DNA of 64,000 bases from Litchfieldia alkalitelluris (lineage in GTDB: Bacteria > Bacillota > Bacilli > Bacillales > Salisediminibacteriaceae): contig NZ_KZ119600.1 in NCBI RefSeq assembly GCF_002153425.1, forward strand, positions 3,213,920-3,277,919, in the 5' to 3' direction. A program made the translations under genes and the position numbers. Under the pieces are notes generated by a model that worked only from the letters and a program-made list of their open reading frames with translations, had not been told where the DNA came from and ran no database searches. Numbering within the stretch: position 1 is the stretch's first letter; each line of letters opens with the position of its first letter. Positions 1 through 64,000 of this stretch are shown here, piece after piece.

Positions 1-2610
1 CTTTTCCCTTTGTTCAAGATAATCTTTTTCCTTTTCCCGTTCTGCAGCTATAACATTCTCAGGTGCTTTTGCAACGAAGCCTTCGTTAGACAGCTTTTTC
101 TGTACGCGTGTTACTTCCCCATCTAGACGCTTCAATTCACCTTCTAAACGCTTAATTTCTGCATCAAGATCAAGAAGGCCAGCTAACGGTAGGTATAGTT
201 CTACCCCAGATAAAATAGAGCTCATGGATTTTTCTGGTGCAGAAAGTCCAGTTTCCATTTTTAGTTCGCTTGGACGACAGAATCGTTGAATATAGGATTC
301 ACCTCGCTGTAACTGAGCTAAAACTTCATCAGAACCAGCATTCACATGTAGTGTAATCTCTTTACTCATTGGAACATTCAACTCTGCACGTGTATTCCTT
401 ACTGAACGAATGATTTCCTGAAGTAATTTCATATCCCTCACAGCTTGTGGATCCATTAACGACTCTTGTTTTTCCGGCCAAGCAGCAACTGTAATAGACT
501 CACCTTCGTGTGGTAGGTGCTGCCATACTTCTTCCGTAATAAATGGCATGAACGGATGTAGTAATCGCATCGTGTTATCAAGAACATAGGCTAAAACAGA
601 TCGTGTTGTATGCTTCGCTGCTTCATCTTCCCCGTTCAGTGGTAATTTCGCCATTTCAATATACCAGTCACAGAAGTCATCCCAGATGAAGTTGTATAGT
701 GCTCTTCCAACTTCTCCAAATTCATACGCATCAATGAATCGAGTCACGGTTTCGATCGTTTCCTGAAGTCGAGTCAGGATCCATTTGTCCGCAATTGTTT
801 TCTCACCTGATAAATCAATATCTTTGTACTCGAGTCCTTCCATATTCATCAAGGCAAAGCGTGATGCGTTCCAAATCTTGTTTCCGAAATTCCAATTCGC
901 TTCAACTTTTTCCCAATAAAATCTCAAGTCTTGACCAGGAGAGCTTCCCGTTGATAGGAAAAAGCGCAGGGCATCTGCTCCGTATTTATCAATTACATCC
1001 ATTGGATCTACACCGTTCCCAAGGGATTTACTCATTTTTCTACCTTCAGAATCACGAACTAAACCGTGAATTAATACGTCTTTAAACGGTCGCTCATCTG
1101 TAAACTGAAGTCCTTGGAAAATCATTCGGGCAACCCAGAAATAGATAATGTCATATCCCGTCACTAAAACATCTGTAGAGTAATAGCGTTTAAAGTCTGG
1201 CGCTTCCTCATTAGGCCATCCCATTGTAGAAAACGGCCATAGGGCAGAACTGAACCACGTATCTAGAACGTCTTCATCTTGCTCCCAATTTTCAATATCC
1301 TCTGGCTCTGTTCTTCCTACATATATTTCACCTGTTTCTTTATGGTACCAAGCAGGAATGCGATGTCCCCACCATAGTTGACGGGAAATACACCAGTCAC
1401 GGATATTTTCAATCCAGTGCATATACGTTTTCTCGAATCTATCAGGAACAAAATTTACTTTATTCTCAGCTTTCTGTAATTCAATTGCTTGCTCTGCTAA
1501 TGGCCCCATTTTTACAAACCACTGTGTCGAAAGATAAGGCTCGACTACTGCACCGCTACGCTCTGAATGGCCAACGCTGTGCATATGATCTTCAATCTTG
1601 AAAAGAACTCCTTGCTCTTGAAGATCCTTCACGATTTGTTTTCTACACTCAAAACGGTCTAAGCCTTTATATTGCCCAGCGTTCTCGTTCATTTTCCCTG
1701 CTTCGTCCATCACTAAGACGCGTTCTAGGTTATGGCGGTTACCGATTTCAAAGTCATTAGGGTCATGAGCAGGTGTTATTTTTACAGCACCTGAACCAAA
1801 GTCCATATCAACGTAATCATCAGCAACGATTTCGATTTCACGTCCTACGATTGGCAGCGTCACTGTTTTTCCAATTAAATGTTTGTAACGATCGTCTTTA
1901 GGGTGAACTGCAACAGCCGTATCCCCTAGCATCGTCTCTGGACGAGTAGTAGCTACTTCTATATGTCCACTGCCGTCTGTCAATGGGTACTTCATGTGGT
2001 AGAAAGCCCCTTGAACATCTTTATAAATAACTTCAATATCAGATAATGCTGTTTTTGTTTGTGGATCCCAGTTAATAATGTATTCCCCACGGTAAATGAG
2101 ATCGTCCTCGTAAAGTCGAACGAAAACCTCACGAACAGCTTTAGATAAGCCTTCATCAAGAGTAAATCTCTCTCGTGAATAATCTAAGGATAGTCCAAGC
2201 TTCGACCATTGCTGGCGGATAAAGTCAGCATATTCCCCTTTCCACTCCCAAGACTTCTCAAGGAATTTCTCACGACCAAGATCATGTCTTGATAACCCTT
2301 CTTCCTTTAACTTCCCTTCAACCTTCGCTTGTGTTGCAATACCAGCGTGGTCCATACCTGGTAGCCAAAGGGCATCATAGCCTTGCATTCGCTTTGTACG
2401 GATAAGGATATCTTGTAAAGTTGTATCCCATGCATGACCAAGATGTAGCTTACCTGTTACATTCGGAGGAGGGATTACAATTGTATAAGGCTTCTTCCCT
2501 TCTTCACCTGTTGCTTCAAAAAACTTTCCATTGATCCAGTATGGATACCATTTTGCTTCTGTCGCCTGTGGATCATACTTTGGCGGCATTGACATTTCGT
2601 TATTTTCCAT
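1..2610 (-). CDS. valS: Valyl-tRNA synthetase (3' end outside the window)
   Basis: Charges tRNA-Val with valine in the cytosol; class Ia aminoacyl-tRNA synthetase with an editing domain. The reading frame is open from the window edge, so about ten C-terminal residues are missing if the length matches the roughly 880 residues usual in Bacillus. The N-terminal part carries [16 protein letters not shown], where HLGH is the HIGH signature, and KMSKS lies near residue 525 (bases about 1028-1042). The C-terminal part is a lysine/glutamate-rich coiled coil typical of ValRS. The ATG at 2610 follows a strong GGAGGAA ribosome site at 2616-2622. It is the first gene after a T-box leader, so expression should respond to uncharged tRNA-Val. 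Confidence 0.97.
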
Positions 2611-2624
2611 TTTTCTTCCTCCTT

Positions 2625-2657
2625 AAAATTGTTGGGGACCTGGTCCCCGACAATTTT
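2625..2657 (-). other. Strong palindromic hairpin just before the valS ribosome binding site
   Basis: Two 16-base arms (2625-2640 and 2642-2657) pair with one mismatch around a single central base; the core is GGGGACC/GGTCCCC. The hairpin lies between the T-box terminator and the valS ribosome site, ending only two bases from the latter. It could influence mRNA stability or ribosome access, or be an inserted palindromic repeat. A similar GGGGACAG-type palindrome lies near 41022-41048. Structure is seen directly; function is unknown. Confidence 0.6.
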
Positions 2658-2686
2658 GTGAACTATGATATTTTCTAAATAAATAT

Positions 2687-2719
2687 AAAAAACCCCCTAT
2701 CGTCAAAGGACGAAGGGAG
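2687..2719 (-). terminator. T-box-controlled intrinsic terminator of valS leader
   Basis: On the minus strand CCCTTCGTC pairs with GACGATAGGG and is followed by six T. It lies just after the T-box sequence, as expected for the terminator that competes with the T-box antiterminator. Confidence 0.88.
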
Positions 2720-3019
2720 TTGATTTCCTCGCGGTACCACCTTTGTTTATACACCAACAGCTGAATAATTGCCTTTTTCTAAAATGCAAAGACAAGAGTA
2801 AACCAGCATGATTCTTTGGTATATACACTCAGAGCCTTAACGGGGCTGATGCGACTTTCACTAATAAACTCCAAAAAGAGTACTTTCATGAAAGTAACTC
2901 AAGGGCGACCTTCCATCTTTACCTCCAAGAAAACCTTCCAGCATCGCATTCACGATAGTTTTCCTCTCTGATGGTTTCGAGATGTACTCTTCCCTGTCAA
3001 CGTTTAAGTTATATTTGTA
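2687..3019 (-). promoter_or_regulatory. T-box riboregulator leader of valS
   Basis: The minus strand at 2730-2743 reads AAGGTGGTACCGCG, the conserved T-box motif that binds the tRNA acceptor end. Upstream, Stem I landmarks are visible: an AGTA-type box near 2984-2988, an AGAGAG box near 2966-2971, and the specifier region AGGTCGCCCTTGAG. There GTC (2907-2909) fits a valine specifier codon. Uncharged tRNA-Val would stabilise the antiterminator and permit valS transcription. The specifier assignment is by pattern, not by folding calculation. Confidence 0.92.
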
Positions 3020-3025
3020 TTGGTT

Positions 3026-3054
3026 ATTTTACCCTTTCTTCGTTGAAGAATCAA
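3026..3054 (-). promoter_or_regulatory. Predicted sigma-A promoter for the valS leader
   Basis: On the minus strand TTGATT (3049-3054) and TAAAAT (3026-3031) are separated by 17 bases. This would start transcription near 3019, just ahead of the Stem I region of the T-box. Confidence 0.6.
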
Positions 3055-3136
3055 TAGATATTATCCTAACGTGTCAAAATTATCATGAATATCTACTTCT
3101 TGAAAATTTTACACTTAAAATTGCATCATTATAATT

Positions 3137-3186
3137 GAACTCGCTACAGGCTACGCGCTTTCCGTGGGCGGCTGGTGAGCCACCTC
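3137..3186. repeat. Partial dispersed Bacillaceae repeat (CGCTTTCC...GGGCGGCTGGTGAGCC type)
   Basis: The segment CGCTTTCCGTGGGCGGCTGG followed by TGAGCC matches the core of the longer repeat at 28857-28985 almost exactly. Only one side is present here. The rest of 3055-3453 shows no coding region or RNA that I recognise. Confidence 0.65.
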
Positions 3187-3453
3187 CAAATTCATTTACT
3201 TAATCCTCAGTATCTCCAATTCCTTTTAAGGATAAACTCACTTTATTTAGTACCAGCCAACTCTATGATAATAATCTCCAACCATTACCCATTAAATAAT
3301 AAACCACTGAGTAGATACGGTCCAACGGAGTGCAAAATAAATGATGAAATGGATTGAACTGAATTATGATCCTCCCATTAATATCCTCCCAATATAGAAC
3401 CCATTTTCGAATCATGCATATGATAGTGATATCAGTATTGAAGGGGGAATACG

Positions 3454-3654
3454 ATGAAATTCAAGCGACGGATGAGGAACTTTCGATGGCCACGGTGGTT
3501 TCAGCGAGGAATCGATGTTTTTTATCAATTACTCCTGCCATTAATTGTCTTTCAATTTATTCGTACTCTGTTATTGCCCACAACCTTCGATATGATTTTG
3601 TTAGGGATATTTGTACTCCTTTACCTATCCCAAGCTTTAGGCTGGTTCTCGTAG
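3454..3654 (+). CDS. Small membrane protein, 66 residues, unknown function
   Basis: Begins at an ATG behind a good ribosome site (GAAGGGGG, ending about seven bases upstream). The first 22 residues are strongly basic (KFKRR, RRFRWPRW-like composition). They are followed by one long or two short hydrophobic segments (about residues 24-45 and 46-62), so the protein probably sits in the membrane with its N terminus inside. It is followed by a hairpin terminator. I do not recognise the family. It lies alone on the plus strand between valS and the minus-strand spore cluster. Confidence 0.65.
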   Translation: MKFKRRMRNFRWPRWFQRGIDVFYQLLLPLIVFQFIRTLLLPTTFDMILLGIFVLLYLSQALGWFS

Positions 3655-3680
3655 TTCAATCAATGCCTTTAGCATAAATA

Positions 3681-3717
3681 ATGCTATCCCCATAACATGG
3701 AGATAGCATCACTTTTT
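3681..3717. terminator. Bidirectional terminator between the 66-residue gene and ysxE
   Basis: ATGCTATCCCC pairs with GGAGATAGCAT, followed by CACTTTTT on the plus strand and a T-rich stretch on the minus strand. The two flanking genes converge here. Confidence 0.6.
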
Positions 3718-4735
3718 AGCCATTATTTTGGTTCTTCGGAAAAATACTGTTCATAAATCTGTGAATACGATTCATGGTTAATATCTTTCTTTCCAACTGT
3801 GTTACCGCTTGAAACTCTGTCATTTTCCCGTCCTTTTTCATGTAAGTATCTACTGTCTGATAAATACTTTCAGGGAATGCCAAATAACTTATAAATAAAT
3901 GTTTCTCTTCTTCAGATAATGAAAATTGTTTTTCATATAGTTGAAGCCAGTGCCTTCCCTCATGCTCATCCCATGGTCTGGACTGGAAGAAATGACGGAA
4001 CATAAGTGCCAGGTCACGGGAAGGTGTATCCAAAACAGCTTTTTCAAAATTAAAGAGATATGCTGTTCCGTATTTATCAAAGCAAGCATGCTTTCTACTA
4101 GGTTTTCCATGACACAAGACACTTCTAAAGCTTTCCTTCTCTTTCGCCCCTTCAAACCAGGCTTTCAAATGTTGCTCTGCCTCGTTTGCCATGAATAAGG
4201 TTCTTTGAAAGTGGGTTAAAAGAGTCAACTCAAATGGAGAATAGTACTCATTCATCTCAATCTGATCTATATATCGCTCCATTTCAATTCTCCGAAGGCC
4301 CCATCTTTTTCTGAGGGCTTCATGAGAATCCTCTAGTACAGATTCAGAATAATCCTGTGTCCTTTCCGTTAAGCTATGAAGCTTTGCAATCTCTTCTGCC
4401 ATCACTTCTTCTGGTTCCACAGGGTATCGAAATTCTTTATGATCCTCGTACCAAGGCATCAAGTAAAAAACTTTGTCTCCATACCGTAATAGAAAGTCTC
4501 CATATTTCGTTGGAATAACTGGTATAACGTAATTAAAATTTATTCTCTCCAACCTTTTCATGACGTGGATGAACCAGTCTCCATCTTCTTCCGTCATTAA
4601 TGTTTCCTTTAGGGCATATTGGCCAGTTGAAGTATAGATTTTCTTTACTTTTCCATACGATTCAATTTTCTCTGGATAAAGGTCGTACTGAAAAAGTACG
4701 GAACCTATTGGCTTTTGCTGTATTTGGATTGTCAT
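3716..4735 (-). CDS. ysxE: Spore coat-associated kinase-fold protein, CotS/YsxE family
   Basis: Position (last gene of the spoVID cluster, beside valS) and sequence match YsxE, a spore-associated protein of the CotS/aminoglycoside-phosphotransferase-like family. The catalytic loop reads CHGKPSRKHACF where active kinases have HGDxxxxN, so the catalytic Asp is replaced by Lys. The metal-binding segment reads LFNFEKAVLDTPSRDLAL, with Asn where Asp is usual. This suggests a pseudokinase that acts structurally or by binding in the spore coat. The start overlaps the preceding gene's stop by four bases (ATGA), indicating translational coupling. Family membership is a judgement from motifs and synteny. 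Confidence 0.82.
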   Translation of the reverse strand: MTIQIQQKPIGSVLFQYDLYPEKIESYGKVKKIYTSTGQYALKETLMTEEDGDWFIHVMKRLERINFNYVIPVIPTKYGDFLLRYGDKVFYLMPWYEDHKEFRYPVEPEEVMAEEIAKLHSLTERTQDYSESVLEDSHEALRKRWGLRRIEMERYIDQIEMNEYYSPFELTLLTHFQRTLFMANEAEQHLKAWFEGAKEKESFRSVLCHGKPSRKHACFDKYGTAYLFNFEKAVLDTPSRDLALMFRHFFQSRPWDEHEGRHWLQLYEKQFSLSEEEKHLFISYLAFPESIYQTVDTYMKKDGKMTEFQAVTQLERKILTMNRIHRFMNSIFPKNQNNG

Positions 4736-5664
4736 ACAGTAGGCACCTTCTCTCTTGTGAGGTCAAACCACTCACTCAGTGCCTTAACAAGCTGGCGAGA
4801 TTCTTCCCATTGAAACGTTAGCTTTTCTTTTAAGACCTCCATTTGATTTGGATCATCTATCTTTTGTATTTGTTCTAGGAATAAAGTGAATTCCCAAGGT
4901 GTGAGACAGTCTGCTAGCAGATTCTTAAAATGATTTTTTTTAAGAGGAAAATGTTTATCTATTTCATACAAAAGTGTATATAAAGATTTTTTTCCGTACC
5001 TTTGTAACCATTGAGACAAAATGATTTGTAACGATCGATAACCTTTTTCAGGGCGCTCAGTACCATGCTGCCAATATAGTTTTTCAAAAACTATCTTTCC
5101 TTGATCTAAGGAAAAAATAGGCGATACAACAGGAATTAATGCAGTTGCTTCCTCCCCAAAGGATTCTTCACGTAAACGCTTTGCCTTTGAAAGACGTAAC
5201 AACGCCTCTTTCCTTAAACGCTCTATAAACGGTTGAATCTCCTCACTAAACCCTTGATTAATTGGATATTTCAGATGATTATTGATTCGATCCATATTAA
5301 CAGGATCATGATAATCACCAGGTTCCTCAATATTCAACGAAAAGTATTGGCCAATAAACTTACCAAATTCTCCTTCCCTATCCTTATAAGGAAACAGGCT
5401 GGTTACATTATCATGTAACGTAAGCCAGCCCTCGTCAGTCAATATCATTCTTTCTCCATTCAAGGTTTGAATCATACGGTTTGTTAAATAGCCCGTTTTA
5501 TCTGCCAGATGGTCACGCCATTTTATATGCCATAAGACTTGATCTTGATCAGCCCAATAGGAAATACGCTTCAACCCTTTTTCTGTTTTTAATACTTCCC
5601 CTTCTACTTCCCAATCTGCATGTTTAAAGCCATAGCTTTGTACGAGAGTTGATAAACTAATCAT
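4732..5664 (-). CDS. Uncharacterised protein between spoVID and ysxE, possibly kinase-fold spore protein
   Basis: Encodes 310 residues with a strong AGGAGGGAGGAAGG-type ribosome site, 15 bases after spoVID and overlapping ysxE by four bases. It is therefore the middle gene of a three-gene spore operon. The N-terminal part (GEVLKTEKGLKRISYWADQD) resembles the beta-rich start of CotS-like kinase folds, and the middle has a basic helical stretch (KEALLRLSKAKRLREE). No HGD or DFG-like motif is visible. I cannot name the family. A degenerate second copy of the CotS/YsxE type is possible, and a spore coat or spore assembly role is inferred from context only. Confidence 0.75.
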   Translation of the reverse strand: MISLSTLVQSYGFKHADWEVEGEVLKTEKGLKRISYWADQDQVLWHIKWRDHLADKTGYLTNRMIQTLNGERMILTDEGWLTLHDNVTSLFPYKDREGEFGKFIGQYFSLNIEEPGDYHDPVNMDRINNHLKYPINQGFSEEIQPFIERLRKEALLRLSKAKRLREESFGEEATALIPVVSPIFSLDQGKIVFEKLYWQHGTERPEKGYRSLQIILSQWLQRYGKKSLYTLLYEIDKHFPLKKNHFKNLLADCLTPWEFTLFLEQIQKIDDPNQMEVLKEKLTFQWEESRQLVKALSEWFDLTREKVPTV

Positions 5665-5679
5665 CCTTCCTCCCTCCTA

Positions 5680-6948
5680 TCAAGAGTCGGATGTTTCGGA
5701 TGAGACAGTTGCCTTCACTGGAATATATAAAATTTCTCCCTCTGAAACACGGTCTTCATTTAATCTATTCATCCTTACTAATTGACTAACTTGTAGTTTA
5801 TATCTTTCTGCAATCATTTCGAGAGTTTCTCCATCTTGTACGATGCACATTTTAAGCTTTGAAAACTCTTCTTCCCCTTTTGTTAACATTTTCGTTAAGT
5901 AGAGGGCGTTTTCTTCCTTTCTAGGCTGTACTTCAGCTGCTTCTGAGCCGTTCTCCTCCCCTTCTCCTGCTGGACGATCGTCATCAACAGAAGATACATT
6001 TGGATTAGAAGCAAACTTTACTGTTGGAGTAGTAGATTCCACCCTTTCCTCACCTTCGTCACTAGTTACAGCGTCCACTACTTCTACAGGAGTAGGTTCT
6101 TCTTGATTAGAAGTCTCACCTCTAGCTGGTTCGACCTCCACTGGTTCCTCTGATGTAGTATCTTGCTCGATATTTGGCTCAGCTTCGGCTTCTACTTCTC
6201 CAAACTCTTGTCCTTGATATCTTGATTCTCCATCGTCCACATTTTCTAGTACGTAATCCTCTTCATTTGGTTCCTCTTCTGCTGGTCTCACAGCTTCAAA
6301 ATGGAAGCTTCTCTCATCGTCCTCTTGCTCAGGTTGAAAGGACTCTACTGGTTCCTCATTTACATTGGGTTCTTCATATTGGAATTCATTATAGCTCACT
6401 CTAGAATCTTCGAATTGTTCAGGCTCTGGTGTTGATTGCTCCTGATTCACACTTCTTTCAAATGATTCTTCATATGAATCATTTCGTGCTTCTGAGAATG
6501 AGTAACTACTTTGATCACTTTTAATCCCACTTACTGATACATTTGCTTCGAGCTCAATGCACCCCTTACCTGGTAGCTCATAATCAAATTCGTCTACAGT
6601 GACAAATAAATTGTCTAGATTATCAATTCTCTCCTTAGGTATAGTCACATCTAACGGAAAGGAATGACGAATTAATCCTACCCCGTCATCCGACATAGAC
6701 ACTTCCTCCACGGATCGGAAGGAAACTTGATCTGCGAAAGTTCCTGAATCATTTTCCTCAGCCTCTTTCGGACGGTATTCTCCATACAATTGGAGGTTAC
6801 CCCTAACAAAAACTTGATCTCCTTCTTCTTGGATACTAATATCCGGTTCCAATACTAATGATAAGAGTTCGTCAATCTCGCTACCACGATTTAACCAAAC
6901 TGATTCTTTGATGGAAAAAGACAATGATGATGGTTGTTCATACGTCAA
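5680..6948 (-). CDS. spoVID: Stage VI sporulation protein D (spore coat assembly)
   Basis: SpoVID encases the forespore with coat layers and binds SafA in the mother cell. The N-terminal region (about residues 1-135, with SIKESVWLNRGSEIDELLSL and LEPDISIQEEGD) matches the SpoVID N domain. The middle (about 140-345) is a long Glu/Pro/Ser-rich acidic linker, and the last 60 residues form a LysM domain (IVQDGETLEMIAERYKLQVS). It starts with TTG, seven bases after AAAGGGGG. First gene of the spoVID / unknown / ysxE operon. Confidence 0.93.
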   Translation of the reverse strand: MTYEQPSSLSFSIKESVWLNRGSEIDELLSLVLEPDISIQEEGDQVFVRGNLQLYGEYRPKEAEENDSGTFADQVSFRSVEEVSMSDDGVGLIRHSFPLDVTIPKERIDNLDNLFVTVDEFDYELPGKGCIELEANVSVSGIKSDQSSYSFSEARNDSYEESFERSVNQEQSTPEPEQFEDSRVSYNEFQYEEPNVNEEPVESFQPEQEDDERSFHFEAVRPAEEEPNEEDYVLENVDDGESRYQGQEFGEVEAEAEPNIEQDTTSEEPVEVEPARGETSNQEEPTPVEVVDAVTSDEGEERVESTTPTVKFASNPNVSSVDDDRPAGEGEENGSEAAEVQPRKEENALYLTKMLTKGEEEFSKLKMCIVQDGETLEMIAERYKLQVSQLVRMNRLNEDRVSEGEILYIPVKATVSSETSDS

Positions 6949-7205
6949 CGTAATTCCCCCTTTATAATAAACTGCTTGTCACTAAGCTGTTCTTGATGTC
7001 AATTCCACTTTCCAAAATAGTGTTCATACGTTACACTTCTATGTTCTATCACTATGAAATATGCATGATTCCTGTGGGAAGGAACAATCACTTGCTATTA
7101 AAACTAGAAGAGTTTTCATCATATCAATAAATTAATTGTCACTTTTCCATTTTTTATTCGTTAGTAAGGTAGGATAAGTAATATATAAAGTTGGAGGAAT
7201 TTATA

Positions 7206-7718
7206 TTGGATCAGACTCACCAGAAAAAATTAATCCAAGATTGGTATAAGAAACATAGCAATGATGTTTATAAATTTATCTTTTATTTTATTTATGATAA
7301 AGAACAGGCAAAAGATATCATGCAGGATACATTTATCAAAGCATACAACAATCTCGAAACCTTTAATGGTGAAAACCCTAAAAGTTGGTTATACAAAATT
7401 GCAAGGAATTTAGCCATTGACTATATGAGAAGAAATAAATTAAAAGCTTATTTAACTCCTACTATTTCAAAATCATTAAGCTCTACGCCTGAAGAGTCAT
7501 TTTCACTAAATGAACAGGAAAAAGAACTATATCGTGCTTTAGAAAAATTAAAACGCCCATACAGAGAAGTGATTATTTTAAGAAAAATCAAGGAACTCTC
7601 TATTATGGAAACTGCACAAATTTTAGGGTGGAGTGAGAGTAAAGTAAAAACGAATTTATCTAGAGGACTAAATCATTTAAAGAATCAACTAGAAAAGGAG
7701 GGATTCCGATATGAGTGA
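7206..7718 (+). CDS. ECF-type RNA polymerase sigma factor
   Basis: A 170-residue sigma-70 family protein with only regions 2 and 4. Region 2 has DIMQDTFIKAYNNLETF and SWLYKIARNLAIDYMRR (about residues 38-80). Region 4 has RPYREVIILRKIKELSIMET and AQILGWSESKVKTNLSRGL (about 115-155), a helix-turn-helix. An upstream in-frame TTG at 7191 lies inside the ribosome site, so TTG at 7206, eight bases after GGAGG, is the better start. It overlaps the next gene by eight bases, which is typical of sigma/anti-sigma pairs. AT-rich and oriented against its neighbours, it looks like an insertion between spoVID and hemL. Confidence 0.9.
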   Translation: MDQTHQKKLIQDWYKKHSNDVYKFIFYFIYDKEQAKDIMQDTFIKAYNNLETFNGENPKSWLYKIARNLAIDYMRRNKLKAYLTPTISKSLSSTPEESFSLNEQEKELYRALEKLKRPYREVIILRKIKELSIMETAQILGWSESKVKTNLSRGLNHLKNQLEKEGFRYE

Positions 7719-8286
7719 ATTAAAAAGAATGGAAAGTAGTTTACAATCTATGGATAAAAAATTTGATCTTACAGAAAGGGATAAAAATGAATTATATTTA
7801 CAATTTAATAACAAGTTAAATACTTCGAAAAGACCAGCCTATAAAAAATACAAATATTATTTAGCAGCAACAGCCGCTAGCATCATATTTATTATTTTAA
7901 CGTTACCTAGTATCCTTTCGTTTTTAGATACTAGTAGTTCACATCTTTCTAATTCTGCAACATCCATAACTGAAAAAGAAGTTGAAAATATTGTAATAAA
8001 ATATTTAACTGCAATGGAAGAAAAGGATATTGAAACGATGGTCAAATATACAGATGACATTAGATTCCCAGACAAAAGTATACAAGAAGAACAATATAAA
8101 GATATGCTCCCACAAGAAGTTACTGATACTGAAATAATAGATTTAACCATGGTTAATAATAATGAATTCGAAGTAATAATAGAACTAGTTGCTAATGATT
8201 TTTTAGAACGTAGAACCTTTCCAGTATTAAAGAAAGATGGAGAATGGAGAATAATTGTTGGGCAAGATTTAGACCTTGCCCCATGA
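7711..8286 (+). CDS. Membrane protein with external domain, putative anti-sigma factor
   Basis: 191 residues: a charged N-terminal part of about 50 residues without a clear zinc-binding HxxxCxxC motif, one transmembrane segment (about 52-71), then an extracytoplasmic domain of about 115 residues. That domain contains VENIVIKYLTAMEEKDIETM and ends GEWRIIVGQDLDL, resembling NTF2/DUF4878-like lipoprotein domains. The overlap with the ECF sigma gene and the cytoplasm-TM-outside layout suggest an anti-sigma factor. Without a recognisable anti-sigma domain this is inference. Confidence 0.8.
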   Translation: MSELKRMESSLQSMDKKFDLTERDKNELYLQFNNKLNTSKRPAYKKYKYYLAATAASIIFIILTLPSILSFLDTSSSHLSNSATSITEKEVENIVIKYLTAMEEKDIETMVKYTDDIRFPDKSIQEEQYKDMLPQEVTDTEIIDLTMVNNNEFEVIIELVANDFLERRTFPVLKKDGEWRIIVGQDLDLAP

Positions 8287-8346
8287 TCATTGGATATAGA
8301 TGATATCATTAATAATAATTTTGATCTTGTAAGCTTACCAGCGGCC

Positions 8347-8412
8347 CGCGGCAAAGAAGACACAGCGAAGAATGAGCTGATGTCGCACTTGTACCTTGCG
8401 TGAAAGGGAAGT
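8347..8412. repeat. Dispersed repeat, copy A
   Basis: Shares most positions with 25863-25929, including AAAGAAGACAC, CGAAGAATGAGC, TGTCGCACTTGTAC and TTGCGTGAAA in the same order. Both copies lie in the gap after an accessory gene. The rest of 8287-8507 shows nothing else recognisable. Confidence 0.7.
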
Positions 8413-8507
8413 AGATGGAGGTCATATCAACACCTACTATTACGGATTCAGGTTTGCTACATACGAAGTACGAAGTTTTCTCCTTTCATTGAGTGACCAA
8501 AAATCCT

Positions 8508-8551
8508 CAAAAAAATTACTAGTCCAATCAGCTATCTTTTTGGACTAGTAA
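8508..8551 (-). terminator. Intrinsic terminator of the hem operon
   Basis: A perfect 12-base stem, TTACTAGTCCAA (8516-8527) against TTGGACTAGTAA (8540-8551), followed on the minus strand by seven T. It lies about 50 bases after the hemL stop. Confidence 0.9.
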
Positions 8552-8605
8552 TAATTACATCTATATTTGTCTTTTTCTCTCTACGAACGGAACTACTTAC
8601 TTTAT

Positions 8606-9898
8606 TTATTGTCCCTCTTTAATTTTCGCAAATGCTTTTTCAGCTGCAGCAATTGTCTTATTAATGTCTTCTTCCGTATGCTTCGTAGATAGGAACATCC
8701 CTTCAAATTGTGATGGTGGAAGAGAAATACCTTCTTCTAGCATGTACTTAAAATACGTTGCGAACATTTCCAAATCCGAAGAAGAAGCCTTTTCGAAATT
8801 ATATACTTTTTCATTCGTAAAGAAGAATCCAACCATAGAACCTGCTCGGTTAATTTGATGTGGAATATCATACTTTTTCGCAGCTTCAGCAAGACCATCA
8901 GCTAATCGTTTTCCAAGCTCATTAAAGCGTTCGTAACTTTCAGGTGTAAGCTGACTTAGTGTTTCATACCCTGCAGTCATGGCAAGTGGGTTCCCAGAAA
9001 GAGTACCTGCCTGATAGATTGGACCTGCTGGTGCTATTTGTTCCATAATTTCACGCTTTCCACCAAAAGCCCCTACTGGCAGACCTCCACCTATTACTTT
9101 ACCAAGGCATGTTAAATCAGGTGTAATACCAAATTCTCCTTGAGCACATTCATATCCCACGCGAAAACCTGTCATTACCTCATCAAAAATCATTAAGGTG
9201 CCATTGTCCTCTGTCATCTTACGAACACCTTCTAAAAAACCTGGCTCTGGTGGGACAACCCCCATGTTTCCTGCGACTGGTTCTAGAATAACAGCAGCAA
9301 TATCATCACCAAAGTGATCAAATGCATACTGTAAGCTTTCTAGATCATTGTAAGGGACCGTTAATGTATTTTTTGCCACAGCCTCTGGAACTCCAGGGCT
9401 ATCCGGCAAGCCCAGTGTTGCAACACCTGACCCTGCCTTGATTAGAAGGGAATCTCCATGTCCATGGTAGCAGCCTTCAAATTTCACTATTTTATTTCGA
9501 CCAGTATAACCCCTTGCTAAACGAAGAGCACTCATCGTTGCCTCTGTCCCAGAATTCACCATACGAACGACTTCAATAGATGGAACGCGATCAATCACTA
9601 GTTCTGCTAGCTTTGTTTCCATTTCGTTAGGTGCACCAAAGCTTGTCCCTTTTTCAGTGACTGCTTTCAAGGACTCCACCACTTGATCATCAGCATGTCC
9701 TAATACAAGTGGCCCCCAAGAAAGAACGTAGTCAATATATTCATTACCATCAATATCCCATATATGAGATCCTTTGCCCTTTTCCATATAAACTGGATCC
9801 ATATTAACAGATTTAAAGGCACGAACAGGACTATTTACGCCACCTGGCATGACCTTTTTAGCTTTTTCAAATGCTTCAACTGATTTATTCCATTGCAT
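8606..9898 (-). CDS. hemL: Glutamate-1-semialdehyde 2,1-aminomutase
   Basis: Converts glutamate-1-semialdehyde to 5-aminolevulinate, the second step of the C5 haem pathway; a PLP enzyme. The PLP lysine lies in [17 protein letters not shown], and [11 protein letters not shown] carries the cofactor-binding Asp. The usual family start is at the ATG at 9898, nine bases after GGAGG, giving 430 residues. An upstream TTG at 9907 lies against the ribosome site and was rejected. It is the last gene of hemA-X-C-D-B-L and is followed by a strong terminator. Confidence 0.97.
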
Positions 9899-9916
9899 GA
9901 ATATCAACCTCCAACT

Positions 9917-10897
9917 CTAGTTTTCATTCAACCATTTTGCAACGTCTTTCGCAAAGTATGTTAATATCAAGTCTGCTCCTGCACGCTTCATGCTAGTTAG
10001 CTTCTCTAACACCACTGCTTTTTCGTCTATCCATCCGTTTAATGCAGCACCCTTTACCATGGAATATTCACCGCTGACATTATAAGCTACCACTGGTACA
10101 GGATGACGATCCTTCACATCTCGAATAATATCTAAGTACGATAATGCAGGTTTCACAATTAAGAAGTCTGCACCTTCATTGATGTCTGACTGCGCTTCCC
10201 GAAGGGCTTCTAATCTGTTAGCTGGATCCATTTGATATGTTTTTCTATCACCGAATTTTGGCGAACTATGAGCTGCATCACGAAATGGTCCGTAAAATGC
10301 AGAAGCATATTTAACAGCATAGCTCATAATTGGTACATCAACATAACCAGCCTCATCTAGACCTTGACGAATGGCAGCCACGAACCCATCCATCATATTT
10401 GATGGTGCAATGATATCAGCACCTGCTTCGGCCTGTGAGACTGCCGTTTTAGCTAAAAGCTCTAAAGAAGGATCATTTAAAATCTGTCCTTCTTCAATCA
10501 CACCACAATGACCATGGTCAGTAAACTGACAGAGACACGTGTCTGCAATGACGATTAAATCAGGGTATTTCCCCTTAATATGCTTAATACCTTTTTGGAC
10601 AATTCCGTTTGAATCATAAGCAGAACTCCCGCATTCATCTTTATCTGCAGGAACTCCAAAGACGATAATAGTTGAAATACCAAGGCTCACAACTTCATCT
10701 ATTTCTTCATCTAAGCGATCTAGAGACCATTGATATACCCCGGGCATAGAAGCTACTTCATTTTTAAGATTCGTACCTTCCTTCACAAAAATAGGGTAAA
10801 TTAAATCTTCTTTATGTAAATGTGTTTCACGAACGATATTACGCATTCCCGCGCTGTTTCTTAATCTACGATGTCGTTTAAATTGTAAATTATCCAT
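9917..10897 (-). CDS. hemB: Delta-aminolevulinic acid dehydratase (porphobilinogen synthase)
   Basis: Condenses two 5-aminolevulinate molecules to porphobilinogen. The active-site lysines are seen in [15 protein letters not shown] and [12 protein letters not shown] cysteine-rich metal site, [14 protein letters not shown], marks the zinc-using form. The 326-residue length is normal. It is immediately preceded by hemD (stop and start adjacent at 10897/10898) and followed by hemL. Confidence 0.97.
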
Positions 10898-11677
10898 TTA
10901 TGCTTTCCCCCTCATCAAATTTTCCTTGTCAATCATCGCCTCAACCATACTTTCAATGGTAAAAGAATCTGGTATTATCATTTCACTTATCCCATAGCCT
11001 TTTAGGGCCTTTGCCGTAACGGTCCCAATTACTGCATAACTCAGATCATGCAAAGACTTATCACTGTGATTTACTTGCTGAAAGAAAGAATGGACAGTAG
11101 ATGGACTAGTAAAGGTGATAATATCAATATGCTTTAATTTGAGTGCTTCGTTTAAAGCAATTTTATTGGAAAAATTATAAGTCGTTTCATATACAAACGG
11201 AGCATCCACTTTTATATTATGGTTTTGCAACACATTAATTAAGTGATTGCTTGAAAGATTACTTCTAGGAAAAAGAACGGGGCCTGAGACGACTTTAACA
11301 AGCTCTTCCGTTAAGTGTACCCCATCAAACTGTTTTGGTACTAGGTCCACTTCTACTTCAAAATCCTCTAGTGCCATTACAGTCTTATTTCCAACTGCTG
11401 CAACCTTATATTCCTTAAGTAGTGTCGTTTCTTTTCCTGCTTGTTTTAAATAATGGATAAAGAAGTCAACACTGTTAGCACTAGTAAAGACAAGCCATTG
11501 ATAGTTCTCCATCTTTTGTATAGCTTCCTTAACAGCCCTCGGATCCTTAGGCTCACTGATAGAAATGAGGGGAAACTCAATGACTTCCCCTCCATATTCT
11601 TCTAGTTTCTTTGTTAATTCCGCTGCTTGATGGACTGCTCGTGTATTTAAAATTGATTTCCCATGGAGTAAAGTCAT
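10898..11677 (-). CDS. hemD: Uroporphyrinogen-III synthase
   Basis: Closes and inverts ring D of hydroxymethylbilane to give uroporphyrinogen III. HemD sequences are poorly conserved, but the bilobed pattern is visible: ENYQWLVFTSANSVDFF in the first lobe, and IDIITFTSPSTVHSFF with YAVIGTVTAKALKGYG in the second. Its place between hemC and hemB supports the call. 259 residues is the usual size. Confidence 0.93.
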   Translation of the reverse strand: MTLLHGKSILNTRAVHQAAELTKKLEEYGGEVIEFPLISISEPKDPRAVKEAIQKMENYQWLVFTSANSVDFFIHYLKQAGKETTLLKEYKVAAVGNKTVMALEDFEVEVDLVPKQFDGVHLTEELVKVVSGPVLFPRSNLSSNHLINVLQNHNIKVDAPFVYETTYNFSNKIALNEALKLKHIDIITFTSPSTVHSFFQQVNHSDKSLHDLSYAVIGTVTAKALKGYGISEMIIPDSFTIESMVEAMIDKENLMRGKA

Positions 11678-11688
11678 ACGATCACTCC

Positions 11689-12621
11689 TTATAGGTCAAG
11701 ATCTTCTTTTACTTGGTCAAGTACTTCCTTTGCACCTTGATTTAGAATGATAGTAGCAACTTTTTTACCGATGGCAACTGGATCTTCTCCAACCATTGTT
11801 TCTTTGAAAACTTGTTTACCATCTGGAGAAGCCACAAGTGCTGTTAACGACACTTCATCATTATCTAGAAGAGTTGCATACCCTGCTATCGGTACTTGGC
11901 AACCCCCTTCAACAGTATGAAGAAATGCACGCTCAGCTGCGACCGTTTTTTCTGTGTTATTATCATTTATTTTTGATAGAAGTTCTACAACTTCCTTATC
12001 ATCGGCACGGCACTCTATTCCTAGTGCACCTTGCCCTACTGCTGGTAGGCATGTTTCAGGCTCTAAATATTCCGTAACAATTTCAGGATTCCAACCGGCA
12101 CGCTTTATACCAGCTGCAGCTAAAATAATTGCATCAAAGTTTTCCTCTCGACACTTTCTAAGCCTTGTTTCAATATTTCCCCTAATCCATTGAATTTCAA
12201 GATCTGGACGCTTAGCTAGAACTTGTGCAGAACGTCGTAAACTGCTCGTCCCAACAACTGCGCCTGCTGGCAACTCCATCAACCCTTCACCGCTGTTAGA
12301 GATAAACGCATCCCTTGGGTCTTCCCTTTCTGGGACTGCTGCAATCGTTAAGCCATCTGCCACAACTGCAGGTAGATCCTTCATACTATGTACCGCAATA
12401 TCGATTTCCCCGTCATACATAGCTTTCTCTATTTCTTTTACGAAGAGACCTTTTCCACCAACCTTCGATAATGTAACGTCGAGAATTTTATCTCCTTTCG
12501 TTACAATTTCTTTAATTTCAAATTCATAATCTAGACCAAGTGATTTTAATTGATCTATTACCCAGTTTGTTTGAGTCATTGCTAAATTACTTTTCCGTGA
12601 TCCTATAACTATTTTCCTCAT
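11689..12621 (-). CDS. hemC: Porphobilinogen deaminase (hydroxymethylbilane synthase)
   Basis: Polymerises four porphobilinogens into hydroxymethylbilane. The dipyrromethane cofactor cysteine is in [13 protein letters not shown] (about residue 242). [16 protein letters not shown] and [12 protein letters not shown] are family signatures. The ATG at 12621, behind GGAGG, gives 310 residues. The longer frame from TTG at 12633 begins inside the ribosome site. Confidence 0.96.
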
Positions 12622-12663
12622 GACAACCTCCAAAGAATTTGTTAAACTCTACACATTATTTTA

Positions 12664-13482
12664 CTACCATATATGAAAATTAGAAAATGATGTGGATAAA
12701 AAGTAATTAATTAAAAGGACGAGAAAGGCAGCTATATTCAGTAAAGCCATTCCGTATCCCCTTTTTTTCCTTACTACCCATTGAAATAAAAATACGCCAT
12801 AAATAAATAAAACAAAGAACGAACTTAAGACTTTCGTATCAAACCAAGGAACCATTTGATATTCTGTCCAAGCCCAAACAACTCCTAGAATAATCCCTAA
12901 TAACATTAAGGGAAACCCTATCATTGTAAAAACGAATGATAAATGAGCTAAAGTAAATAAATTCCCAAGTCGCCCCATCCGCTTCCCCCATTTTTTCCCC
13001 TTTAACATATGGTGTTGCAAAAAATACAAGAAAGAGAAGGAAAAGGATAATGTGAAAGTTCCATAGGAAAGAAGGAGAAAGGTAACGTGGATAATTAACA
13101 ATTCTAGGACAAGTAGTTCCATCAATTGTGGTGAAACGTCCCCAGATGGTGCAATAAAACTAATGGCCATAATAGCAAATCCGATAATATTAACAAATAA
13201 TAACAAAAAATCCAATTTATAGAACTTGCTGATGATTAAGGAGAGGGTAACAACAATAAAAGAATAGAAGAACATTCCTTCAAATATCGTCATTAACGGA
13301 AGTCTATTGTACTCAATCATTCGAATAAGTAAAAACAACAGTTGAAGAATCCAGACAATAGAAAGCAACCAGAAGGCAATGCGATTAACCTTCTGGTTGT
13401 TTTGTATAAAATCGATAAAAAAACCTAATACACTCAAGCTATATAGTGTAACGATTAAAAGATAAATAATATTAATTAACAT
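12664..13482 (-). CDS. hemX: HemX, integral membrane protein of haem operon (CcsA-like)
   Basis: 272 residues with about eight transmembrane segments, resembling the cytochrome c assembly CcsA/ResC membrane core. In B. subtilis the corresponding protein lowers the cellular amount of HemA. The position directly after hemA and before hemC is the classical one. It starts with ATG 15 bases after hemA stops. Confidence 0.92.
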   Translation of the reverse strand: MLINIIYLLIVTLYSLSVLGFFIDFIQNNQKVNRIAFWLLSIVWILQLLFLLIRMIEYNRLPLMTIFEGMFFYSFIVVTLSLIISKFYKLDFLLLFVNIIGFAIMAISFIAPSGDVSPQLMELLVLELLIIHVTFLLLSYGTFTLSFSFSFLYFLQHHMLKGKKWGKRMGRLGNLFTLAHLSFVFTMIGFPLMLLGIILGVVWAWTEYQMVPWFDTKVLSSFFVLFIYGVFLFQWVVRKKRGYGMALLNIAAFLVLLINYFLSTSFSNFHIW

Positions 13483-13497
13483 AAATGTATCCCCTCT

Positions 13498-14886
13498 CTA
13501 TACAGAGCGGGCAAAAGCCTCTTTCTGAACTGCTAGTTTAGCTTTTTTCTTTTCAACGTTCCATTTTCTTTCATCTTTATTAATTTGAATATCATAAGTA
13601 GGATATTGATCCTGAACCTCTAGTTGATCTTCAATTGCAAAAACTTTCGTAATAAAGTTTAATAATTCTTCAGCATTCTCTTCTTCAGGAAGTTCTTTTA
13701 CAGCTGAAATTGGGTCTCGTAATAATTGGTTCACAATACTCTTCATATGTTTACGAATGACCTTCTTTTCTCTATCAGACAGATTTCCTAGTTTTCGCTC
13801 AAGGCTTTCCATCGTATCGGATTGAACAGTCATCGCTTTATTTCTCAACGCTGTGATCACTGGTACAACACCAAGTGTATCAAGCCATTCACTAAAGGCA
13901 ATGAGTTCCTCTTCAATCATTAACTCTATCTTTTCTGCTTCCTGTTTACGTTCCTCAATATTTGCAGAAACAATTCCTTGAAGATCGTCAATATCATATA
14001 AATATACGTTTTCAATCTCAGATAACCTTGGATCTATATCCCTTGGTACAGCGATATCAACTAGGAACAATGGACGCCCTTTTCGTTGTTTAACAAGATT
14101 TTCAACTAATGATTTTGTTACCACATAATCCTTGGCTCCTGTAGAGCTAATGATAATATCTGATTTAATTAATGATGGACCAATTTCGTCCATACTTCCA
14201 GCTTCACCAGAAAATTTATTAGCTAATTCAATCGCTTTTTCTTTTGTACGGTTCATCACCGTTATGTCATTAATTCCATTTGCCGCCAAGTGCTTTGCAG
14301 TTAACTCACTCATTTTCCCTGCACCTAACAATAGTGCTTTTTTATCTTGGAATCCACCAAAGATCTTTTTCCCTAACTCTACTGCTGCATAGCTCACTGA
14401 AACTGCATTTTCTCCAATGGAGGTTTCTGAATGTGCACGTTTTGCTAAAGTGACAGCCTGCTTAAACAAGTAATTAAATATTGTTCCTGTTGTATGATGA
14501 TTTTGAGCCACTGAAAAAGCTTCACGGATTTGTCCAAGAATTTGTGTTTCACCTAAGATCATGGAATCTAATCCACAAGTCACCCTAAAGAGATGCTCAA
14601 TAGCGTGTTCATCTTCTCGTATTTGTAAGTGATGTGTAAACTCATCTTTCGGTATATTAAACCATTCAGAAAGGAATGTCTTCGTATAGTAGCGTCCAGT
14701 GTGTAATTGGTCAGCAACTACATAAAGCTCCGTTCGATTACAGGTCGACACAATCACACATTCTAAAATACTTTTGGACTTGCGAAGCTTTGCAAGTGAA
14801 TCTTCCAAATCTCCTTGGAAGGAAAATTTTTCTCGTATTTCTACTGGTGTTGATTTATAATTCAAACTGACAGCTAGGATGTGCAT
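13498..14886 (-). CDS. hemA: Glutamyl-tRNA reductase
   Basis: Reduces glutamyl-tRNA to glutamate-1-semialdehyde, the committed step of haem synthesis. The catalytic cysteine is in [10 protein letters not shown] (about residue 50). [15 protein letters not shown] and the NADPH-binding [15 protein letters not shown] are family signatures. The ATG at 14886 follows GGGGGTG, giving 462 residues; the in-frame ATG five codons upstream overlaps the ribosome site. It is the first gene of the hem operon, so a promoter should lie between 14890 and 15160. Confidence 0.97.
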
Positions 14887-15163
14887 TTCTTTCACCCCCA
14901 TACATTAACGGTTCTATTTTTATTAATAAATAATATCTATTTTAGTTTCTAAGTTTATTACAATGTTAAATGTCATAACTCGTCCCTCATTATAACATTT
15001 TAACGGATCGTTTCATAAATCCTTGATCAATCAAATGTGATAATTTTGTGACGAACTATACATAAGATGGTACAATTTTTATAGTTTCCCTTTATTGTTT
15101 ATTGTAACCAATTAGGAAAAACTTAGTAAATTAATTAAAGGAACAGAAGGAGTGTCTTTAAGA

Positions 15164-15649
15164 ATGAGTAAAAAAAGTATGTTTCCTGGATTCATTTTAA
15201 TTATTATTGGATTATATTTTTTACTCCAACAGTTAAATATATCCATACCTTTTGCACACGTACTGTTCGCTTGGCCTAGTATCCTGTTCATTATCGGACT
15301 TGTATTATCATTTCAAGGTTTCTCAAACAAAGATGATAATAAGATGTTCTCAGGAATGATGTTACTCGGGCTCGGTGTTTTCTTCCACGGCGTCCATACT
15401 TTTGGATATTGGTCTTACTATTGGGGCTATTTCACCCTCATTATCAGTGTTGCATTTTTCATGAAGTACTTTGTCGGAAAACGTGATGGTTTAGCCCCAG
15501 GAATCGTCCTGATGATCATTACTTTGTTTGCTTTTTATAATCACTTTATTTCCACCTGGGTAAAGCAATTTTTTGGTGGTTTTGATGTGATTTGGCCAAT
15601 CATTTTAATTGGCGTAGGTATTTATTTAATCTTTTTTAGAAAAAGATAA
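15164..15649 (+). CDS. Small multi-spanning membrane protein, LiaF-N/DUF5668-like
   Basis: About 161 residues with four to six hydrophobic segments. These include FILIIIGLYFLLQQLNI, the glycine/leucine-rich type found at the N terminus of LiaF and in DUF5668 proteins, and a C-terminal IWPIILIGVGIYLIFF repeat. The ATG at 15164 lies 11 bases after GAAGGAG; a GTG at 15152 is inside that site. B. subtilis has ysxD, of about the same length, in this place between hemA and ysxC, but I cannot confirm homology. Confidence 0.8.
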   Translation: MSKKSMFPGFILIIIGLYFLLQQLNISIPFAHVLFAWPSILFIIGLVLSFQGFSNKDDNKMFSGMMLLGLGVFFHGVHTFGYWSYYWGYFTLIISVAFFMKYFVGKRDGLAPGIVLMIITLFAFYNHFISTWVKQFFGGFDVIWPIILIGVGIYLIFFRKR

Positions 15650-15806
15650 ATACAATCATTAATAATATTAACTATCTTTCATACGGTTTACAAATGAAAT
15701 GCTCTCAATAGGGAAAATGCGACCACTTTGGCTAATTGAAACTCCAGCTTAATCGGAGTTGGGCGGAATCAGTATTCTGAGATATTAATATTAAAATACA
15801 AAAATA

Positions 15807-15854
15807 AAAGACTGCTCCACCAATTACAATTGATGGTAGCAGTCTTTCTTTTTA
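15807..15854. terminator. Bidirectional terminator between the membrane protein gene and engB
   Basis: AAAGACTGCT pairs with AGCAGTCTTT (one bulge near the tip), with T-runs on both strands. The two flanking genes converge here. Confidence 0.82.
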
Positions 15855-15892
15855 CTATTAATTGGTAACTATTTCATTTGTAACTCTGTACT

Positions 15893-16480
15893 TTAGGAAA
15901 AAAGTAAATTTTCCATCTCTTTCCAAGCTTTATCCTTACCAGCCCCTGTTTCAGAAGAAAAGACAACAACCTTATCATTTGGGTCCATGTTCAAATGTTC
16001 TTTAATGATTTTGACATGTTTATCCCACTTGCCCCTTGGTACTTTATCGGCTTTCGTAGCAATAATAATGACAGGATGTTCATGATATTTCAACCAATCA
16101 TACATCATGGTATCGTCTTCCGTAGGTTTATGGCGGATATCAATTAATTGAACAACGCCTTTTAATTGCTCTCGCTCCTGAAAATACACTTCCATTACTT
16201 TTCCCCATGCCTCACGTTCAGACTTAGATACCTTTGCATATCCATACCCAGGCACGTCCACGAAGTGAAATCGCTCATTAATAAAATAAAAGTTAAGGGT
16301 CTGCGTTTTACCAGGACGTTGAGAAGTTCGGGCTAAACTTTTTCTACCTAATACTGTATTTATAAATGATGATTTCCCCACATTTGAACGTCCAGATAGG
16401 GCCACTTCTGGGAAGGGCCCTGCTGGAAATTGATGGGGTTTTGCTGCACTAATAACTATTTCTGCACTATTTATTTTCAT
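15893..16480 (-). CDS. ysxC: Ribosome biogenesis GTP-binding protein EngB/YsxC
   Basis: Essential GTPase needed for 50S ribosomal subunit assembly. Motifs in order: G1 GRSNVGKSS (about residue 30), G2-region [10 protein letters not shown]3 DVPGYG, G4 ATKADK and G5 SSETG. At 195 residues it matches the family. The start overlaps the lonA stop by four bases, as in other Bacilli. Confidence 0.96.
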
Positions 16481-18801
16481 TTTTTATTCACCACTAACGC
16501 TTCCTCTAGTACCTCATCTAAATGGGAGACAGGAATGAATGTTAAGTCTTGACGGACACTATCTGGAATGTCCTCTAAATCCTTCTCATTATCCTTTGGC
16601 ATAATAATATGCGTTAAGCCAGCTCGATGGGCACTCATTGATTTTTCTTTCAAGCCTCCAATTGGAAGAACTCTTCCTCGAAGGGTTATTTCACCTGTCA
16701 TACCAACTTCTCTTCGAACTGCTTTTCCTGTAAGAGCTGATATAAGAGCAGTTGCCATAGTAATACCGGCGCTTGGACCATCTTTTGGAACAGCACCTTC
16801 TGGAACATGAATATGAATATCATTTTTCTCATGAAAATCTGGATCAATGGAAAGCTCTTCAGATTTAGAGCGTATATAACTAAAGGCAGCTTGCGCAGAC
16901 TCCTTCATTACTTCCCCTAGCTTACCTGTTAGGATAAGCTTGCCCTTACCTGGAGATAAGGAAACTTCAATGGTCAATGTATCTCCACCTGCTGTCGTAT
17001 AAGCCAATCCAGTCGCAGCACCAACTTGGTTCTCTGATTCAGCTTTTCCATAACGGAATCTCGGTTTTCCTAATAAATCTTCAACCGTTTTGTCCGTAAC
17101 AATAACACGCTTTTTCTCATTAGAGACAATTAATTTTGCAGCTTTTCTACAAATCGTAGCCATTTGGCGCTCTAAGTTACGTACACCCGCTTCACGTGTA
17201 TAATAACGAACAACCTTTAAAATAGCTTCATCTTTCACTTGAAGCATTCCTTTAGTAAGCCCATGTTCCTTCATTTGTTTAGGTAGAAGATATTCCTTTG
17301 CGATTTGAAGTTTCTCCACTTCTGTATACCCAGCAATATGAATAACTTCCATTCTATCCATTAATGGAGCAGGAATGGCACCTATATTATTAGCAGTCGT
17401 TACAAACATGACTTTAGATAAATCGTATGGCTCTTCAATGAAGTGATCACTGAACGTGTTATTTTGTTCAGGGTCCAAAACCTCCAACATAGCAGAGGAA
17501 GGGTCGCCCCTAAAATCACTTGCCATTTTATCTATTTCATCTAATAAAAATACTGGGTTCACAGTTCCAGCTTTCTTCATACCTTGAATCACTCTACCTG
17601 GCATTGCTCCAACGTACGTACGGCGATGACCACGGATTTCAGCTTCATCTCGCACACCACCTAGTGAAATTCTCACAAATGTGCGACCGAGGGATCTTGC
17701 GATAGAGCGTGCCAAAGATGTTTTACCAACCCCTGGAGGGCCAGCAAGGCATAGGATAGGACCTTTTAATTCTTTTGTAAGCTGCTGAACAGCTAAATAT
17801 TCGAGAACTCGCTCTTTGACCTTTTCTAAACCATAGTGGTCTTCATCTAAAATCTTTTCTGTGCGATGAATATCTAGCATATCTTCCGTTTCTTTATCCC
17901 AAGGAATTTGAACAAGCCATTCTACATAATTGCGAATTACTGAGCTTTCTGCAGAAGTAGCAGGCATTTTTTCATAACGGGCTAATTCTTTTAAACATTT
18001 TTCTTCAACTGATTCAGGCATATTCGCAACAGCAATTTTTTTTCGGAGTTCTTGAATTTCTCCTTCTTTGCCATCCTTATCGCCTAGCTCTTTTTGAATG
18101 GCTTTCATCTGCTCGCGCAAATAATATTCCTTCTGCGTTTTTTCCATAGACTTTTTAACGCGCTGACCGATTTTCTTTTCTAATCCCAACACTTCTTTTT
18201 CATTGCTCAATATTTGTAAAACTTTAGTTAGTCTATCCTTCACAGAACCCGTTTCTAAAATTTCCTGTTTTTGAGCAATTTTTAGTGGGAGATGAGAACA
18301 GATAATATCTGCTAAACGTCCAGGTTCAACGATATCAGAAACAGAAGCAAATGTTTCATGTGATATTTTTTTTGAAATTTGAATGTATTGTTCAAACTGA
18401 TCCAGTACATTCCTCATAATGGCTTGTTCTTCCACTGTCGCTTCTTGTCTTTCTTCTAGAAGCTCCACCTCTACTTCAAAATACTCCTCTTTATCTTCGA
18501 ATACTTGTATTTTCCCACGCTGTAAGCCTTCGACTAAAACACGAATTGTTCCATTCGGTAACTTTAGCATTTGATTTACCTTAGCTAAAGTACCAACAGA
18601 GAAAATGTCCCCTTCGTCCGGTTCATCAATCGATAATTCCTTTTGTGTTGCAAGGAAAATTTCATGATCATCCACCATTGCTCTTTCTAAAGCCTGGACC
18701 GATTTATCTCTTCCTACGTCTAAATGAAGCACCATTGTAGGGTAAACAAGTAGCCCTCTCAGCGGTAGTAAAGGGAGTCTTCTTAGAGTATCTTTACTCA
18801 T
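16477..18801 (-). CDS. lonA: ATP-dependent protease LonA
   Basis: Cytosolic AAA+ serine protease that degrades damaged and regulatory proteins. Domain order: N-terminal substrate domain (about 1-200), coiled coil, AAA+ module with Walker [10 protein letters not shown] (about residue 356) and Walker [10 protein letters not shown]. The protease domain has Ser in PKDGPSAG (about 677) and Lys in GGLKEK (about 720). The 774-residue length is normal. The ATG at 18801 follows a GGTGGAGG site. Upstream of engB in the same transcript. Confidence 0.97.
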
Positions 18802-18979
18802 ATGTACACACCTCCACCTTTCCGATTACCATATATAATAAAAAAATTGTAAATAATGCCCATACTTAGTCCTGCCAAATGCCTTCTCAATTTTATCCTA
18901 TCAAAGGAAGTTTGTCTAACAATGCCATTAAATACTATGAAGGACAGTGATTGTAATCCCCTCATAAGTACAAAGGACT

Positions 18980-19013
18980 TTGTAAAAGAAGGGGGTCTGA
19001 CAGATTAGACCCC
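18980..19013 (-). terminator. Terminator overlapping the lonB stop
   Basis: GGGGTCT (18992-18998) pairs with AGACCCC (19007-19013), followed on the minus strand by TTCTTTT. The stem includes the last codons of lonB. Confidence 0.7.
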
Positions 19014-20687
19014 AGACTGACCTAAAGCAATGGAAGAAGCCTCAGGTAATGTTGCTTGTCCTGTCTCCTTAAACTTCTCTTCATTTACTAATGCTAAATT
19101 AAACACTTCATCAAGAGTTTCTACAGCATGGATTCGGATTCCTTCATATTCGTGTAAAATTGACTGTAAATTCGCTTTTGGAATAATCACTTCTGTTGCA
19201 CCAGCTTGCTTTGCAGCTTCCACTTTCGCCACTACTCCACCAATTGGCTTAACATGTCCATGGATTCCCAATTCACCAGTCATTGCTATCTTATGAGAAA
19301 CTGGGACTTTATGAATCGCAGAGTAAATGGCTGTTGCCATAGAGATACCTGCTGATGGTCCATCTACAGGTATTCCACCTGGGAAATTGACATGAATATC
19401 ATAATCGAAAGTATTCTCACCCATGTTTCTAAGTACTGTCAGAACATTTTCAATCGAGCCTTTCGCCATACTCTTTCTTCTAACTTGACGCATTTGATTA
19501 CCAGTACTCTCTTCTTCTGCAATTCCTGTTATGTTTATAGTTCCTTTTCCCTTATTCTCCATTACTGTAACTTCAATATCTAAAATGGATCCCATATTAG
19601 GTCCATATACGCCTAGACCATTTACAAATCCAATTTTATCTTCTTTATGGATTTGTTTTTCAGGCCTTGGTGCTTTTTGACTAGAATGGATAACCCACTC
19701 AACATCCCTTAACGTAATTCGCTCACGCCCTTCACTAGAAGCCATACCGGCAGCTAGCTGAATCGTATTTACTGCCTCCCTACCGTTTGAAGCATATCTT
19801 GCTGTTAGGTCGAAAACTTCCTCATCAACGGAAACACCGATTCTATCCACTGCTTTTCTTGCTACAATACAAATTTCAGATGGTGTCAGTGGTCTAAAGT
19901 ATACTTCCATACAACGAGATCTTATAGCTGGTGGTATTTCTTCTGGAGACCTTGTTGTCGCACTAATAAGACGAAAATCTGCAGGAAGACCATTTTTAAA
20001 AATTTCATGAATATGTTCAGGAATTTGGTTATTTTCTTCACTATAATATGCACTTTCTAAAAATACTTTACGGTCCTCTAAAACCTTTAACAGTTTATTT
20101 AACTGGATGGAGTGTAACTCTCCAATTTCATCTATAAATAGAATTCCACCATGTGCCTTCGTTACAGCACCATGTTTAGGTTGTGGGATACCAGCTTGTC
20201 CCATTGCCCCTGCCCCCTGATAAATCGGATCATGTACAGAACCTATTAGAGGATCGGCTATGCCCCTTTCATCAAACCTAGCTGTTGCTCCATCAAGCTC
20301 TACAAAAACAGAATTCGGTTTAAATGGAGAAGAAGGATTCCTTTTAGCTTCCTCTAAGACCAGTCTTGCTGCAGCCGTTTTTCCAACACCTGGAGGTCCA
20401 TATATAATGACATGTTGTGGGTTTGGTCCACATATCGCTGCTTTTAATGAACGAATACCATCTTTCTGACCTACAATATCATCGAAAGATTTCGGTCTGA
20501 TTTTTTCTGACAGCGGTTCACTTAACCGAACAGACCTCATTCGTCTTAGTTGTTCCATTTCTTTTTTGGATTCTTTATCAACTGAAACCTTTTGTGTTCG
20601 TTGGTTTCTGAGCATATTCCAAAAATACAGTCCAATGACAATACCAAAAAAGAGTTGAATCGCAAAGGCAAGTCCTGTTAGATTCAT
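19005..20687 (-). CDS. lonB: ATP-dependent protease LonB
   Basis: Membrane-anchored Lon-type protease; in B. subtilis it is made in the forespore. The N terminus has one transmembrane segment (LTGLAFAIQLFFGIVIGLYF), followed by AAA+ motifs [11 protein letters not shown] and GGILFIDEIGELH. The Lon protease domain has Ser in VDGPSAGISMAT and Lys in GGVVAKVEAAK. ATG at 20687 behind AGGAGG gives 560 residues; the longer frame from TTG at 20708 includes the ribosome site. Follows clpX and precedes lonA, as in B. subtilis. Confidence 0.95.
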   Translation of the reverse strand: MNLTGLAFAIQLFFGIVIGLYFWNMLRNQRTQKVSVDKESKKEMEQLRRMRSVRLSEPLSEKIRPKSFDDIVGQKDGIRSLKAAICGPNPQHVIIYGPPGVGKTAAARLVLEEAKRNPSSPFKPNSVFVELDGATARFDERGIADPLIGSVHDPIYQGAGAMGQAGIPQPKHGAVTKAHGGILFIDEIGELHSIQLNKLLKVLEDRKVFLESAYYSEENNQIPEHIHEIFKNGLPADFRLISATTRSPEEIPPAIRSRCMEVYFRPLTPSEICIVARKAVDRIGVSVDEEVFDLTARYASNGREAVNTIQLAAGMASSEGRERITLRDVEWVIHSSQKAPRPEKQIHKEDKIGFVNGLGVYGPNMGSILDIEVTVMENKGKGTINITGIAEEESTGNQMRQVRRKSMAKGSIENVLTVLRNMGENTFDYDIHVNFPGGIPVDGPSAGISMATAIYSAIHKVPVSHKIAMTGELGIHGHVKPIGGVVAKVEAAKQAGATEVIIPKANLQSILHEYEGIRIHAVETLDEVFNLALVNEEKFKETGQATLPEASSIALGQSGV

Positions 20688-20810
20688 TGGATAAACCCTC
20701 CTGTCCAAAATATGTTTGTGCTGATTAGTGTTTCCTTAACAAACATGGATAATCTTAAATATTACAGAAGGGAAGAATTTACATATAATGCTCAGTTTTG
20801 TAAGTGTAGA

Positions 20811-20830
20811 AAAAGTGCTGGAGCTAGACA
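20811..20830. repeat. Short fragment of dispersed repeat (GCTGGAGCTAGAC end)
   Basis: GTGCTGGAGCTAGACA repeats the end of the element at 34724-34862. Only this tail is present. Confidence 0.45.
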
Positions 20831-20847
20831 TGATTTATAGAGATTAT

Positions 20848-20881
20848 ATAAAAAGAAAAGCCTCCGATATATATCGAAGGC
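20848..20881 (-). terminator. Intrinsic terminator of clpX
   Basis: GCCTTCGATAT pairs with ATATCGGAGGC (one mismatch) and is followed by TTTTCTTTTT on the minus strand, 13 bases after the clpX stop. Confidence 0.88.
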
Positions 20882-20893
20882 AATTCTCATCAT

Positions 20894-22171
20894 TTATGCA
20901 CTTTCTTTATTATCTTCTTTCTTTTCATCTGTGATCACTTTACCATCTTCAGATTCTAATATAGGTCGCTTGTTATTTTTGACCGTTTCATCTGTGATTT
21001 TACATTTTGCAATATCTTCTCTTGATGGAAGTTCATACATCACATCAAGCATGATACTTTCAATAATGGACCGTAAACCACGTGCACCGGTTTTACGTTC
21101 AATGGCTTGCTTTGCAACTTCACGTAATGCACCATCCGAAAACTCTAGTTCTACTTCATCAAGCTCAAGAAGCTTTTGATATTGTTTTACTAATGCATTT
21201 TTTGGTTTCGTCAAGATTTCCACCAATGCTTCCTCATCTAATGGCTCTAAGCTTGAAATAACTGGTAAACGCCCAATAAATTCAGGAATTAAGCCATAAC
21301 GTAAAAGGTCCTCAGGTAAAATCTTAGATAAGTATTGACCTTCTTTTAAATCCTCTTGCGCCGTTTCTGAACCAAAGCCAATTACCTTTTTACCTAAACG
21401 ACGTTTAATGATCTGTTCAATACCGTCAAATGCACCACCACAGATAAACAATACATTTGTTGTATCAATTTGAATAAATTCTTGATGTGGATGTTTACGT
21501 CCACCTTGAGGAGGCACACTTGCTGTCGTACCTTCTAAGATTTTCAACAACGCCTGTTGAACACCTTCACCAGAAACATCTCTAGTGATTGATGGGTTTT
21601 CAGATTTACGTGCAACTTTATCAATTTCATCGATATAAATAATTCCTCGCTCTGCTTTTTCAACATCATAATCAGCTGCTTGAATAAGCTTCAGAAGAAT
21701 GTTCTCTACATCTTCACCAACATAACCCGCTTCTGTTAGAGAAGTTGCATCTGCAATAGCAAACGGAACATTTAAAATACGTGCCAATGTTTGGGCTAAT
21801 AGTGTCTTACCACTACCAGTTGGACCAATTAAACAAATATTACTTTTAGCCAATTCCACTTCGTCGTTCTTTTTCGTGGAGTTTACTCTTTTATAGTGAT
21901 TATAGACGGCTACAGATAAGGTCTTTTTTGCTTGATCCTGCCCGATAACATAATCGTTTAGAATTTCGCGAATTTCTTGTGGTTTTGGAATGTCTTCCAT
22001 TTCCACTTCCTCTTCGCCACCTAATTCCTCTTCTACGATTTCAGTACATAATTCAATACATTCGTCACATATATACACACCAGGTCCGGCTACTAACTTC
22101 CTTACTTGGTCTTGTGTTTTGCCGCAAAAGGAACATTTCAACTGTCCTTTTTCTTCATTAAATTTAAACAT
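20894..22171 (-). CDS. clpX: ClpX, ATPase subunit of the ClpXP protease
   Basis: Unfoldase that feeds substrates to ClpP. The N-terminal zinc-binding domain has Cys 13, 16, 35 and 38. Walker [14 protein letters not shown], the pore loop GYVGEDV, Walker [11 protein letters not shown] and sensor-2 GARGLRSI are all visible. The ATG at 22171 behind AAGGGG gives 425 residues; a GTG three codons upstream overlaps that site. Neighbours tig and lonB match B. subtilis. Confidence 0.97.
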
Positions 22172-22656
22172 ATTGTTCACCCCTTACACAATAATAAAAA
22201 CGAATTGCATTCACACTTCATAAGTTGTATATAAATTGAATTCCCTTTTATATTGATTTATTGATTTACTTATGTTTACATTGTACGTCGCTGCTCAATA
22301 TTTTACTCAACAACTAACTGACTTTCATTCATAATAGAACGAAACCTACAAATCAACAGAGTATATCTCACTTTGAATTGTATCATAGTTTCCTGTAATA
22401 CATTAAATCGAAACGCTTAATTAAGTAGCTGTACTAAATTTGCCATTGTTCAATTGATGTTTCATCAGAATAAACTATCATTTAAACTCTGTCAAACAGT
22501 ATGCATTGAAAAAAATCCGTGTGGAGATTTGCACATTTACTGTATGGTATAAGAGATTATTGCTTTTTATAACCATACTACATCATGTTCTTAAATCCCA
22601 CTTTTATGTAAAAATACTTTTCGTCATCATTCAGCAAAATTTTATTAAGTATGTAT
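22172..22656. other. AT-rich gap between tig and clpX
   Basis: About 485 bases without a convincing reading frame or RNA gene. It should hold the clpX promoter. I see no repeat of the families found elsewhere in the window. Confidence 0.6.
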
Positions 22657-22702
22657 AAGGCAAGGCACGAAAGTCTTCATGCCTTGCCTTTCTTTTTTAA
22701 TT
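22657..22702. terminator. Terminator hairpin after tig
   Basis: AAGGCAAGGCA pairs with TGCCTTGCCTT across a short loop. A T-rich run follows on the plus strand. It lies directly after the tig stop and probably ends tig transcription. Confidence 0.75.
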
Positions 22703-22707
22703 AATGA

Positions 22708-24003
22708 TTATTCTGCGATCTTAGCTTCTTCTACTAACAAATCCATGGCTTTACGAACTTTTAAGTCTTTCTTTAACGTATCTACGCCACCTTGCATTGC
22801 AAGAATTTGTTTTATTTCATCAGCTGAACGCTGGTATGTTGTAGCCATTTCCTCAATTTCTTTATCAACTTCTTCATCAGAAACTTCTAGATTCTCTGTT
22901 TCTGCAATAGCTTCTAAAGTAAGATTGATACGTACACGCTTTTCAGCATCTTCGTGGAACTGAGCTTTCATACCTTCTTCATCTGTCTGTGCAAATTGGT
23001 AATACATATCTAAAGACATGCCTTGCCCTTGTAGTCGTTGACCGAATTCTTGAAGCATACGATCTGTTTCAGACTCAACCATCGCTTCTGGAATGTCGAT
23101 TTCTGCATTTTCAGCTGCTTTTTCGACAAGAGTTTCACGCTTATTTGCATCTGCCTCTTGGTCTTTACCTGTTTGAATTTTTTCACGAATATCCTTTTTA
23201 AGTTCTTCAAAAGTTTCTACATTTTCATTTGCATCCTTCGCAAACTCATCATCTAACTCTGGAAGATTTTTGCGCTTGATATCGTGTACTTTCACTTTAA
23301 ATACAGCAGGCTTACCAGCTAAGTCTTCTGAATGATATTCTTCAGGGAATTCTACATTCACTTCAACATCTTCCCCTGCTTTTACACCAACAAGCTGATC
23401 TTCAAATCCTGGAATAAACTGGCCAGACCCGATTTCAAGAGAATAGTTTTCAGCTGTTCCGCCTTCAAAAGCTTCACCATTAACAAAACCTTCGAAGTCC
23501 ATTACAACTGTATCGCCTGTTTCAACTTGTCCATCTTCCACTGCCACAAGCTCCGCATGACGTTCTTGTAATTGTTTTAATTCAGCATCAACATCTTCAT
23601 CATATACTGTTGTGTCTGCTTCTTCCACCTCAAGACCTTTGTAGTCTCCAAGCTTTACTTCAGGTTTTACCGTTACAGTTGCTTTAAAAATTAAGTTTTG
23701 ACCTTTTTCCATTTGATCAATATCAATATCTGGACGGTCAACTGGCTCTATTCCAGCCTCTTCTACTGCTTCTGAGTAAGCCTCAGGCAGTAAAATATCT
23801 AATGCATCTTGATATAATGACTCTACACCGAATTTTTGTTCAAAGATTGGACGAGGAATCTTCCCTTTTCTAAATCCAGGAACATTCACCTTCTTTACAA
23901 CCTTCTTAAAAGCTTGATCTAATGCATTATCCACGCGCTCACTGTCAACTTCGACAGTTAATACGCCGGAGTTACCTTCTAATTTTTCCCAATTTGCACT
24001 CAT
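22708..24003 (-). CDS. tig: Trigger factor (ribosome-associated chaperone, peptidyl-prolyl isomerase)
   Basis: Binds the ribosome tunnel exit and protects nascent chains. N-terminal ribosome-binding domain with the signature [17 protein letters not shown] (about residues 43-59), FKBP-type PPIase domain ([20 protein letters not shown], about 163-248), then the helical chaperone domain. 431 residues is typical. ATG at 24003 with a GGAGGG site. Confidence 0.97.
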
Positions 24004-24112
24004 GTATACTTTCCCTCCAACACTTAAAAAATAATACTTTTATGTTCTATGAATATACAACCCTTATATTATAACACACGTCGACATCATTTCAATTATT
24101 TCTATCAATGCA

Positions 24113-25171
24113 TTATGTATGATGATTTTGTATCATATATAATTGGGATTCAATCCCCTTCATATGTTTTACAGCTTTCATTACCTCCGCTTCATCAGCA
24201 GAGTATCTTTTTGCAATTTTTCCTGCTTCCTCCTCACCATTCATTAATGAAACACCTGTAATATGTAACGCAGCAGCCCAAACAGAAGCATCTAATGGCT
24301 CCGGAGATTTAGGATAAAGGGCAAACAAGTAGTGCCACCAAACTTGCTGTACCATTTCAAACAGAGATGGGCTTTCCTGCCCTAATTCCCCTTCCAGTAC
24401 TTGGATGACTCTTGAACCAAACTTTTCGTGAAACACATCTTCTAAATTTTCTATATGTACTTTAAAGGTTTCACCAAATTTATAAACTTCAAACGTCCCT
24501 TTTACATCTAATTCCATTAAAATTTGTAAAAGGTAGCTTTTTAGGACTGGATTATTATTCTTCCCTTTTAAAAATTCTTCATATGTTTTCTTTACTTCTT
24601 CCGTTTTTACTTGTTTTAATTTCTGAATAGCTCCCCATTGCTGTTCAGGTTTCCCTTGCTCTAATAAACGAATCCATTCCTCTTTGTTAGTAAGGCTATT
24701 AAATTCAGGTTCTTCTTCCATTAATGTCTCTATTTCTGAAGAGGAGTCTGTCATTTGTCTTGAAAATTCCAACAACTGGTAAAACGATTCTGCCATCTTC
24801 GGAGGAAGCTTTTCTTCAGAAATGACGCTTTCCAATATAGTTTCCACTTCTGAATAATTCCCTAATTGGACAAGCAAAGATACATATACTTGCAAAACTT
24901 CATAGTATTGTCCTACACCTTCATGCAGCATAGACTCACAATGTTTCTTTGCCTCTTCTAAGCGGTTTAATTCTATGTTTGTAATGACTAATCCATACCT
25001 TGCCTGTGATTGTGTATGCTCTAATTCAATTGACTGTTGAAAGTAATTCAATGCCTCATAATACTTTTTTTCTTTTAAAGCACTCATTCCTTTTTCAACT
25101 AACCGATCTACAAGCCCAGGGAATAGTACGATATTATCTTCATGTCCTTCTGTCTGCTTCCCCATGTTCAC
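24113..25171 (-). CDS. ysoA: TPR-repeat protein YsoA-like
   Basis: 352 residues. At least two tetratricopeptide units lie near the N terminus (GMSALKEKKYYEALNYFQQS and RYGLVITNIELNRLEEAKKH), followed by a helical region. The position directly upstream of tig is that of ysoA in B. subtilis, where the role is not established. GTG at 25171 lies seven bases after GGAGG; an ATG two codons later is an alternative. Confidence 0.85.
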   Translation of the reverse strand: MNMGKQTEGHEDNIVLFPGLVDRLVEKGMSALKEKKYYEALNYFQQSIELEHTQSQARYGLVITNIELNRLEEAKKHCESMLHEGVGQYYEVLQVYVSLLVQLGNYSEVETILESVISEEKLPPKMAESFYQLLEFSRQMTDSSSEIETLMEEEPEFNSLTNKEEWIRLLEQGKPEQQWGAIQKLKQVKTEEVKKTYEEFLKGKNNNPVLKSYLLQILMELDVKGTFEVYKFGETFKVHIENLEDVFHEKFGSRVIQVLEGELGQESPSLFEMVQQVWWHYLFALYPKSPEPLDASVWAAALHITGVSLMNGEEEAGKIAKRYSADEAEVMKAVKHMKGIESQLYMIQNHHT

Positions 25172-25383
25172 CTATCCACCTCCTTATCCATATCTTTTAC
25201 TACCCTTCAGTTTATCAATTCGCTGTTTGAAAAACAAATAGAAAAAACTAATAAAGGAAACAAAGTCAACGCCATTATGTTCATAATATAGTTAATTTTG
25301 GATTCCTTGTTTCATCAATCAATTTATTGTTAATAATATGTAACACAAAACAAGGCAATACATCATAGAAAGAGGGTAATTTC

Positions 25384-25806
25384 ATGCTCCAGGCAATCAC
25401 ATTAGTATTAATAGTAGCTATTATTCTCTATATCCCTATAATAAATAACCTGAAACCGCAACCAAATTTAACAGCAGTGAAAAAATCTGAAAGAGATCTA
25501 CTAAAACCAAATGAAAGGTACTTATATGATTTTATTACCTCTCAAGGTTATTATGTAAGCTGTAGTGTAAACTCAGGGTTAGTCAAACTTTCGATGGCTT
25601 TGATTCCATTTCGCACAGCCATTATAACTAACAAAACGAGTCAATTTAATTTTGTTATCATGAAGTGGTATCTTAAGCTTCAAGGGTGGAAGGTTTACTA
25701 TCTAAAAGGGGATAATACAGATTTGCACGAACTGAAAGAATTAAAGCACTTTCTAGAAAAACAATGTAGAGACTATAATAATGAAGATTATGGGAATGTC
25801 CAATGA
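25384..25806 (+). CDS. Hypothetical protein with N-terminal membrane anchor
   Basis: 140 residues starting at an ATG behind AGAGGG. The first 22 residues are a membrane segment or signal anchor (AITLVLIVAIILYIPII). The soluble remainder contains YLYDFITSQGYYVSC and LKLQGWKVYYLKGDN, a pattern loosely like restriction-endonuclease-fold proteins, but no catalytic D-ExK set is clear. First gene of the accessory stretch that replaces ilv-leu. Not recognised further. Confidence 0.7.
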   Translation: MLQAITLVLIVAIILYIPIINNLKPQPNLTAVKKSERDLLKPNERYLYDFITSQGYYVSCSVNSGLVKLSMALIPFRTAIITNKTSQFNFVIMKWYLKLQGWKVYYLKGDNTDLHELKELKHFLEKQCRDYNNEDYGNVQ

Positions 25807-25809
25807 TTG

Positions 25810-25929
25810 AAGGACCAGGAGTGAGACCCCGCAGATGCTAAGCGGGAGTCTCACCAATCCTCCACGGTAAAGAAGACACTACGAAGAATGAGCATGTGTC
25901 GCACTTGTACGTTGCGTGAAAACAAGTAG
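25810..25929. repeat. Dispersed repeats: GTGAGACCCC...GGGAGTCTCAC type and copy B of the 8347 repeat
   Basis: The first half (25817-25857) contains GAGTGAGACCCCGCAG and GCGGGAGTCTCACC, the core of the Bacillaceae repeat seen at 28857-28985 in the other orientation. The second half (25863-25929) matches 8347-8412. The gap before 25974 shows nothing else. Confidence 0.7.
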
Positions 25930-25973
25930 TCTCCACCCAATTTAATTACTTAGGGTCTACATTCACGGTACCC

Positions 25974-27176
25974 CTATAATAAATCTGTAAGTGTTTCAAA
26001 CTCGGATATTTCATCGTTCATCTCTTTATTAATTCTTATGAAATCTTCCTTCGCCTCTCTATTGAGGAGGTCAACCAACTCAGGGTCAAACTGCGATCCA
26101 CTCCCAGAGTTTATCCGTTGGAAAGCTTCCTCAAGTGATAACTCCGACCTATAAGACCTTGTCGATGTCATGGCATCAAAGGCATCAGCAACTGCTATTA
26201 CTCGGGCATCCAATGGGATTTCTTCCCCCTTTATTTTTGCAGGATAACCCTTTCCATCCCACCGTTCATGATGATAAAGAACTCCATTTTTTAAATACTG
26301 AAGTCCATCGATTTTCCCTACCATCTTAGCACCAACGACCGGATGCGTTTTAATGATATCAAACTCTTCCTTTGTCAATTCTCCAGTTTTTTGAAGAATA
26401 GTTTCAGGAACATTAATTTTCCCAATATCATGAACTAAGCAACTCCACCTGATTCGCTTCAAATCCTCAACGCCATAATCAGGTAATAACTTAGCCAGCG
26501 CCACAGCATATTCACTAACACGCTTACTATGTCCAAAGGTATATTGATCCTTTGCTTCCACAGACGTCACAAAACTATTCACCACATCTTCCACTGTTTT
26601 CTCCATCATCTCAATAACGAGTGTAACTTGACCTGAGTAGAGTCTTTGCACAGTTTTCAAAACAGTATAGCTTAAAGCAGCTAGGATCGTATAGACAAGA
26701 ATTCGGTTAGAGATATCTATACTATCAATACGGAGGATGTCCGTTGGATAGTTAATGCTTAAAGTACTTAACACAATAAGACCTATAATCGAGTAAAAAA
26801 TCAGTATTTTACGCTCACCATAAATTCCAGCAATTAACGGCATAAGCAAAATGAAACTCCATGACTCAGAGAATCCCGACGAAAAGTAAGCTACGATAAA
26901 AAGGAGGCCGCAGAAAAATAGCATGAAGGCCTGTTTCCATTCCGATCGAAGCTTAACTTTCCGTGAAACTGATTTGTAAACAAGTAATAATCCTAAACAT
27001 GCAAGAAAAGGTGCCACATCTGCACGAGAGTAAGGTAGATCAAATAAAAGGAAAATAGTATTCCATGTACAGCTGATTATTAAGAAGATTGTGCAAATCC
27101 AAAATATATGGTTCGTTACTTTATTACGATGCTTGTGATAATAGTGGTTATATAATTGCTGTTGATATTCAATCAT
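25974..27176 (-). CDS. Membrane HD-GYP domain protein, putative cyclic-dinucleotide phosphodiesterase
   Basis: 400 residues. The N-terminal half has about six transmembrane segments (residues 24-170) and the C-terminal half is an HD-GYP domain. Catalytic motifs: HDIGK (about 250), HPVVGAKM, HHERWDGKGYP (about 297) and VADAFDAMTS. HD-GYP proteins of this type usually hydrolyse cyclic di-GMP or related dinucleotides, so the protein may be a membrane sensor lowering that signal. Transcribed divergently from the FeeM-like gene. Confidence 0.9.
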   Translation of the reverse strand: MIEYQQQLYNHYYHKHRNKVTNHIFWICTIFLIISCTWNTIFLLFDLPYSRADVAPFLACLGLLLVYKSVSRKVKLRSEWKQAFMLFFCGLLFIVAYFSSGFSESWSFILLMPLIAGIYGERKILIFYSIIGLIVLSTLSINYPTDILRIDSIDISNRILVYTILAALSYTVLKTVQRLYSGQVTLVIEMMEKTVEDVVNSFVTSVEAKDQYTFGHSKRVSEYAVALAKLLPDYGVEDLKRIRWSCLVHDIGKINVPETILQKTGELTKEEFDIIKTHPVVGAKMVGKIDGLQYLKNGVLYHHERWDGKGYPAKIKGEEIPLDARVIAVADAFDAMTSTRSYRSELSLEEAFQRINSGSGSQFDPELVDLLNREAKEDFIRINKEMNDEISEFETLTDLL

Positions 27177-27416
27177 GTTGTCAGATTCATCTCCTGCTGT
27201 AATAACTCATCTAGGTTGATTATTTTAATATAATAAATTAAAGTGCGCCACTAATATAGCGAATAGATTTCTATGTAATATTTCCCGATAAAACGTTATT
27301 TTGGAAAAAATATTTATGGAATGGATTTACATGTTAATTTAGTTTTCTCTTCTTAACGCTAGTAAATGTGTGGAATATGAGTTTCACATAAATTTGCACG
27401 TTAAGGAGTGAGCGTT

Positions 27417-28037
27417 GTGAAAAAATCAAACTTTCAATACCAGTACCAGTTTGGTATTGCCTCTAATCAGGTGAGGAAAGAAGCTGTTGCACTACACAGA
27501 GCACGTTACCAAGATGTCGGATTTCTAAAAGACGATGAGGAGGATCCTTATGAAAACGATTCTGTTTATTTCGTTGCACAGGAAATGACCAGAAACCAAG
27601 TAGTGGGAGTGACCCGATTAATATTTCTGCCAGTCGAAAAATTACCAACTTTTACAAACTTTAATATCTATAACAAGGACTATACTAAACTGATCATGCT
27701 AGAGCCTGGCAGTTACGCTGAAATGAGTGCTTTTACAAAGATGAAAAACCACGACGTAGGTGTCTTTTTACTTGCTTCTATTTATCAATATTCTTACCAA
27801 CATGGAATTACACACTGGTTTGCGAATATTGACGAACGAGTTTATCGGTATTTAAATCGAGTTTTCAGCGAAATATTTAAAGAAATCGGTAATCGAAGAG
27901 TATATATGGGATCCGTGTCTGTTCCATGTGTGGTGGATCTAGAAAATGCAATGATTCAGATGAAAGAGCGTCGGCCGAAGATTCATGAGTTATTTTTGAA
28001 AACGTCTTATCGAGAAATGGAGGTATTAAGCAAATAA
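27417..28037 (+). CDS. FeeM/LuxI-like N-acyltransferase (GNAT fold), putative N-acyl amino acid synthase
   Basis: 206 residues. The pattern fits acyl-homoserine-lactone synthase and N-acyl amino acid synthase (FeeM) proteins. An N-terminal LHRARYQDVGFL is followed by ENDSVYFVA (acidic substrate loop), VVGVTRLIFLP (the conserved RLI strand), YAEMSAF (Glu 102 at the catalytic Glu position), and QHGITHWFANIDERVYRYL with IGNRRVYMGS. Such enzymes move an acyl chain from acyl-ACP or acyl-CoA to an amine. GTG at 27417, eight bases after AAGGAG, is preferred over GTG at 27408, which overlaps that site. Its TAATG stop/start junction couples it to the ThiF-like gene. Substrate unknown. Confidence 0.82.
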   Translation: MKKSNFQYQYQFGIASNQVRKEAVALHRARYQDVGFLKDDEEDPYENDSVYFVAQEMTRNQVVGVTRLIFLPVEKLPTFTNFNIYNKDYTKLIMLEPGSYAEMSAFTKMKNHDVGVFLLASIYQYSYQHGITHWFANIDERVYRYLNRVFSEIFKEIGNRRVYMGSVSVPCVVDLENAMIQMKERRPKIHELFLKTSYREMEVLSK

Positions 28038-28792
28038 TGAAAGAACAGTTTTCTAGAAACTTAGGGATTATGACGGAGGAAGAGATAAAACAGTTGAACC
28101 AGTCAACAATATCAATAGCTGGGTGCGGCTGTATCGGTGGTTTTTCCGCGGAACTTTTAGTGCGTATAGGTGTTGAAAAAATTAAGTTGGCTGATCCTGA
28201 TACCTTTGATGTTTCTAATATCAACAGGCAATGCGCTGCAACCTATGAAACGGTTGGTATGTTGAAAACAGATGCTTTAAAGTACCATCTATTTTCTATC
28301 AATCCAGAATTAGAGGTAGAGGTTTATTCAACCGGTGTTAATGAGGCAAATGTAGCTGAGTTTGTTTCAGGAGCCGATTACGTGATTGATGCCATCGATT
28401 ATTTCAGCTTTCCAGAATCAGTTGCTTTACATCGAGCTGCTAGAAAAGCTGAGTTAAATGTCATCACTGCAGTCGCGTTAGGCTTTGGGACATCCGTTCT
28501 GACTTTTCGACCAGATGGAATGACTCTCGAAGAATATATAGGCATACCTGAAGATATTGAAATTGATGCTCTCAAGGGAATGACTTTTCCTGCGTCAAGC
28601 TATACTAATTACTTGCCTGCCTATGTAACGGAGGAAAAAATAACAGAGTGGCTAGAGAACAAAACGATACCAACAATTAGCGTTGGACAAGCTCTCGGTC
28701 CAGGGGCCCTAGTTTCACAACTAGTCCTCCACCTGTTAAATAGAAAAGAGCCAATATTCGTACCCGAAAAATATCAAATCCAGTTTGAATAA
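28037..28792 (+). CDS. ThiF/MoeB/HesA-family (E1-like) adenylyltransferase
   Basis: 251 residues of the E1-like Rossmann family that adenylates carboxyl groups. The nucleotide loop GCGCIGG is at residues 29-35, followed by LADPDTFDVSNINRQ (Arg 65) and VGMLKTDALK (Lys 78), the ATP-contacting residues, then YVIDAIDYF. The zinc-binding CxxC pairs of MoeB/ThiF are absent and no E1 catalytic Cys is obvious. It probably activates a small molecule or peptide rather than ThiS/MoaD. The start overlaps the acyltransferase stop by one base, so the two proteins likely act together. Confidence 0.9.
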   Translation: MKEQFSRNLGIMTEEEIKQLNQSTISIAGCGCIGGFSAELLVRIGVEKIKLADPDTFDVSNINRQCAATYETVGMLKTDALKYHLFSINPELEVEVYSTGVNEANVAEFVSGADYVIDAIDYFSFPESVALHRAARKAELNVITAVALGFGTSVLTFRPDGMTLEEYIGIPEDIEIDALKGMTFPASSYTNYLPAYVTEEKITEWLENKTIPTISVGQALGPGALVSQLVLHLLNRKEPIFVPEKYQIQFE

Positions 28793-28820
28793 CATAGACG
28801 GTTATTTTGTAGGTAAGAAG

Positions 28821-29040
28821 AGGCTGGGACAAAAGTGTTTTAACATATGAAATTATACGAACATTCGCTACGGAAATATACTTCGCTTTCCGCGGGCGGC
28901 TGGTGAGCCTCCTCGTGCTGCGCACTGTGGGGTCTCACCCTTGCCTTTAATCCCGCAGGAGTCTACGTATATTTCCTCCGCAAAAGTTATTATTGTTCGC
29001 AAATTACGTTAAACACTTTGGATATGTCCCAGTCTGTTTT
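28821..29040. repeat. Complete dispersed repeat with inverted ends
   Basis: The outer ends AGGCTGGGACAAAAGTGTTT (28823 onward) and the complementary AAACACTTTGGATATGTCCC near 29012-29031 form an imperfect inverted repeat. Inside is a second palindromic module, CGCTTTCCGCGGGCGGCTGG with TGAGCC, then GGGGTCTCACCC and CCCGCAGGAGTCTACG. It lies between the convergent ThiF-like and exonuclease genes, so it may also end transcription both ways. Partial relatives: 3137-3186, 25817-25857 and 33333-33370. Confidence 0.75.
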
Positions 29041-29043
29041 TAT

Positions 29044-29961
29044 TTACTTTACCATTATTAAAAACTCTTCTTCGCTAATAATCTCTATTTGATGCCCATC
29101 TTCAATCATCTTCTCTGCTTTTTTTAGTTTTGTCGATTTATTTCCTTTAATCATAACATTATCAAAGTCCCCTAAAACGATTATATCTGTTTCTTTATTT
29201 ATTCCATTTTGTGGGAAAGCTCCTTTATTAGCTACAAATTCAGCTGCATGTTTTCTAGAATAAAAATTCAGCTTTCCTGTAAATACAACCTTTCTCCCAT
29301 AAAAAGGGTTGTCACTCTCTGCCTCTTTGTTAACTTCAATACTCTTTAAATCTATTTTTTCAAATGAAAATCTCCGTTTAACTTTTGATGTTTTAAAAGT
29401 ACCAAGTGATAATTTGCCGGGTTTTATATTTGTTTTCTCAAAAAGAGCCATTTCATCAGGTATTTGGAATTCATTCAAGAGGGCTAAGAATAACTCAGCA
29501 CATGCTTTTGAATCATCTAAAGCGTTATGATGTTTTTTCAATTCAATGTTATATCTATGGCATAAAGTCTTTAATGTATATGACGGTAATCCAGGAAGCA
29601 ATATCTTAGACAATTGATAGGAACATAAAAGCTTTTTAGGAACTGGTTCAATCCTATATCTAGCTATGTTATCCTGTAAGGCATAGCCATCAAATGGAAG
29701 GTAATGAGCAACCATCAACTTATTGTTTAGTTCGCTTTTGATGTCATTATAAAATGTATTAAAAGTTGGTGCGTTTGCTACGTCTCTTTCAGTGATTCCA
29801 TGAATTGTAGTATTAAGTGAATCGAATATCGTTTCTGGGTTGATTAGCTGATAAACCTTATCTTTAATGGTGCCATCTTCAACAAAAATCATACCAACAG
29901 AACATATACTAAAGCGTTGAGAATTAGCAGTTTCAAAATCAAAAGCCACAAAACTTCTCAT
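29044..29961 (-). CDS. DnaQ-like 3'-5' exonuclease with C-terminal BRCT domain
   Basis: 305 residues. The N-terminal DEDDh exonuclease has FVAFDFETA (ExoI, residues 4-12), VAHYLPFDGYAL (ExoII) and HNALDDSKACAELF (ExoIII). A BRCT domain covers about residues 222-305 (YGRKVVFTGKLNFYSRKHAA, TDIIVLGD). Such proteins are probably DNA-repair exonucleases recruited to nicks or partner proteins. Its ATG overlaps the stop of the 159-residue gene by four bases, so the two are co-translated. Located in the accessory stretch. Confidence 0.9.
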   Translation of the reverse strand: MRSFVAFDFETANSQRFSICSVGMIFVEDGTIKDKVYQLINPETIFDSLNTTIHGITERDVANAPTFNTFYNDIKSELNNKLMVAHYLPFDGYALQDNIARYRIEPVPKKLLCSYQLSKILLPGLPSYTLKTLCHRYNIELKKHHNALDDSKACAELFLALLNEFQIPDEMALFEKTNIKPGKLSLGTFKTSKVKRRFSFEKIDLKSIEVNKEAESDNPFYGRKVVFTGKLNFYSRKHAAEFVANKGAFPQNGINKETDIIVLGDFDNVMIKGNKSTKLKKAEKMIEDGHQIEIISEEEFLIMVK

Positions 29962-30437
29962 AGCACATGCTCCTTTCGATAATACTTTGTGAAATATGGG
30001 AATGTATTAAGGCCTCTTTCTCTCGGGTCTGCTAAATGTTCTGCAATAATTTCTAAGACTATTTCCGTCAACTCTTCTTTTGTTTCAGCAAAACAACTAC
30101 GCCCAAAGCCAACGAAGCGGAACACATAAGCTCTACGTTTCTTGACTTCTCCGTTCTGCCCCTCATAGAACTCATAATGATATGATACATAACCAACTCT
30201 GTGTTTAATTCTCCAAAATTCAAAATCTAATAAATTTTTTAGGCTTTTGTATTCACTGGCTTCCTTAGTAAGATATTTGTAAGTTTTAACGCCATTGTCA
30301 TTCAGATATAAAAGTGCATCTGCTTTGTCCCCAAAAGATTTTCTGCTGTTCGGTACATCATCAATTTCAGCAACATAATTCTCGTCAATAGGTCTACCAA
30401 GCTCAACATAATTTAAAAAATATAACTTCCCCTCCAT
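29958..30437 (-). CDS. Hypothetical protein co-expressed with DnaQ-BRCT exonuclease
   Basis: 159 residues, soluble, rich in aromatic and charged residues (for instance VGYVSYHYEFYEG and YVFRFVGFGRSCFAE). No motif that I recognise. The four-base overlap with the exonuclease gene suggests a functional partner, perhaps structural or regulatory. The start is an ATG near 30437; no close homolog family can be named. Confidence 0.72.
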   Translation of the reverse strand: MEGKLYFLNYVELGRPIDENYVAEIDDVPNSRKSFGDKADALLYLNDNGVKTYKYLTKEASEYKSLKNLLDFEFWRIKHRVGYVSYHYEFYEGQNGEVKKRRAYVFRFVGFGRSCFAETKEELTEIVLEIIAEHLADPRERGLNTFPYFTKYYRKEHVL

Positions 30438-30722
30438 TAATACCAGCTCCCCATGTTTTATGGAACGTACATTTTACCTAAGTTAATTTTACCAAAATCC
30501 CAACAACTTAGTAACCATGTTTTTCCATTTTATATAAAGATGTCCCATATGTTCATACCAGTGACTACACAGTAGACTATCCAAGGTCCAGCTTGAAACA
30601 TCTTTAGGAGCAATGAGACTGAAGTCACATCTGCCTACACCATAGTAGTAATATCACCGAAGTCTTTCAGTGACCTCTCCTATAGTCATTCAATTGCAGT
30701 TTAATTATTAACTTTTAGTCAT
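30438..30722. other. Intergenic stretch without recognisable gene
   Basis: About 285 bases between the unknown gene and the tRNA terminator. No convincing reading frame with ribosome site. It should contain the promoter of the minus-strand exonuclease pair. Confidence 0.5.
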
Positions 30723-30757
30723 AAAAAAAACCTCCCGCTTCTAATATGGGAAGTTGA
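30723..30757 (-). terminator. Terminator after the tRNA pair
   Basis: On the minus strand CTTCCC pairs with GGGAGG and is followed by eight T. It lies about 110 bases after tRNA-Arg in the direction of tRNA transcription. Confidence 0.75.
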
Positions 30758-30865
30758 TTTACACTGACAATTTTTTAGGAATATTTTATGTAAGTTCGAA
30801 TACCTTTAGTTATCCATAATCTCGTCAAACCATTGTGGTTATTAAGTTTTCCAAAGAAAAAATGG

Positions 30866-30939
<74 letters not shown>

Positions 30940-30943
30940 TTAT

Positions 30944-31017
30944 TGGAGCGGGTGATGAGAATCGAACTCACATCATCAGCTTGGAAGGCTGAGGTTTTAC
31001 CACTAAACTACACCCGC
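30944..31017 (-). tRNA. tRNA-Gly, anticodon TCC, CCA encoded
   Basis: The acceptor GCGGGTG pairs with CACCCGC, followed by discriminator T and an encoded CCA (30944-30946). The anticodon loop CTTCCAA gives TCC, and the T arm has GTTCGATT. It is separated from tRNA-Arg by four bases, so the two form one transcript. Confidence 0.97.
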
Positions 31018-31070
31018 TTAATATCTTAACTTTAATTTCTTGTTACTACTTTGGTTCTGTTTTCATCCAC

Positions 31071-31158
31071 TCGCCTTGATCATGTCTCTTCCTCTGCTAG
31101 CTATTGCTCTGACGTTTATCCGTCGAGACAACTCGTAGTGTATTCTGAGAAGTTATGC
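31071..31158. repeat. Dispersed repeat fragment inside a broken tRNA-Gly duplication
   Basis: TGTCTCTTCCTCT, TATCCGTCGAGACAACTCG-like sequence and GTATTC occur in the same order as in the interior of the element at 37587-37797. The fragment separates the intact tRNA-Gly and its leader from the tRNA-Gly half copy at 31163. Confidence 0.6.
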
Positions 31159-31162
31159 TCGT

Positions 31163-31193
31163 GGCTGAGGTTTTACCACTTAACTACACCCGC
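31163..31193 (-). pseudogene. Fragment of tRNA-Gly (5' half duplicate)
   Basis: 31 bases identical but for one substitution to the 5' half of the intact tRNA-Gly (30987-31017), from acceptor start through the D arm to the anticodon-stem start. About 15 bases of the upstream leader (TTAA-TCTTAACTTT) are also shared. The 3' half is absent, so no tRNA can form. Confidence 0.8.
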
Positions 31194-31282
31194 ATTAAAT
31201 CTTAACTTTGTATTCTTTTTTGTGGAGATTGTCATCAGCGACATATACTAATATAATACAATCCCCACATCAATGTCAACAT

Positions 31283-31789
31283 CTATTTAAAAAAAGTTTT
31301 ATTTAAAGTTTCTACTGGTTTGCCATCTATCGAATAGAAAGTCACATCTGTTTTTTCACTGTCATCTTCAAGGATGACGTATGTACCTACATTAACCTCT
31401 CTAGGTAGTCTCATGCTTCCAGGGTTTAATATGACAATGCCTTTCTCCTTCATTGCAACAGGAACGTGAGTATGTCCAAAGCAAACGACATCTGCCTGGA
31501 CTTCTTCCCCTTTATAAATTAAGTTGATTTCAGTCATTTTAACATTAAGAAGATGTCCGTGACCAACAAAAAAACGCGTTCCTTTCACCTCTTTCGTCAT
31601 TTCTTCAGGGAAGTCGCCAAAATCGCAATTTCCTTTTACTGAAATAACATTCTCTAGTTCAGGAGCAGTCTCTCTTAATTCAGAATCTCCACAATGAAAG
31701 ATAACATCCACTTCTTTCTGATGGCGCTGCACTACTTGTTGGACTTCCTTTGTCCAACCATGACTATCACTTAAAATTAAAGCTCGCAA
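31283..31789 (-). CDS. ysnB: Metallophosphoesterase YsnB (MJ0936/YfcE family)
   Basis: Calcineurin-like phosphoesterase of about 168 residues. Metal ligands: SDSHG at the N terminus, FHCGDSE, VKGNCDF, FVGHGHLL and GHTHVP. TTG at 31789, eight bases after GGGAGG, gives the usual family start (MRALILSDSHG); the longer frame from ATG at 31807 covers the ribosome sites. Lies just downstream of rdgB, as in B. subtilis. The substrate is not established for the family. Confidence 0.9.
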   Translation of the reverse strand: MRALILSDSHGWTKEVQQVVQRHQKEVDVIFHCGDSELRETAPELENVISVKGNCDFGDFPEEMTKEVKGTRFFVGHGHLLNVKMTEINLIYKGEEVQADVVCFGHTHVPVAMKEKGIVILNPGSMRLPREVNVGTYVILEDDSEKTDVTFYSIDGKPVETLNKTFFK

Positions 31790-31831
31790 CCTCCATCCCT
31801 CCCACATATATATTGACTTATTTTATCAACT

Positions 31832-32431
31832 TCAAACCATGCTATCCCATGCTTTTGCCAATTCCATTAGAGCATTGGCTCGATGACTGATTTTATTTTT
31901 TTCCCCTCTCGTCAGCTGGGCCATTGTTTTATGCAACGAAGGCAGATAAAAAAGAGGATCGTATCCAAAGCCTTGTTCGCCTCTTATTTCATCAGCAATA
32001 AGCCCTTCACAAGTGCCCCTTATTGTTTTCGTAGTCTCACCTGGTATGTATATAGCTAAAACACATACAAATCTAGCAGTTATATTTTCTTGCGGAATAT
32101 CTTTCAGTTCATTTAATAATTTTTTATTATTTGCCTCATCACTTTTGTCTTCTCCTGCAAACCTTGCAGAATAGATACCTGGAGCACCATTGAGAGCATC
32201 AACTTCCAAGCCAGAATCATCTGCGATGACTACCTCTCCTATATGCTTACCTACAGTTTCAGCTTTTTTAATGGCATTTGCCTCAAAGGTACTTCCGTCT
32301 TCCACTACATCAATCGGATTCTCGATGTCCAACAAAGACTTTACTTGAATACCTTTCTCTGAAAAGAAAGCAGCAAACTCATCTACTTTTCCCGTATTTT
32401 TAGTTGCAATGAAAACTTGATTCACTTTCAT
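31832..32431 (-). CDS. rdgB: dITP/XTP pyrophosphatase (RdgB/HAM1 family)
   Basis: Removes non-canonical purine nucleotides (ITP, dITP, XTP) from the pool. N-terminal [33 protein letters not shown], and GFGYDPLFY with SHRANAL near the C terminus are family signatures. 199 residues. The start overlaps the rph stop by four bases; the order rph-rdgB-ysnB is that of rph-ysnA-ysnB in B. subtilis. Confidence 0.95.
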
Positions 32432-33210
32432 TTTTTGTCACCAAGTGAACTATTTTCCGGAGTAATACTAGGTGTTGGCATATTTTCTGCAAATGATCCC
32501 ATTGCCTCCTTTTGAATAGCAAAAAGATCACTAATACCCTTTTCAGCTAGCTGCAACATTTCATTTAATTGAGGATACGAAAAAGTCGCCTCTTCACCTG
32601 TCCCTTGAAGCTCTACAAATTCTCCATTACCAGTCATGACAACATTCATATCCACTTTTGCTTTTGAATCTTCCACATAATCCAAATCGAGAATCGGGCC
32701 TGATTTTTCATCTACTCCAACAGAGACAGCAGCTAAATACTGTTTAATGGGATATTTTGATATTGATTTTTGCTCCACCAATTTATTAAATGCAATTGCC
32801 ATTGCAACAAAAGCCCCAGTTACAGATGCTGTTCTCGTACCGCCATCTGCTTGAATGACATCACAATCAATCCATACTGTTCGTTCGCCAATGAGATCTA
32901 AATTTACAACTGACCTTAAGGCTCTGCCAATAAGCCTTTGAATTTCCATCGTCCTACCAGAAAGCTTCCCTTTTGATGATTCTCGAATGTTCCTTTGATC
33001 TGTCGCTCTTGGTAGCATGGCATATTCAGCCGTAATCCACCCCTTGCCTTGTCCCCTCATAAATGGTGGAACCCTGTCCTCAATACTTGCAGAGCAAATC
33101 ACTTTTGTATCACCAAAAGAAATTAATACGGACCCTTCAGGATGTTTTATGTAGTCAGTTTGAAGTTCTACTTTTCTCATTTCATTTACTGCTCTATTGT
33201 CATGACGCAT
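32428..33210 (-). CDS. rph: Ribonuclease PH
   Basis: Phosphate-dependent 3'-5' exoribonuclease that trims tRNA 3' ends. [11 protein letters not shown] start, [36 protein letters not shown] and [14 protein letters not shown] are signatures of the phosphate and RNA sites. The ATG at 33210 behind AGAGGAG gives 260 residues. A longer frame from 33240 adds ten residues that the family lacks. Confidence 0.95.
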
Positions 33211-33332
33211 GGAATCCACTCCTCTTATATTGGTTAACATTTTTCACTCCTATAATAAGTTTCACATTATAGCTAAGGAATATAAAGTTTTTTCACAAAT
33301 ATTTCATTACAAAAATGCTTGTTAAACTTTAT

Positions 33333-33376
33333 CCCCGCCTTAAATCCCGCAGGAGTCTCTTACATTTCCTAAAAAA
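33333..33376. repeat. Fragment of CCCGCAGGAGTCT-type dispersed repeat
   Basis: CGCCTTAAATCCCGCAGGAG followed by TCT resembles the right part of the element at 28821-29040. Only this end is present. Confidence 0.5.
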
Positions 33377-33413
33377 CCAAAAGTGTAAATATCAACATTA
33401 TCCTTTAACAAAG

Positions 33414-33449
33414 CCTACAAAAAAGAGGTAGCTCAACTGCTACCCCCTT
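33414..33449 (-). terminator. Intrinsic terminator of gerM
   Basis: GGGGTAGC pairs with GCTACCTC-side bases on the minus strand and is followed by six T, about 45 bases after the gerM stop. Confidence 0.85.
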
Positions 33450-33490
33450 AATAATATTAGTTTCTTTCTTCAATTTCAAATGATTGTTAA

Positions 33491-34639
33491 TTAATATTCT
33501 CCAGTATTTACATTTGTAGGTCTTGAAACTGGTTCAGTTATCGTTTCTCCAGTACTCACCATAATCGTATCATCAGATTCTACTTGTATTGCTACATCTC
33601 GTACATCCGGTTGCTCAGTTAACGATAATACGAGCATATTCAATACATCTTGTGATACGGCAGTACCTTCTAATTGGCTTCTCAAAGCTTCATTAAAGTT
33701 TAAAGTTAATGTACCATTACTTGCAAGTTGTGGGTTATCTAACAACTCTACTTCCCTACTGAAATCATTAAGAAGTCCAGACATGAGAGCAGGGCCTTCT
33801 AATAATTCATTGACTACTGCTTCGTAGGAATCCATGTTGTTTGGAACTCTTCGCGTAACAGGTACATAATACGTTTGCAGGTCATCTGTTTGTGATAAGA
33901 AATAGACTACTACTGGCTTCGTATCAACTAGGTCAGAAACATTATCAGTCTCTAAGTTAATTCCATGCCCCCTAGTATAACCAGAAGAAATTGGCGTTCC
34001 ATTTTGAGGCATTTCAGTTAATTCTTCTCCATTCATTCTTAACATCACTCGGTCCACATCATCTAACTGAGTTAATGTCCAAGTTAATGCTTGAAGTACT
34101 TGTAACTCTTGATCTGGATGGTACTCTGCAAAATGTTCAGATAGATCAACAGTAGCCACTCCATTTGAAACTTCTGAATCTAATACTTCTGTTCCTGGTG
34201 GCAATACTGCTTGAAAACCGTTTGGTAGCATCTCAGTAACAGGTCCACCCTGGACTAAATACTCTACCGCTGCTTGTACTTCATTTGAACTTCTTGGTAT
34301 ATTCATCGTTTGTGCAGCAACATAACCATTTCTGTCTAATAAGTATAATTCTGTCATAGCGGATTCAGTAACAGTCCCACCCTTTTCCTCTTCTATCTCT
34401 TCCGCTTCTTCATCAGTTATGCTACTGATCATGTCTTCCTCTTCGTTGTTTTCGTCCACCTCTCCTTGAACTTCAAGGCCTTCACCACCTTCAAGTTCTT
34501 CTCCTTCTTCAATATACTCTGTTTGAGGTGGGTCCATTTCCTCCAAAACATCATCTACTGGGTCCGTACCACCACAAGCAGCTAATGTTATGGCTGCAAC
34601 TGGGAGCCACCATATTGATTTTAAATTTAAGCGACGCAT
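33491..34639 (-). CDS. gerM: Germination/sporulation lipoprotein GerM
   Basis: 382-residue lipoprotein. The signal peptide ends in the lipobox LAAC (Cys at about residue 22), then comes an acidic linker (about 25-95) and two GerMN domains. The first is around 100-215 (YLVQGGPVTEMLPNGFQAVL), the second around 240-365 (VVNELLEGPALMSGLLNDFS). GerM is a spore-forming-cell protein needed for septal peptidoglycan remodelling and germination in B. subtilis. ATG at 34639 behind AAGGAGGG. Confidence 0.93.
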   Translation of the reverse strand: MRRLNLKSIWWLPVAAITLAACGGTDPVDDVLEEMDPPQTEYIEEGEELEGGEGLEVQGEVDENNEEEDMISSITDEEAEEIEEEKGGTVTESAMTELYLLDRNGYVAAQTMNIPRSSNEVQAAVEYLVQGGPVTEMLPNGFQAVLPPGTEVLDSEVSNGVATVDLSEHFAEYHPDQELQVLQALTWTLTQLDDVDRVMLRMNGEELTEMPQNGTPISSGYTRGHGINLETDNVSDLVDTKPVVVYFLSQTDDLQTYYVPVTRRVPNNMDSYEAVVNELLEGPALMSGLLNDFSREVELLDNPQLASNGTLTLNFNEALRSQLEGTAVSQDVLNMLVLSLTEQPDVRDVAIQVESDDTIMVSTGETITEPVSRPTNVNTGEY

Positions 34640-34723
34640 CAAATTTCCCTCCTTGACAGTTTGTACTACTATATATACGAGCCTTCACTAAAAATAGACC
34701 AAGAAGTTATAAGAAAAGCGGAA

Positions 34724-34862
34724 GCGCCTTGGTCATCGGCCAAAAAACTGGACTGAGCCGAGTGAGATAAAGGAAACACAACGAACGGAGTTAGTTGATG
34801 TTGACTTATCGTAGACGAGGTGAAGGAAGTTTCTTGGGCCGATAGGCGCTGGAGCTAGACAA
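34724..34862. repeat. Dispersed Bacillaceae repeat, GCGGAAGCGCC...GGCGCTGGAGCTAGAC type
   Basis: Begins AAGCGGAAGCGCCTTGG and ends GATAGGCGCTGGAGCTAGAC. The ends are partly complementary (GCGCC/GGCGC), the common architecture of a repeat I know from many Bacillus intergenic regions. A tail fragment occurs at 20811-20830. It abuts the tandem-array element. Confidence 0.7.
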
Positions 34863-34876
34863 TGAAAAGCGGAACA

Positions 34877-35942
34877 GCCCGGCCTTTGTTGTTCTGGGTC
34901 CTGATCATATTCTTTGGAAAACGATAAAGATTACGGGCTCTCGGAACTTTTACCGTATTCTATCAAATAACCAAAATGAAGACTCAAATCGCTTCGTTTC
35001 CTCATTTCAGTCTCCATTTTGAGAAAATGAAGACTCAAATCGCTTCGTTTCCTCATTTCAGTCTCCATTTTGAGAAAATGAAGACTCAAATTGCTCCGCA
35101 CCCTCATTTCAGTCTCCATTCTGAAAAAATGAAGACTCAAATCGCTTCCCTTCCTCATTTCAGTCTCCATTTTGAGAAAATGAAGACTCAAATCGCTTCC
35201 CTTCCTCATTTCAGTCTCCATTTTGAGAAAATGAAGACTCAAATCGCTTCGCCCCCTCATTTCAGTCCCCATTCTGAAAAAATGAAGACTCAAATTACTG
35301 CGCCTCCTCATTTCAGTCCCCATTCTGAAAAAATGAAGACTCAAATCGCTTCGCCCCCTCATTTCAGTCCCCATTTTGAGAAAATGAAGACTCAAATCGA
35401 TCCGCCCCCTCATTTCAGTCTCCATTTTGAGAAAATGCGGACTCAAATCGCTTCCCAGCCTTATTTCAGTCCCCATTCTGAAAAAATGAAGACTCAAATC
35501 GCTTCGCCTCCTCATTTCAGTCCCCATTCTGAGAAAATGAAGACTCAAATCGCTTCCCTGAGTCATTTCAGTCTCCATTCTGAAAAAATGAAGACTCAAA
35601 TTACTGCGCCTCCTCATTTCAGTCCCCATTCTGAAAAAATGAAGACTCAAATCGCTTCGCCCCCTCATTTCAGTCCCCATTTTGAGAAAATGAAGACTCA
35701 AATCGATCCGCCCCCTCATTTCAGTCTCCATTTTGAGAAAATGCGGACTCAAATCGCTTCCCAGCCTTATTTCAGTCCCCATTCTGAAAAAATGAAGACT
35801 CAAATCGCTTCGCCTCCTCATTTCAGTCCCCATTCTGAGAAAATGAAGACTCAAATCGCTTCCCTGAGTCATTTCAGTCTCCATTCTGAAAAAATGAAGA
35901 CTCAAATTGCTCCCCTTCCTCTTTTCAGTCTCCATTCTGAAT
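34877..35942. repeat. Head plus 19-unit 51-bp tandem array (dispersed element, long copy)
   Basis: A head of about 99 bases (34877-34975, starting GCCCGGCCTTTGTTGTTCT) is followed by 19 units of 51 bases starting at 34976. Each unit is a 37-base imperfect palindrome (17-base arms with two mismatches around GAG or GAA) plus a 14-base segment where most variation falls. Units 7-12 (35282-35587) and 13-18 (35588-35893) are an apparently perfect 306-bp duplication. A short copy with the same head is at 60058-60256. Because 51 is a multiple of three, both strands are open as 17-residue periodic frames, but neither has a ribosome site. Confidence 0.93.
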
Positions 35943-35953
35943 TCGAAGCCATA

Positions 35954-35998
35954 GAAAAAGGTATGTAAAAAGCAAGTTGCTTCTTACATACCTTTTTC
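35954..35998 (-). terminator. Terminator overlapping the racE stop
   Basis: GAAAAAGGTATGTAA pairs with TTACATACCTTTTTC. The proximal arm is the end of the racE reading frame, and the distal arm ends in a T-run on the minus strand. Confidence 0.85.
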
Positions 35999-36808
35999 TT
36001 TTATAACAGATAATAAATCTGTCCGCTTAACTGTAATGTCATCTATAGACAGCCAGTCTCTTGCAATTTTTTCGAAAGTATCTATTGGACCTGTAGTATA
36101 AAAAAGATAGTTTGGTTCTGGGCGTTCACCAGTAAATAATAAATTCTCAAAATATAATAATGCACTTACTTCTCTTGCAGTTTCATCACCAGAGGAAATT
36201 ATTTCTATTCCTTCTCCTGCTATCTCTTGAATAACAGGCGCTAACAGTGGATAATGTGTACAGCCTAGAATTAGACTGTCAATTGGTGTTTGTAGAATAG
36301 GCCTTAGTGAAGCTTCTATGATTCGTTTAGCTTCTTCTCCAGAAAACATCCCCTTCTCTACTAAAGGAACGAGGGCCGGGCATGCAAGACTTTCCACCTT
36401 CACATTAGAACTGATTTTAGTCAGTTCTCGAAAATATGCACCACTATTAATCGTACCTTCTGTTCCAATTACACCAACATGATCATTTTGCGTAACCTTT
36501 AATGCTGCAATTGTACCAGGGTGAATAACACCAATTACAGGTATAGAAAGTCTTTCCTTTGCCTCTTCCAAAACAACTGCCGTAGCTGTGTTACATGCAA
36601 TAACTAACATCTTAATTTCATGCTTGAGTAAGTAATCTATCATTTCCCAAGTGTATTTTCTAACTTCCTCTACTGGTCTGGGACCATACGGACAACGGTC
36701 GGTATCCCCAATATAGATGATTTCTTCTTTTGGTAGTTGTCTAATTAATTCAGAAACTACGGTTAACCCACCGACTCCTGAATCAATTACGCCTATTGGT
36801 TTTTCCAC
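35984..36808 (-). CDS. racE: Glutamate racemase
   Basis: Converts L-glutamate to D-glutamate for peptidoglycan (and any poly-gamma-glutamate). The N terminus [14 protein letters not shown] and the two catalytic cysteines in VIACNTATA and ILGCTHYP are visible. The GTG at 36808, nine bases after AGAGGA, gives 274 residues and the normal family N terminus. The longer frame from 36859 would overlap the MarR gene and adds 17 atypical residues. Confidence 0.95.
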
Positions 36809-36830
36809 TAATATTCGTCCTCTTTCATTT

Positions 36831-37304
36831 TTAAAATGATTTCCAGGTTTTTGCATCACGTTTCATTTCATCATTTAAGATACTTAAACTCTTCTCTAAA
36901 AAATCAACATCTTCCTTCGAAAAGTTTTCCAAGACTCCTTGCAGATAAACTTGACGCTGATGAATAACTTCCTGAATAATCGTTGCTCCCCTATCCAATA
37001 AATGAATTCTTACGACTCGCCTGTCATTTGTATCCTTGACTCTCTCCACTAGTTCATTTTTCTCCATCCTGTCTACTAAATCAGTCGTTGTACTGCATGC
37101 CAGGTACATTTTAGACGACAACTCTCCGATAGTCATATCACCATATTCATGTAACCATTGCAACGCTATAAACTGTGGAGGGGTAATTGGGAACTCATTT
37201 AAAATTCCTCTACCTTTTTGCTTTACAATATCAGCAATCATTCGTAATGATTTTTCAATATGCTCTACTTGATTAATCTGTATTTCATTCTTTGAATTAG
37301 TCAT
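36831..37304 (-). CDS. ysmB: MarR-family transcriptional regulator YsmB-like
   Basis: 157 residues with a winged helix-turn-helix ([20 protein letters not shown], about residues 56-76) and the wing [19 protein letters not shown]. Position directly before racE matches ysmB in B. subtilis. ATG behind AAGGAGGG. Target and ligand are unknown. Confidence 0.92.
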
Positions 37305-37586
37305 TTTATCCCTCCTTCGTATAACGAAATATGTATTATACTTATTTTCTTTGTTTTCGCTAATAAATTCAAGTAAAAGTCCTTAAAGTACACTTTGTTT
37401 TAATATAAAACATATTTTTCACTACCGCAATAAGAAAATGTAAAACACGCTCGAAGCCTCTTGTCAGCTTCTTCACGAGAAAGGGAGTAGCCTGCAACAA
37501 GTCCAATTTCATGATGTTATTTTCACAGTAGATTTCCATGCAATGGAAATGTTGCACCATGTACGATGAAAAATTAATTTCTATAT
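37305..37586. other. Gap upstream of ysmB without recognised gene
   Basis: Should hold the ysmB promoter near 37310-37370. The remainder is AT-rich with no supported reading frame; a long minus-strand frame reaching into the neighbouring repeat has no ribosome site. Confidence 0.5.
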
Positions 37587-37797
37587 TTTGTTGGAACAAA
37601 CGGAGGTTTACGAAGCAACTGTCTCTTCCTCTACGAGCATATGCTACGAAGCGTATCCGTCGAGACAACTCGAAGCATATTCGTGATGTAAACGCTCGTT
37701 CCTGTGGGAACAGCGGGCCAGGCAAGACCCCGCAGGAACGAGGAGGACAAGCGGCATGCCCACGGAAAGGGAGTAAACCGTAGGTTGTTCCAACAAA
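37587..37797. mobile_element. MITE-like element with 25-bp inverted ends
   Basis: A 211-bp element. The left end TTTGTTGGAACAAACGGAGG (then TTTAC) and the right end GTAAACCGTAGGTTGTTCCA (then ACAAA) are imperfect inverted repeats. It contains no transposase. The inside holds further palindromic pieces (CCGCAGGAACGAGG, CGTATCCGTCGAGACAACTC). Part of the interior recurs at 31071-31158 and the right end recurs inverted at 59964-60012, so the family is present at least three times here. Confidence 0.7.
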
Positions 37798-37821
37798 CCT
37801 TATTTCACAGTAGACAAAGTA

Positions 37822-37867
37822 AAAGACACCTCAATAAAGTATTTTTCAACTATATTGAGGTGTCTTT
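37822..37867 (-). terminator. Intrinsic terminator of ptsHI
   Basis: AAAGACACCTCAATA pairs perfectly with TATTGAGGTGTCTTT, with T residues at the 3' edge, ten bases after the ptsI stop. Confidence 0.92.
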
Positions 37868-37877
37868 ATGAACATTT

Positions 37878-39593
37878 TTAAAAAAATGATTGTTTAACAA
37901 GCTCTTGCACTTCTTCTGATGTGTTCATGGTTAATGCCTTTAATGCAATTTTCTCCGCTTCCACACGTGTTAGATTGGCAAGCTGCGTTCTTGCTGGTAA
38001 AACAGAAGTAGCACTCATACTGAACTCATCAAGTCCAAGTCCGAGTAGTAGGGGAATCGCCACTTCATCTCCAGCCATTTCCCCGCACATTCCAGTCCAT
38101 TTCCCTTCACGGTGAGAGGCATCAATAACCATTTTTACAAGTCGCAAAATTGCTGGATTATACGGTTGATATAAATACGATACTTTCTCGTTCATTCGGT
38201 CTGCTGCCATTGTATACTGAATCAAATCATTTGTACCAATACTAAAGAAATCAACTTCCTTTGCGAATTGATCTGCTAAAACAGCAGTAGAAGGAATTTC
38301 AACCATAATACCAATTTCCATATCCTTATTTGTTTCTACACCTTGCTTTTCAAGGGAAGCTCTCTCCTCTTCAAGGATTTGTTTTCCTTGACGGAACTCA
38401 TCTATCGTAGCAATCATTGGGAACATGATTTTTAAGTTTCCATATGCACTTGCACGTAACAAAGCACGGAGTTGAGTACGGAACATGTCGTCCTTTTCTA
38501 AGCATAGTCTTATGGCACGGAACCCTAAGAACGGATTTAACTCCTTAGGTAAATCTAAATATGGGAGTTCCTTGTCACCACCGATATCTAATGTACGAAT
38601 GACTACAGGTTTCCCTTCCATTGCCTCGACTACTTTTTTATAAGCAGTAAATTGCTCTTCTTCTGTTGGAAGGTCGTTTCTTCCCATATAAATGAATTCA
38701 GTACGATAAAGACCAACACCTTCAGCACCATTATTTAATACACCTTCTATATCGTTTGGTGTACCAATATTTGCTGCCAATTCTACATGATGGCCATCTT
38801 TAGTTACTGTCTTTTCATTTACTAGCTTAGCCCAGACTTTTTTCTGTTCCTCATAATCAGCCTGCTTCTTCTTATAAGAATCTAATTCAGCGTCAGTTGG
38901 ATTTATAATAACATTACCGTCAATTCCATCTACAATGACTAATTCATTTTGTTCGACTGTTTCCGTTACTGTTTTTGTGCCTACTACGGCAGGTATTTCC
39001 ATTGATCGTGCCATAATTGCGGAGTGCGAAGTTCTTCCCCCAATATCAGTAACAAAGCCTTGTACAAAATTTTTGTTTAACTGTGCTGTATCAGACGGAG
39101 TTAAGTCCTCTCCGATAATAATTACTTCTTCATCAATTTCCGCTAATGAAACTATCTGCTTTCCAAGAATATGAGCTAAAACACGCTGTGATACATCACG
39201 AATATCTGCAGCACGTTCTTTCATGTATTCATTATCCATAGACTCAAACATAGAAATAAATTGATCAGCCACTTCTTTCAATGCATATGCTACATTCACG
39301 CTTTCTTCTTTTACCTTTTGGCGAATAGTATCTACTAGCTCAGGATCGCTTAAGACAAGGAGATGAGCTGCAAATATTTCTGCATGCTCTTCTCCAAGCT
39401 CCTTCCTTGTTTTCTCCTTAATTACTTCTAATTCACCCTTCGAAGTCTCTAAGGCATTGTTAAAGAGATCAAGCTCTGCTTCAATATTTTCAACAGACTT
39501 TCTTTCAACTGTTAAATCCGGATTTTCTAAACGAAAGCCTTTACCAATTGCAATTCCTGCAGATGCTCCAATACCCTTCAGCTTTTTTGACAT
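37878..39593 (-). CDS. ptsI: Phosphoenolpyruvate-protein phosphotransferase (PTS enzyme I)
   Basis: Takes phosphate from phosphoenolpyruvate and gives it to HPr for all PTS sugars. The active-site His lies in [13 protein letters not shown] (about residue 190). PEP-binding signatures include [23 protein letters not shown] and the Cys-containing GMCGEMAGD. 571 residues is usual. The ATG overlaps the ptsH stop by one base. Confidence 0.97.
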
Positions 39594-39856
39594 TACTCTG
39601 CAAGTCCGCCCTTCATTACTTCATCTAACCCTTGAAGGGCTTCTTCTGCATCCGGACCTTCTGTTTTAATTGTTACTTCTCCACCTTGTGGAATCCCTAG
39701 AGACATGACACCCATAATTGATTTTAAGTTTACTGATTTTCCGTTATAATCCATTGTAACCTCTGATTCAAATTGTCCTGCCTTGTTCACTAACTGTGTT
39801 GCTGGTCGTGCATGAACCCCTGTGTCTGCTGTGATTTTATACGTTTTTTCTGCCAT
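39593..39856 (-). CDS. ptsH: Phosphocarrier protein HPr
   Basis: 87 residues. The His-15 region [11 protein letters not shown] receives phosphate from enzyme I. The Ser-46 region [15 protein letters not shown] is the target of HPr kinase, giving the CcpA corepressor. ATG behind AGGAGTG. Followed directly by ptsI; the leader between glcT and ptsH contains an antiterminator target. Confidence 0.97.
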
Positions 39857-39969
39857 TTTAAAACACTCCTTTATTTAATATAAAAATTGTTTGATTGATA
39901 AAAAATCCATATAACGAAACCCTCAGTTTATTAATACCCAAGACTTGTCTACTTCACGCTAAAATCGAC

Positions 39970-40075
39970 AAAAAAAGCATGAGTGAAGAAAGTATATGGA
40001 CGCCGTTACTATTTTTTAACGTAACAAAGCTCCTATACATCACTTCACTCATGCCTGATCGAATCAGTTACACGT
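39970..40075 (-). promoter_or_regulatory. GlcT-type RNA antiterminator (RAT) overlapping a terminator, upstream of ptsHI
   Basis: On the minus strand ACGTGTAACTGATTCGATCA followed by GGCATGAGT (40075-40047) closely resembles the ptsG RAT sequence recognised by GlcT. The GCATGAGTGAAG (40043-40054) then pairs with CTTCACTCATGC (39977-39988), followed by seven T: a terminator. The RAT and terminator share bases, so GlcT binding would prevent termination before ptsH. It starts about 12 bases after glcT. Confidence 0.85.
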
Positions 40076-40087
40076 AAATGTGACTGC

Positions 40088-40927
40088 TTATTCATTTAAT
40101 AAACGCTGCAAATGAATTGTTATATAAATAACCTCCACATCAGCAATTTCAGTATGGACTGTTTTCTCAATCATTCTAGCAATATTTCTGGCTAAATTGT
40201 AACATAAAGGACTATCTTCCTTCAATAATTTAATAACTTTCTCTTCAATTTCAAATTCGTCCTTCATTCCCCTCTCCAACATTTCCTTTAAGTGTTGGAC
40301 AAAACGTTTATAAGGAATACTTTCTTTTTGTAACGAATAGCCTGTTTTTTCTTCCACATAAGATAAACAGTTAGATATAATCTCTGCTGTTTCTCTAGGT
40401 TTATTCTTCGATTGGTCACGAATCGCACTTTGAATATGCAGGGCTATGAATCCAACTTCTTCTTTAGGAAGAATAACATTCATTTTTCTTCCTATAAATT
40501 GCACTACCTCTTCTGCAGCTTGAAATGATTTACTATAAAGCCATTTCGTTTCCCACAAAAACGGATTTTGAATATCTATGCCCTTCTGTATTCTATCTAT
40601 AGCTAGTAACATATGCTGTGATAATGCGAAGTGAATTCTCTCGTGAAGGTCAACCCCTAGAATATCCCTAATTTTCTCAATAGCTTCATGGATGACAAGT
40701 AAGACTTCTTCCTGCCCTTTTCCTATAAGTTTTTTATATTTTTCTTGTTCAGATTGATCAACTAAGGTAAAAACCTTTTCAAATTCATTCAATCTGTCAC
40801 CCTTCTTTTTACCAAATCCAATGCCCTTACCTATTAATATAACTTCTGCACCATCATCTGATGACTGAGCAATAATTACATTATTATTTAAAGCTTTAGT
40901 AAATTGATATGATTCCTTCACTTTCAT
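40088..40927 (-). CDS. glcT: PTS-regulated transcription antiterminator GlcT
   Basis: 279 residues. N-terminal RNA-binding CAT domain with ALNNNVIIAQ and EVILIGKGIGFGKKKGD, then two PRD domains with their phosphorylatable histidines (HERIHFAL and GFIALHIQSA in PRD1; the second set in PRD2). The GKGIGFGKK segment and length match GlcT more than LicT/SacT. It stands directly before a RAT and ptsHI. In B. subtilis glcT controls ptsG-ptsH-ptsI; no ptsG is visible here. Confidence 0.93.
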   Translation of the reverse strand: MKVKESYQFTKALNNNVIIAQSSDDGAEVILIGKGIGFGKKKGDRLNEFEKVFTLVDQSEQEKYKKLIGKGQEEVLLVIHEAIEKIRDILGVDLHERIHFALSQHMLLAIDRIQKGIDIQNPFLWETKWLYSKSFQAAEEVVQFIGRKMNVILPKEEVGFIALHIQSAIRDQSKNKPRETAEIISNCLSYVEEKTGYSLQKESIPYKRFVQHLKEMLERGMKDEFEIEEKVIKLLKEDSPLCYNLARNIARMIEKTVHTEIADVEVIYITIHLQRLLNE

Positions 40928-41066
40928 TTCCTACTCCCTCAAAAATTCTACGTATAAAGTTACGTGAGGTACTGATTCACATAATAACAGGTTTTTAACG
41001 AAGTAGAAATGAAAAAGAAAAAACTTGAGAACAGTTCTGTCCCCAAGTCTGAAAGTAAATTGAAAC

Positions 41067-41089
41067 CGGCTCCGATGAAACTGGAGCCG
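41067..41089 (-). terminator. Hairpin after gerE
   Basis: CGGCTCC pairs with GGAGCCG, followed by GTTTCAATTT on the minus strand, just after the gerE stop. Confidence 0.65.
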
Positions 41090-41096
41090 ACTACCA

Positions 41097-41321
41097 TCAA
41101 ATCTTCAGTTCCCCTAATCGAACCAATTCAATGACTGCTTGAGAGCGCCCCTTTACTCCCAGCTTCTGCATTGTATTCGAAATATGATTACGAACCGTTT
41201 TTTCACTGATAAAAAGCTGTGCTGCGATTTCTTTCGTAGTTTTATCTTGAACAAGTAGTTCAAAAACTTCTCGCTCTCGCTTCGTTAAAAGCGGCTTAGG
41301 ACGGAACTCGTGTTCTTTCAA
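41097..41321 (-). CDS. gerE: Spore-coat transcription regulator GerE
   Basis: LuxR-type DNA-binding protein acting late in the mother cell to control coat genes with sigma-K. Nearly the whole protein is the helix-turn-helix domain ([32 protein letters not shown]). The TTG at 41321 lies six bases after AAAGGGTG and gives exactly 74 residues, the known GerE length. The longer frame from 41384 would add 21 residues without family support. Confidence 0.96.
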
Positions 41322-41444
41322 TAGATTCACCCTTTCTTGCATGGGCTGCTTCATTGCATGCTTTGGGTAGTATTTAGTCATCATTATCTTATGTAGCTAT
41401 AAGATTTTACGTGACAGTGAAGCCGCCCCTACAAGAGAGATTTT

Positions 41445-41897
41445 TTATATTGTTTTTAATAAATTTTCTTTAACCTTATCGCTCCAAGGTATAGGTTTCT
41501 TTTTCTCGCGGTCAATCTGTACAATACGTCCTCGACCAGTATGGCAGATTTCTTCTTTTGAATTTGTGATCATGTAATGAATATCAACAGATGAAGTCCC
41601 GACATGAGCTACCTTCACTCCCACTTGTAATTCTTCATCAAAAAATACCTGTCTCAAATAATCACAATGTAAATCTGCAACAACTGGGATACTACTTCCA
41701 TTCGAAGTAAACCATTCATCTGATAATCCACAGTCTTTGAAAAAATTAATTCGAGCCTGCTCAAAATAAACGAATGTTTTCGTATTGTTCAAGTGTCCAA
41801 ATGCATCAGTTTCTGAAAACCTTACTGTTATTGGGCATTTATATTTAAAGCCTTTCACCCATTGCTCCATATCTTCAATATAATCTGGTATTGCCAT
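41445..41897 (-). CDS. ysmA: Acyl-CoA thioesterase, hotdog fold (YsmA-like)
   Basis: 150 residues of the 4-hydroxybenzoyl-CoA thioesterase type. The active-site region is RFSETDAFGHLNNTKTFVYF with the catalytic Asp and the His/Asn pair. The ATG at 41897 behind AAGGAG is preferred over GTG at 41906. A FadR-type operator lies 47 bases upstream, suggesting control with fatty-acid degradation genes. Position between gerE and sdhB matches ysmA of B. subtilis. Confidence 0.9.
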   Translation of the reverse strand: MAIPDYIEDMEQWVKGFKYKCPITVRFSETDAFGHLNNTKTFVYFEQARINFFKDCGLSDEWFTSNGSSIPVVADLHCDYLRQVFFDEELQVGVKVAHVGTSSVDIHYMITNSKEEICHTGRGRIVQIDREKKKPIPWSDKVKENLLKTI

Positions 41898-41943
41898 AGT
41901 TAACACTCCTTTTTTAATTCTACACCATCTTACGTTTTAAAAA

Positions 41944-41961
41944 CGAATGAGCATTCATTCA
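41944..41961. promoter_or_regulatory. FadR-type operator before ysmA
   Basis: CGAATGAGCATTCATTCA is a near-perfect palindrome matching the TGAATGA-N4-TCATTCA pattern of Bacillus FadR (YsiA) boxes. It has the same spacing as the box at 55421-55438. Confidence 0.7.
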
Positions 41962-41982
41962 TTATACTGTTATGAAAAAGGC

Positions 41983-42030
41983 TAGGACATTAGTGTTTTT
42001 CTCTAATAACACTACATGTCCCAGCCTATT
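41983..42030 (-). terminator. Terminator of sdhCAB
   Basis: AGGCTGGGACATGTAGTGTT pairs with AACACTAATGTCCTAGCC (few mismatches) on the minus strand. The GGCTGGGACA end resembles the ends of the repeat at 28821-29040. Confidence 0.75.
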
Positions 42031-42036
42031 CAATTA

Positions 42037-42798
42037 TTAGATGCGGTCACTACCAAAGAAATTCTTGAATGATTGTAACGTCGTATCTCTATTTAACGCA
42101 GCAATGGACGTTGTTAACGGAATTCCTTTAGGGCATGCTTGAACACAGTTTTGCGAGTTACCACAGTTTGTTAAGCCGCCTTCTCCGTCCATAATCGTCT
42201 CTAATCTTTCCGCCTTATGCATTTCTCCAGTTGGATGTGCATTAAATAAGCGAACTTGAGATAGTGCAGCAGGACCGATAAACTCTGATTTACTGTTTAC
42301 GTTCGGACAAGCTTGGAGACAAACACCACAAGTCATACATTTTGATAATTCATATGCCCATTGTCTCTTAGGTTCAGGCATGCGTGGTCCAGGTCCTAAA
42401 TCGTACGTACCATCAATAGGAATCCAAGCCTTAACACGTTTTAATGAATCGAACATACGACTTCGGTCAACAACTAGGTCCCGTGTCACTGGGAATGTGT
42501 TCAAGGGCTCTAGTTTAATTGGTTGTTCTAGTTTATCTATTAGGGCAGAACAAGATTGTTGTGGCTTGCCATTGATAACCATAGAACATGCGCCACATAC
42601 TTCTTCCAGACAGCTTGAATCCCATGCAACTGCTGTAGTAGCTTCCCCTTTATCGTTAACGGGATTTCGGCGGATCTCCATTAATGCAGAAATGACATTC
42701 ATGTTCTCACGATAAGGAATGTTAAAAGTCTCAAAATACGGATCACTATCATGTGTTTTTTGACGTTTAATCTTTAACGTGATTGTTTTTTCACTCAT
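42037..42798 (-). CDS. sdhB: Succinate dehydrogenase iron-sulfur subunit
   Basis: 253 residues of complex II passing electrons from the flavoprotein to the membrane anchor. [2Fe-2S] ligands are in SCLEEVCGACSMVINGK. The ferredoxin-like C-terminal half has CMTCGVCLQACP and NCVQACPKGIP for the other clusters. The start overlaps sdhA by four bases. Confidence 0.97.
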   Translation of the reverse strand: MSEKTITLKIKRQKTHDSDPYFETFNIPYRENMNVISALMEIRRNPVNDKGEATTAVAWDSSCLEEVCGACSMVINGKPQQSCSALIDKLEQPIKLEPLNTFPVTRDLVVDRSRMFDSLKRVKAWIPIDGTYDLGPGPRMPEPKRQWAYELSKCMTCGVCLQACPNVNSKSEFIGPAALSQVRLFNAHPTGEMHKAERLETIMDGEGGLTNCGNSQNCVQACPKGIPLTTSIAALNRDTTLQSFKNFFGSDRI

Positions 42799-44564
42799 GC
42801 TTTTGCACCTGCTTTCTTTTTCGAAGTGTAGTCTCGTTTACGAGGTTTAATTAAAGAAACATCTACATCTTCATATTCAAAATCAGGTCCTGAATTAGCT
42901 GCGTTATATTTCGCTTTTGTAGTTTTTAACCACTCTTCGTCATTTCGGTCTGGGAACTCAGGTTTATAGTGAGCACCACGGCTTTCGTTTCTGTTATAAG
43001 CTCCTAGAGTAATAACTCTTGCTAGGTCTAACATACCGCCAAGCTGACGTACGAATGCAGCACTTTGGTTACTCCATTTCGCTGTATCGTCCATGTTTAT
43101 ATTTTGATAACGTTCCATCAACTCTTGGATTTTTTCATCTGTCTTAAGTAGTTTATCATTTTCACGAACAACTGTTACGTTATCCGTCATCCAAGATCCA
43201 AGCTCTTGATGAAGTTTAAATGCATTCTCAGTTCCATCCATTTTCAAGATAGATTCAAATTCTTCCTGATCCTGCTTCACTTGCGAATCATATACTTGAG
43301 AAGATACATCTTCTGAAGTCTTTTCAAGACCTTGAATATATTCAATTGCCTTAGGACCTGCTACCATACCACCGTAAATTGCAGAAAGTAAGGAGTTAGC
43401 CCCTAGGCGGTTTGCACCGTGCTGTGAATAATCACATTCCCCTGCAGCAAATAATCCTGGAATATTTGTTTGCTGTTCGAAGTCAACCCATATACCACCC
43501 ATGGAGTAGTGAACAGCAGGGAATATCTTCATTGGTACCTTACGTGGGTCGTCACCCATGAATTTTTCATAGATTTCCATAATCCCACCAAGCTTAATAT
43601 CTAGTTCTTTCGGATCTTTATGGGAAAGATCCAGGTAAACCATATTTTCACCATTAATTCCAAGCTTCTGATCAACACATACGGAGAATATTTCACGTGT
43701 TGCAATATCACGTGGTACTAAGTTTCCGTAAGCTGGATATTTTTCTTCTAGGAAGTACCAAGGCTTTCCATCTTTATACGTCCAAACACGTCCACCTTCA
43801 CCACGAGCTGATTCACTCATTAGTCGCAGCTTATCATCACCTGGTATGGCAGTTGGATGAATTTGAATGAACTCGCCATTTGCATAGTAAGCACCCTGCT
43901 TATAAACCGCAGCTGCAGCGTAACCAGTGTTAATCATGGAGTTTGTAGATTTACCAAAGATAATTCCTGGTCCACCAGTTGCCATAATTACGGCATCGGC
44001 TTTAAAAGATTCTATTTCAGATGTATTTAAGTTTTGTGCAGTTATCCCTCTACAAGCACCTTCGTCGTCTAAGACAGCGTGTAGGAATTCCCAACCTTCA
44101 TGCTTTTTGACCAGTCCAGCTACCTCATGACGGCGTACCTGCTCATCAAGAGCATATAGTAATTGCTGACCAGTAGTTGCACCTGCAAATGCTGTACGGT
44201 GATGTTGAGTTCCACCAAATCTTCTAAGGGCAAGTATTCCTTCTCCTGTCCTGTTAAACATAACTCCCATACGATCCATCAAATGAATGATACCAGGAGC
44301 TGCGTCACACATTGCTTTTACAGGGGGCTGATTTGCAAGGAAGTCTCCACCATATACAGAATCATCAAAGTGCTCCCAAGTGGAATCCCCTTCCCCCATC
44401 GTATTCATTGCTCCATTTATGCCTCCTTGAGCACAAACAGAGTGTGATCGTTTTACTGGTACTACTGAAAATAGTTCCACAGCCACACCTGCTTCAGCAG
44501 CTTTTATCGTGGCCATCAGTCCGGCTAAACCACCGCCAACAACGATAATTTTACCTTTGCTCAT
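42795..44564 (-). CDS. sdhA: Succinate dehydrogenase flavoprotein subunit
   Basis: 589 residues. FAD-binding IIVVGGGLAGLMATIKAAE, the flavin-linking His in RSHSVCAQGGINGA and the catalytic region GEFIQIHPTAIPGDD are visible. The ATG at 44564 behind AAGGAGTG is the usual start; the longer frame from 44594 overlaps sdhC. Middle gene of sdhCAB. Confidence 0.97.
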   Translation of the reverse strand: MSKGKIIVVGGGLAGLMATIKAAEAGVAVELFSVVPVKRSHSVCAQGGINGAMNTMGEGDSTWEHFDDSVYGGDFLANQPPVKAMCDAAPGIIHLMDRMGVMFNRTGEGILALRRFGGTQHHRTAFAGATTGQQLLYALDEQVRRHEVAGLVKKHEGWEFLHAVLDDEGACRGITAQNLNTSEIESFKADAVIMATGGPGIIFGKSTNSMINTGYAAAAVYKQGAYYANGEFIQIHPTAIPGDDKLRLMSESARGEGGRVWTYKDGKPWYFLEEKYPAYGNLVPRDIATREIFSVCVDQKLGINGENMVYLDLSHKDPKELDIKLGGIMEIYEKFMGDDPRKVPMKIFPAVHYSMGGIWVDFEQQTNIPGLFAAGECDYSQHGANRLGANSLLSAIYGGMVAGPKAIEYIQGLEKTSEDVSSQVYDSQVKQDQEEFESILKMDGTENAFKLHQELGSWMTDNVTVVRENDKLLKTDEKIQELMERYQNINMDDTAKWSNQSAAFVRQLGGMLDLARVITLGAYNRNESRGAHYKPEFPDRNDEEWLKTTKAKYNAANSGPDFEYEDVDVSLIKPRKRDYTSKKKAGAKA

Positions 44565-44586
44565 ATAAAACACTCCTTCTTTTTGG

Positions 44587-45198
44587 CTACACAAATGCTA
44601 AGATTGCTCGAATTCCTATGAAAGACATTACGATGAAAAATCCCATTGTTACATAAGTTGCAATAAGTTGAGATCGTGGAGAAACGGTAATTCCCCATGT
44701 TACAGCGAATGACCATAATCCATTAGCTAAGTGGAATGATGCTGCGATAATAGAAATGATATATGCAGCCAAAGCAAGAGGGTTATCTACAATATTTGCC
44801 ATCATATCGTAGTTCACTTCTGCTCCGAAAGCCTTTTGAATTCTAGTGTCCCAGACATGCCAGGCCACAAAAATAATTGTTATTACTCCTGAGATGCGCT
44901 GTAATCGGAACATCCAGTTCCGAAAATAGCTGTATGTAGACGTATTGTGCTTTGCCTGAAAGGCAATGTATAGACCGTAGATCCCATGAAACAGAATTGG
45001 TATATAAATTAGAACAAATTCCATAACAAGTAAAAATGGTAGTTTTTCCATAAACCCTGCAGCTACATTATATGCTTCTGGCCCATTAACAGCTTGATAG
45101 TTAATCATGAAATGCACTATCAAAAAGGCTCCCAAAGGTATAACGCCCAGCAAGGAATGGATTTTACGGTAGAAAAATTCACGGTTAGTGGACATCAA
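44587..45198 (-). CDS. sdhC: Succinate dehydrogenase cytochrome b558 subunit
   Basis: 203 residues with five transmembrane helices and several histidines suited as haem ligands (for instance HFMINYQAV, HGIYGLYIAF, WHVWDTR, HLANGLW). Membrane anchor of Bacillus-type dihaem complex II, which reduces menaquinone. First gene of the operon. Confidence 0.96.
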   Translation of the reverse strand: MMSTNREFFYRKIHSLLGVIPLGAFLIVHFMINYQAVNGPEAYNVAAGFMEKLPFLLVMEFVLIYIPILFHGIYGLYIAFQAKHNTSTYSYFRNWMFRLQRISGVITIIFVAWHVWDTRIQKAFGAEVNYDMMANIVDNPLALAAYIISIIAASFHLANGLWSFAVTWGITVSPRSQLIATYVTMGFFIVMSFIGIRAILAFV

Positions 45199-45313
45199 AC
45201 TTTCCCCCTAGTCATATTTTTTCTTTTTTAAGCTCATAAAACCTGTGTAGAGATGCTGTATTTTTGCCTCCTTTTCTCAAATTCTATGATTCTATGAATT
45301 CATATATTGATAA

Positions 45314-45343
45314 ATTATACACAAGTTTTGAACATTTTGTGAA
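45314..45343 (-). promoter_or_regulatory. Predicted promoter of sdhCAB
   Basis: On the minus strand TTCACA (45338-45343) and TATAAT (45314-45319) are 18 bases apart, about 115 bases before the sdhC start. Confidence 0.5.
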
Positions 45344-45495
45344 CATGTTAATTTTACTCCTGAGACCGAATTACGTCAAGAAAGCGTATACACCTTTTAT
45401 TTTAACAGAAAAGCGTGAAATAGAACACAATCTTTATAATTTTCTAATAAAATTAGCTGTGATTCCCCTCACTGCACCTCCCTCAAATACTTGAT

Positions 45496-45537
45496 AAGGC
45501 ACTCTTTTCCGAAGAAATGGAGTGCCTTATTTTTATT
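45496..45537. terminator. Hairpin between the Ktr transporter gene and sdhC
   Basis: AAGGCACTC pairs with GAGTGCCTT, followed by ATTTTTATTT on the plus strand. It probably separates ktr transcription from the sdh promoter. The rest of 45199-45604 shows no gene. Confidence 0.6.
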
Positions 45538-45604
45538 TACTAATAATGTTCACAAAATTGTCATTAATGCCAATTCTGTTTTTTTAGTATATCATTTTTT
45601 TGAG

Positions 45605-46954
45605 TTATCCAATAATAATACGCTCTGTTGGATACTTGAAATTCGTTTTCTTTTCCTTACCTCGTACTGAGAAAAGGAATGCAACTAAACCGACACGCCC
45701 GATTAACATGAGAACCATCAGGGTGATTTGACTTGGCAATGAAAGATCAGGGGTAATTCCCATAGATAATCCACACGTTCCAAAGGCAGAACTCACTTCA
45801 AATATAATGGCCATTAATTCAAGCTCTCCACTATGTTCAAAGGCACTTACAAAAATAATAGACAAGAAAAGTCCAACAACAAAAACACTTAGGACAATAA
45901 ACGCCTTTTGACGATCTTCCTGATGAATTTCACGCCCGAATGCTTTAACATCACTACGTCCTAAGGCAAAGCTCCTAATAGTAAGGAACATAACCGCCAA
46001 GGTCGTCGTCCGAATTCCACCACCTACACTAGACGGGCTTGCCCCAATAATCATTAGTCCAGATAAGAGCAGGAGGCTAGCTAAAGTTAAATTGGAGACA
46101 TCCATCGTAGATAAGCCACCACTTCGAGCAGTTGCAGAGTTAAAAAGTGAAAAGAATAACTGCTGATGCCATGTGAGCCCCTGATAATATGCATTACTTT
46201 CTAAAATCCAAAGTCCAATTACTCCAATGATAAAAACAATAAAATAAGTTGATACAGCAATTTTTGTAAATAAACTAAATCTAAAACTCCTATCCTTAGA
46301 AGCAAAATAAGCTCGTACTTCTAAAAGAACAGGAAAACCAATCGCACCTGCGAAGATTAATAATATATTAATTAATTGTACAAAATAATCATCTGCAAAA
46401 GGCACTAATGATTGCCCAGTTACATCAAAACCAGCATTAGTAAAAGCTGTTAACGCCCCAAAGGCACCTTGATAAAAAGCTTCTGCAGCAGTATCAAAGT
46501 AATTCAAATAATATGTACCTAAAATTAATGCACCTATCAGTTCGATTCCTAAGGCAACACCTAATATTCCCCTCATTAAGCTCACAAGGCCAGAAAAGGC
46601 AATTTGGTTTTGGTCTACCATAATCAGCATCCGCTGGGATAAAACTATTTTACGGCCAAAAATCATCCAAATAAATGTTCCTAAGGTCATTACACCAATT
46701 CCGCCTAGTTGGATTGCTAGAGCAAGGAAAAATACTCCCCAACCGCTATACGTTTCAGAAACGTTAACAACAGTGAGACCAGTTACACTCACTGCACTGA
46801 CAGATGTGAATAGTGCTTCAGAGAAAGAGACATACACTCCTTCCTGCGCAGAAATAGGTAATGCCAAGAAAATGGCAAACACAAACATAGCTATAATATA
46901 TGATAATACTATAATTCTAAATGGACTGAGAAATTTACTTAATCCCAATTTCAT
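45605..46954 (-). CDS. Ktr-type potassium uptake transmembrane subunit (KtrB/KtrD family)
   Basis: 449 residues with the four membrane-pore-membrane repeats of the TrkH/KtrB family. The pore signatures are VSVTGLTVV, FTNAGFDVTG, ATARSGGLSTM and SAFGTCGLSMG, each with the filter glycine. It works with a cytosolic KtrA/KtrC nucleotide-binding subunit, for which no gene lies nearby, making KtrD-like the better guess. Divergent from yslB. Confidence 0.92.
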   Translation of the reverse strand: MKLGLSKFLSPFRIIVLSYIIAMFVFAIFLALPISAQEGVYVSFSEALFTSVSAVSVTGLTVVNVSETYSGWGVFFLALAIQLGGIGVMTLGTFIWMIFGRKIVLSQRMLIMVDQNQIAFSGLVSLMRGILGVALGIELIGALILGTYYLNYFDTAAEAFYQGAFGALTAFTNAGFDVTGQSLVPFADDYFVQLINILLIFAGAIGFPVLLEVRAYFASKDRSFRFSLFTKIAVSTYFIVFIIGVIGLWILESNAYYQGLTWHQQLFFSLFNSATARSGGLSTMDVSNLTLASLLLLSGLMIIGASPSSVGGGIRTTTLAVMFLTIRSFALGRSDVKAFGREIHQEDRQKAFIVLSVFVVGLFLSIIFVSAFEHSGELELMAIIFEVSSAFGTCGLSMGITPDLSLPSQITLMVLMLIGRVGLVAFLFSVRGKEKKTNFKYPTERIIIG

Positions 46955-47123
46955 CTAATTTTACCTCCGATTTATTTCGGGATTTAGTATATCATTAGTT
47001 CATCTCAGTTACCATAAGGTATTATAGTTTTCATAATAATTCTCCTTAAATTAGCATTAATGTGGTAATATGATTAAGGAAATAATGAAAGATAGACGAT
47101 CAGGATACGGGGGATAATGTTTG

Positions 47124-47567
47124 ATGGAAAACAAAAGTAAATCGCTTGAACTGAATGAAGAAAATATGAACGTTCCAACCTATAGTTATCAGTTACTCAG
47201 ACATATGCTAATTCCTGAACTTCTAGGAAAAGAAGAAGAGATGATCTTGTACTGGGCTGGTAAATCAATCGCTAGAAAATTATATGAAGATGGTGTGCCA
47301 GAATTGAGCTCCTTCTTTGAACAAGCTAGTTGGGGAACACTTTCTTTATTAAAAGAAAAACGTACAGAAAAACAATATGAGCTTATTGCCCCTTTAATGG
47401 AAAAAGATCGTCCACTTACTTTAGAATGCGGTTTCCTCGCCCAATGGACTGAATTTCAACAAGGTTTTATAACAGAAGCCACTTATGAGTTAAAAAAGAA
47501 AAAGCCATGTACTTATCGAATCATTGTCAGATGGGACAAAGGAGATCCAGTGGGGGATAGAACATAA
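47124..47567 (+). CDS. yslB: YslB family protein (DUF2507)
   Basis: 147 residues. SYQLLRHMLIPELLGKEEEM, ILYWAGKSIARKL and LECGFLAQ are typical of DUF2507, a cytosolic family of unknown role with a fold related to V4R domains. ATG at 47124 behind GGGGGA; TTG one codon upstream is an alternative. It lies near lysC, as in B. subtilis. Confidence 0.9.
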   Translation: MENKSKSLELNEENMNVPTYSYQLLRHMLIPELLGKEEEMILYWAGKSIARKLYEDGVPELSSFFEQASWGTLSLLKEKRTEKQYELIAPLMEKDRPLTLECGFLAQWTEFQQGFITEATYELKKKKPCTYRIIVRWDKGDPVGDRT

Positions 47568-47619
47568 GGCTAACCTAACCTGAGTGATTTTATTAAATAT
47601 TTATAAACAACTTGAAGCT

Positions 47620-47653
47620 AAGGCTGTCCCAAGAGGGCGCCTTTTATTTTTTA
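47620..47653 (+). terminator. Terminator of yslB
   Basis: AAGGC and TCCC pair with GGG and GCCTT across a short loop and are followed by TTATTTTTT. Confidence 0.7.
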
Positions 47654-47665
47654 GCTTTGTTAATA

Positions 47666-47703
47666 AAAAGAAAATATGCGCAAAAGAAAGACTTTTGCGC
47701 ATA
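47666..47703 (-). terminator. Probable terminator of lysC
   Basis: A perfect stem TATGCGCAAAAG with CTTTTGCGCATA, followed on the minus strand by TTTTCTTTTT, about 90 bases after the lysC stop. Confidence 0.75.
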
Positions 47704-47788
47704 CTCTGAATTCTCCTTATATAAGCCACTAAAAAGAAAGATAGTCTTTCAATCACTGTTCAACTGCTGTGATTTTTGTGACTTCCTA

Positions 47789-49030
47789 TTAAGAAGTCAC
47801 CTTTTCAGCTTCCTTCACTGCATCTAAATCAAAGGCTTTATGTAGTGCCTCTACACCTTTGACCATATCTACTTCAGGCACAACAGCCGATACTTTAATT
47901 TCAGAAGTACTAACCATCTTTATCGTAATTTCCTCTTCAGCTAAGCAGCTAAACATATTGGCAGCAACCCCTGGGTTAGATACCATTCCTGAACCGACGA
48001 TTGAAACCTTTGCTAAGCCTTCTTCATGACGAATTTGTTTAAAGCCAAGTAGTTCCTGTCTAGTATTTAAAATTTCCAAGGCTTCTTCTAATTTTTGAGT
48101 ATGAATAGAAAATGATACATTCAACTCATTTTCTCCTGTTAATTGTTGGATGATAATATCCACATCTATACCTGACCCCGCCAATGCTGAAAATACATTA
48201 GACATGGAATCATATTCATTTGGTAATCTTTCTATTGTAATTTTCGTTACTGCACCTTCAAATGCTAATCCTCTTACTACTAAATTCTGCTCCATTGATG
48301 CTTCCTCCTCAACGATTGTCCCTTCGGCATCAACCATACTTGACCGCACGATTAGGGGTAATTGATAATTTTTTGCAAATTCAACTGCCCTTGGGTGTAG
48401 AACACCTGCCCCAAGATTAGCAAGCTCCAACATCTCATCATATGAAATACTCTGTAATTGACGGGCCTGCTTTGCCACACGAGGATCACATGTATATACT
48501 CCTGTTACGTCCGTAAAAATTGTGCAAGATTCCGCATTTAATGCCGCAGCTATGGCAACTGCCGTCGTATCTGAACCACCGCGACCTAAAGTTGTGATTT
48601 CCCCATCCTCTGACATACCTTGAAAGCCTGCAACAATGACTACTTTATCTTCATTAAGGTAAGACTCTACTCTTTCAGTATCTATGCCTGTTATTCTCGC
48701 ATTTTGATGCACAGGCTCAGTTTTAATACCCGCTTGCCACCCAGTTAACGATACGGCACTTATTCCCATTTCCTTGAGTGCCATTACCATCAAAGAGATA
48801 GTAACCTGTTCACCAGTGCTTAAAAGCATATCCATTTCCCGCTTATCAGGTGATTCACTAATATCATGCGCAAGTTCCACTAATGCATCTGTTGATTTCC
48901 CCATAGCTGATAACACGGTGACTACGCGATTACCTGCATCTCTTTCTTGTTTAATTCTCTGTGCAGCTCGCTTAATGCGGGATACATCACCTACTGATGT
49001 ACCACCGAACTTCTGAACAATCGTTGCCAA
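47789..49030 (-). CDS. lysC: Aspartate kinase II, lysine-regulated
   Basis: Phosphorylates aspartate, entry to the lysine/diaminopimelate, threonine and methionine pathways. N-terminal VQKFGGTSV, the kinase loop TTLGRGGSDTTAVA, and two C-terminal ACT domains (about residues 265-400) with KVSIVGSGMVSNPGVA. 413 residues. TTG at 49030 is eight bases after AGGAGG; TTG at 49033 is possible. An internal start for the small beta subunit, known in B. subtilis, was not verified. Controlled by a lysine riboswitch. Confidence 0.95.
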   Translation of the reverse strand: MATIVQKFGGTSVGDVSRIKRAAQRIKQERDAGNRVVTVLSAMGKSTDALVELAHDISESPDKREMDMLLSTGEQVTISLMVMALKEMGISAVSLTGWQAGIKTEPVHQNARITGIDTERVESYLNEDKVVIVAGFQGMSEDGEITTLGRGGSDTTAVAIAAALNAESCTIFTDVTGVYTCDPRVAKQARQLQSISYDEMLELANLGAGVLHPRAVEFAKNYQLPLIVRSSMVDAEGTIVEEEASMEQNLVVRGLAFEGAVTKITIERLPNEYDSMSNVFSALAGSGIDVDIIIQQLTGENELNVSFSIHTQKLEEALEILNTRQELLGFKQIRHEEGLAKVSIVGSGMVSNPGVAANMFSCLAEEEITIKMVSTSEIKVSAVVPEVDMVKGVEALHKAFDLDAVKEAEKVTS

Positions 49031-49137
49031 CAAAAACGCCTCCTCTTCTTAATCAACCAATCTGACAATTTCCCTTTTTCTGTAAAAGATAAACTGGAAT
49101 TTCTTCTTGCCGAAAAAGAGTAGACCAAACTCACTAC

Positions 49138-49168
49138 AAAAAAACGGCAGTGGGAGGTCCCACTGCCG
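49138..49168 (-). terminator. Terminator of the lysine riboswitch
   Basis: CGGCAGTGGGA pairs with TCCCACTGCCG in a perfect stem, followed by seven T on the minus strand. It lies between the aptamer and lysC. Confidence 0.92.
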
Positions 49169-49204
49169 AATACGACTTTTACAAATCTTAAAAAATATCA
49201 AAAG

Positions 49205-49388
49205 CCGCTCCGTGAGATAGTCCTCCATACAATATTTGTATGACAGTCCTGCACTTATTCAATGCAGGCCCAGAGTATTACTGATGAGAGGTAATTACTC
49301 TTCGGCGGTGTCCCCTTTCAGTTGTGCTCATTGAAGCTCATCCTTCTAACACAACGTACTCATGTCCCCGCGCCTCTACCACCACTTC
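49205..49388 (-). promoter_or_regulatory. Lysine riboswitch (L-box) upstream of lysC
   Basis: The minus strand shows the conserved aptamer pieces in order: GGTAGAGGCGCGGGGACAT, GAAAGGGGACACCGCCGAAG, the CTGGGCCTGCATTGAATAAG region, and GGAGGACTATCTCACGG closing P1. These match the L-box of B. subtilis lysC closely. Lysine binding should favour the terminator at 49138-49168. The rest of 49389-49608 holds the promoter region and no gene. Confidence 0.95.
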
Positions 49389-49608
49389 AAGAGCTGAAGT
49401 ATATGGAATTTAAAATCAAAACTCGTTTTATAGTTTATCAGACAATAAATTCAGACGCAAACTAATCTTTTGGCACTTATTTCATGTTTATAAGTGGATT
49501 ATCCAACATCGGAGTGATAAACAATACTGAGCATTAATTTCTAGTGTTTATGACTGTTAATCTATCTATATAAGAATTCTATAAAAAAGAAGTACATTTT
49601 TCCCTACT

Positions 49609-51381
49609 TTACTGTTCCTTTATTTTTTCTAAAAGTTCAATTGCTGCTTTTTCCGGGATTCCTACAGCCCTTATTTCTTCCAAGGTTGCTTCCTTGATGC
49701 GTTTTAGTGAACCAAACTCCTTCAATAACGCACGTTTTCTTTTTTCACCGATCCCCTCCACATCGTCAATTAGGGAAGTGAACATGTTTTTCTTTCTTGT
49801 ATTACGGTGAAAAGTAATTGCAAACCTGTGTACCTCATCTTGAATTCGCTGTAACAAATAAAATTCTTGGCTTGTCCTTTTTAGGGGGACCATTTCTGGT
49901 GGGTCTCCTGCCATTAATTGAGACGTTCTGTGTTTCTCATCCTTCGCAAGACCGCATACTGGAATCGTTAAACCTAATTCATCTTGTATAATCTCCTGCG
50001 CTGCCGAGATTTGCCCTTTACCACCGTCAATGACAATAAGGTCTGGCAATGGTTGCTCTTCTTTTAACAACCTTACATAACGCCTTCTCACCACTTCTCT
50101 CATGGATTCATAGTCGTCAGGACCTTGTACATTTTTCACCTTATATTTTCGATAATTCTTTTTATCTGGTTTACCATCAACAAATACAACCATAGCCGAA
50201 ACAGGATCAACACCTTGTATATTAGAATTATCAAAAGCTTCTATACGGTGTGGGGTGTCAATTCCTAAAGCCTTACCAAGATTCTCCACTGCAACTATGG
50301 TTTTCTGTTCATCACGTTCAATTAAATCAAACTTTTCCTTTAATGCAATACTCGCATTTTCACTGGCAAGCTTTACAAGCTCCTTTTTTTGCCCCCGTTT
50401 AGGTTGATAAGTCTTCACACCAATAAATTGGGAGACAAGCTTATCATCAATCGTTTCAGGTAAGAATATCTCCTTTGGCTTCTGATGCTGTTCATCTAAA
50501 TAAAATTGTCCAATATAGGTGTAAAAGTCGTCTTCAGGTTCTTGATAAATTGGAAATAGGGAAACATCTCGTTCAATGAGCTTTCCTTGACGAATGAAAA
50601 ACACTTGTACGCACATCCAACCCTTATCATAAGCAAAGCCAAATACATCCCTGTCCACTTGATCAGTTAAGGTCATCTTTTGCTTTTCCATCACAGCCTC
50701 AATATGCTGCACTTGATCACGGTATTCCTTCGCTCGTTCAAACTCTAGAGCTTCTGATGCCTCAAGCATTTTATTTGATAGCTCTTTTTTTATTTCCTTA
50801 TGTCCACCATTTAAAAATCTTGTGATTTCTTGTACCATTTCTTGATTTTTCTCTTCCGTTACAACGAATTCACATGGGGCTAAGCACTGTCCGATATGAT
50901 AATAGAGACACACCCTATCAGGTAAGGTTCGGCACTTTCTTAATGGATATAAGCGGTCTAACAGCTTTTTTGTTTCATTGGCTGCATGGACGTTGGGATA
51001 TGGCCCAAAGTACTTTCCACCGTCCTTCTTTACCTTTCTTGTAGTAATTAACCGAGGGTGTTCTTCTTTTGTGATTTTTAAAAAAGGGTAGCTTTTATCG
51101 TCCTTCAATAGGACGTTATATCGTGGCGCATGCTTTTTAATCAAATTTTGCTCCAACAATAACGCTTCTATATTTGATGAAGTGACAATATATTCAAAAT
51201 CTCTGATTTCACTGACGAGGCGTTGTGTTTTTTTATCATGTGAACCAGAAAAATAAGAGCGGACACGATTTCTCAACAGCTTAGCTTTTCCAACATATAT
51301 AATTGTGCCGTGTTTATTTTTCATCAAATAGCACCCTGGTTGTGCAGGTACAAGTGCTAATTTTTCTTTCAGGTCTGACAT
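49609..51381 (-). CDS. uvrC: Excinuclease ABC subunit C
   Basis: Makes both incisions in nucleotide excision repair. N-terminal GIY-YIG nuclease ([19 protein letters not shown]), UVR motif for UvrB contact (about residues 200-235, [15 protein letters not shown]), RNase H-like nuclease ([23 protein letters not shown]) and terminal helix-hairpin-helix repeats. ATG at 51381 behind GAGGAG gives 590 residues. The longer frame from 51402 starts before the ribosome site. Confidence 0.95.
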
Positions 51382-51466
51382 TCCCCTTCGCTCCTCAGTC
51401 ATTATTGAAAAATCTCTATCTTAATGATTACACTATAGCATAAGGAATTTCAATCTCACAGTTGAA

Positions 51467-51505
51467 ATAAAAAAGAGAATGCCCCATATTTCTGGTTCAC
51501 CCTCT
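51467..51505 (-). terminator. Terminator after trxA
   Basis: AGAGGGTG pairs with CATTCTCT (two wobble pairs) and is followed by TTTTTT on the minus strand. Confidence 0.7.
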
Positions 51506-51531
51506 TCAGCCTTCTATTCTTGTTTATCTTA

Positions 51532-51846
51532 TTATACGTGTTTGTTAAGTACGCTAGCCAAAGCTTCCTTAGGCTGGAAACCAACCACTTGATCTACAAC
51601 TTCTCCGTCTTTAAAAACAAGAAGTGTCGGAATACTCATCACACCATATTTACTAGCAGTTTCTTGATTTTCATCCACATCTAATTTAACAATCTTAACT
51701 TTGTCTCCCATTTCACCATCAAGCTCTTCAAGTACAGGAGCAATCATTTTACAAGGTCCACACCACGGTGCCCAAAAATCAGCTAATACTACACCTTGAC
51801 CTGTTTCACTCCCAAAGTTTTGATCAGTAACATTTACAATTGCCAT
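51532..51846 (-). CDS. trxA: Thioredoxin
   Basis: 104-residue disulfide reductase with active site WCGPC in [19 protein letters not shown] and the cis-proline loop [15 protein letters not shown] behind AGGAGG. Located between etfA and uvrC, as in B. subtilis. Confidence 0.97.
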
Positions 51847-52021
51847 TTAATAATTCCTCCTCAAAAATAAAACAATTTTTTACTTAATATACATTATACT
51901 GATAGTAAATCACATTAGATAACAATTTGCTCATCAGCCTTATCTAGAAACAAAAAGTTCACACTCCTATATTATATAAGTTACCCTAATGAAGCAAAAA
52001 TATTGCTCATATAGATAGCCT

Positions 52022-52066
52022 AAAAAAAACCAACTCTTTGGAAAGTGCATTTCCATAAGAATTGGT
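52022..52066 (-). terminator. Terminator of the fadR-fadB-etfBA operon
   Basis: ACCAATTCTTATGGAAA pairs with TTTCCAAAGAGTTGGT (few mismatches), followed by eight T on the minus strand, 50 bases after etfA. Confidence 0.85.
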
Positions 52067-52115
52067 ATAAGAAGGACAGTAAATCTATGTTTATTATTCC
52101 CACTAGGGGAATGAA

Positions 52116-53087
52116 TCAAACTAAAACCTTTTTGAATTCTTCAGTAAGCTTAGGCACAACATCGAACAAATCTCCAACAATACCATAGTCTGCGATTTGG
52201 AAAATTTCTGCTTCTGGATCCTTATTTATAGCTACGATAACTTTGGAGTTAGACATACCAGCAACGTGCTGTATCGCACCACTTATTCCAACAGCAATAT
52301 ATAAGTCTGGTGTAACTACTTTACCTGTTTGGCCAATTTGTAAAGCATAGTCACAATATTCAGCATCACATGCTCCACGTGATGCACCAACTGCACCACC
52401 TAATACTTCTGCTAGTTCGTCTAACAGCTTAAAGTTGTCAGCGTCCTTCAACCCACGACCACCAGCAACGATGACAGATGCTTCAGAAAGGTCGACACCA
52501 GATGTTGTATTTTTCACCACTTCTTTTATCACCGTTTTTAAGTCAGTAATATCTACTTGAACACTTGCTACTTCACCAGATCGAGATTCATCTTTCTCCA
52601 AAGCAGCAATGTTGTTTGGTCGAATAGTAGCAAAAGTGAGCCCATCTTGAACAACTATTTTTTCAAAAGCTTTCCCTGAATAAATAGGTCTAGTAAAAAT
52701 GACTTCATCGCCAGCAACTTCCAAACTAACAGCATCTGAAACTAATCCTGACTTAAATCGAGCAGCAAGTTTTGGAGCAACATCTCTACCAATAGCTGTG
52801 TGACCCAAGATAATTCCGTCTGGATCCTCTTGATCTACAACCTCTTGGATCGCCTGTGCATATCCTTCAGGTGTATAATTTGCTAATTTATCACTCTCAA
52901 CCGTTAATACACGATCTGCTCCGTAGTATATAAGTTCATTAGCTAAACTGCTAACATTTTCCCCCAGTAAGACTCCAACTACTTCACCATCAGCCGCAAC
53001 TTCCCTTGCAGCAGCTGTAGCTTCAAATGAAACGTTACGAAAATCACCATCACGTACTTCACCAATAACTAGAACTTTCTTTGACAT
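52116..53087 (-). CDS. etfA: Electron transfer flavoprotein, alpha subunit
   Basis: 323 residues. C-terminal FAD-binding domain with IVAGGRGLKDADNF, GASRGACDAEY and IQIGQTGKVV-like DYALQIGQTGKVV, AVGISGAIQHVAGM. Receives electrons from acyl-CoA dehydrogenase together with EtfB. ATG at 53087 behind AGGAGGGG; an ATG at 53096 touches the ribosome site. Confidence 0.96.
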   Translation of the reverse strand: MSKKVLVIGEVRDGDFRNVSFEATAAAREVAADGEVVGVLLGENVSSLANELIYYGADRVLTVESDKLANYTPEGYAQAIQEVVDQEDPDGIILGHTAIGRDVAPKLAARFKSGLVSDAVSLEVAGDEVIFTRPIYSGKAFEKIVVQDGLTFATIRPNNIAALEKDESRSGEVASVQVDITDLKTVIKEVVKNTTSGVDLSEASVIVAGGRGLKDADNFKLLDELAEVLGGAVGASRGACDAEYCDYALQIGQTGKVVTPDLYIAVGISGAIQHVAGMSNSKVIVAINKDPEAEIFQIADYGIVGDLFDVVPKLTEEFKKVLV

Positions 53088-53109
53088 AGCTATCATCCCC
53101 TCCTGTTTG

Positions 53110-53880
53110 TTATATTACTTTCGCTTCTGTTTTTAACAAAGAAACTAGCTCATTGACTTGATCATCTAGTTCACCATCTAAAATTTTTCCAGCTTCTTTT
53201 GCAGGAGGCAAATATCTTTCCACAGTCTTCGTCTTTCCTTCTGCATCCTCCTCATCAAGATCTAAATCATCTAGATCCAATGTTTCCAGTGGTTTCTTTT
53301 TCGCTTTCATGATCCCAGGTAATGACGGATATCTAGGTTCATTTAATCCTTGCTGTGCAGTGATTAAAACTGGAAGATCGACCTCAATAACTTCCATATC
53401 CCCTTCTACATCTTTTTCTACCGTTGCTTTCCCATCTTGAATTTCTAATTTAACTACAGAAGTGACGTGACTAATACCTAATTGTTCTGCTAGGCGTGGG
53501 CCTACTTGACCAGAGCCACCATCTACAGCCACATTCCCACCTAGTATTATATCTACTTCCTTATCTTCAAAGTAAGCACCTAAGATTGTTTGTGTGGAAT
53601 ATTGATCCCCTTCTTCCACATCTTCATCTTCAATTAACACTGCTTTGTCTGCTCCCATTGCAAGGGCAGTTCTTAATTCCTTTTCAGCTTCTTCATCACC
53701 TACAGTTACAACTGTTACTTCCCCACCGTGCTCATCACGAAGCTGTATTGCCTCCTCCACAGCGTATTCATCATAAGGGTTTATAATGTACTCTGCACCA
53801 TCATCAACGATCTCTCCATTTTCGATTTGAATCTTTTCCTCTGTGTCAAAGGTGCGCTTCATAATTACATAAATATTCAT
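53110..53880 (-). CDS. etfB: Electron transfer flavoprotein, beta subunit
   Basis: 256 residues. NIYVIMKRTFDTEEK at the N terminus, NPYDEYAVEEAIQLRDEHGG, and the AMP-binding GADKAVLIED with LGGNVAVDGGSGQVGP. Partner of EtfA in fatty-acid beta-oxidation electron flow. ATG at 53880 behind GGGAGGG; the upstream ATG at 53895 overlaps that site. Confidence 0.96.
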   Translation of the reverse strand: MNIYVIMKRTFDTEEKIQIENGEIVDDGAEYIINPYDEYAVEEAIQLRDEHGGEVTVVTVGDEEAEKELRTALAMGADKAVLIEDEDVEEGDQYSTQTILGAYFEDKEVDIILGGNVAVDGGSGQVGPRLAEQLGISHVTSVVKLEIQDGKATVEKDVEGDMEVIEVDLPVLITAQQGLNEPRYPSLPGIMKAKKKPLETLDLDDLDLDEEDAEGKTKTVERYLPPAKEAGKILDGELDDQVNELVSLLKTEAKVI

Positions 53881-53951
53881 GCCATTCCCTCCCATTAGTT
53901 AATTAAATCTCTTTAAAATATTCAGTAAATTTTATATAAAAAAATTTATTA

Positions 53952-54731
53952 CTACTGATCTTTGAAACTAGGTTTTCGCTTTTCAATAAAAGCCATTATC
54001 CCTTCTTTTGCATCATCTGTTTCAGATATGTCCCCAAATCGCTCTGCTTCTTTTTCCTGTCCCACTTCTACTGTAGCATCTTCAGATAGATTTAATAATT
54101 CCAATGCAAATTTTATTGATGTAGCACTTTTATTCCCCATTTTTCTAGCCATCTTAACAGCATTATCCATGATCTCATCTTCTTCGTAGAAGTGATTTGC
54201 TAAACCTATCCTACATGCCTCTTCTCCAGAAACGGGTTCAGCTGTTAATAACATTTCTGTTGCTTTCGCCTTACCAACAAGCCTCGGTAGTCGCTGCGTC
54301 CCCGCAAATCCTGGGATTAGTCCCAACTGAAGCTCTGGTAGCCCTAATTTGGCCTCTTTAGTTACAAGACGGATATGACAAGCCATAGCCAACTCTAGTC
54401 CACCTCCAAGTGCTGCTCCATGAATAACTGCAATTACTGGTTTTGGAAACGCTTCAATTTTTGAAAAAACTTGTTGGCCACTCTTTGCTAACTGCGTGAA
54501 TTTAGTTTTTCCAGTAGTTTTAGTAAACTCCTTAATATCTGCACCTGCTGCAAAAAAACGCCCTTCCCCATGAAGGATGACAGCCTTTACATCCTTGTCT
54601 TCCCTAAGTTGCTCAAATGCATCATCTATTTCCTCAATCATCGTCTGCGATAAAGCATTTGCAGGAGGCTGGTTTAAAGAAACATAACCAATTTCCCTAT
54701 CCTTACTCACTTGTACCCTGGTTGTTGACAC
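53952..54731 (-). CDS. fadB: Enoyl-CoA hydratase/isomerase family protein
   Basis: 259 residues of the crotonase fold acting in beta-oxidation. Oxyanion-hole segments RFFAAGADIKEF and IHGAALGGGLELAMACH, with a Glu-containing LGLPELQLGLIPGFAGTQRL, are visible. GTG at 54731 lies seven bases after AAGGGGG; the longer frame from 54779 lacks a ribosome site. Corresponds to ysiB (fadB) of B. subtilis in the same operon position. Confidence 0.93.
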   Translation of the reverse strand: MSTTRVQVSKDREIGYVSLNQPPANALSQTMIEEIDDAFEQLREDKDVKAVILHGEGRFFAAGADIKEFTKTTGKTKFTQLAKSGQQVFSKIEAFPKPVIAVIHGAALGGGLELAMACHIRLVTKEAKLGLPELQLGLIPGFAGTQRLPRLVGKAKATEMLLTAEPVSGEEACRIGLANHFYEEDEIMDNAVKMARKMGNKSATSIKFALELLNLSEDATVEVGQEKEAERFGDISETDDAKEGIMAFIEKRKPSFKDQ

Positions 54732-54762
54732 AACAATACCCCCTTTCATAAAACAAAGCTTT

Positions 54763-54795
54763 TCTATCAAGGTATACAATAATTACCTTGATAGA
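54763..54795 (-). other. Perfect stem-loop between fadR and fadB
   Basis: TCTATCAAGGTA (54763-54774) pairs with TACCTTGATAGA (54784-54795), a 12-bp perfect stem with a nine-base loop and no T-run in the direction of transcription. More likely an mRNA processing or stability element than a terminator. Confidence 0.6.
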
Positions 54796-54800
54796 ATCGA

Positions 54801-55388
54801 TTAATGCTTTTTTAAACCATTAAGTAACATTTGATTTAAAGGTTCTGCTAGTGGTGTTAGTTCATAGCGGTGATCTTTCATGACCCAGTTTGTCACGACT
54901 TCATCAATAGCACCGAAAATAACTTGCCGTGCAATTCGGATATCTAGACCATCGGAGAAGAATCCTTCCTCCACTCCCTCGATGATGATAGAATCGATTA
55001 AACCTAAATAACCTTTTAATATTTCATTAATTCTATTACGTAGGGCGATGTTAGACTGCCTTAGTTCTAGCTGTGTAACGATTGCTAGGTTGTAATCAGC
55101 TTCTAACTGCTCAAGGTGCAGTGAAATTAACCTAAGTAATTTATTTTCAACAGATGTTTCTATGTCCAGCTGCTCTTTACTATGTTGAACAAACTTCCCC
55201 ATTTTCTCCTCGAATAAAGATATTAGAATTGCTTCTTTATTCGTGAAATATAAATATATCGTCCCGTCTGCTACGCCTGCTTCCTTGGCTATTTTAGAAA
55301 CTTGTGAATTATGATAGCCATTCTCTGCAATCACTTTTACAGCAGCCTCGATAATTTGATCGTATTTTTGTCCTCGTTTTTTTGCCAA
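54801..55388 (-). CDS. fadR: TetR-family repressor of fatty-acid degradation
   Basis: 195 residues. N-terminal helix-turn-helix with IIEAAVKVIAENGYHNSQVS, KIAKEAGVADGTIYLYFTNK; the C-terminal domain (IVTQLELRQSNIALRNRINE, ILKGYLGLIDSI) is very close to FadR (YsiA) of B. subtilis, which is released from DNA by long-chain acyl-CoA. TTG at 55388 is the family start; GTG at 55397 is the alternative. Its own box lies at 55421-55438. Confidence 0.94.
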   Translation of the reverse strand: MAKKRGQKYDQIIEAAVKVIAENGYHNSQVSKIAKEAGVADGTIYLYFTNKEAILISLFEEKMGKFVQHSKEQLDIETSVENKLLRLISLHLEQLEADYNLAIVTQLELRQSNIALRNRINEILKGYLGLIDSIIIEGVEEGFFSDGLDIRIARQVIFGAIDEVVTNWVMKDHRYELTPLAEPLNQMLLNGLKKH

Positions 55389-55420
55389 TATGATCACTTC
55401 CCCATTCGCCCTAATAAAAA

Positions 55421-55438
55421 TGAATGATCATTCATTCA
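55421..55438. promoter_or_regulatory. FadR operator upstream of fadR
   Basis: TGAATGATCATTCATTCA is a full match to the TGAATGA-N4-TCATTCA FadR box, located 33 bases before the fadR start. It implies autoregulation of the fadR-fadB-etfB-etfA operon. Confidence 0.85.
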
Positions 55439-55640
55439 TGTTTATTATTTTAGATTATCTTATCCTAACTGTCAAATGAATAATCTTTTTTTTAGGAAAA
55501 AATGAGGAAAAGTTATCTAGTTGTAGGAGAAGTTCCGCTCTCCACTATACACTAAATTGTACACTTACATACAATATATTAGCCTTTATGAAGGTGAGAT
55601 TAAAAGTATTAGTTTTACCATGGAAGGTGGTGCTGTATCG

Positions 55641-55721
55641 ATGATCTTTTTAATCACACTAGTGCTATTTATTCTCTTAGTAATTGTGGGAGCTGCGTTT
55701 TTCAGTAACCGCCCTTATTAA
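55641..55721 (+). CDS. Small hydrophobic peptide, 26 residues (YjcZ-like)
   Basis: Encodes MIFLITLVLFILLVIVGAAF followed by FSNRPY. The LFILLVIVGAA core strongly resembles the YjcZ/SscA-type spore peptides of Bacillus. A GGAAGGTGG ribosome-site-like sequence ends about ten bases upstream, and an in-frame ATG seven codons earlier has no site. It is followed by a hairpin terminator. A spore or membrane role is inferred from resemblance only. Confidence 0.6.
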   Translation: MIFLITLVLFILLVIVGAAFFSNRPY

Positions 55722-55755
55722 ACCAATAAAACCAGGCCCTATAAGCTTTTAAAAT

Positions 55756-55785
55756 AGCCCGCTATGTTAATCACAGCGGGCTTTA
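55756..55785. terminator. Terminator shared by the small peptide gene and lcfA
   Basis: AGCCCGCT pairs with AGCGGGCT, with TTTA on the plus strand and ATTTT on the minus strand. The flanking genes converge. Confidence 0.8.
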
Positions 55786-55803
55786 CTTCATACTTTCACT
55801 TTA

Positions 55804-57510
55804 TCAACTGCTTTGTTTTGTTATTGACTCTGACTTCTTCTTTTCTTCATCTACTAGAGCCCTTCGTAGTACTTTACCTACCATAGTTTTCGGCAATTCA
55901 TCGCGGAATTCATACAGGCGAGGTACTTTGTAAGCAGAAAGGTGTTTTCTACTAAATTCATTGAACTCTTTTTCCGTCGCTTCAGCACCGTCTTTTAATA
56001 CAATGAATACTTTCACTGTCTCTCCTCTATAGGGATCAGGAACCCCAATGGCTACAGCTTCCTGAACTGCCTCATGCTCGTAGAGTACTTCCTCAATCTC
56101 TCGGGGATAAATATTAAAGCCCCCTGCAATAATCATATCCTTTTTCCTGTCTACAATGTAGAAGAATCCTTCTTCATTCATGTATCCCATATCACCAGTA
56201 AGAAGCCAATCATCATGAAATGTTGCTTCCGTCTCCTCTGGTCGATTCCAGTAACCTTTCATTACTTGGGGTCCTTTAATTGCCAATTCACCGATTTCCC
56301 CTGGTTCGGCCCTTTCCCCTGTTTCAGCAGATATGATGGCTACATCAGTATCTGGCCAAGGAATACCGATACTACCAGTAGGCCTTTCCCCCCACATTAA
56401 ATTGAAATGGGTAACAGGTGAGGCTTCCGTAAGGCCAAATCCTTCTGAAAGCTTACCACCAGTTAAGCTTTCAAATCGTTGCTGAACCTCTACTGGTAAA
56501 GGCGCAGAACCACTAATACATACTTCAATGGAGGATAAATCATATTTCTTCACGTTTGGATCATTAATTAACCCAATATACATGGTAGGTGCACCTGGAA
56601 AAATGGTTGCCTGTTGCTGTTCAATTGTCTTCAACACTTGCTTCGTGTCAAAACGAGGCAATATTACCATTTTTGATCGATCCATTACTGCGTAATTCAT
56701 ACCTACAGTCATGCCATACACGTGGAAAAATGGTAGTGCACATAAAATAACTTCATTTCCATGATCCGTATTATACATCCACTCTTTACATTGGGTAGTA
56801 TTAGCCACAAGATTATGGTGTGTAAGCATTACTCCTTTAGCTACACCAGTCGTTCCACCTGTGTATTGAAGGAGTGCTAATTCTTCCTTCACATCTATTT
56901 CTAATGGTATTTCTTCTACTTTTGAACCTTTTAAAAGTTTTACAAGTGAATGGGTACTATCGTTATACTCCACCTCAGGTTTAAAACCGTAATTTCTCTT
57001 TTGAATAAATGGGTAAATGAGATTTTTTGGAAATGGTAAAAAGTCCTTAACACCAGTTACAATGACATGTTCCAGTTGCGTCTTATTAATAACATTCATC
57101 ACGCGACCATACACTAGGTCAATACAAACCATTACTTTAGCACCTGAATCAACCATTTGATGCTCCAGTTCACGCTCTACATATAATGGATTTGTTTGAA
57201 CAACAGTGGCACCAGCTAACAAAGCCCCATAATAACAAAATACAGATTGAGGCGTGTTAGGTAACATGATAGCTACGCGATCCCCTTTCTCCACTCCTAA
57301 GCTGCGAAGACTATTCGCAAACCGAAGAGCCGCATCGTACACTTCACGAAAGCTCATCTCTTTTCCCATAAAATGAAGAAGTATCTTATCAGGATCTTCC
57401 TTTGCTGCTTCCTTTAAATATTCCTGAAGCGGCTTTTCGTCATAATCAATATGGGTAGGAATTTCTTCCGGATAATGAGCTAACCACGGTTTTTGAACTA
57501 TTTCCCCCAT
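55804..57510 (-). CDS. lcfA: Long-chain-fatty-acid-CoA ligase, paralog 1
   Basis: 568 residues of the ANL adenylating superfamily; activates fatty acids with ATP and CoA. The P-loop-like LLQYTGGTTGVAKGV, GYGLTEASP-like GFGLTEASPVTHF, the LTGDMGYMNEEGFFYIVDRK motif and the catalytic Lys near the C terminus in KTMVGKVLRRAL are present. ATG at 57510 behind AAAGGAGG; the longer frame from 57549 includes that site. A cre lies at 57576-57591. Confidence 0.95.
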   Translation of the reverse strand: MGEIVQKPWLAHYPEEIPTHIDYDEKPLQEYLKEAAKEDPDKILLHFMGKEMSFREVYDAALRFANSLRSLGVEKGDRVAIMLPNTPQSVFCYYGALLAGATVVQTNPLYVERELEHQMVDSGAKVMVCIDLVYGRVMNVINKTQLEHVIVTGVKDFLPFPKNLIYPFIQKRNYGFKPEVEYNDSTHSLVKLLKGSKVEEIPLEIDVKEELALLQYTGGTTGVAKGVMLTHHNLVANTTQCKEWMYNTDHGNEVILCALPFFHVYGMTVGMNYAVMDRSKMVILPRFDTKQVLKTIEQQQATIFPGAPTMYIGLINDPNVKKYDLSSIEVCISGSAPLPVEVQQRFESLTGGKLSEGFGLTEASPVTHFNLMWGERPTGSIGIPWPDTDVAIISAETGERAEPGEIGELAIKGPQVMKGYWNRPEETEATFHDDWLLTGDMGYMNEEGFFYIVDRKKDMIIAGGFNIYPREIEEVLYEHEAVQEAVAIGVPDPYRGETVKVFIVLKDGAEATEKEFNEFSRKHLSAYKVPRLYEFRDELPKTMVGKVLRRALVDEEKKKSESITKQSS

Positions 57511-57575
57511 GAAACGTCCTCCTTTGTATCCCCTTTCTAAACAAGACATTCTAAACCCCTCTAATGTCCATTGTA

Positions 57576-57591
57576 ATGAAACCGATTACAA
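57576..57591. promoter_or_regulatory. Catabolite-responsive element (cre) before lcfA paralog 1
   Basis: ATGAAACCGATTACAA fits the cre consensus WTGNAANCGNWNNCWW at every position. It lies 66 bases upstream of the start, in the promoter region, so CcpA repression in rich sugar is expected. The rest of 57592-57846 shows no gene. Confidence 0.82.
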
Positions 57592-57846
57592 AAATAAACT
57601 ATTTTGTGACAATTTTTTAAATTTTTTATTTTGTTCGAAATAATGTTACTACTAAAAAGCTTGCAAAAATCACTTTTTTACCATAGCAAATTCAAAATTC
57701 CAATGCGATTTAACTATGTACTTCTTGTAATAATGTACTTTTTTAACTTTTTTCATATAGTAAGGAATTTGAATGAAGTTATATCAATTTAATTCCCAAA
57801 GCTTTTTTGAAAATATTGTTTGTGCTCAGATGAGCATTATGAATTA

Positions 57847-57881
57847 GAAAAAACAGGTGAGCGATTAGTTCACTCACCTGT
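57847..57881 (-). terminator. Terminator of lcfA paralog 2
   Basis: ACAGGTGAGTG pairs with CGCTCACCTGT (one mismatch) and is followed by TTTTTT on the minus strand, six bases after the stop. Confidence 0.88.
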
Positions 57882-57886
57882 CGGTA

Positions 57887-59596
57887 TTATTTTTCCGATA
57901 CACCTGCTGCTTCTTTAATTTTTTTCTTTTCTTCCTCTACTAAAACTCGACGTAGAATTTTTCCTACCATCGTTTTCGGAAGTTCTTCCCTAAATTCAAT
58001 TAATCTCGGAACCTTATAAGCTGCAAGATGTTTCCTAGAAAACTCCTCTAGTTCTTTTTCTGATACATTTCTTCCATCTTTCAGTACTATAAAGGCCTTA
58101 ACCGTCTCACCACGATATGGGTCAGGCACACCGATGACACAAGCTTCTTGAATATCCTCATGCTCATATAAAACTTCTTCTACTTCCCTAGGATAAATGT
58201 TAAATCCTCCAGCTATAATCATATCCTTCTTTCGGTCTACGATATAGAAAAATCCATCTTCATCCATATATCCCATATCTCCTGAAAGGAACCAATCATC
58301 TTTAAATGTTGCCTGTGTATCCTCAGGACGATTCCAATATCCCTTCATCACTTGCGGTCCACGAATGACTATCTCTCCGATTTCATTTGTACCTGCTAAC
58401 TCTCCTGTTTCAGCAGAAAGAACTGCCACATCAGTATCTGGCCAAGGTACTCCAATACTACCTGTTTTCCGTTTTTCCCACAGAAGATTAGAAGTTGCTA
58501 CAGGAGAAGTCTCCGTTAAACCATAACCTTCGACTAAACGGCCACCTGTGATTTTTTCAAATTTATTTTGAACTTCTAGAGGTAATGGTGCTGAACCACT
58601 GATACAAGCTTTGATAGATGACAGGTCATGTTTTCCTATATCAGGGTGGTTTAATAAACCGATGTACATCGTTGGAGCCCCTGGGAATAATGTCACTTTA
58701 TGCTTTTCTATCGCCTTTAAAATATCCTTTGGATCAAACTTAGGCATAATAATCATTTTATATCCCATACGAATAGATAAATTCATTACCGTTGTCATCC
58801 CATAAACATGGAAAAATGGAAGTGCTGCAAGAACAACTTCATTCCCTTCTTCCATCTTATACATCAATTCCTTACACTGTTGCGTGTTGACAGTCAAGTT
58901 GTAGTGAGTCAACATACACCCTTTTGCAGGTCCTGTTGTTCCACCTGTATACTGTAACAATGCTAAATCTTCCTTAGGATTAATGTCTACTTCAATCTCA
59001 TTAGCCTCCCCTTTATTCATAAAGTCTACAAAGGGGTGAAGTTTTTCATTATAGGTTAAATTTACACTAATACCAGTATTTTTCTTTTGAATGAAAGGAT
59101 AGATCACATTTTTCGGGAAAGGTAAGTAGTCTTTAATTCCAGTCACAATGACATGTTCAAGCTTAGTTTTTTCGAGTACCTTAGCTACCCTTGGATACAC
59201 AAGATCTAGGCAAATGATCACCTTAGCACCAGAGTCATTCATCTGATGTTCAATCTCCCGCTCCACATAAAGTGGGTTTGTCTGCACTACTATAGCTCCT
59301 GCAAAGAGGGCACCATAGTAGGAGATTACAGCCTGAGGTGTATTAGCTAACATAATTGCTACACGATCCCCTTGCTCTACCCCAATAGAGCGTAATTGAT
59401 TCGCTAGCTTTAATGCTGAATCATACAACTCACTGTATGTCATTTCCTTTCCCATAAAATTGAGTGCAGATTTATTAGGAAACTTTTCTGCAGCTCGTTT
59501 AAGGTAGCTTTGTAGTGTTGCAACCTCATAATCAATCGTCCTAGGCTGTTCTTCTGGATAGTGCTCAAACCAAGGTTTTTCTGTCAATGTTTCCAT
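57887..59596 (-). CDS. Long-chain-fatty-acid-CoA ligase, paralog 2
   Basis: 569 residues, clearly paralogous to the neighbour at 55804 along its whole length: same PWxxHYPEE start, LLQYTGGTTGPAKGC, GYGLTETSPVATS, LSGDMGYMDEDGFFYIVDRK and KTMVGKILRRVL. The position adjacent to yshE matches lcfA of B. subtilis, so which copy is the ortholog is uncertain. ATG behind AGGGAGGAG. A cre is found upstream at 59762-59777. Confidence 0.95.
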   Translation of the reverse strand: METLTEKPWFEHYPEEQPRTIDYEVATLQSYLKRAAEKFPNKSALNFMGKEMTYSELYDSALKLANQLRSIGVEQGDRVAIMLANTPQAVISYYGALFAGAIVVQTNPLYVEREIEHQMNDSGAKVIICLDLVYPRVAKVLEKTKLEHVIVTGIKDYLPFPKNVIYPFIQKKNTGISVNLTYNEKLHPFVDFMNKGEANEIEVDINPKEDLALLQYTGGTTGPAKGCMLTHYNLTVNTQQCKELMYKMEEGNEVVLAALPFFHVYGMTTVMNLSIRMGYKMIIMPKFDPKDILKAIEKHKVTLFPGAPTMYIGLLNHPDIGKHDLSSIKACISGSAPLPLEVQNKFEKITGGRLVEGYGLTETSPVATSNLLWEKRKTGSIGVPWPDTDVAVLSAETGELAGTNEIGEIVIRGPQVMKGYWNRPEDTQATFKDDWFLSGDMGYMDEDGFFYIVDRKKDMIIAGGFNIYPREVEEVLYEHEDIQEACVIGVPDPYRGETVKAFIVLKDGRNVSEKELEEFSRKHLAAYKVPRLIEFREELPKTMVGKILRRVLVEEEKKKIKEAAGVSEK

Positions 59597-59761
59597 TTCA
59601 TTCTCCTCCCTTTAAACAAAGATCTCTCCTTTTTAAAATTCAGTGAAAAGTACTCCCAATTTATCTTGAATTAGTACTATAAATACAAACATGAGCACTA
59701 TATCAAAAATGATTTGAGTTTCCTTTTCACTGATAGGCATTCTCCTCTTAATCCTATTTTA

Positions 59762-59777
59762 ATGAAAACGCATTCAA
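59762..59777. promoter_or_regulatory. Catabolite-responsive element (cre) before lcfA paralog 2
   Basis: ATGAAAACGCATTCAA fits WTGNAANCGNWNNCWW at every position, 166 bases before the start. Confidence 0.78.
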
Positions 59778-59963
59778 AAGGAAACCTATTTGTTTCAATT
59801 TTTAGAATTTTCTCTAAAGGTGAAGTGAATTACTTCATTTGTTTGAGGGTTAATTCTTGAAAAGTGCAAAAAACTTATCTCCTCACCCATACCCATGAAG
59901 TGTATTTTTTAAAACATATTTTTTGAAATTGTTATTTTGTAGGCTCCCATGATAATTAGATTG

Positions 59964-60012
59964 TTGAAACAACCTGTGGTCATCTCCCTTTCCGCGGGCA
60001 TGCCGCTTGTTC
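59964..60012. repeat. Inverted partial copy of the MITE-like element
   Basis: Its reverse complement (CAAGCGGCATGCCCGCGG, AAAGGGAG, GGTTGTTTCAACAA) matches the right end of the element at 37587-37797. Only about 49 bases remain. Confidence 0.65.
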
Positions 60013-60043
60013 CTTTATTTAGAGGACTTTATATATAGGAAAA

Positions 60044-60064
60044 GCCGGGCAATAACCGCCCGGC
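60044..60064 (+). other. GC-rich hairpin at the head of the short tandem-repeat element
   Basis: GCCGGGC pairs perfectly with GCCCGGC across a seven-base loop and is followed by CTTTGTTGTT, terminator-like. In the long copy near 34877 only the right arm is kept. Confidence 0.6.
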
Positions 60065-60256
60065 CTTTGTTGTTCTAGGTCCTGATCATACTCTTTGGAA
60101 TGCCATAAAGATTACGGGCTCTTGTAACCTTTACCGTATTCTTTCAAATAACCAAAATGAAGACTCAAATTGCTTCGCTACTCCAGTTCAGTCTCCATTC
60201 TGAAAAAATGAAGACTCAAATTGCTTATCTTCCTCATTTCAGTCTCCATTCTGAAT
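60058..60256. repeat. Head plus two-unit 51-bp repeat (short copy of the element at 34877)
   Basis: The head (60058-60156) aligns to 34877-34975 almost without gaps, sharing CTTTGTTGTTCT, GTCCTGATCATA, ATAAAGATTACGGGCTCT and TCAAATAACCAAAATGAAGA. Two units start at 60157 and 60208, and the element ends in CATTCTGAAT as the long copy does. Confidence 0.9.
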
Positions 60257-60306
60257 CAACTCCATAAAAACTGCCGAATTATGTAAATTCTGGTGTATCT
60301 TTTTAA

Positions 60307-60343
60307 AAAAACCATGCTGTTGTTTTTCTTAACAGCATGGCTA
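60307..60343 (-). terminator. Terminator of the 27-residue peptide gene
   Basis: CCATGCTGTT pairs with AACAGCATGG across a short loop and is followed by seven T on the minus strand, 17 bases after the small gene. Confidence 0.85.
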
Positions 60344-60359
60344 ACTTGAACTAAACTAT

Positions 60360-60443
60360 TTAAGCAAAAAAGAACCAATACACAAGACCAGAAATAATAA
60401 ATAATCCACATAAAACAACTAACACTTTCCATAATGTTTCCAT
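60360..60443 (-). CDS. Small membrane peptide, 27 residues
   Basis: Encodes METLWKVLVVLCGLFIISGL then VYWFFFA: a single transmembrane helix with a charged N terminus. An AGGTGA ribosome site ends about six bases before the ATG, and a strong terminator follows. These two signs make it a believable gene although very short. Family not recognised; it lies between the acyl-CoA ligase and yshE. Confidence 0.6.
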   Translation of the reverse strand: METLWKVLVVLCGLFIISGLVYWFFFA

Positions 60444-60574
60444 ATATTCACCTACATAAATATTTATTTCAGTTATGACTCATTCTATTATTCTACCACT
60501 ATTTTTATTGTAGTGCCCTGTTCAAAGATTAAATTGGTATTGAATATCGCTGCCAAGACTACCTTTTATATTTA

Positions 60575-60985
60575 TCAATGTATACTCGCTCCGATAATAT
60601 AAGATAATGCTACTGATAATATAAATGACAAGAAACCAACAGCACGATTATCATTCTTTAATTCATTATCTACTTTAAAACCTGGAGTTAAAAATTCAAA
60701 AATGAAATAGACAAACACTAGGAGTATGAATCCAAAGGTACCCCATCCTAACATGGCCAGTACTGAATCATTATGCATGATTGAATGACGAAATACATTG
60801 GCAACACCGAATATTTTGCCCCCTGTTGCCAATGCAACAGCTACATTCCCATTTTTCAACTCAGTCCAAGTGCTATATCTTGTAACTAATTCAAATATGG
60901 TTAAATAAACAACGATAGAAACAACCACGATACTATACATACCAGCTGTGTATATATATTCATGGGCAAATAGATCCCCCATCAT
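60575..60985 (-). CDS. yshE: DUF350 family membrane protein YshE
   Basis: 136 residues with four transmembrane segments in two DUF350-like halves (NVAVALATGGKIFGVANVFR is the conserved loop; NDNRAVGFLSF marks the second half). Function unknown. Located between lcfA and mutS2, as in B. subtilis. ATG behind AGGAGGGGG; the next codon is also ATG. Confidence 0.9.
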   Translation of the reverse strand: MMGDLFAHEYIYTAGMYSIVVVSIVVYLTIFELVTRYSTWTELKNGNVAVALATGGKIFGVANVFRHSIMHNDSVLAMLGWGTFGFILLVFVYFIFEFLTPGFKVDNELKNDNRAVGFLSFILSVALSYIIGASIH

Positions 60986-60998
60986 TTCCCCCTCCTTA

Positions 60999-63365
60999 TT
61001 ATTTCAAAGTAACAACAGTTACTCCAGAGCCTCCTTCACCCATACTACCCATTCGAGTTCCTTTTACGTTACGATGTGATTTCAACAAATCCTGTACACC
61101 TTTTCGGAGAGCACCTGTACCCTTTCCGTGAATGATAGAGATTTGGTGATAGCCAGCAAGAACAGCATCGTCCAAATACTTTTCCACTTCCATCATGGCG
61201 TTCTCGAATCGTTCGCCACGTAAATCGAGCTCTGTTTTCACGTGCGAATCCTTCCCTCTTATGGTAGATAGGGGGTTTTTCTCTACTTGTTTAGGACGGT
61301 CAATGTAGAGTAAATCATCCGCCTTTACTTTCATTTTCATCATACCAAGTTGCACAAAGTACTCTTTTTCATTTACTTGTTCAACGATGTGACCTTTTTG
61401 ATCAAAGCTAAGAACCTTTACTTCGTCCCCAGGGATAAGCTTTTTCTTTCCTTTTTGCTTTACTTTCTCTTGCTCCTTTTGTTTCCGTTTTTCTACTAAG
61501 CTTGGAGTTGCTTCTTCTAGACGTTTTTTTGCGTCTATTAGTTCATGGTCTTTTATATGAGGATTATTCTTTTGAATTTCCCTTAACTCTCCGATAATCG
61601 ATTCTGCTTCTAATTTTGCCTTTTTAACAGATTCTGCTGCTTTTTCTTCCGCTTCTTTTAAAACCTTTTCTTTTTCCCTTTCAAGTCGGGCAAATTCATT
61701 TTCTAAATCGCGATGAAGTTTTTCAGCAGCTTTCCTCAGAAGTTCCGTGTCTTCCATTTCCTTTTCAGCGCGCTTTCTACTGTCTTCTAAAGAGGCAATC
61801 ATATTCTCAATTTTATTTGTATCAGCTCCTATATGGCTTTTTGCATCATCAATAATAGTATCACTTAAGCCCAATCGACGGCTGATAGCAAAAGCATTAC
61901 TACGTCCAGGTACACCTATTAAAAGCCTGTACGTAGGTCTTAACGTTTCCACATCAAACTCTACACTCGCATTCATTACCCCTTCACGATTATAGGCATA
62001 TCCCTTCAATTCACTGTAATGGGTAGTAGCAATTACCTTTGCCCCTGCATTGTATACATAGTCAAGAATGGATATGGCTAATGCTGCTCCTTCTGTTGGG
62101 TCTGTTCCAGCACCTAATTCATCAAAAAGAACGAGGGAGCGATGATCTACTTGCTCCAATATGTCTACTATATTTGTCATATGAGAGGAGAACGTACTTA
62201 AACTTTGCTCAATTGACTGTTCATCACCAATATCTGCAAAAATATGGTTAAATACAGCAGCAGAAGAGCCTTCCTCACAAGGAATTTGTAGACCTGACTG
62301 AACCATGAGAGTCAAGAGACCTACCGTTTTTAAAGTAACGGTTTTCCCCCCAGTATTTGGTCCTGTAATGACGAGAGAAGAATAATCTAAACCGATTTCA
62401 ATATCAATTGGTACAATCTCATCAGAAGGAATTAATGGATGACGAGCTTTCATCATTTTTATGTAACCATCATCATTTAACTTTGGTTGTGTAGCATTAA
62501 TTTCTTGACTGTAATGTCCTTTGGCAAAAATAAAGTCAACCTCTGTCATGACTTCAACTATCGTCATCAGCTCATCTGCCACTTCACTAACAAGGCTAGA
62601 AAGTTCATGTAATATCCTATCAATCTCCATTCGCTCCTTCATTCTCGCCTCTCTTAATTCATTATTAATTTGGACGACGGAACTAGGCTCAATGAATAGG
62701 GTAGCTCCAGAAGCGGACTGATCGTGTACCATTCCACCAAAGTGGCTTCTGTATTCCTGCTTAACTGGAATGACAAATCTGTCATTACGTATCGTTATAA
62801 TAGCATCTGATAGCATTTTTCGGCCACTCGCTGAACGGGTGATACTTTCTAATTTTGAGCGTACATTTGATTCTTGGGATCGTATTTGCTGGCGAATTCC
62901 CCTTAAAGCTGGACTAGCAGAATCTAGTACATCTCCATTTTCATCAATCGCCTGTTTAATTTCACGTTCAAGATCAGTTAACGGCGTCATCTGAGCAACT
63001 AACTCTGGCAGGATTGTAAGCTCTACTTCATCTTCTACCATTCCTTGAACAAAAGTCTTAAACCTACGACTTCCATAAACAGTTGAAGCGATGTCCAATA
63101 ATTCCATTTCATTTAAAGCTCCGCCGATTTTAGCACGCTTAACGGCAGTCCTTATGTCTCGGATCCCTCCCAACGGTGCTTGTCCTCTCAATCTTAAAAC
63201 CTTTGTTCCCTCATATGTTGCATTTTGTTGATGTTGTATGTCAGTTAAATCGAATAAGGGAGTTAACTCCTCTACCCGTTGTTTTCCTAAACTACTACTG
63301 GCATGTTGGACTAATTGGTTCTTCATTTTATTATATTCTAATATGCGACAAACCCTTTCTAGCAA
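60999..63365 (-). CDS. mutS2: Endonuclease MutS2
   Basis: 788 residues. MutS-type core with Walker [15 protein letters not shown] (about residue 330) and Walker [16 protein letters not shown], a long coiled coil (about 515-640), a KOW-like segment ([13 protein letters not shown]) and a C-terminal Smr nuclease domain with [12 protein letters not shown] and [11 protein letters not shown]. Acts on recombination intermediates and collided ribosomes in B. subtilis. TTG at 63365, eight bases after AAGGAGG, is preferred over GTG at 63374 within that site. Confidence 0.95.
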
Positions 63366-63391
63366 AAGGGACACCTCCTTTTCTATCTCTA

Positions 63392-64000
63392 TTACCGTTT
63401 AAGGATATATGACCTTAACTCTTCCTCTGACCATGTATTTACAACTGTGCTTTTTTTCAACCATCCTCGCTTACCCGTTTTCACGCCAATTTCCATGTGA
63501 TTGAGCCAAACAAGATGATGAGCATCAGTATTAATTGCAATTTTTGCACCTGCTGCTTGTGCTTTTGCAACCCATTCAGCAGATAAGTCTAATCGATTAG
63601 GATTAGCATTTAACTCTAAAATTGTATTTGTTTCTACAGCCATTTTAATTAATTCATCATAATCTACTGGATAACCCTCTCTTCTCCCAATTACTCTCCC
63701 AGTAGGGTGTGCGATCATTGCAACATGAGGATTCTCCATAGCAGTTCGTATTCTTTTCATTATCGTTTGCTTGTCCTGCTGAAATGCAGAATGGATAGAA
63801 GCAATGACGAAATCCACATCTTTTAATACATCATCTTCATAATCTAATGTACCGTCTGGCAAAATATCCATCTCTATTCCCGTAAAAATAGTAAAATCAT
63901 TAAACTGTTCGTTTAGTTTACGGATTTCCTCATGTTGACGTTTCAATCTTTCAACAGTCAATCCGTTAGCAACCTTCAAAAATTGTGAGTGGTCTGTAAT
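63392..64000 (-). CDS. polX: DNA polymerase X family, C-terminal PHP domain (5' part outside the window)
   Basis: Frame open to the window edge (203 codons seen). Shows the PHP phosphoesterase domain: TDHS at the first codons, [42 protein letters not shown] and INTDAHH. Bacterial PolX couples gap-filling polymerase with PHP 3'-5' exonuclease in base-excision repair. The polymerase part lies beyond 64000. Next to mutS2, as in B. subtilis (yshC). Confidence 0.93.

Follow-up and report, generated by a model that had tools for sequence, protein, structure and literature searches.

A three-gene module in Litchfieldia alkalitelluris consists of a FeeM-like gene, an overlapping ThiF-like gene and a divergently oriented gene for a membrane HD-GYP protein, and it recurs with the same genes in the same arrangement at all five loci (the one described here and four relatives) whose ThiF protein scores above 400 bits. 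Our preferred reading, to which we assign a probability of about 0.42, is that of a self-contained module in which the enzyme pair would make an acyl-oxazolone and the HD-GYP protein would act as its responder. The window, meaning the whole stretch of 64,000 nucleotides that was analysed (contig NZ_KZ119600.1, positions 3,213,920 to 3,277,919), carries the following features, in window coordinates.

25974..27176, minus strand: membrane HD-GYP protein, 400 aa (PF13487 HD_5, E 1.4e-39; motifs in 5/5 loci)
26076..26564, minus strand: HD-GYP phosphodiesterase domain, residues 205-367 (PF13487 match)
26592..27176, minus strand: N-terminal membrane (putative sensor) domain, residues 1-195 (hydropathy, several hydrophobic stretches, motifs)
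27177..27416, no strand: divergent intergenic region between the HD-GYP and FeeM-like genes (no clear shared motif in an alignment of five regions)
27403..27408, plus strand: Shine-Dalgarno AAGGAG of the FeeM-like gene (from the sequence)
27417..28037, plus strand: FeeM/LuxI-type acyltransferase, predicted N-acyl amino acid synthase, 206 aa, GTG to TAA (PF21926, fold)
28035..28039, plus strand: TAATG stop/start overlap (from the sequence; stop and start overlap in 5/5 loci)
28037..28792, plus strand: ThiF/E1-like adenylyltransferase, predicted ATP-dependent cyclase, 251 aa, ATG to TAA (PF00899)

In the proposed mechanism, the FeeM-like enzyme would acylate an amino acid with a fatty acyl chain, the ThiF-like enzyme would adenylate the carboxylate left free, and ring closure by the amide oxygen would give a saturated 2-alkyl-oxazol-5(4H)-one. 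The membrane HD-GYP protein would be the cognate responder: its N-terminal membrane domain may sense the lipid or its hydrolysis product, and the HD-GYP domain would then change c-di-GMP.

Conservation of the three-gene unit

The linkage of the FeeM-like and ThiF-like genes, which the initial annotation had claimed from the window alone, is kept at each of the five loci found, a small sample. In the four relatives the junction between the two genes reads TAATG three times and ATGA once. Pairwise identities among the five loci are 67-75% for ThiF, 43-58% for FeeM and 48-60% for HD-GYP, and internal stops are absent; because the gene pair is open and conserved in four other loci, it is not a chance feature.

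The HD-GYP gene is divergent to the FeeM-like gene in 5/5 loci. It had been mentioned earlier as neighbouring context; a divergent membrane HD-GYP gene is indeed present, and its conservation at every locus takes it out of the category of context only. We compared flanking ORFs of at least 60 codons over 8 kb on each side in the window and over 4.0 to 7.4 kb in the four relatives, and beyond the three genes no similarity was found at E<=1e-6 in any of the ten locus pairs. Since no flanking ORF is common to any pair, the unit consists of exactly three genes, and the HD-GYP gene is almost certainly part of it. The HD-GYP and FeeM identity matrices correlate (r 0.89, reached in 2 of 120 permutations), and the ThiF matrix shows no clear covariation with either partner (13 and 29 of 120 permutations).

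The five loci span at least four families (f1, f20, f28 and f60), with Alkalibacterium classed as Carnobacteriaceae. The three-gene arrangement may have arisen once. From the patchy distribution and the unlike flanks only, we infer horizontal transfer of the cassette; composition gives no transfer signal, with a GC content of 37.7% in both cassette and window. An alignment of the five HD-GYP/FeeM intergenic regions yielded no clear common regulatory motif, promoter-like sites between 25900 and 29060 were not above shuffles (5 vs a shuffle mean of 9.4), and neither were terminator-like counts.

Acyltransferase

The window protein exceeds the cut-off of the FeeM family PF21926 (29.3 bits, E 8.7e-7, cut-off 27), as do 4/5 cassette FeeM proteins in all, the fifth (L070) falling just under at 26.6 bits. 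An AlphaFold2 model built from three aligned cassette proteins (pLDDT 83.6) bears out the fold that had been claimed for it, that of AHL synthases and FeeM: Foldseek searches of the PDB rank AHL synthases first (BjaI, 5w8g, E 1.9e-8), and among the best 50 matches the top query TM, 0.64 (0.72 by target), belongs to FeeM (2g0b_D). General GNAT enzymes are among the matches too, as expected for the superfamily. A search of the PDB with the FeeM-like sequence profile gave no match at E<=1, so the assignment to FeeM/LuxI rests on fold and Pfam.

The sequence features placed by the initial annotation (the ORF of 206 residues, the TAATG junction, RLI and E102) are where it put them. RLI occupies residues 67-69, and E102 lies within YAEMSAF, in a motif [YF]AE.SAF kept in 5/5 proteins, at a place that makes it a plausible candidate for the catalytic glutamate described in the available text of PMC4897644 as Glu95 in FeeM and Glu103 in Nas354. 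We rejected an AHL synthase proper as first choice: the window protein scores below the cut-off of Autoind_synth (PF00765; 15.7 bits vs 24), and an AHL would have no free carboxylate for the ThiF-like partner. Two of the four relatives just pass the same cut-off (L042 at 26.9 and L006 at 24.4 bits). By family membership, the FeeM-like protein is very probably an N-acyl amino acid synthase.

Adenylyltransferase

The ThiF-like protein matches PF00899 at E 8.6e-36 and carries GCGCIGG at residues 29-35, NRQ at 63-65 (within NINRQ) and the lysine K77, which had earlier been numbered K78; the GCGCIGG and NRQ motifs and the lack of CxxC zinc pairs are as previously noted, and CxxC is absent from all five cassette proteins. 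CxxC zinc pairs mark the MoeB/ThiF/UBA group of sulfur-transfer E1 enzymes. We rejected a molybdopterin or thiamin E1 in view of the profile scores, the missing CxxC pairs and the absence, from the flanks compared, of a carrier-protein gene common to the cassettes. The best NCBIfam model for all five proteins is PRK08223, followed by PRK14851, ahead of the MoeB, ThiF/ThiS and TcdA models, with every score under the cut-offs of the PRK08223, PRK14851, ThiS-, MoeB- and TcdA-type models.

Against the PDB, the window sequence alone matched best 9egc/9egb, a ThiF-fold protein for which we found no paper, with TcdA close behind; with a three-row profile TcdA, which is annotated as the maker of a cyclic product, was nearest, and MccB and PaaA were among the matches. 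In a 33-row tree built without TyzB, OxzB and TrzS, the cassette proteins form a clade of their own (support 100/99) that is joined neither to the FeeM-ThiF-oxidase protein L008 nor to L010. The nearest group, at a weak support of 85/72, comprises four ThiF proteins (L007, L009, L014 and L015), three of them encoded next to genes for formyl- or carbamoyltransferases, with regulators of the ArsR type. Because the clade stands apart and the profile scores fall below cut-offs, the cyclase role is assigned by analogy and not by clade membership. Adenylation of a carboxylate is a step that we regard as highly probable.

We also considered an anti-phage E1-E2 system and rejected it: at least 25 of the 32 matching PADLOC families are named E1-E2, these were matched over inner parts of longer models, and Pfam scans placed none of the four neighbours examined among E2 or JAB proteins.

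Oxidase candidates

None of the three module genes encodes an oxidase. The FDO model NF047509 stayed under its cut-off throughout the five whole cassette genomes, with one 25-residue match (E 1.2e-5) in genome G479; the model is imperfect, in that L008 and L011 score 128 and 155 bits in their oxidase portions, short of that same cut-off of 199. PF00881 nitroreductase matches numbered three in the module's own genome, seven in G149 and one in G479. We typed the seven proteins behind 8/11 of these matches, that is, all except three small ones in G149, and none reached the FDO cut-off. A nitroreductase-like protein of 287 aa in the own genome matched the Rv1355c-family model and NF047509 weakly (21.1 and 21.8 bits) and could act as an unlinked oxidase.

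Membrane HD-GYP protein

PF13487 is found in all five HD-GYP proteins, as are HD[IV]GKI and HHE.WDG.GYP, so that each carries the HHExxDGxGYP and HD motifs of an HD-GYP c-di-GMP phosphodiesterase. The membrane domain is conserved as well: its motifs LP[YF]SRA and SG[FY][ST]E[SA]WS occur in 5/5, and the four relatives are 38-51% identical to the window copy in this part. The structure model was poor (pLDDT 58), too poor for a structure search. GGDEF matches number 14 to 26 per genome in four host genomes (those other than Alkalibacterium), so c-di-GMP is probably in use in these hosts.

Proteins with such a membrane domain are rare: matches at E<=1e-8 occurred in five of 326 genomes of the window's order, namely three cassette genomes above 300 bits, G690 at 231 bits and G064 at 137 bits. 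At E<=0.001, eight of 398 genomes of the class gave matches: two cassettes above 330 bits, G064 at 132 bits, and five further genomes whose matches were weak (below 25 bits). In the DNA surrounding the G690 and G064 genes (14.0 and 11.7 kb, respectively), profile searches at E<=10 that used L042 as their positive control detected neither a FeeM nor a ThiF relative; by eye, LP[YF]SRA is replaced in these two HD-GYP proteins by VDFSGA and IPYPKA. An HD-GYP gene with such a membrane domain therefore has FeeM-ThiF alongside in 5/7 loci, counting Alkalibacterium and setting aside the five weak class matches, and the converse holds in 5/5.

The G690 gene immediately follows genes for Asn synthase, HPr-kinase-like, PqqD, Transglut_core3 and nucleotidyltransferase proteins (Pfam) and an ABC transporter (by eye), a set that we take to resemble a lasso-peptide set. 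This neighbourhood may fit a receptor for a self-made product, or may be coincidence.

Distribution

Close relatives of the cassette are rare, occurring in 2/398 genomes of class Bacilli and in 3/328 genomes of the window's order. In the class, 73/398 genomes have a ThiF match at E<=1e-25, and only the own genome and G149 exceed 400 bits, the next-best match reaching 151 bits. In the order, the own genome, G504 and G510 match at E<=1e-35, all above 450 bits. Within the window's family the own genome alone matches at E<=1e-40 (1/35), and within that of G149 one of four genomes does at E<=1e-30. The fifth cassette, locus L006 of Alkalibacterium sp. AK22, came from a pattern scan of genome contigs, which uses short exact peptides and hence undercounts.

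Strong FeeM-like matches are likewise confined to 2/398 Bacilli genomes, and a search of 100 relatives returned the own genome and one weak match. The earlier remark that acyl-HSL-type synthases are unusual in Bacillaceae is thus upheld for close relatives of the window acyltransferase, which are what the survey covered. No match to the FeeM-like protein was found in 72,556 plasmid records (tblastn, E<=0.01), a search that misses distant FeeM domains such as that of the Nitratidesulfovibrio plasmid fusion; FeeM-ThiF-oxidase proteins were found in only four plasmid records at E<=1e-20. The pattern scan of viral contigs found no ThiF relative.

Relation to known systems

The combination of FeeM-like and ThiF-like enzymes has published precedent, and connections between such enzymes and c-di-GMP have been published before. 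In the tyrazolone system of Mycobacterium, as described in the available text of PMC10404671, M. tuberculosis TyzA has a predicted fold closest to AHL synthases and FeeM and acylates Tyr/Phe, the ThiF homolog TyzB cyclises the N-acyl amino acid with ATP, and the nitroreductase-family oxidase TyzC desaturates the product. TyzACB shares with the window module the AHL-synthase/FeeM-like acyltransferase and the ThiF homolog. It differs in having the flavin-dependent oxidase TyzC and in the size of its enzymes (322 aa for TyzA and 318 aa for TyzB, vs 206 and 251 aa), and the flanks named in that text are cysK1, cysE and mmpL9, with no HD-GYP gene among them.

TrzAS/OxzAB follow the same logic of acylation and cyclisation, with a NAS gene adjoining or fused with that for a ThiF-like cyclase, where the cassettes have overlapping genes in 5/5 loci; in the accessible account (PMC12856293) their oxidase, in contrast, is fused to ThiF and the products derive from aromatic amino acids. 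That account also has cyclisation by TrzS preceding desaturation, so that a saturated cyclised intermediate appears when the oxidase is disabled or oxygen is limited, and it places trzAS next to rv1354c and rv1357c, predicted c-di-GMP turnover genes, where the window module has its conserved divergent HD-GYP gene. FeeM and ThiF are tied together by fusion in L008 (PRK14852), encoded on a Nitratidesulfovibrio plasmid; this differs in being one polypeptide of 989 aa that includes a nitroreductase part, and its genetic surroundings are of the PEP-CTERM/XrtA type. The PRK14851 model covers the ThiF and nitroreductase parts of L008.

The initially proposed step, in which the ThiF-like enzyme activates an N-acyl amino acid at its free carboxylate, is supported by the biochemical precedent of TyzB and TrzS in the portions available of PMC10404671 and PMC12856293. 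The modified acyl product of that proposal can be narrowed to an oxazolone-type ring as the likely product. Given a module without an oxidase gene, and by analogy with TyzB/TrzS, we infer that the product would be a saturated oxazolone or its hydrolysis product; an oxazolone as main product is somewhat favoured.

RpfF/RpfR are the established pair of an acyl-signal synthase and a c-di-GMP phosphodiesterase receptor (PMC4698668, PMC8846402, in their available text). The window module would resemble them in this pairing, as its gene linkage suggests, whereas in RpfF/RpfR the synthase is of the enoyl-CoA hydratase type, the receptor is PAS-GGDEF-EAL and the signal is a fatty acid. A further tie is provided by Nas343 and Nas354, in which a NAS is fused to a domain whose model was based on a PilZ protein that binds c-di-GMP and, for Nas354, the catalytic Glu was tested by mutation; there, however, c-di-GMP would be sensed by the synthase's own domain, and the sections available mention no ThiF partner (PMC4897644). 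N-acyl amino acid synthases are thus tied to c-di-GMP in three cases: the window cassette, the neighbours of trzAS and the PilZ-fused NAS (PMC12856293 and PMC4897644, as far as their available text goes). The direction appears to differ, as the PilZ fusions suggest that c-di-GMP controls the synthase and the membrane HD-GYP partner suggests that the product controls c-di-GMP.

Alternative readings

The strict linkage of the HD-GYP gene gives an even chance that its protein responds to the product. Linkage is compatible with either direction of control, and c-di-GMP could act upstream; in that case the HD-GYP protein would not sense the acyl compound but would set when it is made, and the compound would serve as a surfactant, membrane lipid or antibiotic. 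The authors of the Nas343/Nas354 work read the PilZ fusions as regulation of the synthase (PMC4897644, available text). However, Pfam finds no PilZ domain in the window's FeeM-like and ThiF-like proteins or in the four FeeM relatives, and the HD-GYP protein's own conserved membrane domain suggests a separate input, which leaves upstream control unlikely. That the HD-GYP gene is a hitchhiker, shared by descent alone with an ordinary FeeM-ThiF oxazolone or lipid cluster, seems very improbable: HD-GYP proteins with such a membrane domain are also found alone, but the gene is kept in 5/5 loci while no other neighbour within 4-8 kb is common to any of the ten pairs, and its identities covary with those of FeeM.

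As to the product, a short-lived oxazolone might hydrolyse, whether or not the alpha-carbon loses its stereochemistry, so that the pair would make an N-acyl-D-amino acid or a simple N-acyl amino acid. The module lacks an oxidase gene and no protein of the five genomes passed the model cut-off, so conjugation would not be available to stabilise the ring. The available text of PMC12479983 offers an oxazolone-like intermediate as one explanation for the epimerisation seen in an N-acyl tyrosine; it also points to ThiF genes in clusters for which no oxazolone was observed. Hydrolysis would waste ATP unless epimerisation were the purpose, and the sequence gives no evidence for a hydrolysing oxazolone; we consider this outcome improbable. 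The ThiF-like enzyme, having activated the N-acyl amino acid, might instead hand it to a different nucleophile (an amine, thiol, tRNA or protein), in the manner of E1 or of MccB/PaaA, which would agree with its E1-like core, its nucleotide-binding motifs and the presence of those two enzymes among its PDB matches. Such transfer is quite unlikely given the absence of CxxC zinc pairs in 5/5 proteins, the absence of a carrier-protein or acceptor gene common to the cassettes in the compared flanks, and best profile neighbours that are PRK08223 and a ThiF-plus-nitroreductase model.

Several observations count against the acyl-oxazolone module with an HD-GYP responder: the ThiF tree and the sub-cut-off PRK08223/PRK14851 scores, the HD-GYP genes of the same type without FeeM/ThiF (G690 and G064), the poor HD-GYP model, the possible unlinked 287-aa oxidase, and ThiF identities without clear covariation. 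The PilZ-fused synthases, which suggest control in the opposite direction, are counted on the same side (PMC4897644, in its accessible part).

Saturated oxazolones are reactive, which makes them awkward as long-range signals. More tentative than the general reading is its most specific form, a horizontally moving Bacilli circuit in which the enzymes would make a saturated acyl-oxazolone that the HD-GYP protein reads directly, lowering c-di-GMP.

Implications

What appears to be new here is the HD-GYP-linked, oxidase-less form of FeeM-ThiF, the enzyme combination itself being already known. Our literature search, mainly of open-access papers, found none on this form in Bacilli and none joining "N-acyl amino acid synthase" with "HD-GYP". 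The physiological role of acyl-oxazolone lipids is called a major unresolved question in the available text of PMC12856293. In the module described here the system appears stripped to a synthase, a cyclase and one c-di-GMP enzyme, which have been held together as their neighbours changed. Because the module is compact and occurs in several Bacilli families, the question of whether acyl-oxazolones are c-di-GMP signals becomes addressable with three genes.

If the proposed reading is true, these bacteria would have an acyl-amino-acid signal, and this in a group with few close relatives of the synthase, and an acyl-oxazolone would be a look-alike of acyl-homoserine lactones with a built-in hydrolytic clock. 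The module would then be a lipid-to-second-messenger system and a possible answer to the purpose of acyl-oxazolones. Our results suggest that Bacillus-like bacteria possess a compact signal of their own making together with its responder.

Other features within the window

Two further regions of the window lie apart from the cassette. An ORF at 30835-31029 overlaps two tRNA genes and is therefore probably spurious, and a tandem array at 34973-35940, made up of 19 copies of a 51-bp unit (88% match), carries long open frames on both strands.

30863-31017, minus strand: tRNA-Arg(TCT) and tRNA-Gly(TCC)
Flanks of 34973-35940: genes for a GerM-like lipoprotein on one side and a glutamate-racemase-like protein on the other (both named by eye from translations)

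Relatives of the cassette genes in other genomes

A lone HD-GYP gene whose membrane domain is of the cassette kind occurs in genome G690 (L077:74-8043), immediately 3′ of a gene set resembling those for lasso-peptide biosynthesis. Among the cassettes, that of genome G504 is the only one in which the ThiF gene is immediately followed by genes for a phosphopantetheinyl transferase and for an AMP-ligase that bears a carrier domain (L071:3416-5899); this pair could perhaps supply the acyl donor.

Several Bacilli (loci L016, L019, L021, L023, L024, and L025) encode paired ThiF-like genes in tandem, each of ~290 aa, which fall into two distinct clades of the ThiF tree. At locus L014 of genome G188 (444-2926), three consecutive genes place ThiF between an ArsR-like regulator, identified by eye, and a protein whose top Pfam match is T_hemolysin (36.3 bits) and whose FeeM score, 17.3 bits, is below the FeeM cut-off. 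An ArsR-type regulator likewise adjoins ThiF at L007, L009 (both plasmids), and L015 (by eye at L015), where a carbamoyltransferase or formyltransferase gene is also adjacent; the L007 and L009 neighbourhoods further include an MFS transporter. By analogy, ThiF at these three loci may cyclise N-formyl or N-carbamoyl amino acids.
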